A stretch of 64,000 nt of DNA from Streptosporangium sandarakinum (GTDB lineage Bacteria > Actinomycetota > Actinomycetes > Streptosporangiales > Streptosporangiaceae), in NCBI RefSeq assembly GCF_013409935.1, contig NZ_JACCCO010000001.1:3038001-3102000 (forward strand), read 5' to 3'. Shown here one piece after another: positions 1 to 64,000 of this stretch (position 1 is its first letter; each line of letters opens with the position of its first letter). Made by a program: the position numbers and the translations under genes. Under the pieces are notes generated by a model, which was given only the letters and a program-made list of their open reading frames with translations, searched no databases and had not been told where the DNA came from.

Positions 1-352
1 GCGGGTGGTTCATCAGCAGCAGCTCCATGACGCCGCGCTGAGCCTTCTCCGCCACCGGGGAGGTGAGCTGGGTCTGCACCACCATGCCCGGGGCCGCCTC
101 GATGGCGCAGGACGGCTGCGGCTTGGGGAAGCCTCGGCCGTTGCCGGCGTCGGTGATGTCCACCAGGCACTGGCGGCAGTTGGCGGCCGGCTCCAGCAGC
201 GGGTGGTCGCAGAACCGCGGGATCTGGATGCCGAGCAGCTCCGCCGCCCGGATGATCATCGTCCCCTTGGGGACGCTGACCTGGAAGCCGTCGATCGTGA
301 GGGTCACCAGGTCTACCGGCGCCTGGGCCGGGGTGGTCGCTTCGACTGTCAT
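1..352 (-). CDS. nuoG: NADH-quinone oxidoreductase subunit G (N-terminal part, cut by window edge)
   Basis: This is the first ~117 residues of the large iron-sulfur subunit of complex I, which carries electrons from the NuoEF NADH module towards the quinone site. The visible part is a [2Fe-2S] ferredoxin-type domain: '[20 protein letters not shown]', then '[18 protein letters not shown]', giving the expected Cys spacing. The ATG at 350-352 overlaps the nuoF stop by four bases (ATGA), so translation is coupled. The rest of the gene lies to the left of the window. Identification is secure from motif and operon position. Confidence 0.95.
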
Positions 353-1635
353 GCGGTCCCCCACACCGTGGACGGAGCGTGATCGAACGGGCAGCCGCCG
401 ATCTCGAAGTGCTTGAGGTACTCGTCGCGGAAGAGCTTCACCGACGAGTGGATGGGGCTGGTGGCCCCGTCGCCCAGGGCGCAGAAGGAGCGGCCCAGGA
501 TGTTGTCGGCGATGTCGGTGATCGTGGTCAGGTCCTCCTCGCTGCCCTGACCCTTCTCCAGCCGCTTGAGCACCTGCTTGAGCCAGTAGGTGCCCTCCCG
601 GCAGGGGGTGCACTTGCCGCAGGACTCGTGCGCGTAGAACTCGGTCCACCGCAGTACGGCGCGCACCACGCAGGTGGTCTCGTCGAAGATCTGCAGGGCC
701 CGGGTGCCGAGCATGGAGCCCTTGGCGCCGACCGACTCGAAGTCGAGCGGCACGTCCAGGTGCTCGTCGGTGAAGATCGGGGTGCTCGACCCGCCGGGGG
801 TCCAGAACTTCAGCCGGTGACCCGCGCGGATCCCGCCGGCCATGTCGAGCAGCTCGCGCAGCGTGATGCCGAGCGGCGCCTCGTACTGGCCGGGGCGGGT
901 GACGTGCCCGCTGAGGGAGAAGATGCCGAAGCCCTTGGACTTCTCCGTGCCCATCGAGGCGAACCACTCGGCGCCGTTGGTGATGATCGAGGGAACACTC
1001 GCCACCGACTCCACGTTGTTCACGACAGTCGGCGAGGCGTACAGGCCCGCCACGGCGGGGAAGGGGGGCTTGAGCCGAGGTTGGCCGCGATAGCCCTCCA
1101 GCGAGTCGAGCAGCGCCGTCTCCTCGCCGCAGATGTAGGCGCCCGCCCCGCTGTGGACGACCAGCTCCAGGTCGAAGCCGGAGCCGAAGATGTCCTTGCC
1201 GAGCAGGCCCCGCTCGTACGCCTCGGCCACGGCCGCCCGCAGGCGGCGGATGACGTGCAGCACCTCGCCGCGCACGTAGATGAACGCGTGGCTGGCGCGG
1301 ATCGCGTAGGAGGTGATGATGACGCCCTCGACGAGCGAGTGCGGGTTGGCCATCATCAGCGGGATGTCCTTGCAGGTCCCGGGCTCGGACTCGTCGGCGT
1401 TGACCACCAGGTAGTGCGGCTTGCCGTCGCCCTGCGGGATGAATCCCCACTTCATGCCGGTGGGGAAGCCCGCGCCTCCGCGGCCGCGCAGACCGGAGTC
1501 CTTGACCGCCTGGATGACGGCGTCGGGGTCCATGGTCAGCGCCTTGCGGGCGGCGGCGTAGTCGCCGTAGCCGTCGAGGGTGAAGGAGTCGGGCTGGTCC
1601 CAGTTCACGGTCAGGACCGGGGTGAGAGTGGTCAT
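349..1635 (-). CDS. nuoF: NADH-quinone oxidoreductase subunit F
   Basis: NuoF (428 aa) binds NADH and FMN and the N3 [4Fe-4S] cluster in the peripheral arm of complex I. The glycine-rich NADH/FMN motif '[13 protein letters not shown]' lies near residue 55, and the cluster motif '[12 protein letters not shown]' plus a fourth Cys in 'SFCALGDGA' lie in the C-terminal third. The frame is open for seven codons upstream, but ATG 1633-1635 (MTTLTPV) overlaps the nuoE stop as ATGA and is the likely start. The length is normal for the family. It is co-transcribed with nuoA-E upstream and nuoG downstream. Confidence 0.97.
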
Positions 1636-2321
1636 GGTGCCTCGGGCGCCTTCCATCCGTTGGCCTTGGCGACCTTCAGGCCCTCCAGCGAGGCGCCGGC
1701 GGCCGAGGGGCCCTCACCGGCCAGGTCGTCGGACAGCCCGGCGAGCACCCGAGACGCCTCCTTGAAGGTGCACAGCTTCTTCGGGCCGCGGGTCGGCGCG
1801 ACGTTCTTGCCGTCCCTCAGGTCGTCGACGAGCTGCTTGGCCGAGTCCGGGGTCTGGTTGTCGAAGAACTCCCAGTTGACCATCATCACCGGGGCGAAGT
1901 CGCAGGCGGCGTTGCACTCCAGCCGCTCCAGCGAGACCTTCCCGTCCGGGGTGGTCTCGTCGTGACCCACTCCGGTGTGCTCGGACAGCTCGTCCCAGAT
2001 CTGGTCGCCGCCCATGACGGCGCACAGCGTGTTGATGCACACGCCGACGTGGTACTCGCCCATCGGCCTGCGCTTGTACATCGTGTAGAAGGTCGAGACG
2101 CCCACGACCTCGGCCTTGCTCAGGCCGAGCATCTCGGCGCAGAACTCGTGGCCCGCGTCGGAGACGTAGCCGTCCTCCGACTGCACCAGGTGCAGCAGCG
2201 GCAGCAGGGCCGAGCGCGGCTTCGGGTAGCGGCCGATGATCTCCTTGGCGTCCCGTTCCAGACGCTCGCGGACCTCCGGCGGATAGGTCGCGCCCACGAC
2301 GGCGTCCTCCTCATGGCTCAT
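1632..2321 (-). CDS. nuoE: NADH-quinone oxidoreductase subunit E
   Basis: NuoE (229 aa) is the 24-kDa thioredoxin-fold [2Fe-2S] subunit (cluster N1a) paired with NuoF. Its four cluster cysteines are visible as 'CINTLC' and, about 40 residues on, '[10 protein letters not shown]'. The start ATG overlaps the nuoD stop (ATGA) and its own stop overlaps nuoF in the same way. The C-terminal ~45 residues after the domain are Ala/Gly/Lys rich and probably form an actinobacterial tail. Confidence 0.96.
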
Positions 2322-3646
2322 CGGTCCACACCTCCCATAACCGGGTCGATGGAAGCGACCGCGGAGATCACGTCGGCGACCATGCCGCCCTCGCAGGTGG
2401 CGGGGACGGCCTGCAGGTTCGTGAAGGACGGGTCGCGGAAGTGCACGCGGTAGGGGCGGGTGCCGCCGTCGCTGACGACGTGCGCGCCCAGTTCGCCGCG
2501 GGGCGACTCGACCGAGGCGTAGGCCTGACCCGCCGGGACCCGGAAGCCCTCGGTCACCAGCTTGAAGTGGTGGATCAGCGCCTCCATCGAGCCGCTCATG
2601 ATGTGCGCGATGTGGTCGGGCGAGTTGCCGTAGCCGTCGGGGCCGAGCGCGAGCTGCGCGGGCCAGCCGATCTTCTTGTCGTCCACCATCACGCGGTCGC
2701 CCTTGAGCGGGCCGGCCAGCCGGTCGAGGGCCTGCTCAATGATCTTGAGCGACTCCTCCATCTCGGCCACCCGCACGAGGTAGCGGCCGTAGACGTCGGC
2801 GCTGCGCTCGGTCGGCACGTCGAACTCGTAGGTCTCGTAGCCGCAGTAGGGCTGCGTCTTGCGCAGGTCCCACGGCAGGCCCGCGGCCCGCAGCATCGGC
2901 CCGGTGACGCCCAGGGCCATGCAGCCGGTGAGGTCGAGGTAGGCGACGTCCTTGGTGCGGGCGAGGTAGACCGGGTTGGCGTCGAGCATCTTGCGGAAGT
3001 CGCGGATGCGGCCCGGCATGACCTTGAGCAGCTCGCCGACCTTGTCCACGGCGCCGGCCGGCAGGTCGGTGGCGACGCCGCCGGGCCGGACGTAGGCCAT
3101 GTTCATCCGCAGGCCGGTGATGTACTCCATCAGGTCGAGCACCATCTCGCGCTCGCGGGACCCGAAGAGGAACGGCGTGGTCGCGCCCAGCTCCATGCCG
3201 AAGGTGCCGATGGCCACCATGTGCGAGGAGATGCGGGTGAGCTCCATCATCATCACGCGGATGGCCTGGGCCCGCTCGGGGACCCGGTCGGTGATGCCGA
3301 GCAGCTTCTCCACGCCCATGCAGTAGGCGGTCTCGTTGAAGATCGGCGCGAGGTAGTCCATCCGGGTGACGAACGTGGTGCCCTGGGTCCACGTCCGGTA
3401 CTCGAGGTTCTTCTCGATGCCGGTGTGCAGGTAGCCGATGACCGTGCGGGCCTCGGTGACCGTCTCGCCGTCGAGGTTCAGCACCAGGCGGAGCACGCCG
3501 TGCGTGGACGGGTGTTGCGGGCCCATGTTGACGACGAGCTGCTGGTCCTGCTGGCCGCTGAGGGAGTCGACCAGCTCCGACCAGTCGTTGCCGGAGACGG
3601 TGTACACCCTGCCCTCGGTGACCTCTTCGTCGTAGGGGGCACTCAT
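2318..3646 (-). CDS. nuoD: NADH-quinone oxidoreductase subunit D
   Basis: NuoD (442 aa) is the 49-kDa, hydrogenase-derived subunit that forms the quinone pocket with NuoB. '[11 protein letters not shown]' near residue 30 carries the conserved His loop of the quinone site. An upstream in-frame extension exists, but ATG 3644-3646 (MSAPYDEE) overlaps the nuoC stop as ATGA and has a GGAGG element (AGGTCCTACCA context) upstream, so it is preferred. The C-terminal Arg-Asp-rich '[12 protein letters not shown]' is typical. Confidence 0.97.
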
Positions 3647-4317
3647 TGGTAGGACCTCCTCTGGTCCGGTGCCGGGATCTCGGCGCCGCGGTACTCCACC
3701 GGGATTCCGCCGAGCGGGTAGTCCTTGCGCTGGGGGTGGCCGTCCCAGTCGTCGGGCATCATGATGCGGGTCAGCGCCGGGTGGCCGTCGAAGACGATCC
3801 CGAAGAAGTCCCACGTCTCACGCTCGTGCCAGTCGTGGGTCGGGTAGACCGAGACCGTGGACGGAATGTGCGGGTCGGCGTCGGGGCAGGAGATCTCCAG
3901 GCGCAGCCGCCGGTTGTGCGTGATCGAGCACAGGTGGATCACCGCGTGCAGCTCCGCCCCCTCCAGGTGCGGGTAGTGCACGCCGGAGACGCCGAGCGAC
4001 AGCTCGAAGCGCAGCGCCGGGTCGTCGCGCAGCGTCCGGGCGACCTTCGGCAGGTGCTCACGCCGGACGTGGAGGGTCAGCTCGCCGCGGTCGACGACCA
4101 CGCGCTCGATCGCGTCGCCGAAGTCCGCGCCGAGCGCGCGCTCCAGCTCGTCGGCGATGGTGTCGAAGTAGCCGCCGTAGGGGCGCGGGGTGGCCAGCTC
4201 GGGCTTGCGCCGCACGACCAGCCGGCCGTACCCGGAGGTGTCGCCGGTGCCGGTGGCGCCGAACATGCCCGTGCGGGCGATCGGCTCCTCCGGGATCTCG
4301 GGGAGGTTGTCAGTCAT
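3643..4317 (-). CDS. nuoC: NADH-quinone oxidoreductase subunit C
   Basis: NuoC (224 aa) is the 30-kDa subunit connecting the NADH module with NuoB/NuoD. The family signature is visible as '[20 protein letters not shown]' followed by '[17 protein letters not shown]'. The N-terminal ~45 residues are variable. It starts 58 bp after the nuoB stop and overlaps nuoD by four bases. Confidence 0.96.
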
Positions 4318-4375
4318 CGGTCGCCTTACCGCTCCTCGTCCGCCGTGCGCGGGCCCGCCGCCGGAAAACCGCCGG

Positions 4376-4927
4376 TCACTTCGCGGCCTCCTGGTCGATC
4401 AGCGGCAGCGTCCGCAGCGCCTGCAGTTCGAGCTCGTCGATCTGCTTGGCGCGGTGCGCGCCGAACTTCATGTTCTGAATCTTGTCGTGCAGCTTCACGA
4501 TCGCGTCGATGAGCATCTCCGGCCGCGGCGGGCAGCCGGGCAGGTAGATGTCGACGGGCACGACGTGGTCCACGCCCTGCACGATGGCGTAGTTGTTGAA
4601 CATGCCGCCGCTGGAGGCGCAGACTCCCATGGCGATGACCCACTTGGGCTCGGCCATCTGGTCGTAGATCTGACGCAGGACCGGGGCCATCTTCTGCGAC
4701 AGCCGACCCGCGACGATCATGAGGTCGGCCTGCCGCGGAGACGCCGAAGCGCGCTCCATGCCGAAGCGCGCCAGGTCGTGCTTGGGACCGCCGGTGGACA
4801 TCAGCTCGATGGCGCAGCAGGCCAGACCGAAGGTGGCCGGCCACACGGAGTTCTTGCGCGCCCAGCCGGCGACCTGCTCGACCGTGCTGAGCATGAACCC
4901 GCTCGGAAGTTTCTCTTCAAGTCCCAT
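4376..4927 (-). CDS. nuoB: NADH-quinone oxidoreductase subunit B
   Basis: NuoB (183 aa) holds cluster N2, the last electron donor to quinone. The tandem-cysteine motif 'CCAIELM' near residue 37, '[10 protein letters not shown]' and 'PGCPPRPE' supply the cluster ligands. The frame is open much further upstream, but this is shadow coding of nuoA; ATG 4925-4927 ([10 protein letters not shown]) lies 2 bp after the nuoA stop and fits the family N-terminus. NuoB is the most conserved subunit, so the call is firm. Confidence 0.97.
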
Positions 4928-4929
4928 AT

Positions 4930-5289
4930 CTAGTCCCAGTCCAGACCCTTGCGGCGCCACACGTACGCGTAGGCCACGAGAACGGTGACGATGAACAGCA
5001 CCATCTCGACCAACCCGAAGACGCCGAGCCGGTCGAAGGCGACCGCCCACGGGTAGAGGAAGATGATCTCGATGTCGAACACGATGAAGAGCATCGCGGT
5101 GATCATGTACTTCAGCGGGAAACGGCCGCCGCCGACCGGCTGGGGCGTCGGCTCGATGCCGCACTCATAGGCGTCGAGCTTCGCGCGGTTCCAGCGCTTG
5201 GGACCGGTGAAGGGAGCGATCGTCACCGAGAAGATCGCGAATCCCGCCGCGAGAACGGCGAGCACCAGGATGGGCGCGTACAGGTCCAT
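4930..5289 (-). CDS. nuoA: NADH-quinone oxidoreductase subunit A
   Basis: NuoA (119 aa) is a three-helix membrane subunit near the quinone channel. Hydrophobic helices occur near residues 5-27, 62-84 and 90-110. The conserved loop '[11 protein letters not shown]' and the acidic membrane motif '[16 protein letters not shown]' identify it. A GAGGAGG Shine-Dalgarno element lies upstream of the ATG, inside the end of a possible 42-codon frame that stops 2 bp before nuoA. It is the first nuo gene and follows menJ in the same operon. Confidence 0.96.
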
Positions 5290-5291
5290 CG

Positions 5292-5420
5292 CTACGCCTC
5301 CTCTCCCATCTCCACGCGCGCCGGCGCGTAGCTGGTCGTGTCTGTGTGGTGTGCAAGTCTAGGCAGGGCGGTCATCGCGCTCGCCTCCCGCTGGCCGGGC
5401 TTCACAATGCAGGTGTTCAT
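5292..5420 (-). CDS. Possible 42-aa small protein between menJ and nuoA
   Basis: An ATG overlaps the menJ stop as ATGA (5418-5420) and opens a 42-codon frame that ends with TAG two bases before nuoA. The product begins MNTCIVKPGQRE and ends ARVEMGEEA; it has no obvious membrane segment or known domain. Tight spacing on both sides is what translational coupling would produce, and it fills almost exactly the 126-bp gap. It could equally be an unselected leader that only carries ribosomes to nuoA. No family is recognised. Confidence 0.4.
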   Translation of the reverse strand: MNTCIVKPGQREASAMTALPRLAHHTDTTSYAPARVEMGEEA

Positions 5421-6694
5421 GCCGGTGGCGCCACCTTCGACAGGGCGTTGATGATGCGGTCGGACGCGTCGCCGCGCCGGTCGGTGAGGTTGGCCAGCAG
5501 TTTCAGCGCGAACCTCATCAGCGGCGGGTGCGGCAGCGCGTGACGGGTGACGAAGTTCATCACCCCGCGGTGGCCGATGAGCTCCACGAACCCGCGGCCA
5601 AGGGTGAAGTAGCCGCCGTAGGCGTCCTTGAGGATGCTCGGATAGGCCCGCAGCACCCGCTCGCGCTGGGCCGCGGTCGCCCGGCCGAGTGCCTGGACGA
5701 TCGTCTCCGCCGCGATATGGCCGGTCTCCATCGCGTACGCGATGCCCTCGCCGTTGAACGGGTTGATCATCCCGCCCGCGTCGCCGACGAGCACCAGGCC
5801 GCGGGTGTAGTGGGGCTGCCGGTTGAAGGCCATCGGCAGTGCCGCGCCCCGGATGGGGACGGTCATGTTCTCCTCGACGTAGCCCCACTCGGGCGGCATG
5901 GTCGCCACCCAGCGCCGCAGCAGGTCGCGGTAGTCGGTGCCCTTGAAGGCGTCGCTGGTGTTCAGCAGCCCGAGGCCGACGTTGGAGGTGCCGTCGCCGA
6001 CGCCGAAGATCCAGCCGTAGCCGGGCAGTAGGGTGTCGCCGTCCCACAGCTCCAGCCAGGTCTCAAGATAGTCGTCGTCGTGGCGCGGGCTGGTGAAGTA
6101 CGTCCGTACGGCCACGCCCATCGGGCGGTCCTCGCGCTTGTGCAGCCCCATCGCCAGGGAGAGCCGGGTGGAGTTGCCGTCGGCGGCGACCACCAGGCGG
6201 GAACGGTAGGAGACCTCCTCGCCGTCCTTCTTCGCGGTGACGCCGACGACATGGCCGCTGCGCTCGTCGAGGATCGGGGCGGTGACGTTCACGCCCTGCA
6301 GCAGGCGGACCCCGGCGCGCTCGGCGTTGGCGGCGAGGATCTGGTCGAAGTCCTGCCGGGTGCGCACCAGGCCGAAGTCGGGGTAGCTCGCCAGCTCGGG
6401 CCAGTCGAGCTCGAAGCGCAGGCCGCCGCCGACCACCCGCAGGCCCTTGTTCCTGATCCAGCCGGGGGCGTCGATGTCGATGCCCATGGCGATGAGCTGC
6501 TTGACCGCCCGGGGCGTCAGGCCGTCGCCGCAGACCTTCTCACGGGGGAAGGTGGTCTTTTCGAGCAGCAGGACCTCAAGGCCGGCCCGGGCGAGATGGA
6601 AGGCGGTCGTCGAGCCGGCGGGTCCGGCGCCGACGACGATCACGTCGGCGTCGATTTCGGTGACGTTCCGCTGTGTGGCGGCTGGCACGGTCAC
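5417..6694 (-). CDS. menJ: Geranylgeranyl reductase family protein, menaquinone reductase
   Basis: This 425-aa FAD enzyme of the geranylgeranyl reductase family most likely hydrogenates one isoprene unit of menaquinone, as MenJ does in mycobacteria. The dinucleotide motif 'VIVVGAGPAGSTTAFHLARA' lies at residues ~19-38, 'PREKVCGDGLTPRA' follows, and the second FAD motif 'LVGDAGGMINPFNGEG' lies near residue 300. It sits between menG and nuoA and reads into the nuo operon, linking quinone tailoring to complex I. The start is GTG (6692-6694). A Rex operator lies 56 bp upstream of it. Confidence 0.88.
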   Translation of the reverse strand: MTVPAATQRNVTEIDADVIVVGAGPAGSTTAFHLARAGLEVLLLEKTTFPREKVCGDGLTPRAVKQLIAMGIDIDAPGWIRNKGLRVVGGGLRFELDWPELASYPDFGLVRTRQDFDQILAANAERAGVRLLQGVNVTAPILDERSGHVVGVTAKKDGEEVSYRSRLVVAADGNSTRLSLAMGLHKREDRPMGVAVRTYFTSPRHDDDYLETWLELWDGDTLLPGYGWIFGVGDGTSNVGLGLLNTSDAFKGTDYRDLLRRWVATMPPEWGYVEENMTVPIRGAALPMAFNRQPHYTRGLVLVGDAGGMINPFNGEGIAYAMETGHIAAETIVQALGRATAAQRERVLRAYPSILKDAYGGYFTLGRGFVELIGHRGVMNFVTRHALPHPPLMRFALKLLANLTDRRGDASDRIINALSKVAPPA

Positions 6695-6729
6695 GAGACC
6701 CGTCCTGTCCTACAGCTTCGAGGCCTTTG

Positions 6730-6769
6730 AGTATTCGGCCCTTCGTTCCTTTGTGAAGTGCTTCACAAA
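6730..6769 (-). promoter_or_regulatory. Rex operator and overlapping promoter of the menJ-nuo operon
   Basis: Positions 6750-6769 read TTTGTGAAGTGCTTCACAAA: perfect 9-bp arms around TG, matching the Rex operator TTGTGAA-N4-TTCACAA. On the minus strand its TTCACA (6757-6752) can serve as -35, and AATACT (6735-6730) as -10, with a 16-bp spacer, so bound repressor would block polymerase. In Streptomyces coelicolor Rex controls nuo by this type of site. Site seen directly; function inferred from family knowledge. Confidence 0.9.
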
Positions 6770-6839
6770 CTTGTCGGCCCGAAGTCTAGCCCCTTTACGG
6801 CCAGAAGTGTCAGCGGGGTACGGCAACGCCCGCGAATCT

Positions 6840-7565
6840 TCACGCCGGCTTGTAGGCGCGGTGAAGCGCCACGATCCCCAGGGCCAGGTTGCGCCACGCG
6901 ACCCGTTCCCAGCCGGCCTCTCGGATGATCCTAGCCAGCCCGGCCTGATCCGGCCAAGCCCTGATCGACTCGGCCAGATATTCGTAGGAGTCGTCGTTGG
7001 AGCCGAACAGCCTGGCGGCCTGCGGCATCATCCTCATGAGGTACTGGGTGTAGACGAGGTCGAACGCCTTGCTCGTCGGGTGGGAGAACTCCAGGATCAC
7101 CAGGCGCGCCCCCGGCTTGGCCACCCGCAGCATCTCGCGCAGCGCCTGGCCGGTGTCGTGGACGTTGCGCAGCGCGGTGGAGATCGTCACCGCGTCGAAG
7201 ACGTCGTCGGCGAACGGCAGCCGCAGCGCGTCACCGGCCACGAAGGTGACCCCGCGCACCCCGCCGCCGGACAGGCCCGAGCCGCCCCGCCGCCGCACAC
7301 CGGTGCGCAGCATGCCGAGGGAGAAGTCGGAGGCGATCGCGCGGGCGCCGAGAGCGGTGAAGGTGTCGGTGGAGGTGCCGGTGCCCGCACCGAGGTCGAG
7401 GACCAGCTCGCCGGGGCCGGCGTCGACGGCCGCCGCGGTCGCCTTGCGCCACAGCCGGACCTGGCCGAGGGAGATGATGTCGTTTACCAGGTCGTAGCGC
7501 CGGGCCGTGCGATCGAACATCGCGGCGACCTCGTGCGGTTGCTTGTCCAGCGAAGCGCGCGTCAT
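6840..7565 (-). CDS. menG: Demethylmenaquinone methyltransferase
   Basis: This 241-aa class I SAM methyltransferase of the UbiE/MenG family performs the last ring methylation of menaquinone. The SAM-binding motif '[16 protein letters not shown]' lies near residue 55 and the UbiE signature '[13 protein letters not shown]' in the C-terminal half. The frame opens 11 codons further upstream, but ATG 7563-7565 ([13 protein letters not shown]) gives the conserved actinobacterial N-terminus. It ends 146 bp before menJ with the Rex operator in between, so menJ-nuo probably has its own promoter. Confidence 0.93.
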
Positions 7566-7643
7566 GAGGACAAGACTAGGCCCGCGAGGACATTCCACGG
7601 AAAGTAGCCACTCGGTTACTCACGGTCTGCTAGTAATTGCGGA

Positions 7644-9032
7644 ATGCTCCCCGAAACCGCCCCTCCCCGGGCCGTCGCCCCCGTTCCGGTCCCGGTTCCG
7701 GCGGCGGCCGTCCCCGTTCTCCGCCGGGCCGCCGCTCCCGCCGCGGCCGTCCCCGCCCTCCGCCGGGCCGCCGTCACCGCCGCGTCGGCCCTCGCCATCC
7801 TCGCCGCCCTCGCCATCCCCCCGCCGCCCGCCGCGGCCGGCACGGTCCGGCACCCCGCGGTCGTCTCGGCCGACCCGGTGGACACCACCCCGCACGTTCT
7901 CGACGGGATCGTCAACGCCATCGCCCTGGTCGGCGACACGGTGGTGGTCGGCGGCAGGTTCAGCCGGGTGCGCGAGGCCGGCTCGGCACGGGCGGTGGAG
8001 CGGCGCAACCTCTTCGCCTACGACCTGGCCACCGGGCGGATCCTGCCGGGCTTCGCGCCGCGGCCCGACCGCCCGGTCCGGGCTCTGGCCGCGGGCGACG
8101 GCGGCACCGTCTACGCCGGCGGGGAGTTCACCGCGGCGGGCGGCCCCGTCCTCCGCCGGACCGGCGCGCTGGCCCGGCTGCGGCTGTCCGACGGCTCGCC
8201 GGTGACCGGCTTCGCCGCCCGGATCCGCGGCGGCGCGGTGACCACCCTGGTCAGGGACGGTTCGGCGCTGTACGCGGGCGGCGGCTTCACTCACGCGGGC
8301 GGCCTGGCCCGCCCGGCCCTGGCCCGGCTGGACGCCGCCACCGGCGCCGCCGACCCCGCGTTCGGCATCCGGCCGGGCACGCCGCGGGGCTCCCGGGTAC
8401 GGGTCCACGCGCTGGCGCTCGGCGGCGGGAAGCTGGCGGTCGGCGGCGACTTCACCACCCTCGGCGGGCTGCCGAGGGCCCAGCTCGGCCTGGTGGACGT
8501 CCGCGCCGCCCGGGTCGACGCCTGGCGGACCGCCTTCTACGCGGCGCGGTGCGCCCGCGACTTCCCGAGCTATGTGCGCGGCCTGGACTTCGCGCCCGAC
8601 GGCGCCTATTTCGCGGTCGTCACGACCGGAGGCCCACGCGGGGCGAGTCGGCCGTGCGACACCGCCGCGCGCTTCGAGACCCGCCCGCCGCGTGCCTCGG
8701 GCGAGGTCTCCCCCACCTGGGTCAACCACACCGGGGGTGACTCGCTGTACGCGGTGGCGGCGACCGGGGCCGCGGTCTACGTCGGCGGCCACCAACGCTG
8801 GCTGGACAATCCGGAGGGCCACGACTCCGCGGGGCCCGGAGCGGTTCCGCGTCCGGGGATCGGGGCCATCGACCCGCGCACCGGCCGGGCGCTGCCGTGG
8901 AATCCCACCAGAGACCGGGGAATCGGGGTCAAGGCGTTCCTCACCTGCCCCAGGGGACTACTCGTTGGTAGCGACACAACTCGGCTCGGTCACGAGTACC
9001 ATGCCCGAGTCGGCATGTTCCCGCTGCCGTGA
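7644..9032 (+). CDS. Secreted delta-60 repeat (DUF5122) beta-propeller protein
   Basis: This 462-aa protein has an Ala/Pro/Val-rich N-terminus with a hydrophobic stretch (residues ~45-66, ending PPAAAG) that suits a Sec signal peptide. The body contains recurring strands of the delta-60 type: 'VVGGRFSRV', 'YAGGEFTAAGG', 'YAGGGFTHAGG' and 'VGGDFTTLGG', as in DUF5122 propellers. Its role is unknown; such proteins are extracellular or surface-bound in actinomycetes. It points away from menG and ends head to tail against the convergent DUF4229 gene with no gap. Confidence 0.75.
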   Translation: MLPETAPPRAVAPVPVPVPAAAVPVLRRAAAPAAAVPALRRAAVTAASALAILAALAIPPPPAAAGTVRHPAVVSADPVDTTPHVLDGIVNAIALVGDTVVVGGRFSRVREAGSARAVERRNLFAYDLATGRILPGFAPRPDRPVRALAAGDGGTVYAGGEFTAAGGPVLRRTGALARLRLSDGSPVTGFAARIRGGAVTTLVRDGSALYAGGGFTHAGGLARPALARLDAATGAADPAFGIRPGTPRGSRVRVHALALGGGKLAVGGDFTTLGGLPRAQLGLVDVRAARVDAWRTAFYAARCARDFPSYVRGLDFAPDGAYFAVVTTGGPRGASRPCDTAARFETRPPRASGEVSPTWVNHTGGDSLYAVAATGAAVYVGGHQRWLDNPEGHDSAGPGAVPRPGIGAIDPRTGRALPWNPTRDRGIGVKAFLTCPRGLLVGSDTTRLGHEYHARVGMFPLP

Positions 9033-9230
9033 TCACTTCTGATTCTTGGCGATTCGCGCGCTCACCGCGTCCCGCTGTTTGGACAGCAGGACGTAACTGG
9101 CCACCCCACTGACCAGGAATGCGGCGACTATGAGGATCAAGGGCTCACGCAGGCCGAGGAGATACAGCAGGCCGAAGCTCACGGCGAACAGTCCCAGCCG
9201 GGAGGCGGTGTAAACGAAGACGGGATGCAC
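9033..9230 (-). CDS. DUF4229 domain membrane protein
   Basis: This 65-aa protein has two hydrophobic helices (about residues 9-25 and 30-50) and a basic C-terminus (SKQRDAVSARIAKNQK), matching the small actinobacterial DUF4229 family that is commonly found near menaquinone genes. The function is unknown. Its stop codon begins one base after the stop of the convergent neighbour, so both transcripts must end inside one another or be separated by factor-dependent termination. Confidence 0.7.
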   Translation of the reverse strand: MHPVFVYTASRLGLFAVSFGLLYLLGLREPLILIVAAFLVSGVASYVLLSKQRDAVSARIAKNQK

Positions 9231-9309
9231 ACCGTCGAGGTTACGTCACTCTCCATGTATGGTCCGCGCCGCCCCGGAGTATCCGGGGGCATGACGGTGC
9301 CATAAAGAC

Positions 9310-9405
9310 AGAGCGGACGCTCTTCGCACCGGGCACGGGCACTGCTAGTGTGCCCAACAGATCAGTTTTGTAAAGAAACACCCACGAGAGCGTCAAAGAC
9401 GCTCT
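9310..9405. promoter_or_regulatory. Pair of AGAGCG/CGCTCT inverted repeats upstream of bldC
   Basis: Two inverted repeats share the same half-sites: AGAGCG-GA-CGCTCT at 9310-9323 and AGAGCGTC-AAA-GACGCTCT at 9387-9405, centres about 80 bp apart. They lie in a locally AT-rich 310-bp gap between the DUF4229 gene and bldC. They could be a paired operator, or RNA hairpins in a long bldC leader. No known regulator site is matched. Confidence 0.45.
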
Positions 9406-9541
9406 ATCATATAACAATCGGGCAGTCAGTCGGTAACAACCCGTGATCTTTGTTAGAAACCACGGATAAATCAGACTTCGCTCGGCACACTGGTTACCTG
9501 TCCGCCCGCTGGCAGGAAGCGGGATGCGAGGGGGAGAGATT

Positions 9542-9763
9542 GTGGAGAGTAGCAGCGAGCGTCTGCTGACGCCCGGAGAGGTCGCCGCCCTCTTCCGGGT
9601 CGACCCAAAGACGGTCACGCGGTGGGCCGCGGCAGGCCGTATCAGCAGCATCCGTACCCCCGGAGGGCACCGGCGGTTCCGCGAGTCGGAAGTGCACGCC
9701 CTTCTGCGCGGAGAGGACGTACTGACGGCCGAACGGCCGGCAGGCGAGACCCCGCGCGTCTGA
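9542..9763 (+). CDS. bldC: BldC-type developmental regulator
   Basis: This 73-aa protein is almost entirely a MerR-like winged-helix domain: 'LLTPGEVAALFRVDPKTVTRWAAAGRI' and 'SIRTPGGHRRFRESEVHALL' match BldC, which delays entry to sporulation in Streptomyces and binds DNA as head-to-tail multimers. GTG 9542 is chosen because GGGGAG lies five bases upstream; an ATG six codons earlier (9524) is poorly spaced. The gene stands alone behind a long, AT-rich, repeat-bearing leader. Confidence 0.92.
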   Translation: MESSSERLLTPGEVAALFRVDPKTVTRWAAAGRISSIRTPGGHRRFRESEVHALLRGEDVLTAERPAGETPRV

Positions 9764-9898
9764 CGACTGAGGACGTCACCTCATCGGTGGTCCTGCGCGC
9801 CTTACCCGGAATGCCGCAGGATCGCCGATGGAGTCGCGCGGCCCACGGGCGAACCGGCCCGCCGACCGCGCCCCGCGAGGCGGCGGGACGCCCGCCGC

Positions 9899-10138
9899 TC
9901 ACCCCTCCTGTTCCGCCTTGAAGGCCAGGAACTCCCGCTCCAGCTCGTCGTTCTCCTCCAGCCAGCGCCTCCGCCGGAGCGCGAACTCCTCCTCGGTGAG
10001 CGACTCCGCCAGCCAGCGGTCGTAGTCCGGGTCCCCCGGCGAGACCTCCACGTACGCGTTGCCGATCAGACGCCCGTCATCGCTGGACAGGCTCTGCGGC
10101 ACGCGCAGAGTCCCGTCAGCGAGCCTGATGACGTACAT
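9899..10138 (-). CDS. Hypothetical protein, partner of the upstream metallopeptidase gene
   Basis: The product is 79 aa and starts MYVIRLADGTLRVPQSLSSD; ATG 10136-10138 is 11 bp after the stop of the HEIGH protein, so the two are co-transcribed. The C-terminal half is strongly charged and helical (SLTEEEFALRRRRWLEENDE), consistent with a small soluble binding protein. No family is recognised. The immunity-protein or regulator idea rests on position only. Confidence 0.65.
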   Translation of the reverse strand: MYVIRLADGTLRVPQSLSSDDGRLIGNAYVEVSPGDPDYDRWLAESLTEEEFALRRRRWLEENDELEREFLAFKAEQEG

Positions 10139-10149
10139 CCTCAGATCAC

Positions 10150-11082
10150 CTAGATTCCGTAGCGCCGGTTGAAGAACAACATGACATTGAGCGCCATCCG
10201 CGTGTCGCCGCCGAGCATGTCCACCAGGGCCGGCCGCTGCCGGGAGGCGATGGCGGCGAACGCGTCCGCGAAGAACTCCCGGCGCCCCAGCTCCCCCGCC
10301 TGCAGGTGGAAACCCGAGGCCAGCACCGGCACGCACTGCTCGTAGAGGGCGACGAACTCCGCCGAGTCGGACACCCAGTCGTCATGGGGCGCGTCCACGT
10401 CGTCCAGGGCGTGCCCGATCTCGTGCATCATCACGTCGGGCGTGGGCGAGGGCCGGTCCCCCACGACCACCTTGCGGTCACCGTACGCCCCGGCGCAGAC
10501 GTCCCAGGTGGCGCGGCCCGACGGCAGCGCCGCGCCGCGCAGGTAGCCCATGTCGTCCAGGTCGGGCACCCCGCCCTCGCCGACGTAGATCCCGGTGAGC
10601 CCCTCGGCCAGCTTCTCCTTGAGCCTGTCAGGCAGCCGGGCGAGGCTCTCCACCGCCCGCACCGTCTCCCGGGAGGGCGGGCCCTCCCGGGAGTCCCACT
10701 GGCGGTGCAGGATCGCCTCCAGGGGCCCGCAGTGCCGCAGGCCGTCGCCGAGGCCGGGGGCGTCGGGCGGGTTGGGCAGGGCCCGCGGCCGCTCGTCCGC
10801 CAGCTCGAAGTCGCGCCAGGTGTAGTGCGGACGATCCGCCGCGGTCGCCGTCACGGTGCCGGCCCGGCGCTCGGGACCGGCCCCCACCTCGCGCACCGCG
10901 CCCGTCTCCCGCACCGGGCCGGTCTCGCGCGCCGTCCCCGCCTCGCGCACCGGACCGGTCTCGCGCGGCGCCGGGCCCGCGTCGCGCGGCGCCCTGCCGG
11001 CGCCGCCGTCCACGCGCCGGGACGACAAGCCGCTCTGCCACCAGCGCCGCCGGTGGCGGCCCTTGTCGGCGGAACTCGCCAT
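10150..11082 (-). CDS. Putative zinc metallopeptidase, anthrax lethal factor-like fold, with repeat-rich N-terminus
   Basis: This 310-aa protein has no signal peptide. Residues ~30-75 are a low-complexity segment built of RETG/REAG/RETGPV repeats. The C-terminal half carries 'MMHEIGHALDDVDAPHDDW' (HExxH) and, ~50 residues on, 'REFFADAFAAI', whose Glu/Asp could be the third zinc ligand; this spacing resembles the lethal factor-related (ATLF) peptidases. ATG 11080-11082 is chosen for its GGAGGG six bases upstream. The substrate is unknown. A 79-aa gene follows 11 bp downstream. Confidence 0.6.
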   Translation of the reverse strand: MASSADKGRHRRRWWQSGLSSRRVDGGAGRAPRDAGPAPRETGPVREAGTARETGPVRETGAVREVGAGPERRAGTVTATAADRPHYTWRDFELADERPRALPNPPDAPGLGDGLRHCGPLEAILHRQWDSREGPPSRETVRAVESLARLPDRLKEKLAEGLTGIYVGEGGVPDLDDMGYLRGAALPSGRATWDVCAGAYGDRKVVVGDRPSPTPDVMMHEIGHALDDVDAPHDDWVSDSAEFVALYEQCVPVLASGFHLQAGELGRREFFADAFAAIASRQRPALVDMLGGDTRMALNVMLFFNRRYGI

Positions 11083-11198
11083 CGCATGCCCTCCAGGGGA
11101 AGTGGCAACGGATCCCACCGTACGACGTGGATCTTCACCAGTCACCCGAAACCGGGCTCTTGCCTCACCCGAACCGGTGATGGCCTACAGTGCGGAAC

Positions 11199-11492
11199 AT
11201 GCCCTTGCTAGCGCTGGCACTGCTCGCCCTGTGGCTGTACTGCCTGTTCGACGCCATCACCACACCGGACGAGGAGGCGAGAAACCTGCCCAAGCTGTTG
11301 TGGGTGATCATCATCGTGCTGGTCCCCCTGGCCGGCGGGGTGTTCTGGCTCCTGCTCGGCAGGCCGGTCGGTCCCCGCTCGCCCCGCGTCTCCCTGCCCG
11401 GGGACGCGCCGCGGCCGCAGGCCCCCCGGGGCCCGGACGACGACCCCGATTTCCTGCGCGACCTCGACCGGCGCCTGCGCGATGACGACTGA
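11199..11492 (+). CDS. PLD_N domain membrane protein
   Basis: This 97-aa protein has two hydrophobic helices (residues ~3-18 and ~33-54) joined by 'YCLFDAITTPDEEARNLPKLLW', the phospholipase D-nuclease N-terminal (PLD_N) signature, and a Pro/Asp-rich cytoplasmic tail. The function of stand-alone PLD_N proteins is unknown. ATG 11199 is favoured: TACAGT at 11186-11191 would place a transcription start at the ATG (leaderless). GTG 11190 is the alternative, adding three residues. A strong hairpin follows at 11503-11528. Confidence 0.75.
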   Translation: MPLLALALLALWLYCLFDAITTPDEEARNLPKLLWVIIIVLVPLAGGVFWLLLGRPVGPRSPRVSLPGDAPRPQAPRGPDDDPDFLRDLDRRLRDDD

Positions 11493-11502
11493 GGCGCCAT
11501 GC

Positions 11503-11528
11503 CCGGCGGGTCGGGACCGACCCGCCGG
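11503..11528 (+). terminator. Hairpin terminator after the PLD_N gene
   Basis: CCGGCGGGTCGG (11503-11514) and its exact complement (11517-11528) form a 12-bp GC-rich inverted repeat just after the stop codon, with no T tract, the usual form in high-GC actinomycetes. It may also act on the opposite strand. Confidence 0.65.
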
Positions 11529-11554
11529 ATGGCCCTAGAACCACCGGAACGCGG

Positions 11555-11589
11555 ACGGGGCGGCGCGGGACCACCCCGCACCGCCCCGT
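11555..11589 (-). terminator. Hairpin terminator of the cytochrome c maturation operon
   Basis: ACGGGGCGG (11555-11563) pairs with CCGCCCCGT (11581-11589), with an inner GCGGG/CCCGC pair. It lies 27 bp beyond the ccsB stop on the minus strand. Confidence 0.6.
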
Positions 11590-11616
11590 CACGGACGCTC
11601 TTCCCGGACCTTCCGA

Positions 11617-12651
11617 TCAGCCCGGCACCTCCGCGTAGGAGTGCAGGCCGCCGATGAAGACGTTCACTCCGACGAGGTTGAACAGCAGGCAGGCGAAGGC
11701 GATGAGCTGCACGATCATGGCGGCCCGGCCCTTGAAGCCGGCGGTGGCGCGGGCGTGCAGGTACGCGGCGTAGGCGATCCAGGTGATGAACGCCCACACC
11801 TCCTTGGGGTCCCAGCCCCAGTAACGGCCCCACGCCTTGTCGGCCCAGAGCGCGCCGGCGATGACGGCGAAGGTCCAGATCGGGAAGGAGATCACGATCG
11901 CCCGGTGCGCGATCCGGTCCAGGTCCTCAAGGGACGGCAGCCGCAGCGCGGTGTCCTTGCGGACGAGGTAGAGGATGCCGCAGACCCCGGCCACGGTGAA
12001 CAGGCCGCTGGCGATGATCGCCGCCGACACGTGGATCGCGATCCAGTAGGAGTTGAGCGCCGGCACCACCGGGCCGGCCTGCACCTCCAGGTACTTCACG
12101 GAGAAGCCCAGCCCGAGGGCGGCGGCGACCGTGACGAACGCCCCGAGGAAGCGGACCCGGTAGCGCAGGTCCATGAACAGGAACGCGGCCACCGCCGCCA
12201 GGCACATGGCGACCACGAACTCGTACATGTTGCCCCACGGCCACCGGTTCACCGATATGCCCCGGGTGAGGATCGCCGACAGGTGCGCGGCCCAGCCCAG
12301 CCAGGTGAGCGCCACCGCGACCGTGCCGGCCCGCGACGCCCAGGACGGGGGCTCCTTCCCGGCGGTGGCGTCCCGCCCGGCGGCCTCCACGGCCTCCACG
12401 GCCTCCACGGGCCCGGTGGTCCCACCGGCGGGCGGGGCCGTACCGCCGCCGACCGTGGCGAGCACGGCGTCGGCCGGGACCTCCGTCCCGGCGTCGGCGC
12501 CTGCCTCCGTCCCGGCGGCCCTCGCCCTGGACCGGGGACGGCCGAAGCCGAGGTCCAGGGCGTATCCGATCATTGCGAAGACGTACAGCAGCACCGTCAC
12601 CAGGACGAGCTGGTCGCTCAGTACGGCGAGGCCGCTGTTCTCAACGGGCAT
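11617..12651 (-). CDS. ccsB: Cytochrome c biogenesis protein CcsB (ResC/CcsA type haem handler)
   Basis: This 344-aa membrane protein of the CcsA/ResC family delivers haem to apocytochrome c outside the membrane, with ResB. About eight hydrophobic helices are visible; the tryptophan-rich haem-handling motif is 'WADKAWGRYWGWDPKEVWAF' near residue 275. An Ala/Gly/Glu-rich insert of ~60 residues (about 45-105), including a VEAVEAVEA repeat, lies between helices 1 and 2 and looks disordered. It overlaps the resB end by 11 bp and is the last gene of the operon. Confidence 0.92.
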   Translation of the reverse strand: MPVENSGLAVLSDQLVLVTVLLYVFAMIGYALDLGFGRPRSRARAAGTEAGADAGTEVPADAVLATVGGGTAPPAGGTTGPVEAVEAVEAAGRDATAGKEPPSWASRAGTVAVALTWLGWAAHLSAILTRGISVNRWPWGNMYEFVVAMCLAAVAAFLFMDLRYRVRFLGAFVTVAAALGLGFSVKYLEVQAGPVVPALNSYWIAIHVSAAIIASGLFTVAGVCGILYLVRKDTALRLPSLEDLDRIAHRAIVISFPIWTFAVIAGALWADKAWGRYWGWDPKEVWAFITWIAYAAYLHARATAGFKGRAAMIVQLIAFACLLFNLVGVNVFIGGLHSYAEVPG

Positions 12652-14332
12652 CCTTAACTCCTGGGTTCAAGGCGGCGATGACCTCGGCGAACTCCTCGCC
12701 GAAGTCACCGCCTTCGGTGCGCGTCAGACCGCCCACCTCGATGTGCCGGAGGCCGGGCGCGGACCTGTCCGGTTCCCCGGTGGCCACGGCCTCGTTCTTC
12801 ACCCGTACCCACACCCTGCGGCGGCGGACGGTCAGGGACAGCACCAGACCGAGGACGGCCAGCGCCGAGAAGACCAGCGCGGGCATCCGGCCCGGGTCGT
12901 GGGTGATCTGCAGGGCCACCCACTCCTTGACGCCGGTGAACTCGATCGAGCCCGCGCCTCCGGGCAGGTCGAGCTTCTGGCCGACGGCCAGCGGTTCGGC
13001 CTGCGTGACCGGAGCCCCCGCTCCGCCGGGCAGGTCGGGCTTCTGACCCGCGGGCGGCTCGCCGGCCTTCATGACCAGCGGCTTCATCTTCTTCAGGCTT
13101 TCCGGGTCGAGCTGGTACACCGACTGCGGCTGGCCGTTGCCCAGCCCCAGGTCACCGGCGAAGACGCCGTAGACCTGGGCCAGGGGGTTGGCCGCGCCGG
13201 GGAAGACCGACACCCACTCACCGCCCATCGGCACACCGCTCGGCAGGAAGCCCATGAGGATGCCGAGCTGCTGGGGCTGGGCGTCCGGCACCTTGATCGT
13301 GCACTCGGAGGTGAACGTGCTCGGCTGGGCGACCAGGCACGGCACCGGGCCGTCGTAGGCGACCTGGCCCTTGCCGTCCGTGACCTTGAAGGTCGGCGCG
13401 TAGCCGTGGTCGATCAGGTAGGTCAGCGTGCCGTTGACGTCCAGCGGTTCGTTGACCTTGAGGTCGTAGTCGCGCTCGGCCGCGCCGGGGGCGTCGGTGA
13501 CCTTGAGCCTGGCCGAGTAGTCCAGGGGCTGGCCGCGCCGCTCACCCTGGGCGATGTAGGTGGCCTGGAAGTCGTCCACGGTGAAGGAGAACGGCTCCAG
13601 CGACTCGGCGTTCACCTGCTGGCCGGGGATGTAGCGGTCGTAGGCGGCGACCGTGTTGGAGAACCCCTCTCCCTCCACGACCAGCACGTTGCCGCGGTAG
13701 CCGTACAGCGCGCCCATGGCCACGGCGACCAGGATGCCGACCAGCGAGACGTGGAACAGCAGGTTGCCGGTCTCGCGGAGATACCCCTTCTCCGCCGACA
13801 CCCAGCCGGGACCGGTGGTGACGCGGTAGCGGCGGCCGCGCAGCCGCGCGGCCGCCTCCTCCACGGTCAGGCCGGCGTCGAAGGAGGCGTGGTGCGGCAG
13901 CCGGACGAGGTTGCGCGGCGGCGCGGGCGGCTTTCTTCGCAGCTCGCGCAGGTGGACGGCGGCCCGGGGGAGCACGCAGCCGATCAGGGAGATGAACAGC
14001 AGGAGGTAGATCGCGGCGAACCACGGCGCGCGGAACACGTCGAACAGCCAGAAGCGGTCCAGCCACTCGGCGAGCCCGGGATCGTCGCGGAAGTACTGGG
14101 CGACCCTGGCGTCGGCGATGCCGCGCTGCGGCCACAGCGATCCCGGGATCGAGGCCAGCGCGAACAGGAACAGCAGAATCAGCGCGGTCCGCATCGACGT
14201 CAGCGTGCGCCAGAACCACCGCGCCCACGCCACCGCGCCGAACGACGCCGGCCGTACGGCGGGCTTCTGCCCGGCCGGAGACGGCGTCTCCACGGCCACA
14301 CCCGCCCGGCCGGTCCGTTCGGTCTCGCTCAC
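12641..14332 (-). CDS. resB: Cytochrome c biogenesis protein ResB
   Basis: ResB (563 aa) forms the system II cytochrome c synthetase with CcsB. Three N-terminal helices are visible (around residues 48-65, 108-125 and 195-212), followed by a large extracytoplasmic domain and a fourth helix near residue 490 ('MPALVFSALAVLGLVLSLTV'). The N-terminal signature 'SMRTALILLFLFALASIPGS' is typical. It lies between ccdA and ccsB in the order also seen in mycobacteria. The length is normal. Confidence 0.92.
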   Translation of the reverse strand: MSETERTGRAGVAVETPSPAGQKPAVRPASFGAVAWARWFWRTLTSMRTALILLFLFALASIPGSLWPQRGIADARVAQYFRDDPGLAEWLDRFWLFDVFRAPWFAAIYLLLFISLIGCVLPRAAVHLRELRRKPPAPPRNLVRLPHHASFDAGLTVEEAAARLRGRRYRVTTGPGWVSAEKGYLRETGNLLFHVSLVGILVAVAMGALYGYRGNVLVVEGEGFSNTVAAYDRYIPGQQVNAESLEPFSFTVDDFQATYIAQGERRGQPLDYSARLKVTDAPGAAERDYDLKVNEPLDVNGTLTYLIDHGYAPTFKVTDGKGQVAYDGPVPCLVAQPSTFTSECTIKVPDAQPQQLGILMGFLPSGVPMGGEWVSVFPGAANPLAQVYGVFAGDLGLGNGQPQSVYQLDPESLKKMKPLVMKAGEPPAGQKPDLPGGAGAPVTQAEPLAVGQKLDLPGGAGSIEFTGVKEWVALQITHDPGRMPALVFSALAVLGLVLSLTVRRRRVWVRVKNEAVATGEPDRSAPGLRHIEVGGLTRTEGGDFGEEFAEVIAALNPGVKDAR

Positions 14333-14366
14333 CGCGTCCCCCTTTCGTCGCGCTCGGCCTGGTTCA

Positions 14367-15116
14367 TCAGATCACCGGCTCGAATCCGCCGATCCACGTC
14401 TGCATCGTCGCGATCAGCCCCGACCAGAGCCCGGTGACCAGCAGCAGGCCGACCGCGACCAGCATGGCCCCGCCCACCCGGGTGATCAGTCGTGAGTGGC
14501 GGCGGAAGACCTTGAACGTGCGCAGCGCCTTGCCGTAGGCCAGGCCCGCCAGAAGGAAGGGCAGGCCGAGGCCCAGGGCGTAGGCGAACGCCAGCAGCGC
14601 GCCGCGCCCGGCGCTGCCCTCGTTGAGCCCGAGGGTCAGCACCACTCCCAGGGTAGGGCCGATGCAGGGTGTCCAGCCCAGGCCGAACACCACCCCGAGC
14701 AGCGGCGCCCCGGCCAGGCCCGCCGCCGGCGCCCGGTGGATGCGGAGATCCCGCTGTAGGCCAGGGATCGCGCCCATGAACGCCAGACCCATGACGACGG
14801 TCACCGCGCCCAGCACCCGAGTGATGATCTCGGCGTTGCCGAGCAGCACCGCGCCCAGCCCGCCGAACAGTGCGCCGCCCGCCACGAACACCGCGGCGAA
14901 CCCCAGGACGAACAGGGCGATGCCCCCGGCCATCCGGCCGCGCCGGGGGTCGGCGCTCATCCCGGTCACGTACGACAGGTAGCCGGGCACCAGCGGCAGC
15001 ACGCACGGCGACAGGAAGGACACCAGCCCCGCCGCCACCGCGATCGGCAGCGCCAGGGCGAGCGACCCGCCCGCCACCGTCCCGGCCAGGTCAGCGCTCA
15101 TCACACCCGCGTTCAT
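14367..15116 (-). CDS. ccdA: Cytochrome c biogenesis protein CcdA
   Basis: CcdA (249 aa) is a six-helix DsbD-family protein that passes reducing equivalents across the membrane to the TlpA-like thioredoxin so that apocytochrome cysteines are reduced. The two redox cysteines are visible in '[20 protein letters not shown]' (residue ~37) and '[13 protein letters not shown]' (residue ~148). It starts 15 bp after the thioredoxin gene. MSADLAG, five codons in, is an alternative start. Confidence 0.93.
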
Positions 15117-15131
15117 CGGGTCCGCCGCCGG

Positions 15132-15716
15132 TCACTGTGACTCATCGCTCAGCTTGGTGACCGTCGCGAGCAGGTCGGAGTGCTTGACCGCGCCGAGCGC
15201 GCGGGCGGCGATCCGGCCCTGACGGTCGATGATCAGCGTCGAGGGGATCGCCGCGGGCGGCACCGTGCCCTGGAAGGAGAGCGCGATCTTTCCCGGCTGG
15301 TCGAAGATGCTGGGGTAGCCCGCCTGCTGCCCCCGCTCGAAGGCCAGCGCGTCGGCCTTGCGGTCCTTGAAGTCGATGCCCAGGAACTCCACGCCGGAGC
15401 CCTTGGTCTTGGCCGCGATGTCCTTGAGCACCGGCGCCTCCGCCCGGCAGGGCGCGCACCAGGAGGCCCAGAAGTTCAGCACCACGACCTTGCCCCGGTG
15501 CGCGGCGAGCGTGGCCCGGCCGCCGTCCAGGGTCTCCCCCTCCACCGCGGGGGCGGCCTTGCGGGAGGCCGCGTCGAACATGGTGATCTTGCCGTCACCG
15601 GCCACGAAACGGGTGTCGCCCGCCTGCGGCTGCGACCCCTCGTTCCCGGCGCACCCGGACACGGACACGGCGACGGCGGCGCACAGCGCGGCAGCGAAGA
15701 AGAGTTTTGCGCGCAT
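15132..15716 (-). CDS. TlpA/ResA-like thioredoxin lipoprotein
   Basis: This 194-aa lipoprotein (signal ending in the lipobox 'VSVSGC') has a thioredoxin fold with the active site 'FWASWCAPCRAEAP' near residue 88 and the cis-proline region 'AIPSTLIIDRQGRI'. It probably reduces apocytochrome c haem-binding cysteines using electrons from CcdA, the next gene. A 9-bp hairpin (15744-15767) lies immediately upstream of its start. Confidence 0.9.
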   Translation of the reverse strand: MRAKLFFAAALCAAVAVSVSGCAGNEGSQPQAGDTRFVAGDGKITMFDAASRKAAPAVEGETLDGGRATLAAHRGKVVVLNFWASWCAPCRAEAPVLKDIAAKTKGSGVEFLGIDFKDRKADALAFERGQQAGYPSIFDQPGKIALSFQGTVPPAAIPSTLIIDRQGRIAARALGAVKHSDLLATVTKLSDESQ

Positions 15717-15743
15717 CGGTGGCGGGGTCTCCCTGTACTACAA

Positions 15744-15767
15744 CCGGTAGAGCAGCCACTCTACCGG
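15744..15767 (-). promoter_or_regulatory. Hairpin just upstream of the TlpA-like gene
   Basis: CCGGTAGAG (15744-15752) and CTCTACCGG (15759-15767) form a perfect 9-bp stem with loop CAGCCA, ending 28 bp upstream of the thioredoxin start. It could be an operator, an attenuator or an RNA leader element. No known site is matched. Confidence 0.4.
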
Positions 15768-15818
15768 CGGGGTCACGCGCCCCGGCACAGTGGGGCGTCC
15801 GGCGGGCGCGTCCGCAGG

Positions 15819-15844
15819 TGACACGCGCCCGCCGGCGCGTGTCA
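15819..15844 (-). terminator. Terminator hairpin after the histidine phosphatase gene
   Basis: TGACACGCGCC (15819-15829) and GGCGCGTGTCA (15834-15844) form a perfect 11-bp stem with a CGCC loop, 27 bp beyond the phosphatase stop. It would separate that gene from the thioredoxin-ccdA-resB-ccsB operon. Confidence 0.6.
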
Positions 15845-15870
15845 TATGCCTGGCAGCGCGTCCGCGGGTG

Positions 15871-16509
15871 TCACGCGCCCGGTACGGCGGGGCGCCGGAC
15901 GAGTGCGCCGGCCGGCTCGCTGTAGCCCACGCTGGTCAGGCGGTTCCCCTCGAAGGACAGGGTGGTGAGGCTGGCCAGACCGCACTGCCTGCGGCGCGGG
16001 TCGTGCGGCAGCCGCCTGCCCTCGGCCGCGAGGCGGATGATCCAGATCGGGAGCTGGTGGCTGACCAGCACGGCCTCGTGACCGCGCGCCGCGTCGCGGG
16101 CGGTGTCGATGGCCGCCTTCATCCGCCGGACCACGTCGGTGTAACGCTCGCCCCAGGAGGGGCGGAGCGGGTTCCACAGGTAGCGGTAGCGGCTCGGGCT
16201 CCGGAAGATCCCGTCGCCGCCCGCGACCATCAGACCCTCGAAGATGTTCTCCGCCTCGATGAGCCGGTCGTCGAGCGTGACGTCCAGCCCGAAGGTGGCG
16301 CTCAGGGGGGCCGCGGTCTCCTGGGCCCGCTCCAGCGGGGAGGAGAACAGGGCGACGACGTCGCGGGAGGCGATCGCCTTGGCGACCGTCTCGGCCATCT
16401 GCACACCGGTCTCCGAGAGGTGGAAGCCGGGCAGCCTGCCGTACAGGACGTTGGCGGGGTTGTGCACCTCGCCGTGGCGCAGTAGATGAACGATGGTGGT
16501 CTCGGCCAT
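15871..16509 (-). CDS. Histidine phosphatase family protein (phosphoglycerate mutase-like)
   Basis: This 212-aa member of the histidine phosphatase superfamily has the phospho-acceptor motif 'VHLLRHGEVHNPANVLYGR' at residues ~7-25 and the second catalytic His in 'AVLVSHQLPIWIIR' near residue 147. The substrate is unknown. The homologous gene lies between hemL and the thioredoxin gene in mycobacteria, so its place beside cytochrome c maturation is conserved. Confidence 0.88.
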   Translation of the reverse strand: MAETTIVHLLRHGEVHNPANVLYGRLPGFHLSETGVQMAETVAKAIASRDVVALFSSPLERAQETAAPLSATFGLDVTLDDRLIEAENIFEGLMVAGGDGIFRSPSRYRYLWNPLRPSWGERYTDVVRRMKAAIDTARDAARGHEAVLVSHQLPIWIIRLAAEGRRLPHDPRRRQCGLASLTTLSFEGNRLTSVGYSEPAGALVRRPAVPGA

Positions 16510-16614
16510 GGTGTCATCAGCCTACCCATCCGTACGGCGCGCCCCACCTGGTGCCCCACCGCGCCCGGGAGCACGGGTTCGGCGACTTCGGCGGCGGCGT
16601 CCGGCGACCACGGT

Positions 16615-16674
16615 TTCGGCGGCGTCCGACGACTATGCCTCGGCTTCGGCGGCGTCCGACGGCCATGCCTCGGC
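16615..16674. repeat. Two tandem 30-bp units between phosphatase and LysR genes
   Basis: Positions 16615-16644 and 16645-16674 are 30-bp units differing at two bases, with a decayed third copy before them (about 16585-16614). The unit begins TTCGGCGGCGTCCGACG. The rest of the 213-bp gap shows no gene. Confidence 0.7.
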
Positions 16675-16722
16675 GACGACGGCCTTCGCCCGGCCGTCCA
16701 CGACGGCGCCCGGGGGCGGCCT

Positions 16723-17628
16723 TCAGTCGCAGCGTTCGGCGGCCACGGCTTTGAGCGCTTCCACGGCGGCCCGGATCGCCGGGCGGCGGGCCGCGTCGGC
16801 GCGCCACAGGGCGTAGACCCGGCGGGACAGTCTGGGTCGGAGCGGGATGATCCGCACCCCGTCGGGCAGGAAGTCGCGGCCGAGGCGCGGGATGATCGCG
16901 CACCCCTGCCCGGCGGCGACGAGGGCGAGCTGGGTCGGGTACTCGTCCGCCATGCAGGAGATCTCCGGCTCCAGCTCGGCCGCGCGCAGCGTGTGGACCA
17001 GCCAGTCGTGGCAGACGGTGCCCGGCGAGGAGCTGACCCACCGCTCCCCGGACAGGTCGGCGAGTTCGATCTCCGGACGCCCGGCCAGCGGGTGGGCCGC
17101 GGGCAGGGCCGCGTCCGCGATGTCATCGAGGAGCGTCTCCCGCGACAGCCCCTCGGGGATGGCCATCGGCCGGTTCGACCAGTCCTGGGCCAGCGCGAGG
17201 TCCAGCTCCCCCCGGGCCACCTCACGGATCTGCCGTGCGGGCTCGCGTTCCATCATCTGCAGCTGCAGGTCGGGGTGGCGCTTCTGCAGCAGCCGAAGCG
17301 CCCCGGGCATCAGGCCGCGGGCCGCCGTGGGGAAGGCGCCGATGCACAGCCGTCCCACGACCTCCCCGCGCAGCGCCTCGAAGTCGGCCTCGGCGGTCTC
17401 AACCAGCGCGAGGATGCGCCCGGCGTGGTCGGCGAGCAGCCCGGCCGCGTCGGTCAGCCGCACACCGCGCCCGTTGCGCTCCAGCAGGGGCGCGCCGGTC
17501 TCCCGCTCCAGTTTGGCGAGCTGCTGGGAGACCGCCGACGGGGTCACCATCAGCGCCTCGGCCGCGGCGCCCACGGAGCCGTAGACCGCCACTGCGTGCA
17601 GGGCCTTGAGGCGGTTGAGATCCAACAT
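16723..17628 (-). CDS. LysR family transcriptional regulator
   Basis: This 301-aa LysR regulator has its helix-turn-helix at the N-terminus ('ALHAVAVYGSVGAAAEALMV' then 'TPSAVSQQLAKLERETG') and a substrate-binding domain from about residue 90. It is divergent from an EamA exporter gene with a palindromic site in the 56-bp gap, the usual layout for a LysR activator controlling its neighbour. The effector is unknown. Confidence 0.9.
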   Translation of the reverse strand: MLDLNRLKALHAVAVYGSVGAAAEALMVTPSAVSQQLAKLERETGAPLLERNGRGVRLTDAAGLLADHAGRILALVETAEADFEALRGEVVGRLCIGAFPTAARGLMPGALRLLQKRHPDLQLQMMEREPARQIREVARGELDLALAQDWSNRPMAIPEGLSRETLLDDIADAALPAAHPLAGRPEIELADLSGERWVSSSPGTVCHDWLVHTLRAAELEPEISCMADEYPTQLALVAAGQGCAIIPRLGRDFLPDGVRIIPLRPRLSRRVYALWRADAARRPAIRAAVEALKAVAAERCD

Positions 17629-17636
17629 GTAAGCGA

Positions 17637-17654
17637 TTCTAAAGCCATTTAGAA
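17637..17654. promoter_or_regulatory. LysR-type operator between divergent genes
   Basis: TTCTAAA-GCCA-TTTAGAA is a perfect 7-bp-arm palindrome, 8 bp upstream of the LysR start and 31 bp upstream of the EamA GTG. It contains the T-N11-A pattern of LysR boxes. GAATTAT at 17674-17680 could be the EamA -10. Confidence 0.75.
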
Positions 17655-17684
17655 AGAAAGTCTCGATTGTCCTGAATTATTGGC

Positions 17685-18647
17685 GTGAGCAACGATGAAA
17701 AGATGAGAACCAGACACCTTCTCCTGGCCATCGGCCTTGCCGCCGTCTGGGGCTTCAACTTCGTCGTCATGGAGGCGGGGCTGCGCCACTTCCCGCCGTT
17801 GCTCTTCGTGACGCTGCGGTTCGCCCTGGCGGCCTTCCCGGCGCTGCTGTTCGCCGGAGGTCCCGGTGTGCCGTGGCGGCGGGTCCTGGTCGCCGGGGCC
17901 ACACTCGGCGTCGCGCAGTACAGCCTCCTGCTGCTGGGCATGCGAGCCGGCATGCCCGCCGGCCTGACGTCGATCGTCGTCCAGGCCCAGGCGGTGTTCA
18001 CCGTGGTCCTGGCCGTGTTCCTGCTGAAGGAGCGGATCACCGCGCGACGGGTCGCCGGCCTCGGCGTCGCGTTCGCCGGGCTGGTGCTGATCGGCGTGGA
18101 CCTGGGCGGCGAGGGCGGCCCGATCGGCGCCTTCCTCCTGGTCGTCGGCGGCGCGTTCGGCTGGGGTCTGGGCAACATCGCGGTGCGGAAGGCGGCGCCG
18201 CCCAGTTCCCTGCGGTTCATGATCTGGCTGAGCGCGGTGGCGGCCGTACCCATGTTCGGCCTGTCACTGCTGGTCGAGGGCGTCCCCCAGGTGCGGCTCT
18301 CCACCGAGGGCGTGCTGGCCGTCCTGTACGTCGCGCTGCTCGCCACCCTCGGCGGCTTCGGGGTCTGGGGCTTCCTGCTCAAGAGGTACGACGCGTCCGT
18401 CGTCGCGCCCTACAGCCTGCTCGTCCCGGTCTTCGGCATGTCCTCGGCCCTTCTGGTCACCGGGGAACCGATCTCCCCGATGAAGCTCGCCGCCGCCGTA
18501 CTGATCATCTCCGGAGTCCTGTACGCGGGCGCCCGCCCACGCCGGAGGGCTGTTCCCGGCGAAGCTTCCGGCGGGGTCCCCGGCGGGGCGGGACGGCGGG
18601 ACGGTGACCGGCCCCGCGCGGGCAGCACCGCTCCCACCGGGGGATAG
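17685..18647 (+). CDS. EamA/DMT family transporter
   Basis: This 320-aa drug/metabolite transporter has ten predicted helices in two EamA repeats; the first begins 'LLLAIGLAAVWGFNFVVMEA' and the second near residue 145. It probably exports a small metabolite or amino acid. GTG 17685 is taken as start: an AT-rich -10 candidate ends about five bases before it, implying a near-leaderless message; ATG 17703 is possible. The last ~40 residues (after LYAGARPRRR) are a Gly/Arg/Pro tail outside the family. Confidence 0.87.
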   Translation: MSNDEKMRTRHLLLAIGLAAVWGFNFVVMEAGLRHFPPLLFVTLRFALAAFPALLFAGGPGVPWRRVLVAGATLGVAQYSLLLLGMRAGMPAGLTSIVVQAQAVFTVVLAVFLLKERITARRVAGLGVAFAGLVLIGVDLGGEGGPIGAFLLVVGGAFGWGLGNIAVRKAAPPSSLRFMIWLSAVAAVPMFGLSLLVEGVPQVRLSTEGVLAVLYVALLATLGGFGVWGFLLKRYDASVVAPYSLLVPVFGMSSALLVTGEPISPMKLAAAVLIISGVLYAGARPRRRAVPGEASGGVPGGAGRRDGDRPRAGSTAPTGG

Positions 18648-18763
18648 CCGGTACGGCCCCGCTGTGGCCACTGATGGTTCCTGACCGGCCAGGCCGGTGT
18701 TTGTTCGGGTGTTCCGGCCGTTCAGGCTGGGGATTTTCCCGCTTTTTAGGGTGTTTCCCCAGT

Positions 18764-19115
18764 CTTAGGCGGGTCGGTGGTCGCCGTGCCGGTCGTTTGT
18801 GCGCGCTGCGGTGGGTGGGTGTTCCGGCCGGCGTTGTGGCCGGGCTCTGGTGGTCTCCGGCCTCCGGCCTGGCCTCGGGCGCGACGGTTGCCGGCGTTTC
18901 GAAGCCGGCCGGAACACCCACCCACCTCCGCGCCATGACTTGCCCGGCCGTACGGCCCGCCCGCCGTAGTCGCTCCCTTTCCGCCCGGCCCACGACCCTC
19001 ACCGACGCTGAAGCCACCCTGCTTCCCCGCCCGGGGCGGGCCGCCGTAGCCTTGCGGCCACACTGACAGGGGAGAGCGCAGGGCCGGGCGCCGTAGCCGC
19101 TCCCTTTCGGACCGC
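18764..19115 (-). repeat. 352-bp repeat element, copy A
   Basis: This stretch, read on the minus strand, matches 21933-22284 on the plus strand at roughly 85% by eye with the same total length. It holds three GCTACGGCG-type modules and a perfect 23-bp inverted repeat (arms 18810-18832 and 18904-18926, core GGGTGTTCCGGCCGG) around exactly 71 bp. Its open frames run into both arms and show no start signals. It fills most of the 18648-19164 gap; the remaining left part is GC-poor with no gene. Confidence 0.85.
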
Positions 19116-19164
19116 TCACGGTTCCCGATGCCGCTGAAGCGCCCGGTTGCGGTCGGCCAGAGCC

Positions 19165-19506
19165 TCAGGGACGGGAGAGGGTGGAGAGACCCCACAGCTC
19201 GGCGATGCGGCCGTCCCGTACCCGGAAGAACTCCATCATCGCGGGAGGCTTGTCCGCCGGGGTTCCGTGCAGGGTCGTGCGGACGGCGACCCCGTCTCCG
19301 TCAGAGAGCATGTCCTCGACGAGGATCCTGAGGCCGGGAAACGTCGCGTGCATCCCGGCCCAGGCCTTCATGACGCTCTCGATACCGACGGTGCCCAGAG
19401 GGTGGCTCACGAAGTCCACCGAGAAGATCGTCTTGGCGGCCGCGACGTCACGGGTGTTGAACGCCTCGTACATGCGGTGCGCGAGAACCTTCGCGTCGTC
19501 TGTCAT
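19165..19506 (-). CDS. SnoaL-like (NTF2 fold) protein
   Basis: This 113-aa protein has an NTF2-like fold: 'HRMYEAFNTRDVAAAKTIFS' at the N-terminus and 'MMEFFRVRDGRIAELWGL' at the C-terminus, as in SnoaL-like polyketide cyclase relatives. The substrate is unknown. ATG 19504-19506 is chosen because GGAG lies eight bases upstream; a GTG overlapping the MarR stop (19515) would add three residues. It is the second gene of a MarR-controlled pair. Confidence 0.82.
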   Translation of the reverse strand: MTDDAKVLAHRMYEAFNTRDVAAAKTIFSVDFVSHPLGTVGIESVMKAWAGMHATFPGLRILVEDMLSDGDGVAVRTTLHGTPADKPPAMMEFFRVRDGRIAELWGLSTLSRP

Positions 19507-19511
19507 CTGCT

Positions 19512-19955
19512 TCACTCCTGTTCGGAGGGTATGCGTGCCACATTGGCGCGCAGGCGGCCGAGGACCCGCAGCACGGTCTCCCGCTCCTCGGCGGTGACGC
19601 CGTCGAGGAGCCGCACCTGGTAGTCCTGGTGGGCACGCGCCAGCCCGGCGGCGGTCCGTTCGCCTCGGGGGGTCAGCGCGGCCAGGGTGTACCGGTTGTC
19701 CTCCGGGTCGATGCGGCGGCTGACCAGTCCCTCGGCCTCGAACTCCTTGATGAGGCGTGTGACGCTCGCCCCGTCGATCGCGAGGGCGTGGCGCAGGTCG
19801 CTGTGGCTCGTCTCACCGTTTCGCCACAGCCGCATCAGTGTCTGGAGACGGTGCCCGTTCATTCCCACATGGCGGGAGAACGCCTGCCGCACCTCGGCAC
19901 AGCCGCCCATCAGGTCCTGGAAGAACCTGTCCTCGGGGGTTTGGAGCCGGTCCAC
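19512..19955 (-). CDS. MarR family transcriptional regulator
   Basis: This 147-aa winged-helix regulator has 'SHSDLRHALAIDGASVTRLI' (helix-turn-helix) and the wing 'VSRRIDPEDNRYTLAALTPR' near residues 70-105. GTG 19953-19955 is preforred for the AAGGAGG element seven bases upstream; in-frame codons upstream lie in the promoter. Its promoter carries a palindrome between -35 and -10, so autoregulation is likely, together with the SnoaL-like gene. Confidence 0.9.
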   Translation of the reverse strand: MDRLQTPEDRFFQDLMGGCAEVRQAFSRHVGMNGHRLQTLMRLWRNGETSHSDLRHALAIDGASVTRLIKEFEAEGLVSRRIDPEDNRYTLAALTPRGERTAAGLARAHQDYQVRLLDGVTAEERETVLRVLGRLRANVARIPSEQE

Positions 19956-19980
19956 GGCCACCTCCTTGGTCCGATCTTCT

Positions 19981-20009
19981 ATTGAAGGGATCAAGAGTTG
20001 ATATGTCAA
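19981..20009 (-). promoter_or_regulatory. Promoter of the MarR-SnoaL pair with internal operator
   Basis: On the minus strand TTGACA (20009-20004), a 17-bp spacer and TTCAAT (19986-19981) form a good vegetative promoter. The spacer contains ATCAA-CTC-TTGAT, a palindrome suited to a MarR dimer. The predicted transcription start lies about 20 bases before the GTG. Confidence 0.75.
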
Positions 20010-20046
20010 AGGGTTTGGGCGAGGGACGGCGAAGGCGGCTCGGGGC

Positions 20047-21360
20047 GTGACTACCCTGGAGGGCGTGAGCCGTACTGAGAAGTCCGAGGACCTGTTCGCC
20101 CGCGCCCGCGAGATCGTCCCGGGAGGTGTCAACTCCCCGGTCCGGGCCTTCGGCGCCGTCGGCGGGACCCCCCGCTTCATGGTGTCCGGTCAGGGCCCCT
20201 ACATCACCGACGCGGACGGCAACCGCTACGTGGACCTCGTCTGCTCATGGGGCCCGATGATCCTCGGCCACCGCCACCCGGCCGTGGTGGAGGCCCTGCA
20301 GGAGGCGCTGGCGGGCGGCACCTCCTTCGGTACGGCGACGCCCGGTGAGGTCGAGCTCGCCGAGGAGATCGTCGACCGGGTCGCGCCGGTGGAGAAGGTC
20401 CGCCTGGTCAGCTCCGGCACCGAGGCCACCATGTCCGCCGTACGGCTGGCCCGCGGCTTCACCGGCCGGTCCAAGGTCGTCAAGTTCGCCGGCTGCTACC
20501 ACGGCCACGTCGACGCCCTGCTCGCCTCGGCCGGGTCCGGCCTGGTCACCTTCGGTCTGCCCGACACCCCCGGCGTCACCGGCGCATCGGCCGCCGACAC
20601 CGTCGTGCTGCCCTACAACTCCGTCGAGGCGGTGACCGAGGCGTTCAGCGCCTTCGGCGACGAGATCGCCTGCGTCATCACCGAGGCGTGCCCGGCCAAC
20701 ATGGGCGTCGTCCCGCCCCTCGACGGGTTCAACGCCACGCTCCGCGAGCTGTGCACCGCGCACGGGGCCCTGCTGATCATCGACGAGGTGCTCACCGGGT
20801 TCCGCGTCTCGGGGGCCGGCTGGTACGGCCTCGACCCGGTGGACGCCGACCTGATGACCTTCGGCAAGGTCATGGGCGGCGGGCTGCCGGCCGCGGCGTT
20901 CGGCGGCCGGGCCGATGTGATGGCCCACCTCGCCCCGGAGGGCCCGGTCTACCAGGCGGGCACGCTGTCCGGTAACCCGCTGGCCTGCGCCGCGGGCCTG
21001 GCGACCCTGCGCGGCTGCGACGACGAGGTCTACGACCGGATCGACGCCGCCGCCCTGGTGATCGGCCGAGCCGCCGCCGACGCCCTCGCCGCCGCCGGGG
21101 TTCCGCACCGCCTGCAGCGCGCCGGCAACCTGTTCTCGATCTTCTTCACCGAGGATCGGGTCACGGACTTCGCCACGGCCCAGACGCAGAACACCGCCGC
21201 CTACCGCGCGTTCTTCCATGCCATGCTCGACCAGGGCGTCTACCTGCCGCCGTCGGCCTACGAGGCGTGGTTCCTGTCGGCCGCCCACGACGACGAGGCC
21301 CTGACCCGCGTGGCCGAGGCCCTTCCCCTCGCCGCCAAGGCCGCCGCCCAGGCCGGCTGA
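20047..21360 (+). CDS. hemL: Glutamate-1-semialdehyde 2,1-aminomutase
   Basis: HemL (437 aa) converts glutamate-1-semialdehyde to 5-aminolevulinate, the step after HemA. It is a PLP class III aminotransferase: '[16 protein letters not shown]' near residue 25, '[20 protein letters not shown]' near residue 120, '[11 protein letters not shown]' near 240, and the PLP lysine in '[18 protein letters not shown]' near 277. GTG 20047 gives the longest form; GTG 20065 (VSRTEKSED) better matches typical N-termini but its GGAGG is only two bases away. A hairpin overlaps the stop codon. Confidence 0.95.
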
Positions 21361-21380
21361 GGACCGTTCCTCAGCCGGCC
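21351..21380 (+). terminator. Terminator hairpin overlapping the hemL stop
   Basis: GGCCGGCTGAGGA (21351-21363) and TCCTCAGCCGGCC (21368-21380) form a perfect 13-bp stem with a CCGT loop. The hemL TGA lies within the left arm. It sits before the convergent Uma2 remnant and can serve both strands. Confidence 0.75.
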
Positions 21381-21416
21381 CACGGCGATTCCGTCGAACA
21401 GGCGGGCCAGGCCCTT

Positions 21417-21698
21417 CTACGCGTCCAGGTCGATGTCGATGGGGAAGGGCACCGGGACGGTCAGACGCCCGTGGTGGATGCCGGTGAGCCCGTACGCGCC
21501 GGTGGCCGGATCGAGCTCGTAGACGTATTCGACGTGTTCGAAGAAGTCGGGCTCGCCGTTGGGTCCCTCCGCCGGAAGACGATCGAGGTCGTCGGCGGTC
21601 CATCCCCAGGGAGGTGGAGAAGGCCAGTACTCCAGGGCGCTGCTCACGTCGGTCACCGTAACATCGTCTCCGTCACCGGGTGTGTTCATTCGGACCAT
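21417..21698 (-). pseudogene. Uma2-family remnant with internal deletion
   Basis: This 93-aa frame starts with a Uma2-like N-terminus ('PPPWGWTADDLDRLPAEGP') and switches at about residue 57 to a Uma2-like C-terminus ('ELDPATGAYGLTGIHHGRLT', then PVPFPIDIDL). The ~100-residue nuclease core that should lie between is absent, so the reading frame survives but the catalytic domain does not. ATG 21696-21698 has GGAGGG eight bases upstream. The assignment comes from remembered family ends and needs an alignment. Confidence 0.55.
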
Positions 21699-21932
21699 CT
21701 CCGTTGCCCTCCCTCCATTCTCTCCCCTTCGCCTCCGATCTCTTCACCTCATGACCGTTACACCGCTCCCCCTCCCGCCGTCCACGTTCCCGCGGCGAAT
21801 CCGTGGGGGCCTGGCGCTCCACCTTTTCCCGCTCCCCTCGGCGTTCCCACTCCCCGGGTGGAGACCGAGAGCGGAAAAGGAGAGGGAGCCATGACCGATC
21901 CGAAGGAAGAGTGACTACGGCGGGCACCATGC

Positions 21933-22284
21933 GCGGTCCGGAGGAGAGCGGCTACGGCGCCCGGCCCTGCGCTCTCCCCTGCCAGTGTGGCCGCAAGGCT
22001 ACGGCGACCCGCCCCGGCAACCAGCGATAGGGACGCTTCAGCGTCGGCGAGGGCCGTGGGCGGGCGGAAAGGGAGAAGCTACGGCGGGCGGGCCGTACGA
22101 CCGAAGCAGTCTTGGCGCGGAGGTGGGTGGGTGTTCCGGCCGGCTTCAAAACGCCAGAAACCGTCGCGCCCGAGGCCAGGCCGAAGGCCGGTCGGAACCA
22201 GACGGCAACCACAGCGCCGGCCGGAACACCCACCCACCGCAGCGCGCACAAACGACCACCCCGGCGACCACCGACCCGCCCAAG
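21933..22284 (+). repeat. 352-bp repeat element, copy B
   Basis: This is the inverted partner of 18764-19115, equal in total length. The 23-bp arms lie at 22122-22144 and 22216-22238 and are identical to those of copy A, again 71 bp apart. The three CTACGGCG modules are at about 21952, 22000 and 22080. Together with the riboswitch region it occupies most of the 21699-22429 gap; the first ~230 bp of that gap show no gene. Confidence 0.85.
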
Positions 22285-22429
22285 AAGGAGAAACGCCCCA
22301 ACGGGAAAAGCCCCGACCCGCGCGACCCCAGGGGAAACACCCGCCGCGGCACGCCGGTGAATCCCCTGCGCATCGTGATTCGCCGGATGGACGTGCGTCG
22401 TCCCGGTTGGGTGCCCTACTCTGGGGTGG

Positions 22430-22549
22430 CGAGGGGAGTACTTCCCAAGAGCCGACCCGGTCAGTACGGACGTTCCACGACGTCCCCGGGCGGTCGCCCG
22501 CGCGAAGCGGGTGAAGGAGACCTCGAACGACCAAGCGCGTTCGAGGAGG
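22430..22549 (+). ncRNA. Manganese (yybP-ykoY) riboswitch controlling the TerC gene
   Basis: The aptamer spans 22430-22525. Helix P1 is CGAGG (22430-22434) with CCTCG (22521-22525), directly flanking the conserved GGAGTA and GAAGGAGA internal-loop strands of the yybP-ykoY class. An alternative 9-bp stem pairs CCTCGAACG (22521-22529) with CGTTCGAGG (22538-22546). That stem uses the P1 3' strand and buries the AGGAGG Shine-Dalgarno (22544-22549), so the two structures exclude each other: manganese binding should free the ribosome site. The aptamer class is established; the platform is read from the sequence. Confidence 0.88.
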
Positions 22550-22553
22550 TCCC

Positions 22554-23765
22554 ATGCCCGTCATGTCCGCTGTACTCTCGATGCCCGCCGTTCATTCGCC
22601 ACCCGTGGCGTTCCCGGCGGCCACCGTCTTCGAGACATCCACCGCACTCCCGGCCCCTGCCTTCGACGGCTCCGCCGCGCTCCCGGCTCCCGTCTTCGAG
22701 GGATCCGCCGCGCCGCAGGCCGCCGCCCTCGGAGCATCCGGCGCGCCGTCCGGCGCCGATCCGCTCTCGGCGGGTCTCCAGACGATCGGTTCCCCGCAGC
22801 TGTGGGGGATCAGCGTCGCCGTCCTCGTGTTGCTGCTGGCGCTGGATTTCGTGCTGACCCGGCGCCCGCACGAGGTGCGGATGCGTGAGGCCGTCGCCTG
22901 GTCCGTCTTCTACCTGGCGCTGCCGTTGCTCTTCGGGGTCTATCTCTGGATGGCCTTCGGCTCCGCGCAGGCGGTGGAGTTCTTCACCGGCTACGTGGTG
23001 GAGAAGTCGCTGTCGGTGGACAACCTGTTCGTGTTCATGCTGTTGCTGGCCGCCTTCGCGGTCCCGACCGCGCTGGCCCAGCGGGTCCTGCTGTACGGCA
23101 TCATCGGCGCCCTGGTGCTGCGGGCGATCTTCATCGCGCTCGGGGCGGCCGTCCTGCAGAGCGGCACGTGGGCGTTTCTGCTGTTCGGCGCGATCCTGAT
23201 CTTCACCGCCGTGAAGATCATCCGGGAGGCGCTGAGCGACAAGGAGCAGCACGTCGACGTGTCGTCGATGCGGGCGGTCCGCCTGGTGCGGCGCTTCATG
23301 CCGGTCACCGACGACTACCGCGGCTCCCGGCTGGTCGTCCACGAGAACGGCCGCCGTGCCCTCACCCCGCTCGCGCTGGCCATCGTGGCCGTCTTCGCCA
23401 CCGACATCGTCTTCGCCGTCGACTCGGTGCCGGCGGTGTACGGCGTGACCGAGGACCCCTTCATCGTCTTCGCCACCAACGCCTTCGCCCTGCTGGGCCT
23501 GCGCGCTCTCTACTTCGTGCTGCTGGGCGTCCTGGCGAAGCTGCGTCACCTCAACCACGGTCTCGGCGTCATCCTGGCCTTCATCGGGGTCAAGCTGGTC
23601 CTGCACTGGGCGCACGGCGTCTGGACGTGGGTGCCGGAGGTGCCCACCCCGCTCTCGCTGGGGGTCATCGTCGTGGTCCTGGCCGTCGTCACCCTCACCA
23701 GCGTCCACGCCAACCGCCGCGACGCGCGGCTCTCCTCACCTGATGAACACGAATCTCATTCGTGA
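22554..23765 (+). CDS. TerC/Alx family integral membrane protein, probable manganese exporter
   Basis: This 403-aa TerC-family protein probably exports manganese, since it sits behind a manganese riboswitch as other TerC/Alx members do. After a ~75-residue Ala/Pro-rich N-terminal extension there are about nine helices. Family motifs include 'EKSLSVDNLFVFMLL' near residue 150 and 'FATDIVFAVDSVPAVYGVTE' near residue 280, whose paired acidic residues lie in the metal path. The Shine-Dalgarno is part of the riboswitch. The extension is unusual, and an internal start is not excluded. Confidence 0.9.
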   Translation: MPVMSAVLSMPAVHSPPVAFPAATVFETSTALPAPAFDGSAALPAPVFEGSAAPQAAALGASGAPSGADPLSAGLQTIGSPQLWGISVAVLVLLLALDFVLTRRPHEVRMREAVAWSVFYLALPLLFGVYLWMAFGSAQAVEFFTGYVVEKSLSVDNLFVFMLLLAAFAVPTALAQRVLLYGIIGALVLRAIFIALGAAVLQSGTWAFLLFGAILIFTAVKIIREALSDKEQHVDVSSMRAVRLVRRFMPVTDDYRGSRLVVHENGRRALTPLALAIVAVFATDIVFAVDSVPAVYGVTEDPFIVFATNAFALLGLRALYFVLLGVLAKLRHLNHGLGVILAFIGVKLVLHWAHGVWTWVPEVPTPLSLGVIVVVLAVVTLTSVHANRRDARLSSPDEHESHS

Positions 23766-23873
23766 ACACTCGACCATCAGCGCGCTGACGCCGCCAGGTG
23801 AAAGCCAACACGGCAAGCTCACTGAAGGAGACCGGCACCCGGCCCGAACATATGGAGCGGGTCCGCTGTCGTG

Positions 23874-24545
23874 TCAGCGGACGCTGACGTCGGTGAGCAG
23901 GTTCTCGGATTTGTCACCCGTTCGGCGAGCTTGACGCGGCGCTCTCCAGTAACGGTCCATGGAAATCATCGCGATGCCGACCAGCACCACGGCTCCCGAG
24001 ACCATCCAGGAATGCGGGACATTCACGTCGAGTTTGGGGATCGCCCATGCCGAGACTTCTCCATCGACGACGCCGAAGACGTAAACCGGTATGGCAGCGG
24101 CGAGGGGGAGCACCCATGCGAGCCGTCTGCCGAACATCCTTCCCGAGACACAGGCGACACCGAGCCACCAGAGCAAGTTCCGCAACGCCGCCGGAACGGT
24201 CTCCACCGCTCCTCCCAACGACAAGCCGACCGTCAGCCCCACCACGGAGGAAGCCGTCAGTACCCCAAGTTGCTCCAGGTCTATACGGCGTACCCGCCGA
24301 GCGGCCCCCGCTTCGAATCCCGCCATCGTACTGTGCAAGCTCACCACGATGACGCAGGCGAAGGGGATGGGAAGCAGCACCGCAACCGGTACCGGCGTGC
24401 GGAGGTGGTCGAACGCCTGAGGGAAGGACATGTCCAGCCGTCCCCACAGCCCGGCAGCAACGGAGAGCACGAGGAGAGCGCCGAGCATCGGCCTGATCCT
24501 CCGAGTTTCCATGAAGGAACGCAAAGCACCGAAACCCTCAACCAT
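23874..24545 (-). CDS. ABC transporter-associated membrane protein
   Basis: This 223-aa protein has about six hydrophobic helices, beginning 'MLGALLVLSVAAGLWGRL', and no recognised catalytic motif. Its ATG (24543-24545) lies within the last bases of the upstream permease gene (8-bp overlap), so it is the last gene of a coupled three-gene set with an ABC ATPase. It is probably the second membrane subunit. Similarity to a named family was not recognised. Confidence 0.7.
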   Translation of the reverse strand: MVEGFGALRSFMETRRIRPMLGALLVLSVAAGLWGRLDMSFPQAFDHLRTPVPVAVLLPIPFACVIVVSLHSTMAGFEAGAARRVRRIDLEQLGVLTASSVVGLTVGLSLGGAVETVPAALRNLLWWLGVACVSGRMFGRRLAWVLPLAAAIPVYVFGVVDGEVSAWAIPKLDVNVPHSWMVSGAVVLVGIAMISMDRYWRAPRQARRTGDKSENLLTDVSVR

Positions 24546-25788
24546 TGCATCCGACCCATGTCCGCTTGACTTGCTTTTTAGCCCATGCGCGCTGTTCGGC
24601 CATGGGTTTAGCGAGAATCGCGTCCACTTCCTTCGCCACTGCCGGCGGCAGGATGAAGGAGTCGTCCGTGCCGACCTGCCGTACCCCCTTCGCCACCGCC
24701 GCATGCCACACCCAGACGCTTCCTCCGATGTCGTACCTCGCCGCCATCGCGGCGTCACTGGTATCCGGGCATTTCCCGGGCGGGAGGAAACCGGAAAGGG
24801 CCATGCTGGTGGTGATCGCGTCGACCTCCGGCAGCGCGGTGAAGTAAGGATGCAGCGTTCCGTCCGGCTTCAGGCCACTGTCGTAGTACACCTTCGGAAG
24901 GGGTACAGCGCCTCCTGCGGCTTTCGAGACTCGCCGCGCGGCTTCCAGAACGGTGCCAAGGTACACGCTGTTTTCCGGCCATAGGCAGACCATCGGTGCC
25001 CCCGCCCCCGGTTCGGCACAGAGTGGCTTCGCCGGAGGGGTACGAGCGACCTGCAGAGAGCCAGACAAAGTGACCCAAGCCAGCAACCCCGCCACGCTCG
25101 TCAGCAGCGCCAGAGGTCGCGCCCATGATCTACTCTGAGCCGTCGTCGACCGCAGCAGCACCGCCAGTACGACCACCCCGGCGGCGAAGGCGCATCGTGC
25201 CAGGAGTGCCTCGTTGTTGAGCTCCAGCCTGGCTGGGCCGGTGACGGCCGAGAAGTCGAACGGCGCATTCGTCGGAGTCATGAACTGGATCACAAGTACG
25301 GCCGCGGCCACCAGCGGCGCGGTGATCCTTGACGGCCAGAGGCGCCCTACCACATGACCGCTCGCCACGCACACGGTGAGCGTCGTGAACACCGACAGCG
25401 GGTAGGAGGGCCAGAAGAATCCCGCTCCGGCCGAACCGGACGCCACCAGGATGGCCGCGATCGAGAAGACCACGATGCCGGACCAAGCGTAGATCAGGGT
25501 AGCTGTCAGGTGGGCGCTCTCCGTCTGCCAGTGACGGCGGGCAACCACGGTCAGCTGGTCCCGCATGCCGTTCCGCACGTCTCGTTGTGCCGACCAAGCG
25601 GCCATCCCGGCCAGAATCGCGGCGGCGAAGTAGGTCGAGGCATTGGCGGCCATCGCACTGGCTTCCGGCCAGACCAGATACCACCCCTGGCCCCAGGCCC
25701 ACATCAACCCACCCCCCAGCGCAAGAACGAGAAGGAAGGCCCACTTCGCTGGCGAACGACGTAGCTCCACCCAGATCATCCAGCTCAC
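24538..25788 (-). CDS. ABC-2 type permease with large extracytoplasmic C-terminal domain
   Basis: This 416-aa protein begins with six or so helices ('FLLVLALGGGLMWAWGQGWY' first), followed after residue ~245 by a ~170-residue soluble part containing four cysteines ('PLCAEPG', 'MVCLWPE', 'GKCPDTS', 'WVGCNG'). Those could form two disulfides outside the cell. GTG 25786-25788 overlaps the ATPase stop as GTGA. It is the main membrane partner of the ATPase; the substrate may be the nearby secreted peptide or something unrelated. Confidence 0.75.
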   Translation of the reverse strand: MSWMIWVELRRSPAKWAFLLVLALGGGLMWAWGQGWYLVWPEASAMAANASTYFAAAILAGMAAWSAQRDVRNGMRDQLTVVARRHWQTESAHLTATLIYAWSGIVVFSIAAILVASGSAGAGFFWPSYPLSVFTTLTVCVASGHVVGRLWPSRITAPLVAAAVLVIQFMTPTNAPFDFSAVTGPARLELNNEALLARCAFAAGVVVLAVLLRSTTAQSRSWARPLALLTSVAGLLAWVTLSGSLQVARTPPAKPLCAEPGAGAPMVCLWPENSVYLGTVLEAARRVSKAAGGAVPLPKVYYDSGLKPDGTLHPYFTALPEVDAITTSMALSGFLPPGKCPDTSDAAMAARYDIGGSVWVWHAAVAKGVRQVGTDDSFILPPAVAKEVDAILAKPMAEQRAWAKKQVKRTWVGCNG

Positions 25789-26540
25789 GCCGTCACCGCC
25801 GACGATCGGAGCGCCGTGGTGTAATCACGTTCCAACGGCGTATCGCCTCGCCCGTCCGGTGCCGCCCGATCAGTCAACTGCTGCGGCGTACCGGAGAAGA
25901 CCACAGCGCCGTCACGAATGACGTAGAGAGTCCCGCAGGCCGCAGCGACGTCTTCCACCAGATGGGTACTGAGAACAACCGCCGCCTCTCCTGAGATCTC
26001 ACGGATGAGGTCACGGAACTCCAGTCGCTGCTCGGGATCCAACCCTACGGTCGGCTCGTCAAGCAGCACCAGTTTCACCTCGCCGACGATGGCCTGGGCG
26101 ATGCCCGCCCTGCGGAGCATGCCGCCGGAGAGCTCCTTCATCTTCCTGGACCGCATGGCCGCGAGCCCGACCTGGTCGAGTGCTCGAAGCGCGGCCTTGC
26201 CCGCCGTTCGTTCCGGCACCATCCTGAGCCATGCGCAGTACCGCACGAACTCATAGACGGAAAACCCCGGATGACAGCCGAAGTCCTGCGGTAGGTAACC
26301 GATCGATCGCCGGGCCTCCCGTACGTCCGCATCGGTGCGCAACTCCTGGCCGAAAATTCGGATCTTTCCTTGTCTGGGAGGCGTCACCGTGGCCAGCGTA
26401 CGCAGCAAGGTCGTCTTACCCGCACCGTTCGGCCCGAGGAGCCCCACCGCACCCCGGGCGGCTCTCATGGAAAGACCCGAGATAATCCGGCGGGAACCGT
26501 AACCCTGCGCCAGGCCTTCGACTTCGAATATGAAGTCCAC
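25785..26540 (-). CDS. ABC transporter ATP-binding protein
   Basis: This 251-aa ATPase has Walker A 'GLLGPNGAGKTTLLRTLA' near residue 35, Q-loop 'YLPQDFG', signature 'ELSGGMLRRAGIAQAI' and Walker B 'LVLLDEPTVGLDPEQR'. GTG 26538-26540 (VDFIFEVEGL) is preceded by GGGAGG at six bases and is preferred over an upstream in-frame start. It leads the ATPase-permease-membrane protein set, each overlapping the next. Confidence 0.92.
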   Translation of the reverse strand: MDFIFEVEGLAQGYGSRRIISGLSMRAARGAVGLLGPNGAGKTTLLRTLATVTPPRQGKIRIFGQELRTDADVREARRSIGYLPQDFGCHPGFSVYEFVRYCAWLRMVPERTAGKAALRALDQVGLAAMRSRKMKELSGGMLRRAGIAQAIVGEVKLVLLDEPTVGLDPEQRLEFRDLIREISGEAAVVLSTHLVEDVAAACGTLYVIRDGAVVFSGTPQQLTDRAAPDGRGDTPLERDYTTALRSSAVTA

Positions 26541-26763
26541 CGACGACCTCCCACAACTCGCTCGAACCTGAGGCGGACCCGCCCATGGCGGGGCCGCCCT
26601 TTGACAGCCAGCCTGTCGGCCGCCAATCCCCACCGAGTCCGGCGTCTGTCAGAAAGCTACAGACAACCGGTGAACGATTTCAGCCGGTCCGCTATCGAAG
26701 CATGACGTCGATGTGGATGAGGAGGCTGTTGCAGGTGAAGCTCCGACTGCTAGGGCTCGCCAG

Positions 26764-26976
26764 TCAACCGGTCCAGTAGTCGGCCTGCCAGTCGCAGTCC
26801 CATACTCCCTGCCACTGACCGCTTCCCTTGCAGTCGACCTTGCCGTAGGTCTTACCCTCGTACTTAGTGCACGACGGCATGGCCGAAGCAGGTCCTGCGG
26901 ACAACGCCACGGCGGCGCTCGTGGTGACCAAAAGACCAGCGAGTCCGGCCGCAGCCCGCTTTAAGCGTGCGTGCAT
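26764..26976 (-). CDS. Small secreted Trp/Cys-rich peptide (70 aa)
   Basis: The product starts MHARLKRAAAGLAGLL, a typical Sec signal peptide ending in 'GPASA' near residue 32. The ~38-residue mature part has three Cys, four Trp and four Tyr ('SCTKYEGKTYGKVDCKGSGQ', then WQGVWDCDWQADYWTG). An odd cysteine number is unusual for an exported peptide and allows dimerisation or a free thiol. AAAGGA lies eight bases before the ATG. It lies between a broken SARP gene and the ABC transporter set, all on the same strand. The function is unknown. Confidence 0.7.
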   Translation of the reverse strand: MHARLKRAAAGLAGLLVTTSAAVALSAGPASAMPSCTKYEGKTYGKVDCKGSGQWQGVWDCDWQADYWTG

Positions 26977-27209
26977 ACGTCGTATCCTTTCTCTTGGGGG
27001 GCGAAGTCGCCCCGCTCGGATGGTCCTGCCGCTCGGAATCCGCTGGTCAACGTGCTCTGAGCGGCAGGGACATTCTTTCGATAGGACGTTGCACCTCTTG
27101 TTGCAGAAAGGTTGCGGTCGATCAGCACCGAGGCCGGCGCCGGTGACGCTGCGCACCCGTTCCAACGTTTTTCGTGATCGCTTCCATTTGAGACTCCAGA
27201 GACGCTGAT

Positions 27210-28004
27210 TCACGGCGGGGTGGCATCACGCCGGCCGCTCGGAGAAAGCACCCAGCGAACTCCCTGGGAGTCATCGCTCAATACCATCGAGTGCAGCAGC
27301 TGTATCTTCGCTCCCGGCTTCACGCCGACTTCGTCGATCAGACGATGCCGCATCACGTGGAAGGCCCGGGTGGCCTCCGCGCGTCGCCCGCTCAGATAGA
27401 GGGCGACCATCAGTTGCTCCCACAGATCCTCTCGCAGCGGGTGGGCCTCCACCGCTCGGCTGAGCAGCGTTACCGCATCGCGGTGACGCTGCTGTGCCAT
27501 CATCGCCTCGGCCAGCGACATAGTCGCTATGCTTTTCAGCTCGGCGAGTCGCGCTCTCTCCGCCTCCAGTTCGTACACTCCGCGTACATTCGCATAGGCG
27601 GGGCCGTTCCATAGATCCAGCGCGCTGGAAATTTCCTCTTCGGCATCCTCGGCGAGCCCGCGCATGAGCTTCGTCCGCCCCTCATGGAGCTTGCTCTCGA
27701 AGAGACAGTGATCGACCTCGGCGGCATCGAGGGACAAGGAGTAGCCGCCGCCGCGAGTCGCTAGACCGATACCCTCGAAACGTCTGCGTAAATTCATAAT
27801 CTGACGTCTCACCAGGCTGTCAGCGGTAGCAGGTGGATCATCCCAGCACGCTTCCACCAGGCAGCGCGTCATCACCACCTGCCCTCAACGGGCGAGGAGC
27901 AAACCTAACACGACGCGGGCTTTCAAAGGCGCGACCGGAAGCCACTCCCTTCCCCGGAGGACTTCCATTGTTCCCAGAACGCGCAGCCTGATCGAACCAC
28001 CCAC
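27210..28004 (-). pseudogene. SARP/AfsR-family regulator interrupted by one in-frame TGA
   Basis: The intact frame runs from GTG 28002-28004 (GGAGG four bases upstream) to 27210. It reads SIRLRVLGTMEVLRG...LLLAR-stop-GQVVMTRCLVEACWDD, then a winged-helix ('NLRRRFEGIGLATRGGGYSL') and a bacterial transcriptional activation domain, as in pathway-specific SARP activators. A single TGA at 27887-27885 breaks codon 40, where a CGA-to-TGA change would explain it. Restarting at 27878 or 27872 would remove the first DNA-binding strands. The full frame is 265 codons, normal for SARPs. Confidence 0.8.
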
Positions 28005-28752
28005 GAAGCCTCCACAAACCACGTCGGCATCGATCCCACCCCGTCACGACTCCCACCGTGCCATATCGCAAACTGTCGGGCGAATATGACCGGAAGCAGA
28101 TCCTTTACGGCCCTGTCCGGCAAGCGGCTTCGTCACAGATTCGATGTGACGGAAGGCCCTTGTGTGCAATGGCGAGCCGTGCGTGATCCCGACAAGCTTG
28201 TAAATATAATATTTTCCGGGTTACCGTCACTGGTCACGGAGAACATTTCGGACGAGAGTGAGCGGATACGGACACGGGCACGACCTCCGGATGGGCCGCC
28301 CGTCCGGGCCGCGGCGGCGAGACGGTGCGTGTACACGTTCATTACGAGCGAAGCGTTGCGGATGTCCCACTCGATGCACGTCGCGTGCCGATGGTGCGGG
28401 TTCGCCGTTCGGTAGCCCGACGCGTGGCTGCCGCCAGACCTTCCAGCAACGGCTTCCCGGGGCCCTGGGACGCTATCAGCAGCGCACATCCCGCTTCGCT
28501 TCCGATCACGATGTTCATGGGCCGGCCGGACGCGCCAGCCGGCGAGTCATGTTCGCGCTGGCCATGCAGTTGACCCGGTATACCGCGCCGCGCATCCTGC
28601 TGCGCTTGGCTCTGCCTCAGCCGCGGATGCCCTGTGTGGCGAGGCGGACGACCTTCGTCCTGTGCCGACGCCACCGCCACGCCACGGCGCTGATCGCCTC
28701 CGGGACCCGCGAACGCCTCGGCTGCATCGTCGAGCGCGCAGCCGCCCCGGTG
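28005..28752. other. 748-bp gap without a supported gene; AT-rich patch and possible integrase scrap
   Basis: No frame here has start signals or family resemblance over its length. An AT-rich patch (28198-28215, TTGTAAATATAATATTTT) stands out against the GC-rich background. On the minus strand, 28348-28325 encodes LVMNVYTH, preceded by 'PHHRHATCIEW', which recalls the end of tyrosine recombinases with internal loss. This would suit the edge of an old insertion but the match is short. Confidence 0.3.
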
Positions 28753-29415
28753 TCAGTCGCAGACGTCGGCGAGGCGGTCGAGGACCTGGAGCGGGTCGGG
28801 CAGCGGGCGGCCGTCCGGGGAGCGCAGCCAGGAGACCGTCTGGCCGTTCGGGAGGGTGGAGGGCGGGGCGAGGACGTAGCTGTCGCGGCAGTGCCAGCGC
28901 AGTCCGGGCATCTCGTCGATCGTCGAGGGGCCGTAGTCGAGCGGGCAGGACCACCACTCGTCCTCGTCCTCGGCGACGTTGCGGGTGGCCACGAAGAAAA
29001 GGACCCGGTCGCCGCAGACGGCGACCGGGCCCGGGATGAATCCGCTGGACTCCATGGCGGTGAGGGCCGCGAGGCCCCCGGCGGCGGGTACGTCGAAGAC
29101 GTCGAAGACACGCCCCGTGGGCAGGATCACGTTCGCCTCGGGCTCGTGCCGCCACCAGTGGGACAGCTGGGCCGGGTCGGTGGTCGCCTGGATCTGCCAG
29201 GCACGGGAGAGCGGGTGGGCGCCCGGGTCGGGGCAGCCGACGCGGTCACAGGAGCACGCGCGGGGGCCGGTGGGCATCGGCTGGGCCCCGGGACAGCTCG
29301 CCCAGCCCAGGGAGGCGTATTCCAGCACCGAACTGATCGTCTGCTTCGGATGGGCACGTCGTTTGCCGCGACGAGTCCGTGGTACCCCCACCATTGTGTC
29401 CTCCGTCTCCGCCAT
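28753..29415 (-). CDS. Bifunctional DNA primase/polymerase N-terminal domain protein
   Basis: This 220-aa protein resembles the prim-pol (PF09250) N-terminal domain found as small stand-alone proteins in actinomycetes: a Cys-rich segment 'RACSCDRVGCPDPGAHPLSR' near residue 55, 'LPTGRVFDVFDVPAAGG' near 95, and 'GDRVLFFVATRN' near 130. Whether it synthesises primers is unknown; no helicase neighbour is present. ATG 29413-29415 is chosen; the frame extends 15 codons upstream. It is next to hemB but separated by 243 bp. Confidence 0.75.
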   Translation of the reverse strand: MAETEDTMVGVPRTRRGKRRAHPKQTISSVLEYASLGWASCPGAQPMPTGPRACSCDRVGCPDPGAHPLSRAWQIQATTDPAQLSHWWRHEPEANVILPTGRVFDVFDVPAAGGLAALTAMESSGFIPGPVAVCGDRVLFFVATRNVAEDEDEWWSCPLDYGPSTIDEMPGLRWHCRDSYVLAPPSTLPNGQTVSWLRSPDGRPLPDPLQVLDRLADVCD

Positions 29416-29658
29416 ACTCGCACCCCCCGGATGAGGACATATCCGCATTCTGGTGAGCAAGAGAAGTCAGACAGCCAGGGTCTACACCACCTGGGACACA
29501 TCCGCACCGGTTCTCGCACTCTAACGCACGCGCCCCACGACGAAGCGACAAACTCCCAGTTCTCACCGTGTGCCGCTGGTCTCACCCGGCGTCACACGGC
29601 GTTCCCACCGGTTCCGCCGACGCCCGCGTGCGCTCCCGCCGGCCTCGCCGGACGGGTG

Positions 29659-30645
29659 TCACCGGAGCTTGCGCGCCACTTCCGTCGCCCAGTAGGTGAG
29701 GATCGTGTCGGCCCCGGCCCGGCGGATCGCGGTCAGCGACTCCATGATGACGCGGTCGCGGTCGATCCAGCCGTTCGCCGCGGCGGCCTCGACCATGGCG
29801 TACTCGCCGCTGACCTGGTAGGCCGCCACCGGAACGTCCACCGTGTCGCGCACCTGGCGCAGGATGTCGAGGTAGGCGAGCGCGGGCTTGACCATCACGG
29901 CGTCGGCGCCCTCGGCGAGGTCGAGCCGCACCTCGCGCAGCGCCTCGCCGATCGGCCCGGCCGCGTCCTGCTGGTAGGCGCTGCGGTCGCCGAACTGCGG
30001 CGCGCACTCGGCCGCGTCGCGGAACGGCCCGTAGAAGGCCGAGGCGTACTTCACCGAGTAGGCCATGATCGGGACCTGCTGGAAGCCCTCGGCGTCGAGG
30101 GCCGCGCGGATCGCGGCGACCTGGCCGTCCATCATGCCGCTGGGCGCGATGAACTGCGATCCGGCGCGGGCCTGGGCCACCGCCGCGGCGGCGTAGCGCT
30201 CCAGGGTGGCGTCGTTGTCGACTTCGCCGTCGGGGGTCAGGATGCCGCAATGGCCGTGGTCGGTGAACTCGTCCAGGCAGGTGTCGGTCATCACGACCAT
30301 CGTGTCGCCGACCTCGGAGACCAGGTCGGCGACGGCCTGCTGGACGATCCCGTCGGGGTCGTCGGCCGCCGAACCCCGGGCGTCCTTCACCGCGGGGATG
30401 CCGAAGAGGATGAGACCGCCGACGCCCGCCTCGGCCGCCTCGTGGGCGGCCTTGCGCAGCGAGTCGCGGGTGTGCTGGAACACCCCCGGCATCGAGGCGA
30501 TCGGGCTCGGCCGATCGATGCCCTCCTTGACGAACAGCGGCAACACGAGCTCCGCCGGGTGCAGCCTGGTCCCCGCGACCATCCGCCGCATCGCCGGGGT
30601 ACGGCGGAGCCGGCGGGGACGCGCGACCGGGAACTGGGCGGTCAT
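29659..30645 (-). CDS. hemB: Porphobilinogen synthase
   Basis: HemB (328 aa) condenses two 5-aminolevulinates to porphobilinogen. The N-terminal signature is '[18 protein letters not shown]'; the two active-site lysines are in '[18 protein letters not shown]' (near residue 197) and '[14 protein letters not shown]' (near 250). ATG 30643-30645 with GGAGGACCC just upstream is preferred to an earlier in-frame ATG. It follows hemD by 130 bp in the rex-hem operon. Confidence 0.96.
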
Positions 30646-30775
30646 GGGTCCTCCCTCTCCCCGGCCACAAGGATCGAGGAGCCGGGGGACACGTATGGTT
30701 TCAGCCCGCTGGAAACGCGAAAGCCGCCGCGGACGCCCCGGATCTGCGGGCGGCGTTCGCGGCACGGTTCCCAGT

Positions 30776-32356
30776 CTATTTGGCGCGGCGCCGGGCTCCC
30801 CTCCGGGTCTGGGAGGGCCTGCGGGGGACGTCTCCGGCCCCGACGGCGGCCTGCCGCTGCTTGGCGCCGTACTCGGCCAGCGCGGCCGCCAGGGCCGACG
30901 TGGAGGGCCTGTCGGCCATGACGTCGACGCGCAGGCCGAACTCCTCGGCCGTCTTGGCGGTCTGCGGGCCGATCACCGCGATGACCGTGACGTTGTGCGG
31001 CTTGCCCGCGATGCCCACCAGGTTGCGCACGGTGCTCGACGAGGTGAACAGCACCGCGTCGAACCCGCCGCCCTTGATGGCCTCCCGGATCGGCGCGGGC
31101 GGCGGCGCCGCGCGGACGGTCCGGTAGGCGGTCACGTCGTCGCACTCCCAGCCGAGCTCGGTGAGCCCGGCCACCAGCGTCTCGGTGGCGATGTCGGCGC
31201 GGGGCAGCAGGACCCGGTTGATCGGGTCGAGCATGGAGTCGTACGGCGGCCACTCGGCGAGCAGGCCCTCCGAGGACTGCTCCCCGGACGGCACCAGGTC
31301 GGGCTTGACGCCGAACGCCACGAGCGCCCTGGCGGTGGCCTCACCCACCGCCGCGACCTTGAGTCCGGCGAACGCGCGGGCGTCCAGGCCGTACTCCTCG
31401 AACTTCTCGCGGACCGCCTTGACCGCGTTGGAGCTGGTGAACGCCACCCACTCGTAGCGGCCGGTGACCAGGCCCTTGATCGCCCGGTCCATCTGCTGCG
31501 GGGTGCGCGGCGGCTCGACGGAGATCGTGGGGACCTCCTCGGGCACGGCGCCGTAGGAGTGGAGCTGCTCGACCAGGGCGGCCGACTGCTCCTTGGTGCG
31601 CGGCACCAGCACCCGCCAGCCGAACAGCGGCTTGGTCTCGAACCACGACAGCCGGTCGCGCATGCCGACGGCCTCGCCGACCACGATCAGGGCGGGTTCG
31701 GTCACCCCGGCGTGCTTCAGGTCGGGGCCGATCCGGCCGAGGGTGCTCACCACAGTGTACTGCTCGGTGGTGGTGCCCGCGCCGCTGACGGCGACCGGGG
31801 TGGAGTCGGGGCGGCCGGCCGCGATGAGCGCCTTGGCGATCGGGACGGCCTCGGTGACGCCGTTGTAGATCACCAGGGTGCCGGCGCCGGCCGCGTGGGC
31901 GGACCAGTCCTCGACCTGGGTGGCGTCCACGACCCGGAACTCCGGTACCGACACCGCCGCGGGGATGCCCGCGTAGGTCAGCACCGCCGTGGCCGGGGGC
32001 ACGCCCGGCACGATCTCGAAGTCCACCTCCGCCTTCGCGCAGGCCGTGACCTCGTCGGTGATCGAGGAGAAGAACATCGGGTCGCCGGCGCACAGGCGCA
32101 CGACGCGGCGGCCGTCCTTGGCCGCCGTGACGGCCCGCAGCGAGACGGCGCCCTCTTCGGCGGCGTCCACGACCTCGGCCTCCGGACGGCAGTGACGCAG
32201 CAGCGCGCCGTAGGCCTCCCGGTCGAGCACGACGAGGTCGGCCTTCGAGAGCAGGTCGGCGCCGCGGAGCGTGAGCAGGCCCTCGTCACCGGGACCGGCG
32301 CCCACGAAGGCGACGAAGCCCGCGGGGCTCTCGAAGGCGGTACTTCCGGAGCTCAA
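30776..32356 (-). CDS. hemD: Uroporphyrinogen-III C-methyltransferase / uroporphyrinogen-III synthase fusion
   Basis: This 526-aa fusion joins an N-terminal SUMT/CobA domain ('[20 protein letters not shown]', later 'GDPMFFSS') covering about residues 10-250 with a C-terminal HemD synthase ('[19 protein letters not shown]', then [13 protein letters not shown]). It makes uroporphyrinogen III and diverts some to precorrin-2 for sirohaem or cobalamin. TTG 32354-32356 is taken as start: it overlaps the hemC TGA and has GGGGAG upstream. The fusion is common in actinobacteria. Confidence 0.94.
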
Positions 32357-33273
32357 TGTGCTTGCTCCCCTATCAACGTGCCGGCCCCTTCGGCGATCAT
32401 CTCGGAGGCGAGGTCGCGACCGAGGTTCGCGGACGCCGAAGGGTCTCCGGCGGTGGACTTGCGCACCGCGCGGCTGCCGTCCACGGCGACGACAGCGGCG
32501 GTAAGAATGAGTTGTTCCCCCTGGTGAGCGGAGTACGCCCCGACCGGCGCGGCGCATCCCGCCTCCAGGGCGGCGAGCACGGCCCGCTCGGCGGTCACCG
32601 CGGCCCGGGTCGCGGCGTCGTCGAGCACGCCGAGGAACTCGATGAGGTCGGCCCGGTCGGACCGGCACTCCACGGCCAGCGCGCCCTGCCCGGGCGCGGG
32701 GAGCATCTCCTCGACCTCGAAGATCTGGGAGATCTCCGACTCGCGGCCCAGCCGGCCGAGCCCGGCGGCGGCCAGTACGACGCCGTGCAGCTCGCCGGAG
32801 GTCACCTTGCCGATCCGGGTCTCGGCGTTTCCCCTGATGGGGACGTATTCCAGGTCGGGGCGAAGCAGCCGCAGCTGGGCGATCCTGCGGGGGGAGCCGG
32901 TGCCGATCTTCGCGCCGGGCGGGAGGTCGGCGAGCTTCGCCGTGCCGACCAGCGCGTCCCTGGGGTCGTCGCGCGGCGGGATGGCGGCGATGGTCACCCG
33001 CGGGTCCTGCGTGGTGGGCAGGTCCTTGAGCGAGTGGACCGCGAAGTCGATCTCGCCATCGATCAGCTTGTCGCGCAGCGCGCTGACGAAGACGCCCGTC
33101 CCGCCGAGCTGGGTGAGGTTGGCCCTGGACACGTCGCCGAAGGTGGTGACGCCGACGAGCTCGACGGGCCGGCCGGTCAGCGCGGTGAGCCGGTCGGCGA
33201 CCAGGCCGGACTGGGTCGTCGCCATGAGGCTACGGCGCGTCCCCATCCTGAGCGGGGAGGAAACGTCGCTCAC
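32353..33273 (-). CDS. hemC: Hydroxymethylbilane synthase
   Basis: HemC (306 aa) polymerises four porphobilinogens. Visible motifs are 'RRSLMATTQSGLVADRL', 'FAVHSLKDLPT', 'GTGSPRRIAQL' (Arg-rich active site), and the dipyrromethane-cofactor cysteine in 'ALEAGCAAPVG' near residue 237. GTG 33271-33273 overlaps the hemA stop as GTGA and fixes the start. Confidence 0.96.
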   Translation of the reverse strand: MSDVSSPLRMGTRRSLMATTQSGLVADRLTALTGRPVELVGVTTFGDVSRANLTQLGGTGVFVSALRDKLIDGEIDFAVHSLKDLPTTQDPRVTIAAIPPRDDPRDALVGTAKLADLPPGAKIGTGSPRRIAQLRLLRPDLEYVPIRGNAETRIGKVTSGELHGVVLAAAGLGRLGRESEISQIFEVEEMLPAPGQGALAVECRSDRADLIEFLGVLDDAATRAAVTAERAVLAALEAGCAAPVGAYSAHQGEQLILTAAVVAVDGSRAVRKSTAGDPSASANLGRDLASEMIAEGAGTLIGEQAH

Positions 33274-34574
33274 CTGCCCACCTCCTTCTCGACCTCTGCG
33301 CATCTCACTGCGGCGGGGACCTTCGGGTCCAGGTTGAACAGCTCGCGCAGCGCCTCGGCATAATGATCTCCCGCCGGGGACTGCGCGAGCTGCTTGACAC
33401 GCACGGTGGGCTCGTGGAGCAGCTTGTCGACCACGCGCCTGATCGTCTGGGTGACCTCGTCCCTGGCCCGCCCGTCGAGCTCCGGGAGCCTGGAGACGAG
33501 CCGTCCGAGCTCCGCCTCCACCACGTCGGCGGCCTTGCTGCGCAGCGCGACCACGGTCGGGGTGACCCGCGAGGCCCGCTCGGCCGACAGGTAGGCCGCG
33601 ACCTCCTCGGCGACGATCTCCCGCACCGCGACGATCGCCTCGGCGCGCCCGCCGTCGTCGGTGTCGGCGTCGGCGGTGCCGTCCTGCATCGACTCCAGGT
33701 CGACGAGGGTGACGCCGGGAAGGTCCCGCACCGCGGGATCGACGTCCCGCGGCAGCGCGAGGTCCAGCAGGAACATCTCCCTGGCCGGGACCATGTCGGC
33801 GGTGATGACCAGGTCGGTGGCGCCGGTGCACGAGATCACCAGGTCGGCGCGGGCCAGCTCGGCCGCCAGCTCGCCGAACTCGGCGGCCCGGCCGCCGACC
33901 GCCTGTGCCAGCCGTACGGCGCGCTCGTGGGTGCGGTTGACCACCACGATGTCGGTGACGCCCGCCCGCTGCAGGGTCGCGGCCGACAGGGAGCTCATCG
34001 AGCCGGCTCCGACGACCAGCGCCGTGCGGTCCCCGATCGGGCCGAGCACCCGTCCGGCCAGGGTGAGGCCCACGCCCACGAGGGACGCGCCCGCCCGGTC
34101 GATGCCGGTCTCGGCGTGGGACCGCTTGCCCACCCGGAGCGCCTGCTGGACGAGCTCGTTGAGCGTCGCGCCGAGCGTGCCCTCCTCCTGGGCGAGCCGC
34201 AGGGCCGAGCGGACCTGCCCGAGGATCTGCCCCTCGCCCAGGACCATCGAGTCGAGTCCGGCGGCGACCGAGAACAGGTGCTCGACGGCACGGTCCTCGT
34301 AGTGCACGTACAGGTGGGCCGAGAGCTGGTCGAGCGGGACGCCGGAGTGGACGCCGAGCAGCTCCGACAGCCCGTTGACCGCGGTGTGGAACCGGTCGAC
34401 GACGGCGTAGACCTCGACCCGGTTGCAGGTGGAGACCACCATCGCCTCGGCCACGGCGGGGTCGCGCTGGACGTCGTGAAGCAGCTTCACCAGCGCGTCA
34501 CCGGTGACCGACACCCGTTCGAGCAGTGCCACGGGAGCCGTGCGGTGGCTCAGACCGACGACGAGAACACTCAC
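33270..34574 (-). CDS. hemA: Glutamyl-tRNA reductase
   Basis: HemA (434 aa) reduces glutamyl-tRNA to glutamate-1-semialdehyde, used by HemL. The N-terminal 'VVGLSHRTAPVALLERVSV' and the catalytic cysteine in 'VVSTCNRVEVYAVVD' (near residue 50) are clear; a Rossmann segment 'LVVGAGSMSSLSAATLQRAG' follows near 180. GTG 34572-34574 has GGGAGG upstream and is preferred to an earlier frame opening. It lies 97 bp downstream of rex and shares its Rex-controlled promoter. Confidence 0.96.
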   Translation of the reverse strand: MSVLVVGLSHRTAPVALLERVSVTGDALVKLLHDVQRDPAVAEAMVVSTCNRVEVYAVVDRFHTAVNGLSELLGVHSGVPLDQLSAHLYVHYEDRAVEHLFSVAAGLDSMVLGEGQILGQVRSALRLAQEEGTLGATLNELVQQALRVGKRSHAETGIDRAGASLVGVGLTLAGRVLGPIGDRTALVVGAGSMSSLSAATLQRAGVTDIVVVNRTHERAVRLAQAVGGRAAEFGELAAELARADLVISCTGATDLVITADMVPAREMFLLDLALPRDVDPAVRDLPGVTLVDLESMQDGTADADTDDGGRAEAIVAVREIVAEEVAAYLSAERASRVTPTVVALRSKAADVVEAELGRLVSRLPELDGRARDEVTQTIRRVVDKLLHEPTVRVKQLAQSPAGDHYAEALRELFNLDPKVPAAVRCAEVEKEVGR

Positions 34575-34671
34575 CGGGTCTCGACCTCCCTCACCGGCCT
34601 GCGCCGGCCGGCCGCGGTGTCCGCGCCTGCCCGGGCGATGCCGTACCTCCGGGGCCTTCCTGGTCCGCCGT

Positions 34672-35379
34672 TCACAAGTCCACCGCCTCGGGCCACTCCT
34701 CGGCCATCGCGGGTCCCCCACTCATCCGATCCGTCTTGCGCTGCTCGTGGAACGCGAGGATCTGAAGTTCAATTGATAGATCGACTTTACGGATATCGAC
34801 GCCCTCGGGCACCGTGAGCACGACGGGGGCGAAGTTCAGGATGCTGGTGACCCCGGCGGCGATGACCCTGTCGGCCACCTGCTGGGCGGCCGCCGCCGGC
34901 GTCGCGAGCACCACGATCGACACTCCCCGCCGCCTGATGACGGCCTCCAGATCGTCGATGTGCTCCACATTCAATCCCGCGATGTGGTCGCCCACCACTT
35001 CGGGGTCGGCGTCGAAGAGGGCGGCGACCCGGAAGCCGCGGGAAACGAACCCGCCGTAGTTGGCGAGCGCACGACCGAGGTTACCCACTCCGACGATGGC
35101 CACGGCCCAGTCCTGGGTGAGACCCAGCTCACGGGATATCTGGTAGATGAGGTACTCGACGTCGTATCCGACCCCGCGGGTGCCGTAGGAGCCCAGGTGC
35201 GACAGGTCCTTGCGGAGCTTGGCGGAGTTCACCCCGGCCGCCGACGCGAGATCCTCGGAGCTCACCGTGGCCAGGCCCCTCTCGGACATGCCGTTGAGGG
35301 CTCGCAGGTAGAGCGGCAGCCTGGCGACGGTCGCCTCGGGTATGCCGCGTTCGCGAGCGTGGGACGGACGGCGGATCAC
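34672..35379 (-). CDS. rex: Redox-sensing transcriptional repressor Rex
   Basis: Rex (235 aa) represses respiratory genes when NAD+ is high and leaves DNA when NADH rises. The N-terminal winged helix reads 'RGIPEATVARLPLYLRALNG' and 'SSEDLASAAGVNSAKLRKDL'; the Rossmann motif is 'VAIVGVGNLGRALANYGGF' near residue 95. The frame continues upstream through the Rex operator, so GTG 35377-35379 (MIRRPSHARERG), with GGAG nine bases before it, is the sensible start. It heads the rex-hemA-hemC-hemD-hemB operon. Confidence 0.95.
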   Translation of the reverse strand: MIRRPSHARERGIPEATVARLPLYLRALNGMSERGLATVSSEDLASAAGVNSAKLRKDLSHLGSYGTRGVGYDVEYLIYQISRELGLTQDWAVAIVGVGNLGRALANYGGFVSRGFRVAALFDADPEVVGDHIAGLNVEHIDDLEAVIRRRGVSIVVLATPAAAAQQVADRVIAAGVTSILNFAPVVLTVPEGVDIRKVDLSIELQILAFHEQRKTDRMSGGPAMAEEWPEAVDL

Positions 35380-35465
35380 GTGCCGGAGCTCCAGGGGGAC
35401 AGGCGACCGGCGCGGCCGGAACGCGGCGGATGACGAGGTGAGGCCACTGTCTTTCAGGTTAGTCC

Positions 35466-35487
35466 CTTTGTGAAGCGATGCACAAAG
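35466..35487 (-). promoter_or_regulatory. Rex operator upstream of rex-hemA
   Basis: CTTTGTG (35466-35472) and CACAAAG (35481-35487) are perfect 7-bp arms around AAGCGATG, giving the TTGTGAA-N4-type Rex site with one weakened half (TGCACAA for TTCACAA). It lies 87 bp upstream of the rex GTG, so Rex should repress itself and the haem genes, as in Streptomyces. Confidence 0.88.
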
Positions 35488-35647
35488 TGAAACTTCACGC
35501 ATCCGCGCTCGTGCGGCCCTGATGTCATCGATGCCCAGGAACGCCCCGTGGCGTCCTTGCACGTCCTACGGTGTCCGGAGTCCGGCGGGCATTCCGGGCT
35601 CTTCTCCGGGACGGCGCCTCCCGATGTCCCGGGCGTTCCTCCGGGAC

Positions 35648-35736
35648 GGCGCCTCCGGGCGCGCGGCGGGGCACGGTCCTTCAGGCCACGGGTCTTGACA
35701 CCGAACCCGGCGCCTCCGGGCGCGCGGCGGGGCACG
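35648..35736. repeat. 28-bp direct repeat upstream of the glutaredoxin-like gene
   Basis: Positions 35648-35675 and 35709-35736 are identical 28-bp copies (beginning GGCGCCTCCGGGCGCGCGG), start to start 61 bp apart. They fill much of the 35488-35778 gap between the Rex operator and the glutaredoxin-like gene, which otherwise shows no gene. Confidence 0.7.
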
Positions 35737-35778
35737 CCGATCGCGGCACCGCCGTACGGCTCGGCTACGGTGGCTGCC

Positions 35779-36027
35779 ATGGCACCGCAGGACCACCGCA
35801 TCACCCTGCTCGGCAAGCCCGGCTGTCACCTGTGCGACGACGCCCGGGCGGTGATCGAGCGGGTCGCCACGGAGCTGGGCGTCCCCTGGGAGGAGCGCGA
35901 CATCACCGCCTCCGCCGAGGACCAGGAGAAGTACTGGGAGATGATCCCGGTCACACTGGTCGACGGCGTGCAGCACGACTTCTGGCGTGTCGACGAGGCC
36001 AGGCTGCGCGCCGCGCTGGCCTCCTGA
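35779..36027 (+). CDS. Glutaredoxin-like (DUF836) thiol protein
   Basis: This 82-aa thioredoxin-fold protein has the redox pair in 'LLGKPGCHLCDDARAVIERV' near residue 15 and the cis-proline region 'MIPVTLVDG' near 57, as in the glutaredoxin-like DUF836 family found beside rex in actinomycetes. TACGGT at 35766-35771 would place the transcript start at the ATG, so the message is probably leaderless. It is divergent from rex. Confidence 0.85.
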   Translation: MAPQDHRITLLGKPGCHLCDDARAVIERVATELGVPWEERDITASAEDQEKYWEMIPVTLVDGVQHDFWRVDEARLRAALAS

Positions 36028-36048
36028 GGGACGGCCGGCCCGCCGGGG

Positions 36049-37689
36049 CTAGAAGGACGTCGGCAGCGGGAGCACCTTGGCGGCGTTCACCCTGAGGTCG
36101 ATCACGTTGGTGGCGAGCACCATGTTCTGGCGCTCGCTGACGAACCGCTCGACGTGCGGCTGGCGCTGGTGCTCGGTGTAGGCGACCTCGTCGCGGTAGA
36201 TCTCGTAGACGATGCGCTGGAGCGGGGCCGACTTCACGGCGTGACAGGCGTAGATCAGCGTGTCGGGCTCCGCGCCGCGGACGGCCTCGACCGTCTCCTC
36301 GGCCAGCCGGTCGAACATCTCGCCGGTGCCGTCGATCAGGGTGAAGACGGTCAGCAGCCCGAAGATGTTCGGCGAGGGGCGCCCGGCCCCGCCCGGCCGC
36401 CCGGCCGCCGCCCCGGGGTACATCGCGCCGGTCTCCGGCGGCTCGGGTGTCCGGCCGCGGCCGCCCGGGGCCCCCGGAACGCCCGGGGACGGCTCGGCGG
36501 AGCGCCCGTGCCGGGACTGCGGGGCGCCGAACGCCTGGTCCGCCGACATGGGCTGCAGCGGCGAGTCGGGGGCGGCGAACTCACCGGTGCTGGGGCCGCC
36601 GGAGTGCCTGCCGTACTCGTTCAGCGGCACGTTGTACTCGCCGGTGGAGGCGACCCGGTCGTCGGCCGGGCCGGCCTGCCGGTCGTGCCCGTTCGCGGCG
36701 GGCGGCATGCCGTACTCGCCCGCCATGAACATGCCGGTGGCCGGGCCGCCGAACGGGTCGTCCCCTGCGGGCCGGGGCGGCGTGGACCGGTGCCCGCGGC
36801 CCGCGGCCTGCGGCTCCGGCTCGCCCGCACGGTACTCGGCGACGAGGTCGCCGAGGCCGGAGCGGCGCGGGGACTCCTCGGCGAGGGCGCGCCGCCCCGC
36901 GACCTGGACGTCCGCGGGGGGCTGCCCGAAGGCCGCGCGGCGGCCCGCCGGCTCGCGCCCACCGGCGGCGCCGCCCGCCGGGGCCTCGTCGTACCCGTCC
37001 TCGTCCTCGTCGTCCTCGTACGGCGCGAGCGGGCGGAGCAGGCTGTACCAGACCGCGGCCGCGCTGACGCAGAGCAGCAGCGCGGTGAACATCCCCGGTA
37101 CGGCGAAGCTCATCGCCCCCACGAGGGCCAGGCCGGTCGGGCCCAGCACCAGGAGGGCGTGCATGTTGTCGGCGTCGTACTCGTCGCCGCCCCTCCACCG
37201 CTTCACCGTCAGCGCGACGCCCGCCACCAGGACGAGCGCGGCCACGACGTGGACGGCCAGCAGGACGTAGGTCGGCGGCAGGCCCCAGTGGACGCTCCCG
37301 ACCGGGAGGGACTTGCCGAAGCTCTTCTCCTCCTCGACCCGGTCGACCGCCAGGATCACCGCGCCGACGATCGTGAACCCGGCGCCCACGAGCCAGGAGG
37401 CGAACCTGATGCCGGCCCCGCGCACCAGCAGTTGGACGACCCCGACGGCCAGCCACAGCGGGGCCAGCAGGGAGCCGGTCAGCTGGTAGACGCGGAACGT
37501 GCCCGCCCCGAATCCCAGCAGGTGACCTGCGCCGATCACTCCGAGTGACACGCACAGCGCCGCCGTCGTGAGGCTCCAGGCGACCGCCCATCCCGTGGGC
37601 TCGCTGCGGAACCGGCCGACGAGGGCGGCGGTGGCGACGGCCGCGAGGAGCGATCCGGCGAATGCGATGACAGCGACGAGGACTTCCAT
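36049..37689 (-). CDS. Multi-pass membrane protein fused to an antibiotic biosynthesis monooxygenase (ABM) domain
   Basis: This 546-aa protein has about seven helices in residues 1-240 ('LVAVIAFAGSLLAAVATAAL' first). A ~200-residue Gly/Pro/Asp-rich linker with acidic 'YEDDEDEDGYDEAP' follows. The C-terminal ~100 residues resemble an ABM-type ferredoxin-like domain ('LIYACHAVKSAPLQRIVYEI', YRDEVAYTEHQRQPHV). The pairing is unusual; a cytoplasmic sensor or haem-linked role is only a guess. It is divergent from bldN. Confidence 0.65.
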   Translation of the reverse strand: MEVLVAVIAFAGSLLAAVATAALVGRFRSEPTGWAVAWSLTTAALCVSLGVIGAGHLLGFGAGTFRVYQLTGSLLAPLWLAVGVVQLLVRGAGIRFASWLVGAGFTIVGAVILAVDRVEEEKSFGKSLPVGSVHWGLPPTYVLLAVHVVAALVLVAGVALTVKRWRGGDEYDADNMHALLVLGPTGLALVGAMSFAVPGMFTALLLCVSAAAVWYSLLRPLAPYEDDEDEDGYDEAPAGGAAGGREPAGRRAAFGQPPADVQVAGRRALAEESPRRSGLGDLVAEYRAGEPEPQAAGRGHRSTPPRPAGDDPFGGPATGMFMAGEYGMPPAANGHDRQAGPADDRVASTGEYNVPLNEYGRHSGGPSTGEFAAPDSPLQPMSADQAFGAPQSRHGRSAEPSPGVPGAPGGRGRTPEPPETGAMYPGAAAGRPGGAGRPSPNIFGLLTVFTLIDGTGEMFDRLAEETVEAVRGAEPDTLIYACHAVKSAPLQRIVYEIYRDEVAYTEHQRQPHVERFVSERQNMVLATNVIDLRVNAAKVLPLPTSF

Positions 37690-37820
37690 GGTGTCCCCAT
37701 GCTGCCGGACATCGGCCCCCTACGGGTAGCCGGGCGGCCGAACGGCCCGGTACGGCGGCCGGACCGGCCCCGAGGCCGCGACACCGGACGATTACCGTAA
37801 GTCATGAATTGGCGTTTGGA

Positions 37821-37850
37821 TTGTGGAATCACCCGTTTGATTCCTAGAGT
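37821..37850 (+). promoter_or_regulatory. bldN promoter with internal palindromic operator
   Basis: TTGTGG (37821-37826), an 18-bp spacer and TAGAGT (37845-37850) form a vegetative-type promoter. The -35/spacer region is the palindrome GGAATCA-N6-TGATTCC (37825-37844), where a bound protein would block initiation. It does not fit the BldD consensus as I know it. The start would be about 35 bases before the bldN ATG. Confidence 0.7.
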
Positions 37851-37890
37851 GAGCGGGCACGCCGCACCCTCTCCCCCACAGGGATACCGG

Positions 37891-38532
37891 ATGCCAGACA
37901 CGTGGCCGCTCGCCGGGCACCTCCCCACCGCCGTCGGGACGGCCCCCGCCCGCGGCGACGAGCCCGCCGCGCGCGCGGACGCCGTGGAGGAGCTCCGCGA
38001 GCTCGTCCTGCGGGCCAAGACCGGGGACACGGACGCGTTCGGCGCGCTCTACGACCGCTACCTCGACCTGGTGTACCGCTACGTCTACTTCCGGGTCGGC
38101 TCCCATCCGCTGGCCGAGGACCTCACCAGCGAGACCTTCCTCCGAGCGCTGCGCCGGATCGCCGACTTCACCTGGCAGGGCCGTGACTTCGGGGCCTGGC
38201 TCGTGACCATCGCCAGGAACCTGATCGCCGACCACTTCAAGTCCGGCAGGTACCGGCTGGAGGTCTCGACCGCCGAGGTGATCGACACCCCGCTCGACGG
38301 CCCCCACATCCCGGAGAACGCCGTCGTCACCGCCATGGTCAGCGACCGGGTGCTCAGCGCGGTCCGCGATCTGGGACCCGAGCAGCAGGAGTGCGTGGTC
38401 CTGCGGTTCCTGCACGGCATGTCGCTGGCGGAGACCGCGCTGATCATGGGGAAGAAGAGCGGCGCCATCAAGGCGCTGCAGTTCCGCGCGATCCGGGCGC
38501 TCGCCCGCGCGCTGCCGTCGGACCTCGGCTGA
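37891..38532 (+). CDS. bldN: ECF sigma factor BldN
   Basis: This 213-aa ECF sigma factor has region 2 'FGALYDRYLDLVYRYVYFRV' and 'EDLTSETFLRALRRI' (residues ~50-95) and region 4 'ECVVLRFLHGMSLAETALIM' near 170. Adjacency to a DUF5667 anti-sigma gene and the rex-hem region identifies it as BldN, which drives chaplin/rodlin genes in aerial hyphae of Streptomyces. ATG 37891 is chosen because a promoter covers the earlier in-frame ATG (37804). The N-terminal extension before region 2 is ~40 residues, shorter than the pro-sequence of Streptomyces BldN. Confidence 0.87.
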   Translation: MPDTWPLAGHLPTAVGTAPARGDEPAARADAVEELRELVLRAKTGDTDAFGALYDRYLDLVYRYVYFRVGSHPLAEDLTSETFLRALRRIADFTWQGRDFGAWLVTIARNLIADHFKSGRYRLEVSTAEVIDTPLDGPHIPENAVVTAMVSDRVLSAVRDLGPEQQECVVLRFLHGMSLAETALIMGKKSGAIKALQFRAIRALARALPSDLG

Positions 38533-38643
38533 ACCGCGTGTGGCGGCGCGAGGCCCGGCGGAGCCCCGCGAGGCCCCCGTGAGGGCGCCCGAAGCCCGGT
38601 ACGCGCGGCGCGTAACCCGCCGCGCCGGGCCGTCGTTAGGCAG

Positions 38644-38660
38644 GTGACACGATGCGTCAC
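38644..38660. promoter_or_regulatory. Palindrome in the bldN-rsbN gap
   Basis: GTGAC-ACGATGC-GTCAC is a 5-bp-arm inverted repeat 25 bp upstream of the rsbN ATG. It resembles a BldD-like half-site pair but with a longer spacer (7 rather than 5). It could be an operator of a separate rsbN promoter. Confidence 0.35.
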
Positions 38661-38685
38661 GGATCTGGGGCGGCAGGGAGCGTTC

Positions 38686-39399
38686 ATGGGTGAGTGGCCG
38701 CCGGGCATCTCGCGCGGGTCCCGGGCACGCGCCCGGAGCCACGTCACGAGGCTCGGCACCCGGATGGGCGGGGCGCCCCGGCCGGAGTTCCGCGCGGGGC
38801 TGCGCGAGCGCCTGACGAACGCCGCCCGGGAGGACCTCGCCGGGGCCGACGAGCCCGCGGAACCGGCCGTCCCGGCGCGCCGTGCCCGGCACCGGCGGCG
38901 CGGGCGGCGGGGCGTCCGGGTGCGGTGCCCGCGCCCGGGCCCGCTCTACCGGCTGGTGAGCGCGGTGCTGGTGGCGGTGATGCTGGTGGCGGGCCTGGCC
39001 ACCTACCGGTCGATGCCCGGGGAGACGCTCTACCCGCTCAAGCGGGCCGCCGAGAGCACGCTGTTCCACCTGAGCGCCGACGAGGCCGAGCGGGCCGACC
39101 GCTCCTTCGGCTACGCCGAGACCCGCGCCCACGAGGTCGAGGAGCTCCTCGGCTCCTCCCGGCGGGAGAAGCGCCTGATCCGGCAGACCCTCAAGGACAT
39201 GGAGGACACCACCCGCTCGGCGGTCTCCTCCCTCACCCGGGTGCGCCGCCGCGACGTCCGCGACTCCCGCCAGCTCAAGCGCTTCGTCCAGAAGCAGCGG
39301 AACCAGATCGAGGGCATGCTCCCCAAGCTGGACGTCGAGGATCAGCGCCGGGCCAACGGCTATCTTCACTACATCATCCAGCTGGCTCCCTCGGGCTGA
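38686..39399 (+). CDS. rsbN: DUF5667 anti-sigma factor RsbN
   Basis: This 237-aa membrane protein has a basic cytoplasmic N-terminus (residues 1-85), one transmembrane helix ('LVSAVLVAVMLVAGLATYRS') and a DUF5667 extracytoplasmic part beginning 'MPGETLYPLKRAAESTLFHL'. In Streptomyces RsbN holds BldN inactive until differentiation. ATG 38686 (MGEWPPG) has GGGAG five bases upstream and is preferred to GTG 38644. It follows bldN by 153 bp. Confidence 0.85.
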   Translation: MGEWPPGISRGSRARARSHVTRLGTRMGGAPRPEFRAGLRERLTNAAREDLAGADEPAEPAVPARRARHRRRGRRGVRVRCPRPGPLYRLVSAVLVAVMLVAGLATYRSMPGETLYPLKRAAESTLFHLSADEAERADRSFGYAETRAHEVEELLGSSRREKRLIRQTLKDMEDTTRSAVSSLTRVRRRDVRDSRQLKRFVQKQRNQIEGMLPKLDVEDQRRANGYLHYIIQLAPSG

Positions 39400-39540
39400 C
39401 GAGCCGTCGGGGGCCCCGTTCAGGGCCGCCGCGCGGGCCGGTCGCCGGGCCGCCGGAGGGCCGCCCGCCCGCCGTACGTCGCCTCACGGCCACGCGTTGT
39501 ATACCGGTTTAACCCGCCTGCTCCGGTTAAGCTGAGGGCT

Positions 39541-40422
39541 ATGAGGCGGCTACTGCGAGACCGGGGTGGGGCGGGGACGGCCGGAGAGGTGGCAGCCGGG
39601 GAGGTGGCGGCCGCCGCGGCGGTCGCGCTGCCGATGGTCGAGCCCGACCCGACCGCCGCCGCCTTCTTCGATGTGGACAACACGATGATGCGCGGCGCGT
39701 CCATTTACTACTTCGCCCGCGGCTTGGCCTCGCGCGGCCTGTTCACCACCCGCGACCTGCTGAGGTTCGCGTTCGGCCAGACGGTCTTCCGGGTCCGCGG
39801 CGGTGAGAACCCCGAGCACATCGCCGAGGCCAGGGAGGCCGCGCTGGCGTTCGTGGCGGGCCACAAGGTCGAGGACATCGTCCAGCTGGGCGAGGAGATC
39901 TACGACGAGGTGATGGCCGACCGCATCTGGGCCGGCACCCGCGCCCTGGCCCAGAGCCACCTCGACGCCGGCCAGCGGGTCTGGCTGGTCACCGCGACCC
40001 CGGTGGAACTCGCCCGGGTGATCGCCCAGCGCCTCGGCCTGACCGGCGCCCTCGGCACCGTGGCGGAGACCAGCGACGGCGTCTACACCGGCCGCCTGGT
40101 CGGCGACCTGCTCCACGGCCCCGCCAAGGCGGAGGCCGTGCGCGCGCTGGCCCGCCGGGAGGGCCTCGACCTGAGCCGCTGCTCGGCCTACAGCGACTCG
40201 GCCAACGACCTGCCGCTGCTGTCCATCGTCGGCAACGCCACCGCGATCAACCCCGACGCCGAGCTGCGCGACCACGCCCGGCAGAACCAGTGGGCGATCA
40301 AGGACTTCCGCACCGGCCGCAAGGCCACCATGATCGGCCTGCCCATCGCCGCGGGCGTGGGGGCGCTGGCCGGGGGCGTGGCGGCCGCCGTCGCGCTGCG
40401 CCGCCTCCACCGCGCCCGCTGA
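39541..40422 (+). CDS. HAD-IB family phosphatase (SerB-like)
   Basis: This 293-aa HAD hydrolase has motif I '[15 protein letters not shown]' near residue 40, motif II '[16 protein letters not shown]' near 150, and motif III '[13 protein letters not shown]' near 220, as in HAD-IB phosphatases related to SerB. The substrate could be phosphoserine or a lipid phosphate; a hydrophobic C-terminus ('[20 protein letters not shown]') suggests membrane association. It lies with bldN-rsbN and an acyltransferase, as in mycobacterial synteny. Confidence 0.85.
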
Positions 40423-40474
40423 CCTCCGTACGGCCGCGGCCCGCCCCGCCGGACGGCTCGCCGGGAAGGCCGGG

Positions 40475-41326
40475 TCAGAAGAACGGCGGGAAGGCGTGGC
40501 CCCGCCGCAGCCGCAGCTCGTTGAGCTGCTGCTGGATGATCTCGCGGATCTGGTCGGTGAGGTGGAAGACCACCATGGGGTCGTCGGCGTCGGCGGGGTC
40601 GAACTCGTCGGTCCTGACCGGCTCGCCGAACCCGATCACCCACTTGGACGGCAGCGGCACCGCGCCGAGCGGCCCCAGCCAGGGGAACAGCGGGGTGACG
40701 GGGAGGTACGGCAGGCCGAGCGCCCTGGCCAGCAGGCGCAGGTCACCGATCTTGGGGTAGATCTCCTCCGCCCCCACGATGGCGCAGGGCACGATCGGCG
40801 TCTGGGCGCGGATCGCCGAGGCGACGAACCCGCCGCGGCCGAACCGCTGTAGCCGGTACCGCTCGGAGAACGGCTTGCCGACGCCCTTGAACCCCTCGGG
40901 GAAGACCCCGACCAGCTCGCCCTTGCGCAGCAGGCGGTCGGCGTCCTCCCGGCAGGCCAGGGTGTGACCGGACTTGCGGGCCAGGTGGCCGAGCAGCGGG
41001 AGCCGGTAGACCAGGTCGGCGCCGAGGAGCCGGAGCGCGCGGCGCGCGGGGTGGTGGTCGTGCAGGGCCACCTGGAGCATGAGCCCGTCCAGCGGGATGG
41101 TGCCCGAGTGGTTGGCCACGACGAGGGCGCCGGAGTCGGCCGGCACGTGCTCCATGCCGGTGGTCTCGACGCGGAACCAGTCGCGGTACAGCGGGCGGAC
41201 CAGCTCCAGCAGCACCTTGTCGGTGAGCTCGGGGTCGAAGCCGAACTCGTCGACCTCGTACTCGCCCGTGACACGGCGGCGCAGGAGGGCCAGCAGTTCG
41301 GCGACACGCCGGTCGACGTCGCTCAT
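40475..41326 (-). CDS. Lysophospholipid acyltransferase family protein
   Basis: This 283-aa PlsC-like acyltransferase lacks the most usual NHxxxxD wording but shows 'VVANHSGTIPLDGLMLQ' (His/Asp catalytic pair) near residue 75 and 'LVGVFPEGFKGVGKPFSERY' near 140. It probably acylates a glycerolipid at the membrane. It overlaps the upstream epimerase gene by four bases (ATGA) and corresponds to the gene next to the galE2-like gene upstream of hemA in mycobacteria. Confidence 0.87.
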   Translation of the reverse strand: MSDVDRRVAELLALLRRRVTGEYEVDEFGFDPELTDKVLLELVRPLYRDWFRVETTGMEHVPADSGALVVANHSGTIPLDGLMLQVALHDHHPARRALRLLGADLVYRLPLLGHLARKSGHTLACREDADRLLRKGELVGVFPEGFKGVGKPFSERYRLQRFGRGGFVASAIRAQTPIVPCAIVGAEEIYPKIGDLRLLARALGLPYLPVTPLFPWLGPLGAVPLPSKWVIGFGEPVRTDEFDPADADDPMVVFHLTDQIREIIQQQLNELRLRRGHAFPPFF

Positions 41327-42348
41327 CGGGCCACCGCCCGGGTCAGCAGGTCCATCAGGGCCGCGGGCAGGCCGCCGGCGATGTCACGGGCCCGGAGGAA
41401 GTCGTCGAAGGCGGTGGCGGTCGAGAACGCCGGCCGCCGGCCGAGGGCCGCGGCCAGCGCGGTGGTGTCGACGACCCGGCCGTGGCGCATCAGGCGGAGC
41501 TGCTCGGGGGAGAAGTCGACCAGGCCGGCGCCGCGGGCGAGCTCGCCCATGAGCTGGAAGGCCGAGGAGGGCACCGGGACCGTGACCAGCCCGGCCCGGC
41601 GGGCGCACTGCGACAGCAGGAGCACGCCGTCCCCGGCCACGTTGAACGTGCCGGGGTGGTCCTCGGTGGCCGTCCGCCTGAGCACCTCGACCGCGTCGTC
41701 CTCGTGGACGAACTGCAGCCGGGGGTCGAAGCCGAGCGCCGTCGGCAGGACGGGCTGGGTGAAGTAACGGGTCAGCGGCGAGTCGACGCCGGGCCCCATG
41801 AAGTTGGCGAACCTGAGGGTGGTGACGGTCACGTCACGGCGCCGCCGGGTGAACCCGCGGACGTAACCCTCGACCTCGCAGGCGTCCTTGGCGTAGCCGT
41901 GCGCCGGCGGCTCGGCCGGTTCGGCGTCCTCGGTGAAGACCGCCGGGTCACGCGGGGAGGAGCCGTAGACGGCCGTGGTCGAGCGCACGACGAGACGGCG
42001 GACCGTGGCGGACCGCTGGCAGGCACCGAGCAGCTGCATGGTGCCTATGACGTTCTGCTCTTTCATGAGCGCCCGGCCGCCGCTCCGGGGGGGAGCGCTC
42101 ACCAGACTCATGTGGACCACCGTGTCGACGTCGGCGGCCGAGATCACCTTGGCGATGTCGGGGCCGCGCGGGTCCACGCGGACGAACTCCGTCCGGCCGA
42201 GGGGGACGCCGCCATCACTTGACAGCGAGGGCGGCGGCGCCGTGTCCACTCCGATGACCCGGCCGATCTCCGGGTCGGCCGCGAGAACGCTCGCCACCCG
42301 GGCGCCGATGTGGCGCGAGACCCCGGTGACGAGCACGGTGTGGGTCAT
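41323..42348 (-). CDS. NAD-dependent epimerase/dehydratase family protein
   Basis: This 341-aa extended SDR has 'VLVTGVSRHIGARVASVLA' (NAD motif, variant of GxxGxxG) and the catalytic region 'RSTTAVYGSSPRDPA' with 'GYAKDACEVEGYV' (YxxxK) near residue 167. It is translationally coupled to the downstream acyltransferase. The substrate is unknown; the mycobacterial relative is called galE2. Confidence 0.85.
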   Translation of the reverse strand: MTHTVLVTGVSRHIGARVASVLAADPEIGRVIGVDTAPPPSLSSDGGVPLGRTEFVRVDPRGPDIAKVISAADVDTVVHMSLVSAPPRSGGRALMKEQNVIGTMQLLGACQRSATVRRLVVRSTTAVYGSSPRDPAVFTEDAEPAEPPAHGYAKDACEVEGYVRGFTRRRRDVTVTTLRFANFMGPGVDSPLTRYFTQPVLPTALGFDPRLQFVHEDDAVEVLRRTATEDHPGTFNVAGDGVLLLSQCARRAGLVTVPVPSSAFQLMGELARGAGLVDFSPEQLRLMRHGRVVDTTALAAALGRRPAFSTATAFDDFLRARDIAGGLPAALMDLLTRAVAR

Positions 42349-42371
42349 CGACGCCTCGCAGATCCGCTTCG

Positions 42372-42470
42372 CTACTTCTTGTTACGCCGCTGGATGCGGG
42401 TCTTCTTGAGAAGCTTGCGGTGCTTCTTCTTCGCCATGCGCTTACGGCGCTTCTTGATCACAGAGCCCAC
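42372..42470 (-). CDS. 30S ribosomal protein bS22 (AURKAIP1/COX24 domain)
   Basis: The product is 32 aa, starting [20 protein letters not shown] and ending TRIQRRNKK, nearly invariant across actinobacteria and identified in mycobacterial 30S subunits as bS22. GTG 42468-42470 is the start; a weak GGGGG element precedes it. It sits between a small HTH gene and the epimerase-acyltransferase pair, as in mycobacteria. It is easily missed because of its size. Confidence 0.93.
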
Positions 42471-42737
42471 GGGACCCCCAGGTAGCTGGTAGCCGAGATT
42501 GTCAAACCGGTGCGCGAAACAACACACCGGCTCAACAGACTACCGGCGATCCACGGTAGATCGGCCCTGGGGGATGCCCGGGGGATGTTTTGGGAACTCA
42601 CGGCGCCGCCGCGCGCGCCGCTACCTCTTCCTGCTCCGTCGTCACCGGCCGGATCCGGGGACCGGCGGCCGGCCGGTCGCCCCTTCCGTACGGCCTGCGG
42701 CCGGTGCCCCCCGACCTGCGCCGGGGGGCTCACCGCC

Positions 42738-42941
42738 TCAACCCGCCTCGATGTAGGCGTCCCTCAGATAGTCGTGAACCGCCTGCTCCGGCACCCGGAA
42801 GGATCGGCCGACCCTGATGGCCGGCAGCTCGCCCGAATGCACGAGTCGGTAAACGGTCATCTTGGACACCCTCATGACTGTGGCCACCTCGGCCACGGTC
42901 AGGAACTTCACCTCACTGAGAGGTCTTTCGCCTGCAGCCAT
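42738..42941 (-). CDS. Helix-turn-helix protein, excisionase/MerR-like
   Basis: This 67-aa protein is a single winged helix: 'VKFLTVAEVATVMRVSKMTV' then 'YRLVHSGELPAIRVGRSFRV'. It is highly conserved in actinobacteria between proC and the bS22 gene; the DNA target is unknown to me. ATG 42939-42941 (MAAGERPLSEV) has GAGG six bases upstream and matches homologues; an ATG 16 codons earlier exists. It is preceded by a 320-bp gap with AT-rich stretches (about 43130-43200) but no gene. Confidence 0.88.
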   Translation of the reverse strand: MAAGERPLSEVKFLTVAEVATVMRVSKMTVYRLVHSGELPAIRVGRSFRVPEQAVHDYLRDAYIEAG

Positions 42942-43263
42942 CGGACGCCTCTTCCGCACGTGTTTCCGGGTTATCCCCACTGGTGCCATTGCTCACGCAC
43001 GTGTACTGCCGTCAGCGTAAGTCGGGACTCGGAGTGCGCAAACCCCCTACTTTGTCAGCCTCTGCAGTCCCGCGTCAGCGAAATGGAGAAACTCGCTGGC
43101 CAGCAGCCGGACCGTGCCCCTCGCCTAGATCTTGGAACGGACCAACTGTCTCCTATTAGAGTCGCCCACAATCTCCAAAAAGTTGACAAACGGTCGTCGA
43201 GGCAGGCGGAATGCAGGCGCGAAAAGCCGGTATAGGGATGCCCGCAACGACGTCCCCCGCGCC

Positions 43264-44217
43264 TCACAGTGCCCGCACGACCCTCTCGACCAGATACTTC
43301 GTAAGCGGATCGTAATGCCTCGGTAGCACATTGTCATCGAGCGGCACGGTGACAGCGATCTTGCCTTCCGCCTCACCGACGAAGAGGGCGGGATCGTTGC
43401 TGTCGGCGAACCCGACCGTGAGGAGACCCGCCTCGCCGGCCGCGCCGGCCCAGCCGTGGTCGGCGATCACCAGGTCCGGCCGGCCGTCACCGGGTCCCGC
43501 GGGCTCCGCGAGCCGGCCGAGCATGGCCTGCATCGGGGCCGGGTCGTGGGTGTGCACGAAGGCGCCCCGGTCGTCCAGCATGGCCACGTCGTCCATGTAC
43601 CGGATCCTGCGCTTGCGGCCGTACCCGGAGCCCCAGTAGGACCAGCCCTCGGCCGGGCTCATCATGACCGCGCCGTGCCTCCGCAGCAGCCGGGCCAGGG
43701 CGAGATGGACGGTGAGCAGGCCCGTGGGATGGCCCGTGGCCATCAGGACCCGCGGGGCCCCGCGGCGCAGCACCCCGGCGATCGTGTCGCCCATCGCCTC
43801 CACCGCGGCGATCGTCAGGTCCGGGTCGATGGTGTCCTGGCCCTCCCGGTGTCCCGGGTCGGCCACCACCCCGGCGGATCGGGCCATCAGCTCCAGAACG
43901 TCCCGGTAGGACCAGCGGCCCCGCAGGGTCAGCCCGAACAAGTGGTAGGGGTCACGGTTGGCCAGCGACCGGTAGTGGTCGAGGTTGTTCTCCCGGCTGG
44001 TCGCCACGTCGCCGGCGATCCGGGTGCGGACGAGGTGGTCGCGGAGGGCCGCGCGGTCCGGCGGAGACGCGGAGGGACCCGGCGGGGCCGCGGAAGGGCC
44101 GGATGGGGCCGTGGAAGGGCCCGGCGAGGTCACGGGAGGGCCCGGCGGGGCCGCGGAGGGATCCGGCCGGCTCACGGGAGAGCCCGGTGAGGCAGCGGGC
44201 GGGCCCGGCCGGCTCAC
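43264..44217 (-). CDS. Phosphatase-like protein with repeat-expanded Pro/Ser N-terminus
   Basis: From about residue 50 the 317-aa product matches a family annotated as phosphatase in actinomycetes ('LRDHLVRTRIAGDVATSREN', 'RVLMATGHPTGLLTVHLALA', 'LVIADHGWAGAAGEAGL', 'NDPALFVGEAEGKIAVTVPL'). Residues 1-50 are Pro/Ser/Gly/Ala repeats (PGPPAASPG-type) absent from the family. GTG 44215-44217 overlaps the end of the acuC frame as GTGA. The catalytic mechanism is not recognised. Confidence 0.75.
   Translation of the reverse strand: MSRPGPPAASPGSPVSRPDPSAAPPGPPVTSPGPSTAPSGPSAAPPGPSASPPDRAALRDHLVRTRIAGDVATSRENNLDHYRSLANRDPYHLFGLTLRGRWSYRDVLELMARSAGVVADPGHREGQDTIDPDLTIAAVEAMGDTIAGVLRRGAPRVLMATGHPTGLLTVHLALARLLRRHGAVMMSPAEGWSYWGSGYGRKRRIRYMDDVAMLDDRGAFVHTHDPAPMQAMLGRLAEPAGPGDGRPDLVIADHGWAGAAGEAGLLTVGFADSNDPALFVGEAEGKIAVTVPLDDNVLPRHYDPLTKYLVERVVRAL
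44060..44217. repeat. Degenerate minisatellite coding the Pro/Ser N-terminus
   Basis: The first ~50 codons of the phosphatase gene are built from imperfect 18-33-bp units containing GGGCCCGGC and GAGGGACCCGGC variants, giving repeated PGP and SRP tripeptides. Repeat slippage is the simplest origin. Confidence 0.6.
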
Positions 44218-45376
44218 GGGAGGGGGTCCAGTCCATGGAGGGGGAAGACGGCCTTCCTGGTCGCCATGACGGCCCGGTCGATCGGGTCCGCCGGATCGTA
44301 TCCGGCGGAGAAGTCGGCGAACTCCGGTTTCCTGCCGTCGGTCAGCGTCAGCGGCGCCGTCTGGCCCGTCCGCTCCTTGGTCATCCGGCGCCACTCCGGC
44401 GGGGTCGCGGTGGCCGGGTCGAGCGGGCGGCCCGCGACCTCGGATATCAGGTGGGTCCATGCCCGGGGCACGACCTGCACCAGCTCGTATCCCCCGCCCC
44501 CGGTGACGACCCAGCGCCCGCCCGCGGTCTCGTGTGCCAGCTCGTGCAGCGCGGCGTAGGCGGTGCGCTGGCCGTCCAGGCTGAGCATCAGGTGGGCCAG
44601 CGGGTCCAGCGCGTGGCTGTCGCAGCCGTGCTGGGTGACCAGGATCTCGGGGGCGAACTCCCGCAGCAGCGGCGGCACCACCGCGTGGAAGGCCCGCAGC
44701 CAGCCGCCGTCGCCGCATCCGGCCGGCAGCGCCACGTTGACCGCGGTGCCCTCCGCGCCGGTCTCCCCGGGAAGCCCGTGCCGGGGAAGAGGGTCTGCGG
44801 GCTCTCGTGCAGGCTGACGGTCAGGACCCTGGGGTCGTCGTAGAACGCCGCCTGGACGCCGTCGCCGTGGTGGACGTCCACGTCGACGTAGGCGACCCGC
44901 GTCGCGCCCTGCGCGAGCAGCCAGGCGATCGCCACCGCCGGGTCGTTGTACACGCAGAACCCGCTCGCGGCGGAGGGCATCGCGTGGTGCAGGCCCCCCG
45001 CCACGTTCACCGCGTGCTCGGCCTCGCCGGTCCAGACCGCGCGGGCGGCGGCCAGGCTGGCGCCGGTGATCAGCGCGGACGCCTCGTGCACCCCGGTGAA
45101 GGCCGGGTTGTCCTCGGTGCCGAGCCCGTGGAGCAGATCGGGCCGCCCGGTCGCGGACACCCGCCTGACGGCCTCGATGTAGTCGCGCGTGTGGACCAGT
45201 GCCAGCTCGTCGTCGGTGGCGGGCGCGCAGCCGGTCATCTCCACCGCGTCCAGCACGCCCAGCTCCCGCGCCAGGGCCATGGTCAGCTCGACCCGGACGG
45301 GCGCGAGCGGGTGACCCGGCCCGAAGTCGTATGAGGTGAGGGCGTCGTCCCAGACGACCCGCACGGAACGGCTCAC
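44214..45376 (-). pseudogene. acuC: Acetoin utilisation AcuC / class I histone deacetylase family gene with one frameshift
   Basis: The N-terminal part (GTG 45374-45376, GGAGG upstream) carries deacetylase motifs 'GGLHHAMPSAASGFCVYNDP' and 'VAYVDVDVHHGDGVQAAFY'. It then shifts frame at the four-base run 44765-44768 after 'FPGTGFPG'. One extra G would restore 'FPGETGAEGTAVNVALPAG' and join the C-terminal part ('LVTQHGCDSHALDPLAHLML'). Both halves are otherwise well preserved, so the lesion is recent or a base-calling error. The protein would deacylate lysines, as AcuC does. Confidence 0.8.
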
Positions 45377-45585
45377 GGGTCCTCCTTCGCCGGCCTGGTG
45401 CGCGGGCCGCCGCGTTCCCCGGCCCGCCCCCCGCTCTCGCTCACGGGCTGCTCGCACACGGGCTCTCCCCCGCCGGGCGCGACGACGCCGCGCCCTCCCG
45501 GGGTCCCCCGCTCCGGCCGACGCTACCGCACCCGGGCGCAGGGGCCGGAGCGGGGGCTCCGGAGGAGCGAGCGCTTTTCATCTAA

Positions 45586-45608
45586 GCGAAATATCCATAT
45601 TTATTCGC
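45586..45608. promoter_or_regulatory. AT-rich palindrome upstream of acuC
   Basis: GCGAA and TTCGC enclose AAATATCCATATTT, a palindrome in an isolated AT-rich patch. It lies 210 bp upstream of the acuC GTG and is a candidate operator/promoter for acuC-phosphatase. The rest of the 45377-45772 gap shows no gene. Confidence 0.4.
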
Positions 45609-45649
45609 CTCAACACGCCGACCGCCGCGAAGCCGCGGCGAGAGCGCCC

Positions 45650-45700
45650 GCCGTACGGCCGGGCACACGCCGTACGGCCGGGCACACGCCGTACGGCCGG
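45650..45700. repeat. 19-bp tandem repeat with CCGTACGG core
   Basis: GCCGTACGGCCGGGCACAC is repeated at 45650-45668 and 45669-45687, with 13 bp of a third copy to 45700. Each unit holds the palindrome CCGTACGG. It lies between the acuC upstream region and proC. Confidence 0.8.
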
Positions 45701-45772
45701 GGCACCCGGGCGGGGACGGTGGGGTGCCGGTCGACCGCCGGCTGACCGGTCGGCGGGTACGGCGGGCGCCGG

Positions 45773-46567
45773 TCAGCCGGCGGCGAGCTGACGGCTGCGG
45801 TCGCGGGCGGCCTCGATGGCCGCCAGGAAGGCGGCCCGGACGCTGTGGCGCTCCAGCTCGGCGATGGCCGAGATGGTGGTGCCGCCCGGGGAGGTGACCG
45901 CCTCCCGCAGGATCACCGGGTGCTCCCCGGAGTCGCGCAGCATGATGGCCGCCCCGACGACCGACTGGACGACCATGTCCAGGGCCGCGGCGCGGGGCAT
46001 GCCGAGCAGGATGCCCGCGTCGACCATGGCCTCGACGAGGTAGAAGAAGTAGGCCGGGCCGCTGCCGGACAGCGCGGTCGCAGCGTCCTGCTGCGACTCG
46101 GGGATGCGCAGCACCTTGCCGACCGGCCGCAGCAGGTTCTCGGTGAGCTCCAGGTGCGCCTCGGAGGCGTGGGCGCCCGCCGAGATCACGCTCATCGCCT
46201 CGTCCACCAGCACCGGCGTGTTGGACATCACCCGGACCACCGGGATCTCGCCGCCCAGCCGCGCCTCCACGAAGGAGGTGGTGATGCCCGCCGCCGCCGT
46301 GACCACCAGACGGTCGCCCGGGACGTGCGGGGCGATCTCCGCCAGCAGGGAGGCCATGTCCTGGGGCTTGACCGCGAGGATCAGCGTGTCGGCGGTCTTG
46401 GCGGCCTCGACGTTGGAGACCACCTGCACGCCGTACCGCTCCCTGAGGTCCGCGGCGCGCTCGGCGCGGCGCGCGGTGGCCAGCACCTCGCCCGGCCTCG
46501 CACCGGCCCGGAGCAGCCCGGACAGCAGGGCCTCGCCCATCTTGCCGGTTCCCAGAATCGCGATCAT
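45773..46567 (-). CDS. proC: Pyrroline-5-carboxylate reductase
   Basis: ProC (264 aa) makes proline from pyrroline-5-carboxylate with NAD(P)H. The Rossmann motif 'IAILGTGKMGEALLSGLLRA' starts at residue 2; the C-terminal signature 'LREAVTSPGGTTISAIAELE' includes the active-site loop, and 'ALSGSGPAYFFYLVEAMVDA' forms the dimer helix. It stands 396 bp upstream of acuC. Confidence 0.96.
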   Translation of the reverse strand: MIAILGTGKMGEALLSGLLRAGARPGEVLATARRAERAADLRERYGVQVVSNVEAAKTADTLILAVKPQDMASLLAEIAPHVPGDRLVVTAAAGITTSFVEARLGGEIPVVRVMSNTPVLVDEAMSVISAGAHASEAHLELTENLLRPVGKVLRIPESQQDAATALSGSGPAYFFYLVEAMVDAGILLGMPRAAALDMVVQSVVGAAIMLRDSGEHPVILREAVTSPGGTTISAIAELERHSVRAAFLAAIEAARDRSRQLAAG

Positions 46568-46726
46568 TTCGGCGCACCTCGCGTGAGAGGACCATCGGGG
46601 AGAAGTGAATCCCCAGCCTAAGGGGTCCGCCCACGTGACACCGGGCGGCGCTCACCCCCGGCCGCCCGGCGCGGCGGGACGCGCGGTCTCCTTGAACCGG
46701 TCCGCCGTCCGGGACGTTGTAGGGGT

Positions 46727-47230
46727 ATGCGGATGATCGCGACCTCTCTCCTGGCTGGAAGCCTGCTGCTGGCCACGGCCTGCGGCGCCGAGCACGGTGG
46801 CACCGCGGCCTCGGTCACCACGACCGCCCCGGCGGGGCACGGCGCCGGAACGGCCACCGGCCCCTCGCAGCCGGTCTCGCACACCGTGCCACCCGTGGCG
46901 CCCCGTACCGAGCCCACGCACGGCACCCCCAAGCCGGTGAGGCCCGAGGGCCACACCGTCAACCCCCGCAAGGCCGGATGGCTCACCGCCAAGCCGTCCA
47001 AGGACGGCCGGAGCCTGCGGATCGTCTGGTGGTCGGGGGTGGAGCCCTGCACCGTCCTCGACCGGGTGAGCGTCAAGGAGACGGCCCGGCGGGTGACCGT
47101 CACCCTCTGGGAGGGCCCGAGCGGCAAGGCGCGGAACGTCGCCTGCATCGACATCGCCATCAAGAAGGTGACGACCGTCAAGCTCAAGGCCCCCCTGGGC
47201 AAGCGCGAGGTGGTCGACGGGGCGCGCTGA
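46727..47230 (+). CDS. Putative lipoprotein, unknown function
   Basis: This 167-aa protein has a lipoprotein signal 'IATSLLAGSLLLATACGAEH' with the acylated Cys near residue 19. A Thr/Pro/His-rich linker (residues ~25-75) follows, then a ~90-residue folded part with two Cys ('GVEPCTVLDRVSVKE', 'ARNVACIDIAIKK') that probably make a disulfide. No family is recognised. It is divergent from proC. Confidence 0.75.
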   Translation: MRMIATSLLAGSLLLATACGAEHGGTAASVTTTAPAGHGAGTATGPSQPVSHTVPPVAPRTEPTHGTPKPVRPEGHTVNPRKAGWLTAKPSKDGRSLRIVWWSGVEPCTVLDRVSVKETARRVTVTLWEGPSGKARNVACIDIAIKKVTTVKLKAPLGKREVVDGAR

Positions 47231-47319
47231 CGCGAGGCCGCTTCCGGGAGGGCCCGCGGGGCACACCGGCCCCACCGGACCCGGGCCGCTCCCGGAGAGC
47301 CGCGCGGGCGCGGCCGGCC

Positions 47320-48489
47320 TCACCCGACCGAGCCCTCCTTGCATCCCTCGGGCCGCTCGGGCCGCTCGCCGGTCCATCCCTGCTCGGTGTAGGCCGCGTA
47401 GCCGATCACCGTGCCGGCGGCCACGCCCTCGGCGTCCCGGACGACGGTGGAGCGCTCGCCGGTCATCTCGCCCGTGACGGGATCGAGGATGATCTGGTAG
47501 TCGACGGGGACCATGGCGTCGCCCATTCCGGTCTCGCCGGTCTCACCGGCGTTGATCCGCACCGCGACCCCCGGGCGGCCGAGCGGGTCGGTGATCTCGC
47601 CGACCACCCGGGTCCCGGGAAGGCCGGCGAGGACCCGCAGCGCCGCCGCCCGCAGATCGGGCGGGCTCGGCAGGTTCAGCAGCGAGACCGCGGAGAAGGA
47701 CCAGTTTTGCTCCTGCGACGGGCTCTGGTCCCCCCTCCTGGCCGCCTTGAACCGTTCGAGCAGCGTCCCGGCGTCCCTGGGCAGCGCCTCCAGGTCGGCG
47801 AAGGTCAGCTCGGCCATCCTGCGGTCGTAGAGGATCCCCTTCGGGTCGACCTGCCAGGAGTAGGTGCACCCCACCGGTTTCGGCGTGCAGCCCGGTTCCC
47901 CGGCGCACTCCGCGATCGGGCCGCCAGGCCACAGGGCGTCCTTGGGACCTTGACGGCGCGGGGCGCCCTGCTCCCGCCAGGCGGCCACGTCCTCGGGGGC
48001 GGAGGGACGGCCCTCCATCCTGTCGAGGCGGGTGAAAGCGGGGTCGCGGGGGTCGCGGGGCGTCCACGAGTCCAGCTCGGTGGTGAGGAGCACCATGTAG
48101 CGGGCGGATCCGTCCCCCCACCGGGTGAATGAACCGGTGACGGACCTGCGCCGCCAGTACGCCCCCGGGGTCTCCGCGGGCAGCGCCTCGGCCCTGGCGG
48201 CGATGTCCAGCAGCGCCTGGCGGCCGTCCGGCGCGGACACCGCCGTCGCGGGACCGTCCGCGGACCCGCCTCCGGCCCCGACCCCGGCCGTGACGGCCAG
48301 GATGACCGCGGCCGTCGCGGCGGCGGTGGCGGCGGTCCACACCCACGGCCGGGGGCGGAGACGCGAGCGGTGCCGTACCGGCCGGGCCGTCTCCGCCGCG
48401 GCCAGCCGGGCGCGGGCGCGGGCGACGGCGGCGGGCGACGGCGGCGGGGCGTCCGGAAGCGACGACGCCAGCAGGTTGATCTCATCCAT
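47320..48489 (-). CDS. CU044_5270 family membrane protein (sigma-factor partner)
   Basis: This 389-aa protein has a short cytoplasmic N-terminus (MDEINLLASSLPDAPPPSPA), one helix ('TAATAAATAAVILAVTAGVG') and a large extracytoplasmic domain, as in the CU044_5270 family encoded beside ECF sigma factors. The start overlaps the sigma gene by 8 bp. It may serve as the anti-sigma or sensor partner; this is inference from pairing. Confidence 0.8.
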   Translation of the reverse strand: MDEINLLASSLPDAPPPSPAAVARARARLAAAETARPVRHRSRLRPRPWVWTAATAAATAAVILAVTAGVGAGGGSADGPATAVSAPDGRQALLDIAARAEALPAETPGAYWRRRSVTGSFTRWGDGSARYMVLLTTELDSWTPRDPRDPAFTRLDRMEGRPSAPEDVAAWREQGAPRRQGPKDALWPGGPIAECAGEPGCTPKPVGCTYSWQVDPKGILYDRRMAELTFADLEALPRDAGTLLERFKAARRGDQSPSQEQNWSFSAVSLLNLPSPPDLRAAALRVLAGLPGTRVVGEITDPLGRPGVAVRINAGETGETGMGDAMVPVDYQIILDPVTGEMTGERSTVVRDAEGVAAGTVIGYAAYTEQGWTGERPERPEGCKEGSVG

Positions 48490-49084
48490 CGTGGTCCTCC
48501 TTCAGCGGGTCGATGTCACCGAGCGCCTCGCGGAGCCGCCTGCGGGCCCGGCTGAGCCGGGACGCGACGGTCCCGTAGGGGATGTCCAGCGCGGCGGCCA
48601 CCTCGGCGTGGGAGAGACCGCCGAGCGCGACCAGCAGGACCACGTTCCGGTCCCGCTCGGCCAGACCGGCCAGCGCCCCCGCGAGCCGGCCGGTCACCCG
48701 CCCCGCGGCGACCCGCGCGGTCACCGCGTCCTCGTGTCCGTCCGCGTGGCCGCCGTGGTGACCGGCGGTGTCGCGTACGGCGGTGCGGGCGAGCGCCTTC
48801 CATCGGCGGATCTCGCTCCGCCGGTGTTTGGCGAGCAGATTGGTGGCTATGCCGTACAGCCAGGGGCGGATCTCCCCTCGCGCGGCGTCGAAGCGGTGGC
48901 GGTCGCGGAAGGCGCGGAGGAAGGTCTCGGCCGCGAGGTCGTCGGCGGTGTGGACGTCCAGGCGGCGGGCGACGTAGCGGTGGATCTCGGTGAAGTGGTC
49001 GTCGAAGATCCGGTCGAAGTCGAGGACCGGCGGGCTGCCGCCGGTCTCGGAACCGGCCTCGGGATCGAGGCGGGGAGCGATCAC
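48482..49084 (-). CDS. ECF-type RNA polymerase sigma factor
   Basis: This 200-aa sigma-70 family factor has region 2 'FDDHFTEIHRYVARRL' and 'DDLAAETFLRAFRDRHRF' and region 4 'VALGGLSHAEVAAALDIPYG' with 'RLSRARRRLREAL'. GTG 49082-49084 (VIAPRLD) is preferred; the frame runs to a TTG at 49225 inside the dnaK promoter. The partner is the overlapping CU044_5270 gene. It is divergent from dnaK. Confidence 0.85.
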   Translation of the reverse strand: MIAPRLDPEAGSETGGSPPVLDFDRIFDDHFTEIHRYVARRLDVHTADDLAAETFLRAFRDRHRFDAARGEIRPWLYGIATNLLAKHRRSEIRRWKALARTAVRDTAGHHGGHADGHEDAVTARVAAGRVTGRLAGALAGLAERDRNVVLLVALGGLSHAEVAAALDIPYGTVASRLSRARRRLREALGDIDPLKEDHDG

Positions 49085-49193
49085 GCTTCGTCCCGTGGGA
49101 CGGGGTGGGGAGCGGACACGGGGGTTCCTTCGTTGGGGGAGGGGGATCGCCCGTTCTTCCCCGGAGAGCGGGAATGCTTTCACGCGCCGGAAG

Positions 49194-51164
<1,971 letters not shown>

Positions 51165-51192
51165 CGAGCCGTGATCCGAGGGGAGCGTGAGC

Positions 51193-51807
51193 GTGAGCAC
51201 GCGTGAGAACGGCTCCGGGGAGGAGCCGGTGATCCGCGACAACCGGAAGATCGATCCGGAGACCGGAGAGGCGCGCAGCCAGGCCGAGCGGGAGCAGGCC
51301 GAGTGGGCGGCGCAGGCAGGGGAGGCCGGCCAGTCCGCCGCCGGCCTGGCCGCGGCCGAGCTGGCCACCCAGCTCGCCGAGCGCACCGCCGACCTCCAGC
51401 GCCTCCAGGCCGAGTACGCCAACTACCGCAAGCGGGTCGATCGCGACCGGGCCATGGTCAAGGAGCAGGCGGTGGCCGGCGTGCTGTCCGAGCTGCTGCC
51501 GGTCCTCGACGACATCGGCCGGGCCCGCGACCACGGGGAGCTCACCGGCGGCTTCGCCAAGGTGAGCGAGTCGCTGGAGGCGGTCGCGGGGAAGCTGGGA
51601 CTGAGCGCCTTCGGCGCCAAGGGCGAGCCGTTCGACCCGACGGTGCACGAGGCGCTGATGCACAGCTACTCCCCCGACGTCACCGAGCCGACCTGCGTGG
51701 AGATCCTGCAGCCGGGCTACCGGATCGGTGAGCGCGTGCTGCGGCCCGCCCGGGTCGCGGTCGCCGAACCCGAGGAGCCCACCGCGGGCGCCGCGGGCGA
51801 CAACTGA
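51193..51807 (+). CDS. grpE: Nucleotide exchange factor GrpE
   Basis: GrpE (204 aa) releases ADP from DnaK. The long helical segment '[20 protein letters not shown]' (residues ~65-85) and the beta-domain signature '[20 protein letters not shown]' near 155 are clear. GTG 51193 is chosen because GGGGAG lies seven bases upstream; GTG 51187, two codons earlier, is too close to it. It follows dnaK by 28 bp. Confidence 0.95.
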
Positions 51808-51844
51808 ACACACCCCCATTCCATTTGATCGGAAAAGGAAAATG

Positions 51845-53029
51845 ATGAGCACCAAGGACTACCTGGAGAAGGACTACTACGCCGTCCTTGGTGTGCCCAA
51901 GACCGCCACCGCCGAAGAGATCAAGAAGGCGTACCGGAAGCTGGCCAGGCAGTACCACCCGGATGCCAACCAGGGCAACAAGGAGACCGAGGAGAAGTTC
52001 AAGGACGTCTCCGAGGCCTACGACGTCCTGTCCGACACCAAGCGCCGCAAGGAGTACGACGAGGCGCGGACGCTGTTCGGGTCGGGTCTCGGCGGTTACC
52101 CGGGGGGCGGGGGGGCCTCCCGCGGCGGTGGCGGTTTCGCCTTCGACCTGGGCGACCTGTTCGGCGGCACCCAGCAGGGCGCCGGTGAGCGCATCGGCGA
52201 CCTGTTCGGGGGCCTGTTCAACCGGGGCGGCACCGCTCCCCGGACCGGCGGGACCACCACCAGGGCGCGGCGCGGCCAGGACGTCGAGTCGGAGGTCACG
52301 CTCTCGTTCACCCAGGCCGTCCAGGGCACCACCGTCTCGCTCCGGCTGACCAGCTCCGCCGCCTGTACGGCGTGCGGCGGCACCGGCGCCAAGGCCGGCA
52401 CCACCCCGCGGGTCTGCCCGACCTGCGAGGGCACCGGCGCGGCCAGCCGCAACCTCGGCAACTTCGCCTTCTCCGAGCCGTGCCGCGACTGCAAGGGCCG
52501 CGGCCTGCTGGTGGACGACCCGTGCCCGGTGTGCGAGGGCAGCGGCCGGGGCAAGAGCACCCGCACGATCCAGGCGCGCATCCCCGCCGGGGTGGCCGAC
52601 GGCCAGCGCATCAAGATCAAGGGTAAGGGCGCTCCCGGCGAGAACGGCGGCCCGGCCGGCGACCTGTACGTCCAGGTCCACGTCAAGCCGCACCCGGTCT
52701 TCGGCCGGACCGGCGAGAACCTGACGGTCACCGTCCCGGTCACCTTCGCCGAGGCCGCCCTCGGCGCGGAGATCAAGGTGCCCATCCTCAAGGGGCTGCC
52801 GGTGACGCTGCGCATCCCCGAGGGCACCCCCAACGGCCGCACCTTCCGGGTGCGGGGCCGGGGCGTGACCCGCAAGGACGGCACCAAGGGCGACCTGCTC
52901 GCCACGGTCGAGGTCCTGGTGCCCCAGCATCTGGAGGACAAGGCCAGGAGCGCACTGGAGGAGTTCCGCGACGCCACCGCGGGGGGCGACCCGCGGGCCG
53001 ACCTCATCCAACAGGCCAGAAGCGAGTAG
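51845..53029 (+). CDS. dnaJ: Chaperone DnaJ
   Basis: DnaJ (394 aa) has the J domain with '[15 protein letters not shown]' (HPD) near residue 35, a Gly/Phe-rich linker, four CxxCxGxG zinc motifs ('CTACGGTG', 'CPTCEGTG', 'CRDCKGRG', 'CPVCEGSG') around 180-240 and C-terminal substrate domains. Of two adjacent ATGs, 51845 is better spaced from AAGGA. It stimulates DnaK ATPase and is co-transcribed with hspR 2 bp downstream. Confidence 0.96.
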
Positions 53030-53031
53030 CC

Positions 53032-53379
53032 ATGGAAGCCAACTACTTCGATCTGTCGGACGACACTCCCGTCTACGTCATCTCGGTGGCCGCCCAGCTG
53101 TCGGGTCTGCACCCGCAGACCCTGCGGCAGTACGACCGTCTCGGCCTGGTCAGCCCGGGCCGTACGGCCGGCCGCGGCCGCCTGTACTCCACCCGCGACA
53201 TCGTCATGCTCCGCGAGGTCCAGCGGCTCTCCCAGGAGGAGGGCATCAACCTCGCGGGCATCAAGCGGATACTGGCGCTCGAGAACGAGGCGATGCGGCT
53301 GCGCGAGGAGAACCACCGCCTGCGCGCCGAGACCGCCATGATCCGCGCGCTGATCCGGTACCAGCTGCCGCCCGCCTGA
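53032..53379 (+). CDS. hspR: Heat-shock repressor HspR
   Basis: HspR (115 aa) is a MerR-family repressor that binds HAIR sites with DnaK as co-repressor. The DNA-binding part is 'YVISVAAQLSGLHPQTLRQY' followed by 'DRLGLVSPGRTAGRGRLYS'; a C-terminal helix 'LRLRAETAMIRALIRYQLP'-like region supports dimerisation. The gene lies 2 bp after dnaJ, closing an autoregulated operon. Confidence 0.95.
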   Translation: MEANYFDLSDDTPVYVISVAAQLSGLHPQTLRQYDRLGLVSPGRTAGRGRLYSTRDIVMLREVQRLSQEEGINLAGIKRILALENEAMRLREENHRLRAETAMIRALIRYQLPPA

Positions 53380-53412
53380 CACTCCACCGACCAGGGCCGG
53401 GGGGATTTACGT

Positions 53413-53431
53413 CGCGCCGTGCTCCGGCGCG
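53413..53431 (+). terminator. Hairpin between hspR and clpB
   Basis: CGCGCCG (53413-53419) and CGGCGCG (53425-53431) form a 7-bp stem with loop TGCTC, 34 bp after hspR. It could attenuate read-through into clpB. No HAIR site is seen in this 85-bp gap. Confidence 0.45.
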
Positions 53432-53464
53432 TATAGAACGCCTGAACGGAGTTAGGCGATAGCC

Positions 53465-56050
53465 ATGGATTACAAGCTTACGCAGAAGAGCCAGGAGGCG
53501 GTCTCCGCCGCCATCAGGCGTGCCGCCGCCGAGGGCAACCCCGAGGTCGCCCCGGTCCATCTGTTCACCGCGCTGCTGTCCCAGACCGGCGGCACCGCCG
53601 TACCGCTGCTGGAGGCGGTCGGCGCCGACTGGAAGCAGCTCCGCACCGAGGCCGAGAAGCAGCTCGCGGCCCTGCCGAAGGCGCAGGGCGCCACGGTCAG
53701 CGCCCCGTCGAGCTCCCGGCAGCTGCTGACCGCGCTGAACACCGCGGCCCAGCGGGCCCGTCAGCTGGAGGACGAGTACGTCTCGACCGAGCACCTGCTG
53801 GTCGGCCTCGCCACCGACGGCGGGCCGGTCGCCGAGCTGCTGAAGTCCCGCGGCGCCACCCCGAACGCGCTGCTGGAGGCGTTCGAGAAGGTGCGCGGGC
53901 ACGCCCGGGTGACCAGCGAGACGCCCGAGGACACCTACCAGGCGCTGGAGAAGTACGGCGTCGACCTGACCGAGCGGGCCAGGGCCGGCAAGCTCGACCC
54001 GGTGATCGGCCGTGACTCGGAGATCCGCCGGGTCGTGCAGGTGCTCAGCCGCCGGACCAAGAACAACCCGGTGCTCATCGGCGAGCCCGGCGTCGGCAAG
54101 ACCGCCGTGGTGGAGGGCCTGGCGCAGCGCATCGTCGCCGGCGACGTGCCCTCCAGCCTGCGCGACAAGCGCCTGGTGGCCCTCGACCTGAGCGCGATGG
54201 TCGCCGGCGCGAAGTACCGCGGCGAGTTCGAGGAGCGCCTCAAGGCCGTGCTCAGTGAGATCAAGGAGAGCAACGGCCAGATCGTCACCTTCATCGACGA
54301 GCTGCACACCATGGTCGGCGCGGGCGCGGCCGAGGGCGCCATGGACGCCGGCAACATGCTCAAGCCGATGCTGGCGCGCGGCGAGCTGCGGATGATCGGC
54401 GCCACCACGCTGGACGAGTACCGCGAGCGCATCGAGAAGGATCCCGCGCTGGAGCGGCGCTTCCAGCAGGTGTACGTCGGCGAGCCCACCGTCGAGGACA
54501 CCATCGCGATCCTGCGCGGGCTCAAGGGCCGCTACGAGGCGCACCACCAGGTGCAGATCTCCGACGGCGCGCTGGTGGCCGCCGCCTCGCTGTCCGACCG
54601 CTACATCACCTCCCGGTTCCTGCCGGACAAGGCGATCGACCTCGTCGACGAGGCCGCCTCCCGGCTCCGCATGGAGATCGACTCCCGTCCGGTGGAGATC
54701 GACCAGCTCCAGCGGAACGTCGACCGGATGAAGATGGAGGAGCTGGCGCTCGCCAAGGAGACCGACGAGAGCAGCCTCCAGCGGCTGGAGCGGCTCCGCA
54801 AGGAGCTGGCCGACCGCCAGGAGGAGCTCAACGCCCTGGTCGGGCGCTGGGAGCGGGAGAAGGCCGGCCTGAACCGCGTCGGCGACCTGAAGAAGCAGCT
54901 CGACGAGACCCGCGGCGCCGCCGAGCGGGCGCAGCGCGACGGCGACTTCGAGGCCGCGTCGCGGCTGATGTACGCCGAGGTGCCCCGGCTGGAGGCCGAG
55001 CTCGCCGAGGCCAGCGCGGCCGCCCAGCCGGAGAGCGCCATGGTCAAGGAGGAGGTCGGGCCGGACGACATCGCCCAGGTCATCTCCTCCTGGACCGGCA
55101 TCCCCGCGGGCCGCCTGCTGGAGGGCGAGACCGCCAAGCTGCTCCGGATGGAGGACGAGCTGGGCAGGCGGCTCATCGGCCAGAGCGAGGCCGTCCAGGC
55201 CGTCTCCGACGCCGTACGGCGGGCCCGCGCGGGCATCTCCGACCCAGACCGGCCGACCGGCAGCTTCCTGTTCCTCGGCCCCACCGGCGTCGGCAAGACG
55301 GAGCTGGCCAAGTCGCTGGCCGACTTCCTGTTCGACGACGAGCGGGCGATGGTCCGCATCGACATGAGCGAATACGGCGAGAAGCACAGCGTGGCGCGGC
55401 TCGTCGGCGCCCCGCCCGGCTACGTCGGCTACGAGGAGGGCGGCCAGCTCACCGAGGCCGTACGGCGCAGGCCGTACACCGTGGTGCTGCTGGACGAGGT
55501 CGAGAAGGCCCACCCTGAGGTCTTCGACATCCTGCTGCAGGTGCTCGACGACGGGCGGCTCACCGACGGCCAGGGCCGGACGGTCGACTTCCGCAACACG
55601 ATCCTGATCCTCACCTCCAACATGGGCTCGCAGTTCCTCGTGGACCCCAAGCTGGACCGGGAGGCCCAGCGCAAGGCCGTGATGGACGCGGTCCGGAGCG
55701 CGTTCAAGCCGGAGTTCCTCAACCGGCTCGACGACGTGATCATGTTCGACGCGCTCGGCATGGAGGAGCTGTCGAAGATCGTGGACCTGCAGGTCGCGCA
55801 CCTGGCCAGGCGGCTCGCCGACCGGCGGATCACGCTGAACGTGACCCCCGCGGCGCGCGACTGGCTGGCGCTCACCGGCTACGACCCGCTGTACGGCGCC
55901 CGCCCGCTCCGCCGCCTGGTGCAGACCGCGATCGGCGACAAGCTCGCCAAGGAGGTGCTGGCCGGGAAGGTCCAGGACGGCGACGAGGTCGTGGTGGACA
56001 TGGCCGAGGGCGACGACGCCCTGACGATCTCGACGAGGGTAAGGGCTTGA
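53465..56050 (+). CDS. clpB: ATP-dependent disaggregase ClpB
   Basis: ClpB (861 aa) extracts proteins from aggregates together with DnaK. N-terminal Clp repeats (residues 1-145) precede AAA1 with Walker A '[18 protein letters not shown]', the coiled-coil middle domain (about 405-525), and AAA2 with Walker A '[20 protein letters not shown]' near 600. The length is normal. It lies 85 bp downstream of hspR without a recognisable HAIR site, so it may depend on read-through or another promoter. Confidence 0.97.
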
Positions 56051-56141
56051 CCACCGTTGGGTGAAGCCCGCCCCTGGGACGGCCCCCGCTGGATACGTTC
56101 GGCACTCGTCCGGCACGAGAACGAACGACAGGGGGACGTGC

Positions 56142-56948
56142 ATGATGAACCCATCACTGAAGATCCGGGGCATCCTCGCGGTGGCGACGCTCACGGCCGG
56201 TGTGACATGGCTGTCGACCGCTCCGGCCGGCGTGTCCTGGCTCGGGGCGGTCCCGGCCTCGGCCGCGGCCTGCCACGGCCCGGCGGTGTCCGGGCCCGAG
56301 GCGCCCGGGGAGGCTGAGACGCTCGGAGCGGGCGTCGCCGGGGCCGAGGCGCCGATGAGCGCGGAGCGGCTCGCGCGGATCGCCGGCCTGCCGGGTCTGT
56401 CGCAGGCGTCCGCCGTGGCCGGCTTCACCGACGCCGCGGGCGTCGCGGGGGGCGCGGACCTGTCCGCGTGTCCGGGGGGAACGGAGACGGAGGCGGCGGT
56501 CGCGGGGCACGCCGTGGAGCACATGGCCGCCGGGCCACTGCCCGCCGCGCCGGACCTGCCCGGCCTGCCGTCCACCCCGGACACCCGCTTCGACCGGGCA
56601 CCGGTCACGGTACGGCCGGCGCCGCCGGTCTCCACGGGCACCGGCACGACCGGCGCCACCGACCCGGCCGGCACCACCGACGCGCCGCTCGACGGCGCGG
56701 CGCTGCCCGGCGCGCAGGCGGGCACCGGCACCGGGGAGTCGCTCCCCGCCTCGGCCGGGGACACCGGCACCCAGGTCGGCGAGCTGCCCAGCGTGGTCGA
56801 GCGGGAGGTCGCGGTCATCGAGCGGGAGGTCACCACGACGGCGGAGGCGCCCGCGACGGACGGCGACGAACCCCAGGTCTCCGGGGAGGACGGCGACGCC
56901 TCCACCGCGGAGGAGACCGTCCTCGGCGGAGGCTTCCGGCTCCGGTAG
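56142..56948 (+). CDS. Secreted Ala/Gly/Thr-rich protein of unknown function
   Basis: This 268-aa protein has a signal peptide ending 'VPASAAAC' near residue 44. The mature part is low-complexity (GTGTTGATDPAG-type repeats) with two Cys near its N-terminus and the short duplication 'VVEREVAVIEREVTTTAE' near residue 230. No family is recognised. GGGGGAC lies four bases before ATG 56142. A 19-bp hairpin follows. Confidence 0.7.
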   Translation: MMNPSLKIRGILAVATLTAGVTWLSTAPAGVSWLGAVPASAAACHGPAVSGPEAPGEAETLGAGVAGAEAPMSAERLARIAGLPGLSQASAVAGFTDAAGVAGGADLSACPGGTETEAAVAGHAVEHMAAGPLPAAPDLPGLPSTPDTRFDRAPVTVRPAPPVSTGTGTTGATDPAGTTDAPLDGAALPGAQAGTGTGESLPASAGDTGTQVGELPSVVEREVAVIEREVTTTAEAPATDGDEPQVSGEDGDASTAEETVLGGGFRLR

Positions 56949-56966
56949 GGGCCATGCCCGGCCGCC

Positions 56967-57008
56967 GTGAGAAGGGCCGCGACCCGTGGGGGTCGCGGCC
57001 CTTCTCAC
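56967..57008. terminator. Strong bidirectional terminator
   Basis: GTGAGAAGGGCCGCGACCC (56967-56985) and its exact complement (56990-57008) form a perfect 19-bp stem with a GTGG loop between two convergent genes. It is the strongest hairpin in the window. Confidence 0.92.
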
Positions 57009-57009
57009 G

Positions 57010-57546
57010 TCAGCGGGAGGCGTCCAGCAGCGCGTCGAGGTCGTCCTCGGGCAGCCCGAGGTCCACCCGGATCCGGTAGCGGGTGCGCAGCAGCGCGGCG
57101 TGCTCCCCGCTGCCCTCCGCCGCCTGCCGGGCCCCGTCGGTGGCCCAGACGTGGGCCTCCCGCAGGTCGCCGTAGGCGACGAGGGTCTCGGCGACGGTGA
57201 GCGCGGTGGCCGGGGTGCAGCCGCCGAGCCGGATCGCCTCGATCACCTCGCGCGCCTCGTCGGGCCGTTCGAGCTCGAAGAGGGTGTCGGCGATCCCCGC
57301 CCGGGGATCGGCGCTCACCTCGCCGCCGTCGTCCACGGCCCGCTGGAAGCAGTCGAGGGCGTGGGCGGGCTGCCCGGCCTGCCGCCATTCCTCGCCGGCG
57401 AGCACGAGGATCGCCGCCCGCGAGACGTCCCCGGACACGTCGTCCTCGGCCAGCGCCTCCAGGCGCCGGGCGAGGTTCTCGTGATCGTCGGCCAGAAGTG
57501 CCTGTTCAAGCAACCGGTGCAGTTGCCCGTGTGTCACATACGCCAC
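57010..57546 (-). CDS. Tetratricopeptide-repeat-like protein
   Basis: This 178-aa all-helical protein has TPR-like helix pairs ('AGQPAHALDCFQRAVDDGGE', 'GIADTLFELERPDEAREVIE', 'VAETLVAYGDLREAHVWATD'). It is probably a protein-binding scaffold; the partner is unknown. GTG 57544-57546 is preferred because TACTCT (57558-57553) would start transcription right at it, giving a leaderless mRNA; the frame is open 13 codons further. Confidence 0.7.
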   Translation of the reverse strand: MAYVTHGQLHRLLEQALLADDHENLARRLEALAEDDVSGDVSRAAILVLAGEEWRQAGQPAHALDCFQRAVDDGGEVSADPRAGIADTLFELERPDEAREVIEAIRLGGCTPATALTVAETLVAYGDLREAHVWATDGARQAAEGSGEHAALLRTRYRIRVDLGLPEDDLDALLDASR

Positions 57547-57710
57547 ATCGCGAGAGTACCGAGCGGCGCTCGACTTCGCCCGCACAACGGCAGGTATTTG
57601 TTATGCCACCCTCTGTGCATCATTAATTACAGTCTGCGTATTTCTGGAGGAAAACGGGCATATGCCAGGCGATCCCGGCCCGAGAGGCGACCTCGTCCGA
57701 AGGAGCTGCG

Positions 57711-58175
57711 ATGGGCATGTCCAAGCAGACCACCTTCACGCTGACGTTCCTGCTCGGCCTCTCGGTGATCGTCCCGGGGTCCGCCGGATACCTCTCCGCC
57801 AGGATGGACGCGGTCGAACAGGCCCACCACAGACTCGTGGCGCTGGAGAACCGGCTGCGCGAGGAGCGGCTCATCACCCCGGCCCGCCAGGAGTCGTGGC
57901 TGCGGATGCTCGCCGCGCCGGCCCCCTGCCCCGTCATGGCACAGCCGCAGACCCGGCGGAGGGGCACGCCGATGCCCGCCGGGCTCATCCCGGCGCCGGT
58001 CGAGGCGCTGGATCCGGCGGCCATACCCCCCGGGACCGTCCCCGGCCGGGCGTTCTCCGGATCCGCGGCCCCGGGATTCAGCGGCGGGCACGCCGAGATA
58101 CGGCGCAGATCGGCCGGGCACGAGCACGGGCGCGAGCACGGCGACCGGCGGGACCGGGGACACCGCTCAGGATGA
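57711..58175 (+). CDS. Membrane-anchored hypothetical protein
   Basis: This 154-aa protein has one N-terminal helix ('TFTLTFLLGLSVIVPGSAGY'), a short coiled-coil-prone stretch ('DAVEQAHHRLVALENRLREE') and a Pro/Gly/His-rich C-terminus rich in His-Arg-Gly. No family is recognised. GGAG lies six bases before ATG 57711. Its tail overlaps the convergent TetR gene by 9 bp. Confidence 0.6.
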   Translation: MGMSKQTTFTLTFLLGLSVIVPGSAGYLSARMDAVEQAHHRLVALENRLREERLITPARQESWLRMLAAPAPCPVMAQPQTRRRGTPMPAGLIPAPVEALDPAAIPPGTVPGRAFSGSAAPGFSGGHAEIRRRSAGHEHGREHGDRRDRGHRSG

Positions 58176-58814
58176 GACCACCGCGAACTGGCGGTTGAGG
58201 TAGCCCCGGATCAGGCTCTTGGCCTCGGCCACGACCTGCGGGTCGCCGGCGGGGTCGCGCCGGAAGGCCAGCTTGAGCACCGCGTCGCCCGCCTCGACCC
58301 CGATCAGGATGCCCAGGTCGAGCTCCTCGCTGTCGGCCATGCCGTACTCCTGCAGGAGGAGGCCGCGCAGCCGGCCGGCGATCACCGCGTTGTTGTCCGA
58401 CGCCGGGTCGAGCAGGTTGAGGTCGACCACGTCGCCGAACCGCAGGGAGCGGAACCCCGGGACGGTCCGGTGCATCTCGACGTACTCGTCGATGATCGCG
58501 TCGACCGCGTCCCACCAGCAGGCGTACTCCTCCGACAGGAAGCGGTGGCCGATCCGGGAGATGAAACGCTCCACGTTGCGCCGGGTCACCGCCTGGGCGA
58601 TGGCCCGCTTGTCGGGGAAGAACTGGTAGACCGAGCCGATCGCGACCCCGGCGCGCTCGGCGATGCGGGTGGTGGTCAGCGCCTCGTAGCCGACCTCGTC
58701 GAGCAGGTCGGCGCAGGCGTCGAGCATCCTCTCGACACGTCTCGCGCTCCTCCGCTGGGCGGGCCGGCGGCGCAGCGGAGCCTCGCCGGGCTCCTCGGCA
58801 GGCAGGATGGACAT
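58167..58814 (-). CDS. TetR family transcriptional regulator
   Basis: This 215-aa TetR regulator has helix-turn-helix 'LTTTRIAERAGVAIGSVYQF' with 'FPDKRAIAQAVTRRN' at residues ~46-80 and a helical ligand domain. ATG 58812-58814 (MSILPAEE) fits the family; longer frames upstream lie in a non-coding gap. The regulated gene is not apparent; the neighbour upstream on the same strand is the CapA-like lipoprotein. Confidence 0.9.
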   Translation of the reverse strand: MSILPAEEPGEAPLRRRPAQRRSARRVERMLDACADLLDEVGYEALTTTRIAERAGVAIGSVYQFFPDKRAIAQAVTRRNVERFISRIGHRFLSEEYACWWDAVDAIIDEYVEMHRTVPGFRSLRFGDVVDLNLLDPASDNNAVIAGRLRGLLLQEYGMADSEELDLGILIGVEAGDAVLKLAFRRDPAGDPQVVAEAKSLIRGYLNRQFAVVSS

Positions 58815-58981
58815 CCCCCCATCTTGCCCTTCCGGCACCGCCGGGTCAGGCCGTATCGGCCAATCACCGGATTTCCCCGGCCGGCCTCCCCGCGCGCGCC
58901 CCGGACCCGCCGGTTTCCCGCGCGGCCGGGCTCCCGGCCTCCCACGCGGGAACCCTTCGCGGCCGCCGGTTCGCCGTACGG

Positions 58982-60097
58982 TCAGCTCTCCGTGGCGGAG
59001 CCGGGCCGGGTGGACAGGCCCGTGCAGCCGCGCAGCGCCTTCCAGTCGGTCAGGGCCTGCTGCCGGGCGACGCCGGTGAGCGGGACGGGGACGCCGCCCT
59101 GGATCGTGGCCGGGGTCCACTGCTCCTTCAGCACCTTGCGCCCCTGGATCGTCAGCGTGAGCACGCCGGTCCGGCCGGTCTGGGGACCCCAGTTGTAGAA
59201 GACGAAGTTGCCCATGCCGTAGTTGACGTAGGCGTTCTTGAGATATCCACCGCCGAGCAGGATGTGTGCGTGCCCGCCCACGATCACGTCGGCCCCGGCC
59301 GCGACCAGCTTGGGCGCCAGGGCGAGCTGTGCCTCGTTCGGGCACTTCTGCAGCTCGGTGCCCCAGTGGAGGTGGACGATCACCGTGTCGGAGGTACGGC
59401 GCGCCCTGCGCACCTCCTGGATCAGCCGGTCCTCCCGCTTGGCCGAGGCCAGGCCGCCCTTGGCGCCGAGCGCGGTCCAGGGCTGGATGAACTCGGCGTC
59501 CAGCACCTGGGTGGCGCCGATGACGGCGATCCGGTTGCCGTTCACGGTCGTCCGCCAGGGCTTGTACGCCTGGGCCTCGGTCGCGCCGACGCCGACGACC
59601 GGGAACCTCGCGCGCCTGATCGCGGCCAGCGAGTCGGTGAGGCCGCTCTCCATGTAGTCCATGCCGTGGTTGTTGGCCATGGAGGCGACGTCCACCCCGG
59701 CGGCCTTCAGCGCGGTCAGCGCCGAGGAGGGGGCGCGGAAGGTGAACTGCTTGCCCGGGGCGGGGGTGCCGCCGGTGGTGATCGCGGTCTCCAGGTTGAC
59801 CATCGCGATGTCGGACCGGCTGAGCACCTTGGCGATCGGGCCGAGCGCGGTCCGCGGGTTCGCGTCCAGCCGGGACCGCAGCACCCCTTCGAAGTGCACG
59901 TCACCGCCGAAGGAGATGGTGTACGGCCGGCGCTCGGGCTTGGGCCGGGCCGAGGAGGTGGGCTTCTCCACGACGTCCGGCGTCGATGTGGCGGGTTCCG
60001 GGGACGCCGACTGCGCCGCCGTACAGGCCGCGGAGAGCGCTGCGGCGACGACGAGGGCGGCGGCGGCCCCGAGTCGGCGGGGGAGGTAGGTGTCCAT
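58982..60097 (-). CDS. CapA family lipoprotein (PGA_cap fold)
   Basis: This 371-aa lipoprotein (lipobox 'LSAACTA' near residue 26) has a metallophosphatase-like CapA domain: 'SFGGDVHFEGVLRSRL' near 65, 'VASMANNHGMDYMESG' near 145, 'VIVHLHWGTEL' near 235, and 'VIVGGHAHILLGGGYLKN' near 270. CapA proteins occur in poly-glutamate capsule synthesis but also widely without capB/capC, as here, so the activity is uncertain. ATG 60095-60097 is chosen for the signal peptide. Confidence 0.85.
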   Translation of the reverse strand: MDTYLPRRLGAAAALVVAAALSAACTAAQSASPEPATSTPDVVEKPTSSARPKPERRPYTISFGGDVHFEGVLRSRLDANPRTALGPIAKVLSRSDIAMVNLETAITTGGTPAPGKQFTFRAPSSALTALKAAGVDVASMANNHGMDYMESGLTDSLAAIRRARFPVVGVGATEAQAYKPWRTTVNGNRIAVIGATQVLDAEFIQPWTALGAKGGLASAKREDRLIQEVRRARRTSDTVIVHLHWGTELQKCPNEAQLALAPKLVAAGADVIVGGHAHILLGGGYLKNAYVNYGMGNFVFYNWGPQTGRTGVLTLTIQGRKVLKEQWTPATIQGGVPVPLTGVARQQALTDWKALRGCTGLSTRPGSATES

Positions 60098-60187
60098 CGG
60101 TATCCGAGGATGCCACCTCAGAGGGCACATCCGGCACAACCCGGCCGATGGAGTGTCATCTCCTCAAAACTGGTATAGCTCAAATAC

Positions 60188-60216
60188 TTGAATGATTCCT
60201 GTTTGGGACATAGCGT
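60188..60216 (+). promoter_or_regulatory. Promoter of the fur-katA pair (leaderless)
   Basis: TTGAAT (60188-60193), a 17-bp spacer and TAGCGT (60211-60216) place the start at about 60223-60224, directly on the GTG of the Fur-family gene. TCAA-ATAC-TTGA at the -35 (60180-60191) is a plausible operator for autoregulation. Confidence 0.65.
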
Positions 60217-60223
60217 GTGTCTC

Positions 60224-60643
60224 GTGGACGACAGGGACCGGCTCCGCCGGGCGGGACTGCGGGTGACCGCGGCCCGCCTGGCGATCATGCAGACCGTGCG
60301 AGACGGCGACCATCTCGACGTGGACGCCATCCATCGGGGCGTGCGGGAGCGGGTCGGTCAGGTCTCCCTGCAGGCCGTCTACGACTCCCTGCACTCCATG
60401 CAGCGCGGCGGGCTCCTGCGGAGGATCGAGCCTCCCGGCAGCCCCGCCCGGTACGAGACGCGGGTGGGCGACAACCACCACCATCTCGTCTGCAGAGAGT
60501 GCGGAAGGGTCACCGACGTCGACTGCGCCGTCGGGCACGCCCCGTGCATGGCCCCCGTCTCCGACGCCGGATACCTGGTGGACGAGGCGGACGTCATCTA
60601 CTGGGGCGTGTGTCCCGCCTGCCGTCCCGTTGAGGCTCGCTGA
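60224..60643 (+). CDS. Fur family peroxide-responsive repressor (CatR/FurA type)
   Basis: This 139-aa Fur-family protein has the winged helix 'GLRVTAARLAIMQTVRDGDH' with 'VSLQAVYDSLHSMQRGGLLR' and the metal/Cys sites 'NHHHLVCRECGRVTDVDC' and 'WGVCPACRPVE'. It lies 21 bp upstream of katA, the pairing of CatR-catA in Streptomyces and FurA-katG in mycobacteria, so it probably releases katA on peroxide oxidation. GTG 60224 is chosen from the promoter; the frame opens 12 codons earlier. Confidence 0.9.
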   Translation: MDDRDRLRRAGLRVTAARLAIMQTVRDGDHLDVDAIHRGVRERVGQVSLQAVYDSLHSMQRGGLLRRIEPPGSPARYETRVGDNHHHLVCRECGRVTDVDCAVGHAPCMAPVSDAGYLVDEADVIYWGVCPACRPVEAR

Positions 60644-60664
60644 AGAAGATCCGGAGGACTGTTC

Positions 60665-62113
60665 ATGAGCACCAGGCCCACCACCACCGACGCAGGCATC
60701 CCCGCGCCGAGCGACGAGCACTCCCTTTCGGTAGGCCCGAACGGACCCCTGCTGCTGCAGGACCACTACCTGATCCAGAAGATGGCGCACTTCAACCGGG
60801 AGCGGGTGCCGGAGCGGGTGGTGCACGCCAAGGGCGGCGGCGCCCACGGCATCCTGCAGATCACCGAGGACGTCAGCCAGTTCACCAAGGCCGGCCTGTT
60901 CGCCAAGGGCAAGGAGACCCCGCTCTTCCTGCGCTTCTCCTCCGTGGCCGGCGAGCTGGGCAGCCCCGACACCCAGCGTGACCCGCGCGGCTTCGCGATC
61001 AAGTTCTACACTGAGCAGGGCAACTACGACATCGTCGGCAACAACACGCCGATCTTCTTCATCCGCGACCCGCAGAAGTTCTCCGACTTCATCCACAGCC
61101 AGAAGCGCCGCGCCGACACCAACCTGCGCGACCACAACATGCAGTGGGACTTCTGGACGCTCTCCCCGGAGAGCGCCCACCAGGTCACGTTCCTGATGAC
61201 CGACCGCGGCACCCCGGCGTCCTGGCGCCACATGCACGGCTTCGGCTCGCACACCTTCCTGTGGTACAACGCCGGCGGCGAGAAGTTCTGGGTCAAGTAT
61301 CACTTCAAGACCGACCAGGGCATCAAGAACTTCACCGACGCCGAGGCCGGCGCGGTCATCGCGCAGGACGCCGACCACCACATCCGCGACCTGCACACCG
61401 CGATCAAGAACGGTGACCACCCGTCCTGGACGGTGAACGTGCAGATCATGCCGTTCGAGGACGCGGCCGACTACCGCTTCAACCCGTTCGACCTGACCAA
61501 GGTGTGGCCGCACGCCGACTACCCCGAGATCACGATCGGCCGGTTCGTCCTGAACCGCAACCCGGAGAACTACTTCGCCGAGGTGGAGCAGGCCGGGTTC
61601 GAGCCCGCCAACCTGGTGCCGGGCATCGGCCCGTCCCCGGACAAGATGCTCCAGGGGCGGCTGTTCTCCTACCCTGACGCCCACCGCTACCGCATCGGCG
61701 CCAACTACCTCCAGCTGCCGATCAACCGGCCACTGTCGCCCGTCCACAGCTACAACAAAGACGGCCAGATGGCCTTCGTCAACCCCGCCGACCCGGTCTA
61801 CGCCCCCAACACCGTGGGCGGCCCCGCGGCCGACCCGTCGCTGTACGAGGGTGAGAACTACCAGGTGACCGGGGAGATCATCCGTTCCGCCTACGCCCTG
61901 CACCGCGAGGACGACAACTTCGTCCAGCCCCGCGCGCTGTGGGAGAACGTCCTGTCCGAGACCGACCGGGCCCACCTGGTGAGCAACGTGGTCGGCCACG
62001 CCTCGGCCCCCGAGGTCACCGCGGACATGAAGAAGCGCGTCGTGGAGTACTGGACCAACATCCACAAGGACCTCGGCCAGAGCGTCGCCCAGGGTCTCGG
62101 CGTCGGCGTCTGA
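60665..62113 (+). CDS. katA: Monofunctional haem catalase
   Basis: This 482-aa catalase breaks down hydrogen peroxide. The distal His is in 'ERVVHAKGGGAHGILQITED' near residue 57, the distal Asn in 'DIVGNNTPIFFIRDP' near 130, and the haem-ligand Tyr in 'GRLFSYPDAHRYRIG' near 340. The length suits small-subunit catalases. It follows the Fur-family gene by 21 bp; hairpin-rich repeats fill the next 580 bp. Confidence 0.97.
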   Translation: MSTRPTTTDAGIPAPSDEHSLSVGPNGPLLLQDHYLIQKMAHFNRERVPERVVHAKGGGAHGILQITEDVSQFTKAGLFAKGKETPLFLRFSSVAGELGSPDTQRDPRGFAIKFYTEQGNYDIVGNNTPIFFIRDPQKFSDFIHSQKRRADTNLRDHNMQWDFWTLSPESAHQVTFLMTDRGTPASWRHMHGFGSHTFLWYNAGGEKFWVKYHFKTDQGIKNFTDAEAGAVIAQDADHHIRDLHTAIKNGDHPSWTVNVQIMPFEDAADYRFNPFDLTKVWPHADYPEITIGRFVLNRNPENYFAEVEQAGFEPANLVPGIGPSPDKMLQGRLFSYPDAHRYRIGANYLQLPINRPLSPVHSYNKDGQMAFVNPADPVYAPNTVGGPAADPSLYEGENYQVTGEIIRSAYALHREDDNFVQPRALWENVLSETDRAHLVSNVVGHASAPEVTADMKKRVVEYWTNIHKDLGQSVAQGLGVGV

Positions 62114-62122
62114 CCCGGCGCA

Positions 62123-62250
62123 CCGGGAAAAGCCCGGAACCGCCTGATCCGACGTGCCCGGGAAACCCCGGAACCGTCTGATCCGGAATGCCCGGGACGA
62201 CCGGCCCGACGCGCCCGGGAAAGCCCGGAACGACCGGTCCGCGCGGCCCG
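62123..62250. repeat. Degenerate 35-bp tandem repeat after katA
   Basis: Four imperfect units begin CCGGGAAA and contain CCCGG(AAC), two of them followed by a CTGATCCG box. Each can fold as CCGGG-N4/5-CCCGG, so the array may serve as a multi-hairpin terminator for katA. No gene is seen. Confidence 0.65.
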
Positions 62251-62308
62251 CACCCTCTCACCGGGGTGCGGGCCGCCGCCGTCTCCGGACGTCCGTACGG
62301 CAGTGCCC

Positions 62309-62596
62309 ATGGCGACACTTCGTGTCGCGGCTCGGGGGCTCAGACCCGGTGCCTTCCCTCGCTGTGCTCATGGCGACACTTCGTGTCGCGGCTCGGGGGC
62401 TCAAGCCCGGCGTCTTCCCTCGTCGTTCGCTCGCTGCGCTCGCTCTCTCCTCAGTCCAGACACCGGCGCCCCCTCACGGGCCCATGGCGACACTTCGTGT
62501 CGCGGCTCGGGGGCTCAAGCCCGGCGTCTTCCCTCGTCGTTCGCTCGCTGCGCTCGCTCTCTCCTCGGTCCAGACACCGGCGCCCCCTCGCGGTAC
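62309..62596. repeat. Three copies of a 114-bp hairpin repeat
   Basis: Copies start at 62309 (61 bp, shortened), 62370 (114 bp) and 62484 (about 113 bp); the last two are nearly identical. Each begins ATGGCGACACTTCGTGTCGC, which holds GCGACAC-TTC-GTGTCGC, then GGGC-TCAA-GCCC, then a CGCTCGCTGCGCTCGC stretch. Frames through it are open but lack ribosome sites. Function unknown. Confidence 0.85.
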
Positions 62597-62691
62597 CCGG
62601 ACGGCTGGGACGGTGTGATCCGAGCGTCCGGGGCGGCGCGATCCGATGATCGTTCGGAAAAGCGGGATCCGCGCGCATTAGGCTTACGCGC

Positions 62692-63297
62692 GTGACCACC
62701 CCTCCAGAACAGGACCGTCTGCACGCTCAGCTCGCCTTCGCCATGGAGATCGACAAGCTCAGACGCATCGTGCGCCGCAACACCCTGATGGACGGGTCGC
62801 GGCGAGAGAACGACGCCGAGCACTCGTGGTACGTGGGCATGCTGGCGATGGTGCTGGCCGAGCACGCCCCGCCGGGCATCGATCTGGACAGAGTCGTCGC
62901 GATGCTGCTCGTCCACGACATCGTCGAGATCGACGCCGGAGACACCTTCGTCTACGACGCCTCCGCCGTGGAGGCCCAGGCCGGCCTGGAGCGCAAGGCC
63001 GCCGACCGGATCTTCGGGTTACTCCCGGACGACCAGGCCACGCGACTGCGGGCGCTGTGGGACGAGTTCGAGGAGCGCGAGACCCCGGAGGCCAGGTTCG
63101 CCAGGGCCCTCGACCGGATCGCCCCGATCCTGGCCAACCACCACAACGAGGGCGGCACCTGGTCGCTGTACAAGGTGACCGCGGAGCAGGTGCTGGAGAA
63201 GGTGAAGATCATCGAGGAGGGCTCGCCCACACTCGGCGCCTACGCCACGGAGATCGTCGAGCTCTCGGTCAGCCGGGGACATTTGGCGCGTGCATAA
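62692..63297 (+). CDS. HD domain hydrolase (YfbR/HDDC2-like)
   Basis: This 201-aa HD-domain protein has 'ENDAEHSWYVGMLAMVLAEH' (first metal His), 'AMLLVHDIVEIDAGDTFVYD' (HD pair with ExxAGD-like motif) and 'ALDRIAPILANHHNEGGTW' (Asp/His), as in 5'-deoxynucleotidases of the YfbR/HDDC2 group. It probably dephosphorylates nucleoside monophosphates. GTG 62692 lies about eight bases after a TAGGCT -10 candidate, so the mRNA may be leaderless. Confidence 0.85.
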   Translation: MTTPPEQDRLHAQLAFAMEIDKLRRIVRRNTLMDGSRRENDAEHSWYVGMLAMVLAEHAPPGIDLDRVVAMLLVHDIVEIDAGDTFVYDASAVEAQAGLERKAADRIFGLLPDDQATRLRALWDEFEERETPEARFARALDRIAPILANHHNEGGTWSLYKVTAEQVLEKVKIIEEGSPTLGAYATEIVELSVSRGHLARA

Positions 63298-63341
63298 CAC
63301 CGTTCCCGGGTAGGTCCCTATCGCTTGGAAAGGGGACGATC

Positions 63342-64000
63342 GTGAAGGAAAACGTTAAAACGAATCGCCAGAGCTTCCGCAAGCTCGTTCCGCCCGTCGA
63401 CCTCGTCGGCAACGTGGAGCGCTCGACGAAGCTGGACCGCCCGATCCAGGCGGTGTCCAAGGCGGTACGGCGGCGGCTCGGCCCCGGGTTCCTGCGCGAC
63501 CTGCTGCACGGAGTTCCCACCGGCAAGCCCCTCCACCCGCCGCTCACCGACGTCACCCTGGGCTGCTGGATATCGGCGTCGCTGCTCGACGTGACCGACG
63601 TCGACCCCCGGGCCTCCCGGACGCTGATCGCGGCGGGCCTCGCGGCGTCCGTTCCCACGGCCGCGTCCGGGATCACCGACTGGTCGGCGCTCCACCGCGA
63701 GCAGCAGCGGGTCGGGTTCGTGCACGCGCTGGCCAACGTGGCCGCCCTGACCCTCTACGCCGGCTCCCTGCTGCTGCGTGTGCGGGGCGACGAACGGCGC
63801 GGCCGGATGCTGTCGTTCGCCGGACTGGCCGTCGGCGGCTTGGGCGCCTACCTCGGCGGCCACATGTCGTACCGGCAGGCGGCCGGGGCCAACCACGCCG
63901 TGTCGGTCTCCCACCTGGTCCCGCTGGGCTGGCATGACCTGTGCGAGCTCAAGGACCTGCCGGACGGCCGCCCGGTGACCCGGCGGCTGGGCTACATCGA
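63342..64000 (+). CDS. DUF2231/Rieske-type membrane protein (cut by window edge)
   Basis: The visible 219 residues start MKENVKTNRQSFRKLVPPVD (GTG 63342, AAAGGGGAC upstream). They include a DUF2231-like membrane part: 'HPPLTDVTLGCWISASLLDV' near residue 67, a helix 'VHALANVAALTLYAGSLLLR' near 127, and 'GGLGAYLGGHMSYRQ' near 165. The last residues 'GWHDLCELKDLPDGRPVTRR' look like the first strands of a Rieske [2Fe-2S] domain whose cysteines would lie beyond the edge. It is probably a membrane redox protein. Confidence 0.75.
   Translation, partial: MKENVKTNRQSFRKLVPPVDLVGNVERSTKLDRPIQAVSKAVRRRLGPGFLRDLLHGVPTGKPLHPPLTDVTLGCWISASLLDVTDVDPRASRTLIAAGLAASVPTAASGITDWSALHREQQRVGFVHALANVAALTLYAGSLLLRVRGDERRGRMLSFAGLAVGGLGAYLGGHMSYRQAAGANHAVSVSHLVPLGWHDLCELKDLPDGRPVTRRLGYI

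What the first reader, a model, noticed from the sequence alone, without database searches (positions are those of the whole stretch)
18764..22284. Two inverted copies of a 352-bp structured element flank the hemL region
Copies A (18764-19115, minus) and B (21933-22284, plus) have identical length, three CTACGGCG modules, and a perfect, sequence-identical 23-bp inverted repeat separated by exactly 71 bp in both. Arms and spacing are conserved while the 71-bp interior drifts, as expected for selection on structure or for a mobile MITE-like element. Neither copy shows a gene. They bracket the MarR/SnoaL, hemL and Uma2-remnant genes and could mediate inversion of that 3-kb block. I know no named family with this layout.
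Basis: partly seen in the sequence, partly recalled or inferred. Interest (0 to 1): 0.7.

Follow-up and report, generated by a model that had tools for sequence, protein, structure and literature searches.

The report
Paired inverted repeats bracket swappable genes
Streptosporangium and related soil bacteria carry an apparently undescribed hairpin-forming DNA repeat that usually comes as two outward-facing copies around a small block of genes, and at the same chromosomal places different species keep the repeats but often carry different, or flipped, genes between them.

Summary
The window's genome (a Streptosporangium) holds 14 full-length copies of this ~400-bp element, all in 7 outward-facing pairs around 1-8 kb gene blocks. 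A covariance model of the 131-nt hairpin core matches 13 of 16 Streptosporangium genomes and 46 of 297 genomes drawn from the family; the 4 hits among 296 class-level genomes are in that family too. Neighbouring copies within 15 kb face outward in 28 of 31 cases. The arms show compensatory changes in 7 of 29 pairs (0 of 500 shuffles). Blocks tend to sit between convergent genes (28 of 40, against 27 of 221 other gene pairs). The same sites carry pairs in several species, once in another genus, while much of the cargo differs; one species, G004, has a clean empty site. Blocks invert: hemL is flipped relative to its LysR/EamA flank only here, against 14 of 14 other resolved genomes; two further cases. 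Best reading: ends of an old non-autonomous transposon-like unit, now recombinogenic brackets around gene-turnover slots. Any enzyme is unknown.

The parts
18707..19127 (-). Element copy A, whole (inner end near 19127, outer tail towards the EamA gene)
   Evidence: Extent of alignment with other copies; alignment
21921..22314 (+). Element copy B, whole
   Evidence: C1:3059921-3060314; alignment
18802..18932 (-). Hairpin core of A (131 nt, model R1)
   Evidence: C1:3056802-3056932, 118.8 bits; RNA fold z -6.9
22116..22246 (+). Hairpin core of B (131 nt, model R1)
   Evidence: C1:3060116-3060246, 123.7 bits; DNA fold z -6.8
18803..18832 (.). Arm 1 of copy A
   Evidence: inverted repeat I5
18904..18933 (.). 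Arm 2 of copy A
   Evidence: inverted repeat I5
22115..22144 (.). Arm 1 of copy B
   Evidence: inverted repeat I6
22216..22245 (.). Arm 2 of copy B
   Evidence: inverted repeat I6
18959..19096 (-). Three CTACGGCG modules of copy A (matches at 18959, 19039, 19086)
21915..22089 (+). Four CTACGGCG modules at copy B (matches at 21915, 21952, 21999, 22079)
19165..19515 (-). Bracketed gene: SnoaL-like
   Evidence: Pfam PF12680/PF07366
19512..19961 (-). Bracketed gene: MarR-family regulator
   Evidence: Pfam PF01047
20047..21360 (+).
   Evidence: Pfam PF00202; orientation
21417..21698 (-). Bracketed 93-aa ORF, no Pfam family; part of this stretch (about 21528-21730) is also found near hemL in other species
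17703..18647 (+). Left flank gene, EamA transporter; its 3' end faces copy A
   Evidence: Pfam PF00892
22605..23765 (+). Right flank gene, TerC; its best match lies elsewhere in the 14 other resolved genomes
   Evidence: Pfam PF03741

Best explanation
Shown: a structured repeat (~400 bp) of one actinomycete family, made of an inner array of CTACGGCG modules, a covarying hairpin of ~29-nt arms around ~70 nt, and an outer tail. It occurs mainly as an outward-facing pair around variable genes (0.4-9 kb in the 40 pairs examined, 60 kb at one site), often between convergent host genes. Shown by comparison: sites are shared between species while much of the cargo differs; a whole block can be absent; blocks are inverted between species; copies resemble others of their own genome more than the copy at the same site elsewhere. 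Inferred: the pair is the terminal inverted repeats of an old non-autonomous transposon-like unit inserted at 3'/3' gene junctions. Homologous recombination between copies now flips blocks, homogenises the repeats and probably helps to swap or delete cargo, so each pair works as a long-lived gene-turnover slot. The hairpin would be the feature that a still unknown transposase or recombinase recognises as single-stranded or cruciform DNA.
For: 14 of 14 full-length own copies in 7 outward-facing pairs. 28 of 31 neighbours within 15 kb face outward. In three blocks of another genus each end carries two elements in mirror order (L114, L117, L118). Same sites: site 6 in 6 Streptosporangium genomes and one genome of another genus; sites 2, 3, 5 and 7 in 4, 4, 3 and 5 genomes. 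Empty site 6 in G004, 172 bp between the aligned ends of the two convergent genes, inside a clade whose other four genomes have the block. Inversions: hemL; the MerR-TipAS block L032/L099, where the inverted alignment takes a whole element with it; the GDPD gene in G011 against G000, G009 and G001. Nearest relative of 95 elements: another element of the same fetched locus (mostly the partner) 51, another block of the same genome 26, same site in another genome 10, other 8. SnoaL-MarR relatives lie hundreds of kb from hemL in G001, G007 and G011.
Against: No target-site duplication or sharp outer end was recognised. No recurrent transposase or recombinase in the cargo compared (only part was scanned with Pfam). 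Cargo also changes inside blocks without involving the elements (L031/L098 differ by ~0.67 kb). Only one clear case of a homologous cargo gene at two sites (L031/L089, 86% over 609 bp). In element-free G003 about 2.8 kb of DNA lies between the EamA match and hemL, so that slot varies without the element. At site 6, nine other element-lacking genomes also lack the GSDH flank gene, so only G004 is a clean empty site. Single copies exist: 17 single-copy loci examined, two sites of them shared by the sister species G005 and G008. One neighbour pair faces inward and two are same-direction.
Confidence: 0.5

Rival explanations
1. A host-useful bidirectional terminator or insulator: the hairpin ends transcription from both sides at convergent junctions, and the pair isolates accessory gene blocks.
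For: 67 of 80 flank genes and 27 of 34 outermost cargo genes (17 blocks with two or more called genes) point their 3' end at the element. Of 17 single-copy loci, 12 have an outer and 14 an inner neighbour whose 3' end faces the element. Strong hairpin, z -6.9.
Against: A near-symmetric terminator has no need of fixed polarity, yet 28 of 31 neighbours face outward. The element is much longer than an ordinary terminator. The empty junction in G004 does without it. Insertion away from promoters predicts the same neighbourhood.
Confidence: 0.22
2. An actively moving long-TIR transposon (MITE-like or foldback-like) whose transposase acts in trans; shared sites are repeated insertions into hot spots.
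For: TIR-like pairing, genome-specific copies, patchy presence at site 6 on the tree, near gene-free pairs such as L116 with 386 bp between cores.
Against: A GDPD gene at site 6 and a ketoacyl synthase at site 7 are shared by different clades (about 79-82% and 83-86% protein identity), close to flank-gene identity, which points to old, vertically kept blocks; no target-site duplication recognised; no transposase found in the part examined.
Confidence: 0.15
3. A REPIN-like single-strand element moved by a Y1 (RAYT/IS200-type) transposase.
For: Inverted arms around a spacer with compensatory changes in extragenic space, as described for REPINs (passages of PMC3116915). Y1 transposase matches exist in 14 of 16 genomes.
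Against: Y1_Tnp is absent from G004, which has one element, and present in element-free G010 and G015; comparing positions, no Y1 match lies between the copies of a pair. The REPIN unit is one hairpin, not two ~400-bp copies around genes.
Confidence: 0.08
4. A structured non-coding RNA gene duplicated around accessory genes.
For: Covariation.
Against: No Rfam match to the elements. In the arms, one-sided departures are U-G on the aligned strand in 8 cells and C-A or A-C (wobble on the other strand) in 5, so no strand is clearly favoured. The arms carry nearly all the structure.
Confidence: 0.05

Closest known systems
REPINs / GTAG- and CGTC-tagged REP dimers (PMC3116915, PMC3733652; passages seen)
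   Same: Extragenic inverted arms around a spacer, predicted hairpin, compensatory changes
   Different: Those are short hairpins; here two ~400-bp copies usually face outward around genes. No presence correlation with Y1 transposases; the GTAG tag was not tested
Minimal mobile elements of Neisseria (recalled; only search listings and abstract starts seen)
   Same: Conserved neighbouring genes with alternative cassettes between them
   Different: As recalled, exchange there is through homologous flank genes; here a structured repeat brackets the cassette and recurs at many sites of one genome
MITEs and foldback transposons (recalled)
   Same: Long terminal inverted repeats with internal repeated modules, variable middle
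   Different: No target-site duplication recognised, no parent transposase found, sites shared between species and once between genera, cargo of ordinary chromosomal-type genes
Invertible segments between inverted repeats (recalled)
   Same: Block flips between inverted repeats
   Different: No dedicated invertase found; inversions are seen between species, not shown within a culture

Membership tests
REPIN | Two inverted arms around a spacer forming a hairpin with compensatory changes | tested here: met
REPIN | Associated RAYT (Y1_Tnp) transposase gene | tested here: not met
   absent in element-bearing G004, present in element-free G010 and G015; none between paired copies (positions). The Y1 genes were not sorted into RAYT and other kinds
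REPIN | The single hairpin doublet is the dispersed unit | tested here: not met
   28 of 31 neighbours form outward-facing pairs of long elements, though single copies exist
MITE / non-autonomous TIR transposon | Terminal inverted repeats at both ends of a unit | tested here: met
MITE / non-autonomous TIR transposon | Target-site duplication | tested here: inconclusive
   None recognised by eye at site 6 (six genomes) including the block L121 of another genus, but outer ends are ragged
MITE / non-autonomous TIR transposon | Ends shared with an autonomous element that encodes a transposase | tested here: inconclusive
   No recurrent mobility gene among 173 proteins compared with each other; 40 proteins scanned with Pfam, with a reverse transcriptase in one block only
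Minimal mobile element | Different gene cassettes between the same conserved genes | tested here: met
Minimal mobile element | Spread by transformation and recombination in flanks | not testable with these tools
   Needs strain-level data and experiment
Rfam RNA family | Match to a curated covariance model | tested here: not met
   no match to the elements at E up to 5
Plasmid- or phage-borne repeat | Presence in plasmid or phage records | tested here: not met
   no blastn match at E 1e-5 in those two collections

The most novel reading that the evidence does not exclude
A dedicated gene-cassette slot system of one bacterial family: paired hairpin repeats kept as chromosomal sockets, whose structured ends are processed by an unknown enzyme to load, flip and unload gene blocks from sub-kilobase size up to biosynthetic clusters (one 49-kb bracket holds lanthipeptide-type genes), with the hairpin also insulating the block.
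Probability: 0.22. Interest if true: 0.88.

Novelty: new variant of a known kind. Interest (0 to 1): 0.72.

Why it matters
If right, it would show where accessory genes, possibly including secondary-metabolism clusters, enter and turn over in an actinomycete family, and gives a computable marker (model R1) for finding such slots. It also offers a natural case of long structured inverted repeats that persist at shared sites in many species, and a test of whether hairpin-forming repeats drive inversion and cargo exchange in bacteria.

Tried and rejected
RNA family: no Rfam hit to the elements. Plasmid or phage origin: no match. RAYT/Y1 link: no correlation. Target-site duplication at site 6, including the other-genus block L121: none recognised by eye; ends ragged. 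A clean empty site between the sister species G005 and G008 at the hemL slot: not clean; G008 has a truncated copy there. Common mobility gene in cargo: none among 173 compared proteins, a set that also contains flank genes of the two long blocks; a group II intron reverse transcriptase was seen in the 60-kb block. Old duplication of just two copies: rejected. One pattern hit in a Caenispirillum MAG was not followed up and may be chance. Papers: the searches showed no description of this element in their listings and abstract starts; only passages of PMC3733652 and PMC3116915 were seen. What is said of minimal mobile elements, foldback transposons and invertible segments is recalled.

Selection notes: the 40 blocks are the 7 of the own genome, the other 21 outward-facing pairs within 15 kb in the genus list, and 12 pairs picked from the cut list; they were chosen for being pairs, so they cannot show how common singles are. 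L122, the one inward-facing neighbour pair, was left out. One search uses positions transcribed by hand; reverse-strand shadow hits and two weak hits (72.7 and 56.9 bits) were left out. and score only the best 40 candidates per genome. In some searches at most 11 candidates per genome were scored and the hit lists were cut. G009 is left out of the hemL count because its contigs break at the elements. In 7 of the 14 genomes of that count (G005, G007, G010-G013, G015) only the LysR part of the left flank matched at DNA level. Copy-number labels typed into the tree plot were rough for G001, G005 and G006 (one search has the counts).
Full report
Observation. The two copies exist as described. They are inverted repeats of each other over most of ~400 bp; the 23-bp arms are identical and 71 bp apart in both; a 20-nt piece of the arm, with up to 3 mismatches, is found only at these four places in the window. 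The extent is about 18707-19127 and 21921-22314.

A genome-wide family. Searching the window's own genome (7.65 Mb, 4 contigs) with copy A gives 14 full-length copies at 83-100% identity, besides short tail and arm matches. The 14 form exactly 7 pairs, each with the left copy on the minus and the right copy on the plus strand, so that the module ends face inward and the hairpin and tail face outward. The enclosed blocks are 1-8 kb and hold unrelated, accessory-looking genes, often with a regulator: MerR; MerR-TipAS; SnoaL/MarR/hemL; DUF4440, hydrolase, PadR, TetR and P450; GNAT and a protein with two ABC-transporter domains; a GDPD-like protein; MarR, YceI, ketoacyl synthase, SDR and others.

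Distribution. An exact-pattern scan of genome contigs gave 21 stretches, 20 from named Streptosporangium species and one from a Caenispirillum MAG. A covariance model R1 of the 131-nt core (34 sequences) matches 13 of 16 Streptosporangium genomes at E<=1e-6; 46 of 297 genomes and 13 of 68 genera drawn from the family at E<=1e-4, the 13 Streptosporangium included; 37 of 297 in an order-level draw; and 4 of 296 in a class-level draw, all four of the same family. I do not know how many genomes of the class draw lie outside the family. No plasmid or phage record matches.

Pairing. In the 13 positive Streptosporangium genomes I transcribed 108 main hits. Of 31 neighbouring pairs within 15 kb, 28 face outward, 1 inward, and 2 are same-direction. 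In three blocks of another genus each end holds two elements, mirrored (L114, L117, L118). Core-to-core distance in the 40 fetched pairs runs from 386 bp to 9.3 kb, median 2.0 kb; 6 blocks have no called gene. At site 6 of G001 the pair encloses 60 kb; in G011 two copies facing outward lie 49 kb apart with no other copy between, and this stretch includes lanthionine-synthetase and asparagine-synthase-like genes. That the 49-kb stretch is one bracket is inferred. Single copies also exist (17 loci); some may have a partner that is far away, too diverged, or on another contig.

Structure. On alignment A1, 99.4% of cells of a 29-pair structure are standard pairs; 7 pairs have changes on both sides (31 cells), against a mean of 2.7 pairs in shuffles, 0 of 500 reaching it; sliding the partner by 1-3 columns destroys the signal. 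The tool warns that related sequences can exceed such shuffles. The cores fold far better than shuffles as RNA (copy A, z -6.9) or DNA (copy B, z -6.8). This shows selection, or conversion between arms, that keeps them complementary; it does not tell RNA from DNA, and wobble-type departures occur on both strands.

Neighbourhood. Among 40 fetched blocks, 28 lie between convergent, 11 between same-direction and 1 between divergent genes; other adjacent gene pairs in the same loci are convergent in 27 of 221 (Fisher p about 1.5e-13). 67 of 80 flank genes, and 27 of 34 outermost cargo genes in the 17 blocks with two or more genes, point their 3' ends at the element. Genes were called with a simple codon-usage script, not a published gene finder.

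Same sites, different genes. Flank proteins show that all 7 sites of this genome carry the element in at least one other species, 6 of 7 in a species other than the close relative G009. Site 6 (GSDH-domain and VanW-domain genes) carries a pair in G000, G001, G005, G008, G009 and G011 and in G124 of another genus. The cargo of G008 and G124 shares no protein with the others at the thresholds used, and G005 has no called gene there; G005 and G008, otherwise ~96% identical in the flanks, share only fragments inside the bracket. At site 2 the cargo of G001 and G011 has no close homologue in that of G000 and G009; at site 7 a ketoacyl synthase is shared by four of five genomes and most of the rest differs outside the close pair G000/G009. 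Some cargo is therefore old and vertically kept, some replaced. Site 6 is empty in G004, where the same two convergent genes have 172 bp between their aligned ends and no element was found. G004 nests with G001, G005, G008 and G011, so a whole block was lost there or gained more than once. Nine further genomes lack the block and the GSDH gene as well, so they do not show a clean empty site. The three element-free genomes (G003, G010, G015) are scattered on that tree.

Inversion. In G000 the left-flank LysR/EamA genes and hemL have one relative orientation; in 14 of 14 other resolved genomes it is the opposite. In 7 of those 14 only the LysR part of the flank matched. In G000 hemL lies between two elements. 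TerC, whose best match in the 14 others is on another contig or at least ~380 kb from hemL, is here on the outer side of copy B, and DNA right of TerC (window 23935-24500) lies 150 bp from hemL in G004. In L032 versus L099 the block is inverted and the inverted alignment runs through one element into its outer part. In G011 the GDPD gene is inverted relative to G000, G009 and G001. Other shared cargo keeps its orientation (L035/L097, L036/L101, L037/L100, L037/L092, L037/L106, L093/L107). Recombination between inverted copies is the simplest cause of the three inversions; it was not observed directly.

Homogenisation. The nearest relative of 95 elements is another element of the same locus (mostly the partner) in 51, another block of the same genome in 26, the same site in another genome in 10, other in 8. 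With shared old sites this points to gene conversion among copies; recent spread within genomes would give a similar picture.

Mechanism. I favour an old non-autonomous transposon-like unit, with the element as long terminal inverted repeat, now acting as a recombinogenic bracket. Steps shown: pairing, site sharing, cargo differences, inversions between species, within-genome similarity, arm covariation. Steps inferred: insertion by an enzyme acting on the hairpin, and cargo exchange by recombination in the elements. Against it: ragged outer ends, no target-site duplication recognised, no enzyme, cargo changes inside blocks, DNA in the hemL slot of element-free G003, and singles shared by sister species. 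The insulator or terminator reading is the main rival and may be true as well.

Known families. It resembles REPINs in hairpin anatomy (PMC3116915 passages) but does not meet two of their features. It resembles minimal mobile elements (recalled) in having conserved neighbours and alternative cassettes, but adds a repeat of its own. Seven literature searches gave no description in their listings; most subscription papers are not held, so an earlier description cannot be excluded.

Noticed in passing
window 22412-22559: A ~148-bp stretch upstream of TerC is conserved at 85-90% before TerC in at least 7 other Streptosporangium genomes (hits listed, list cut) and has no Rfam match; possibly a leader or riboswitch.
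   Followed up: no
L143-L145 (G011 C1:5737042-5786199): A 49-kb stretch between two outward-facing copies holds LANC-like/DUF4135 and asparagine-synthase-like genes, suggesting a lanthipeptide-type cluster in an element slot.
   Followed up: partly
L139 10698-11969: Group II intron reverse transcriptase/maturase inside the 60-kb bracket of G001.
   Followed up: no
L031 6279-6886 and L089 8773-9380: A ~610-bp MerR gene segment is present inside blocks at two different sites in two species and absent from the sister block L098 by a clean ~0.67-kb difference; it may move by itself.
   Followed up: partly
L125, L126, L128: Single copies near a shared set of flank genes (a His_biosynth-domain gene borders the copy in L125) in three low-copy genomes; the genes on the other side mostly differ.
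   Followed up: no
L082 5872-5899: One arm-pattern match in a Caenispirillum MAG contig, perhaps chance.
   Followed up: no
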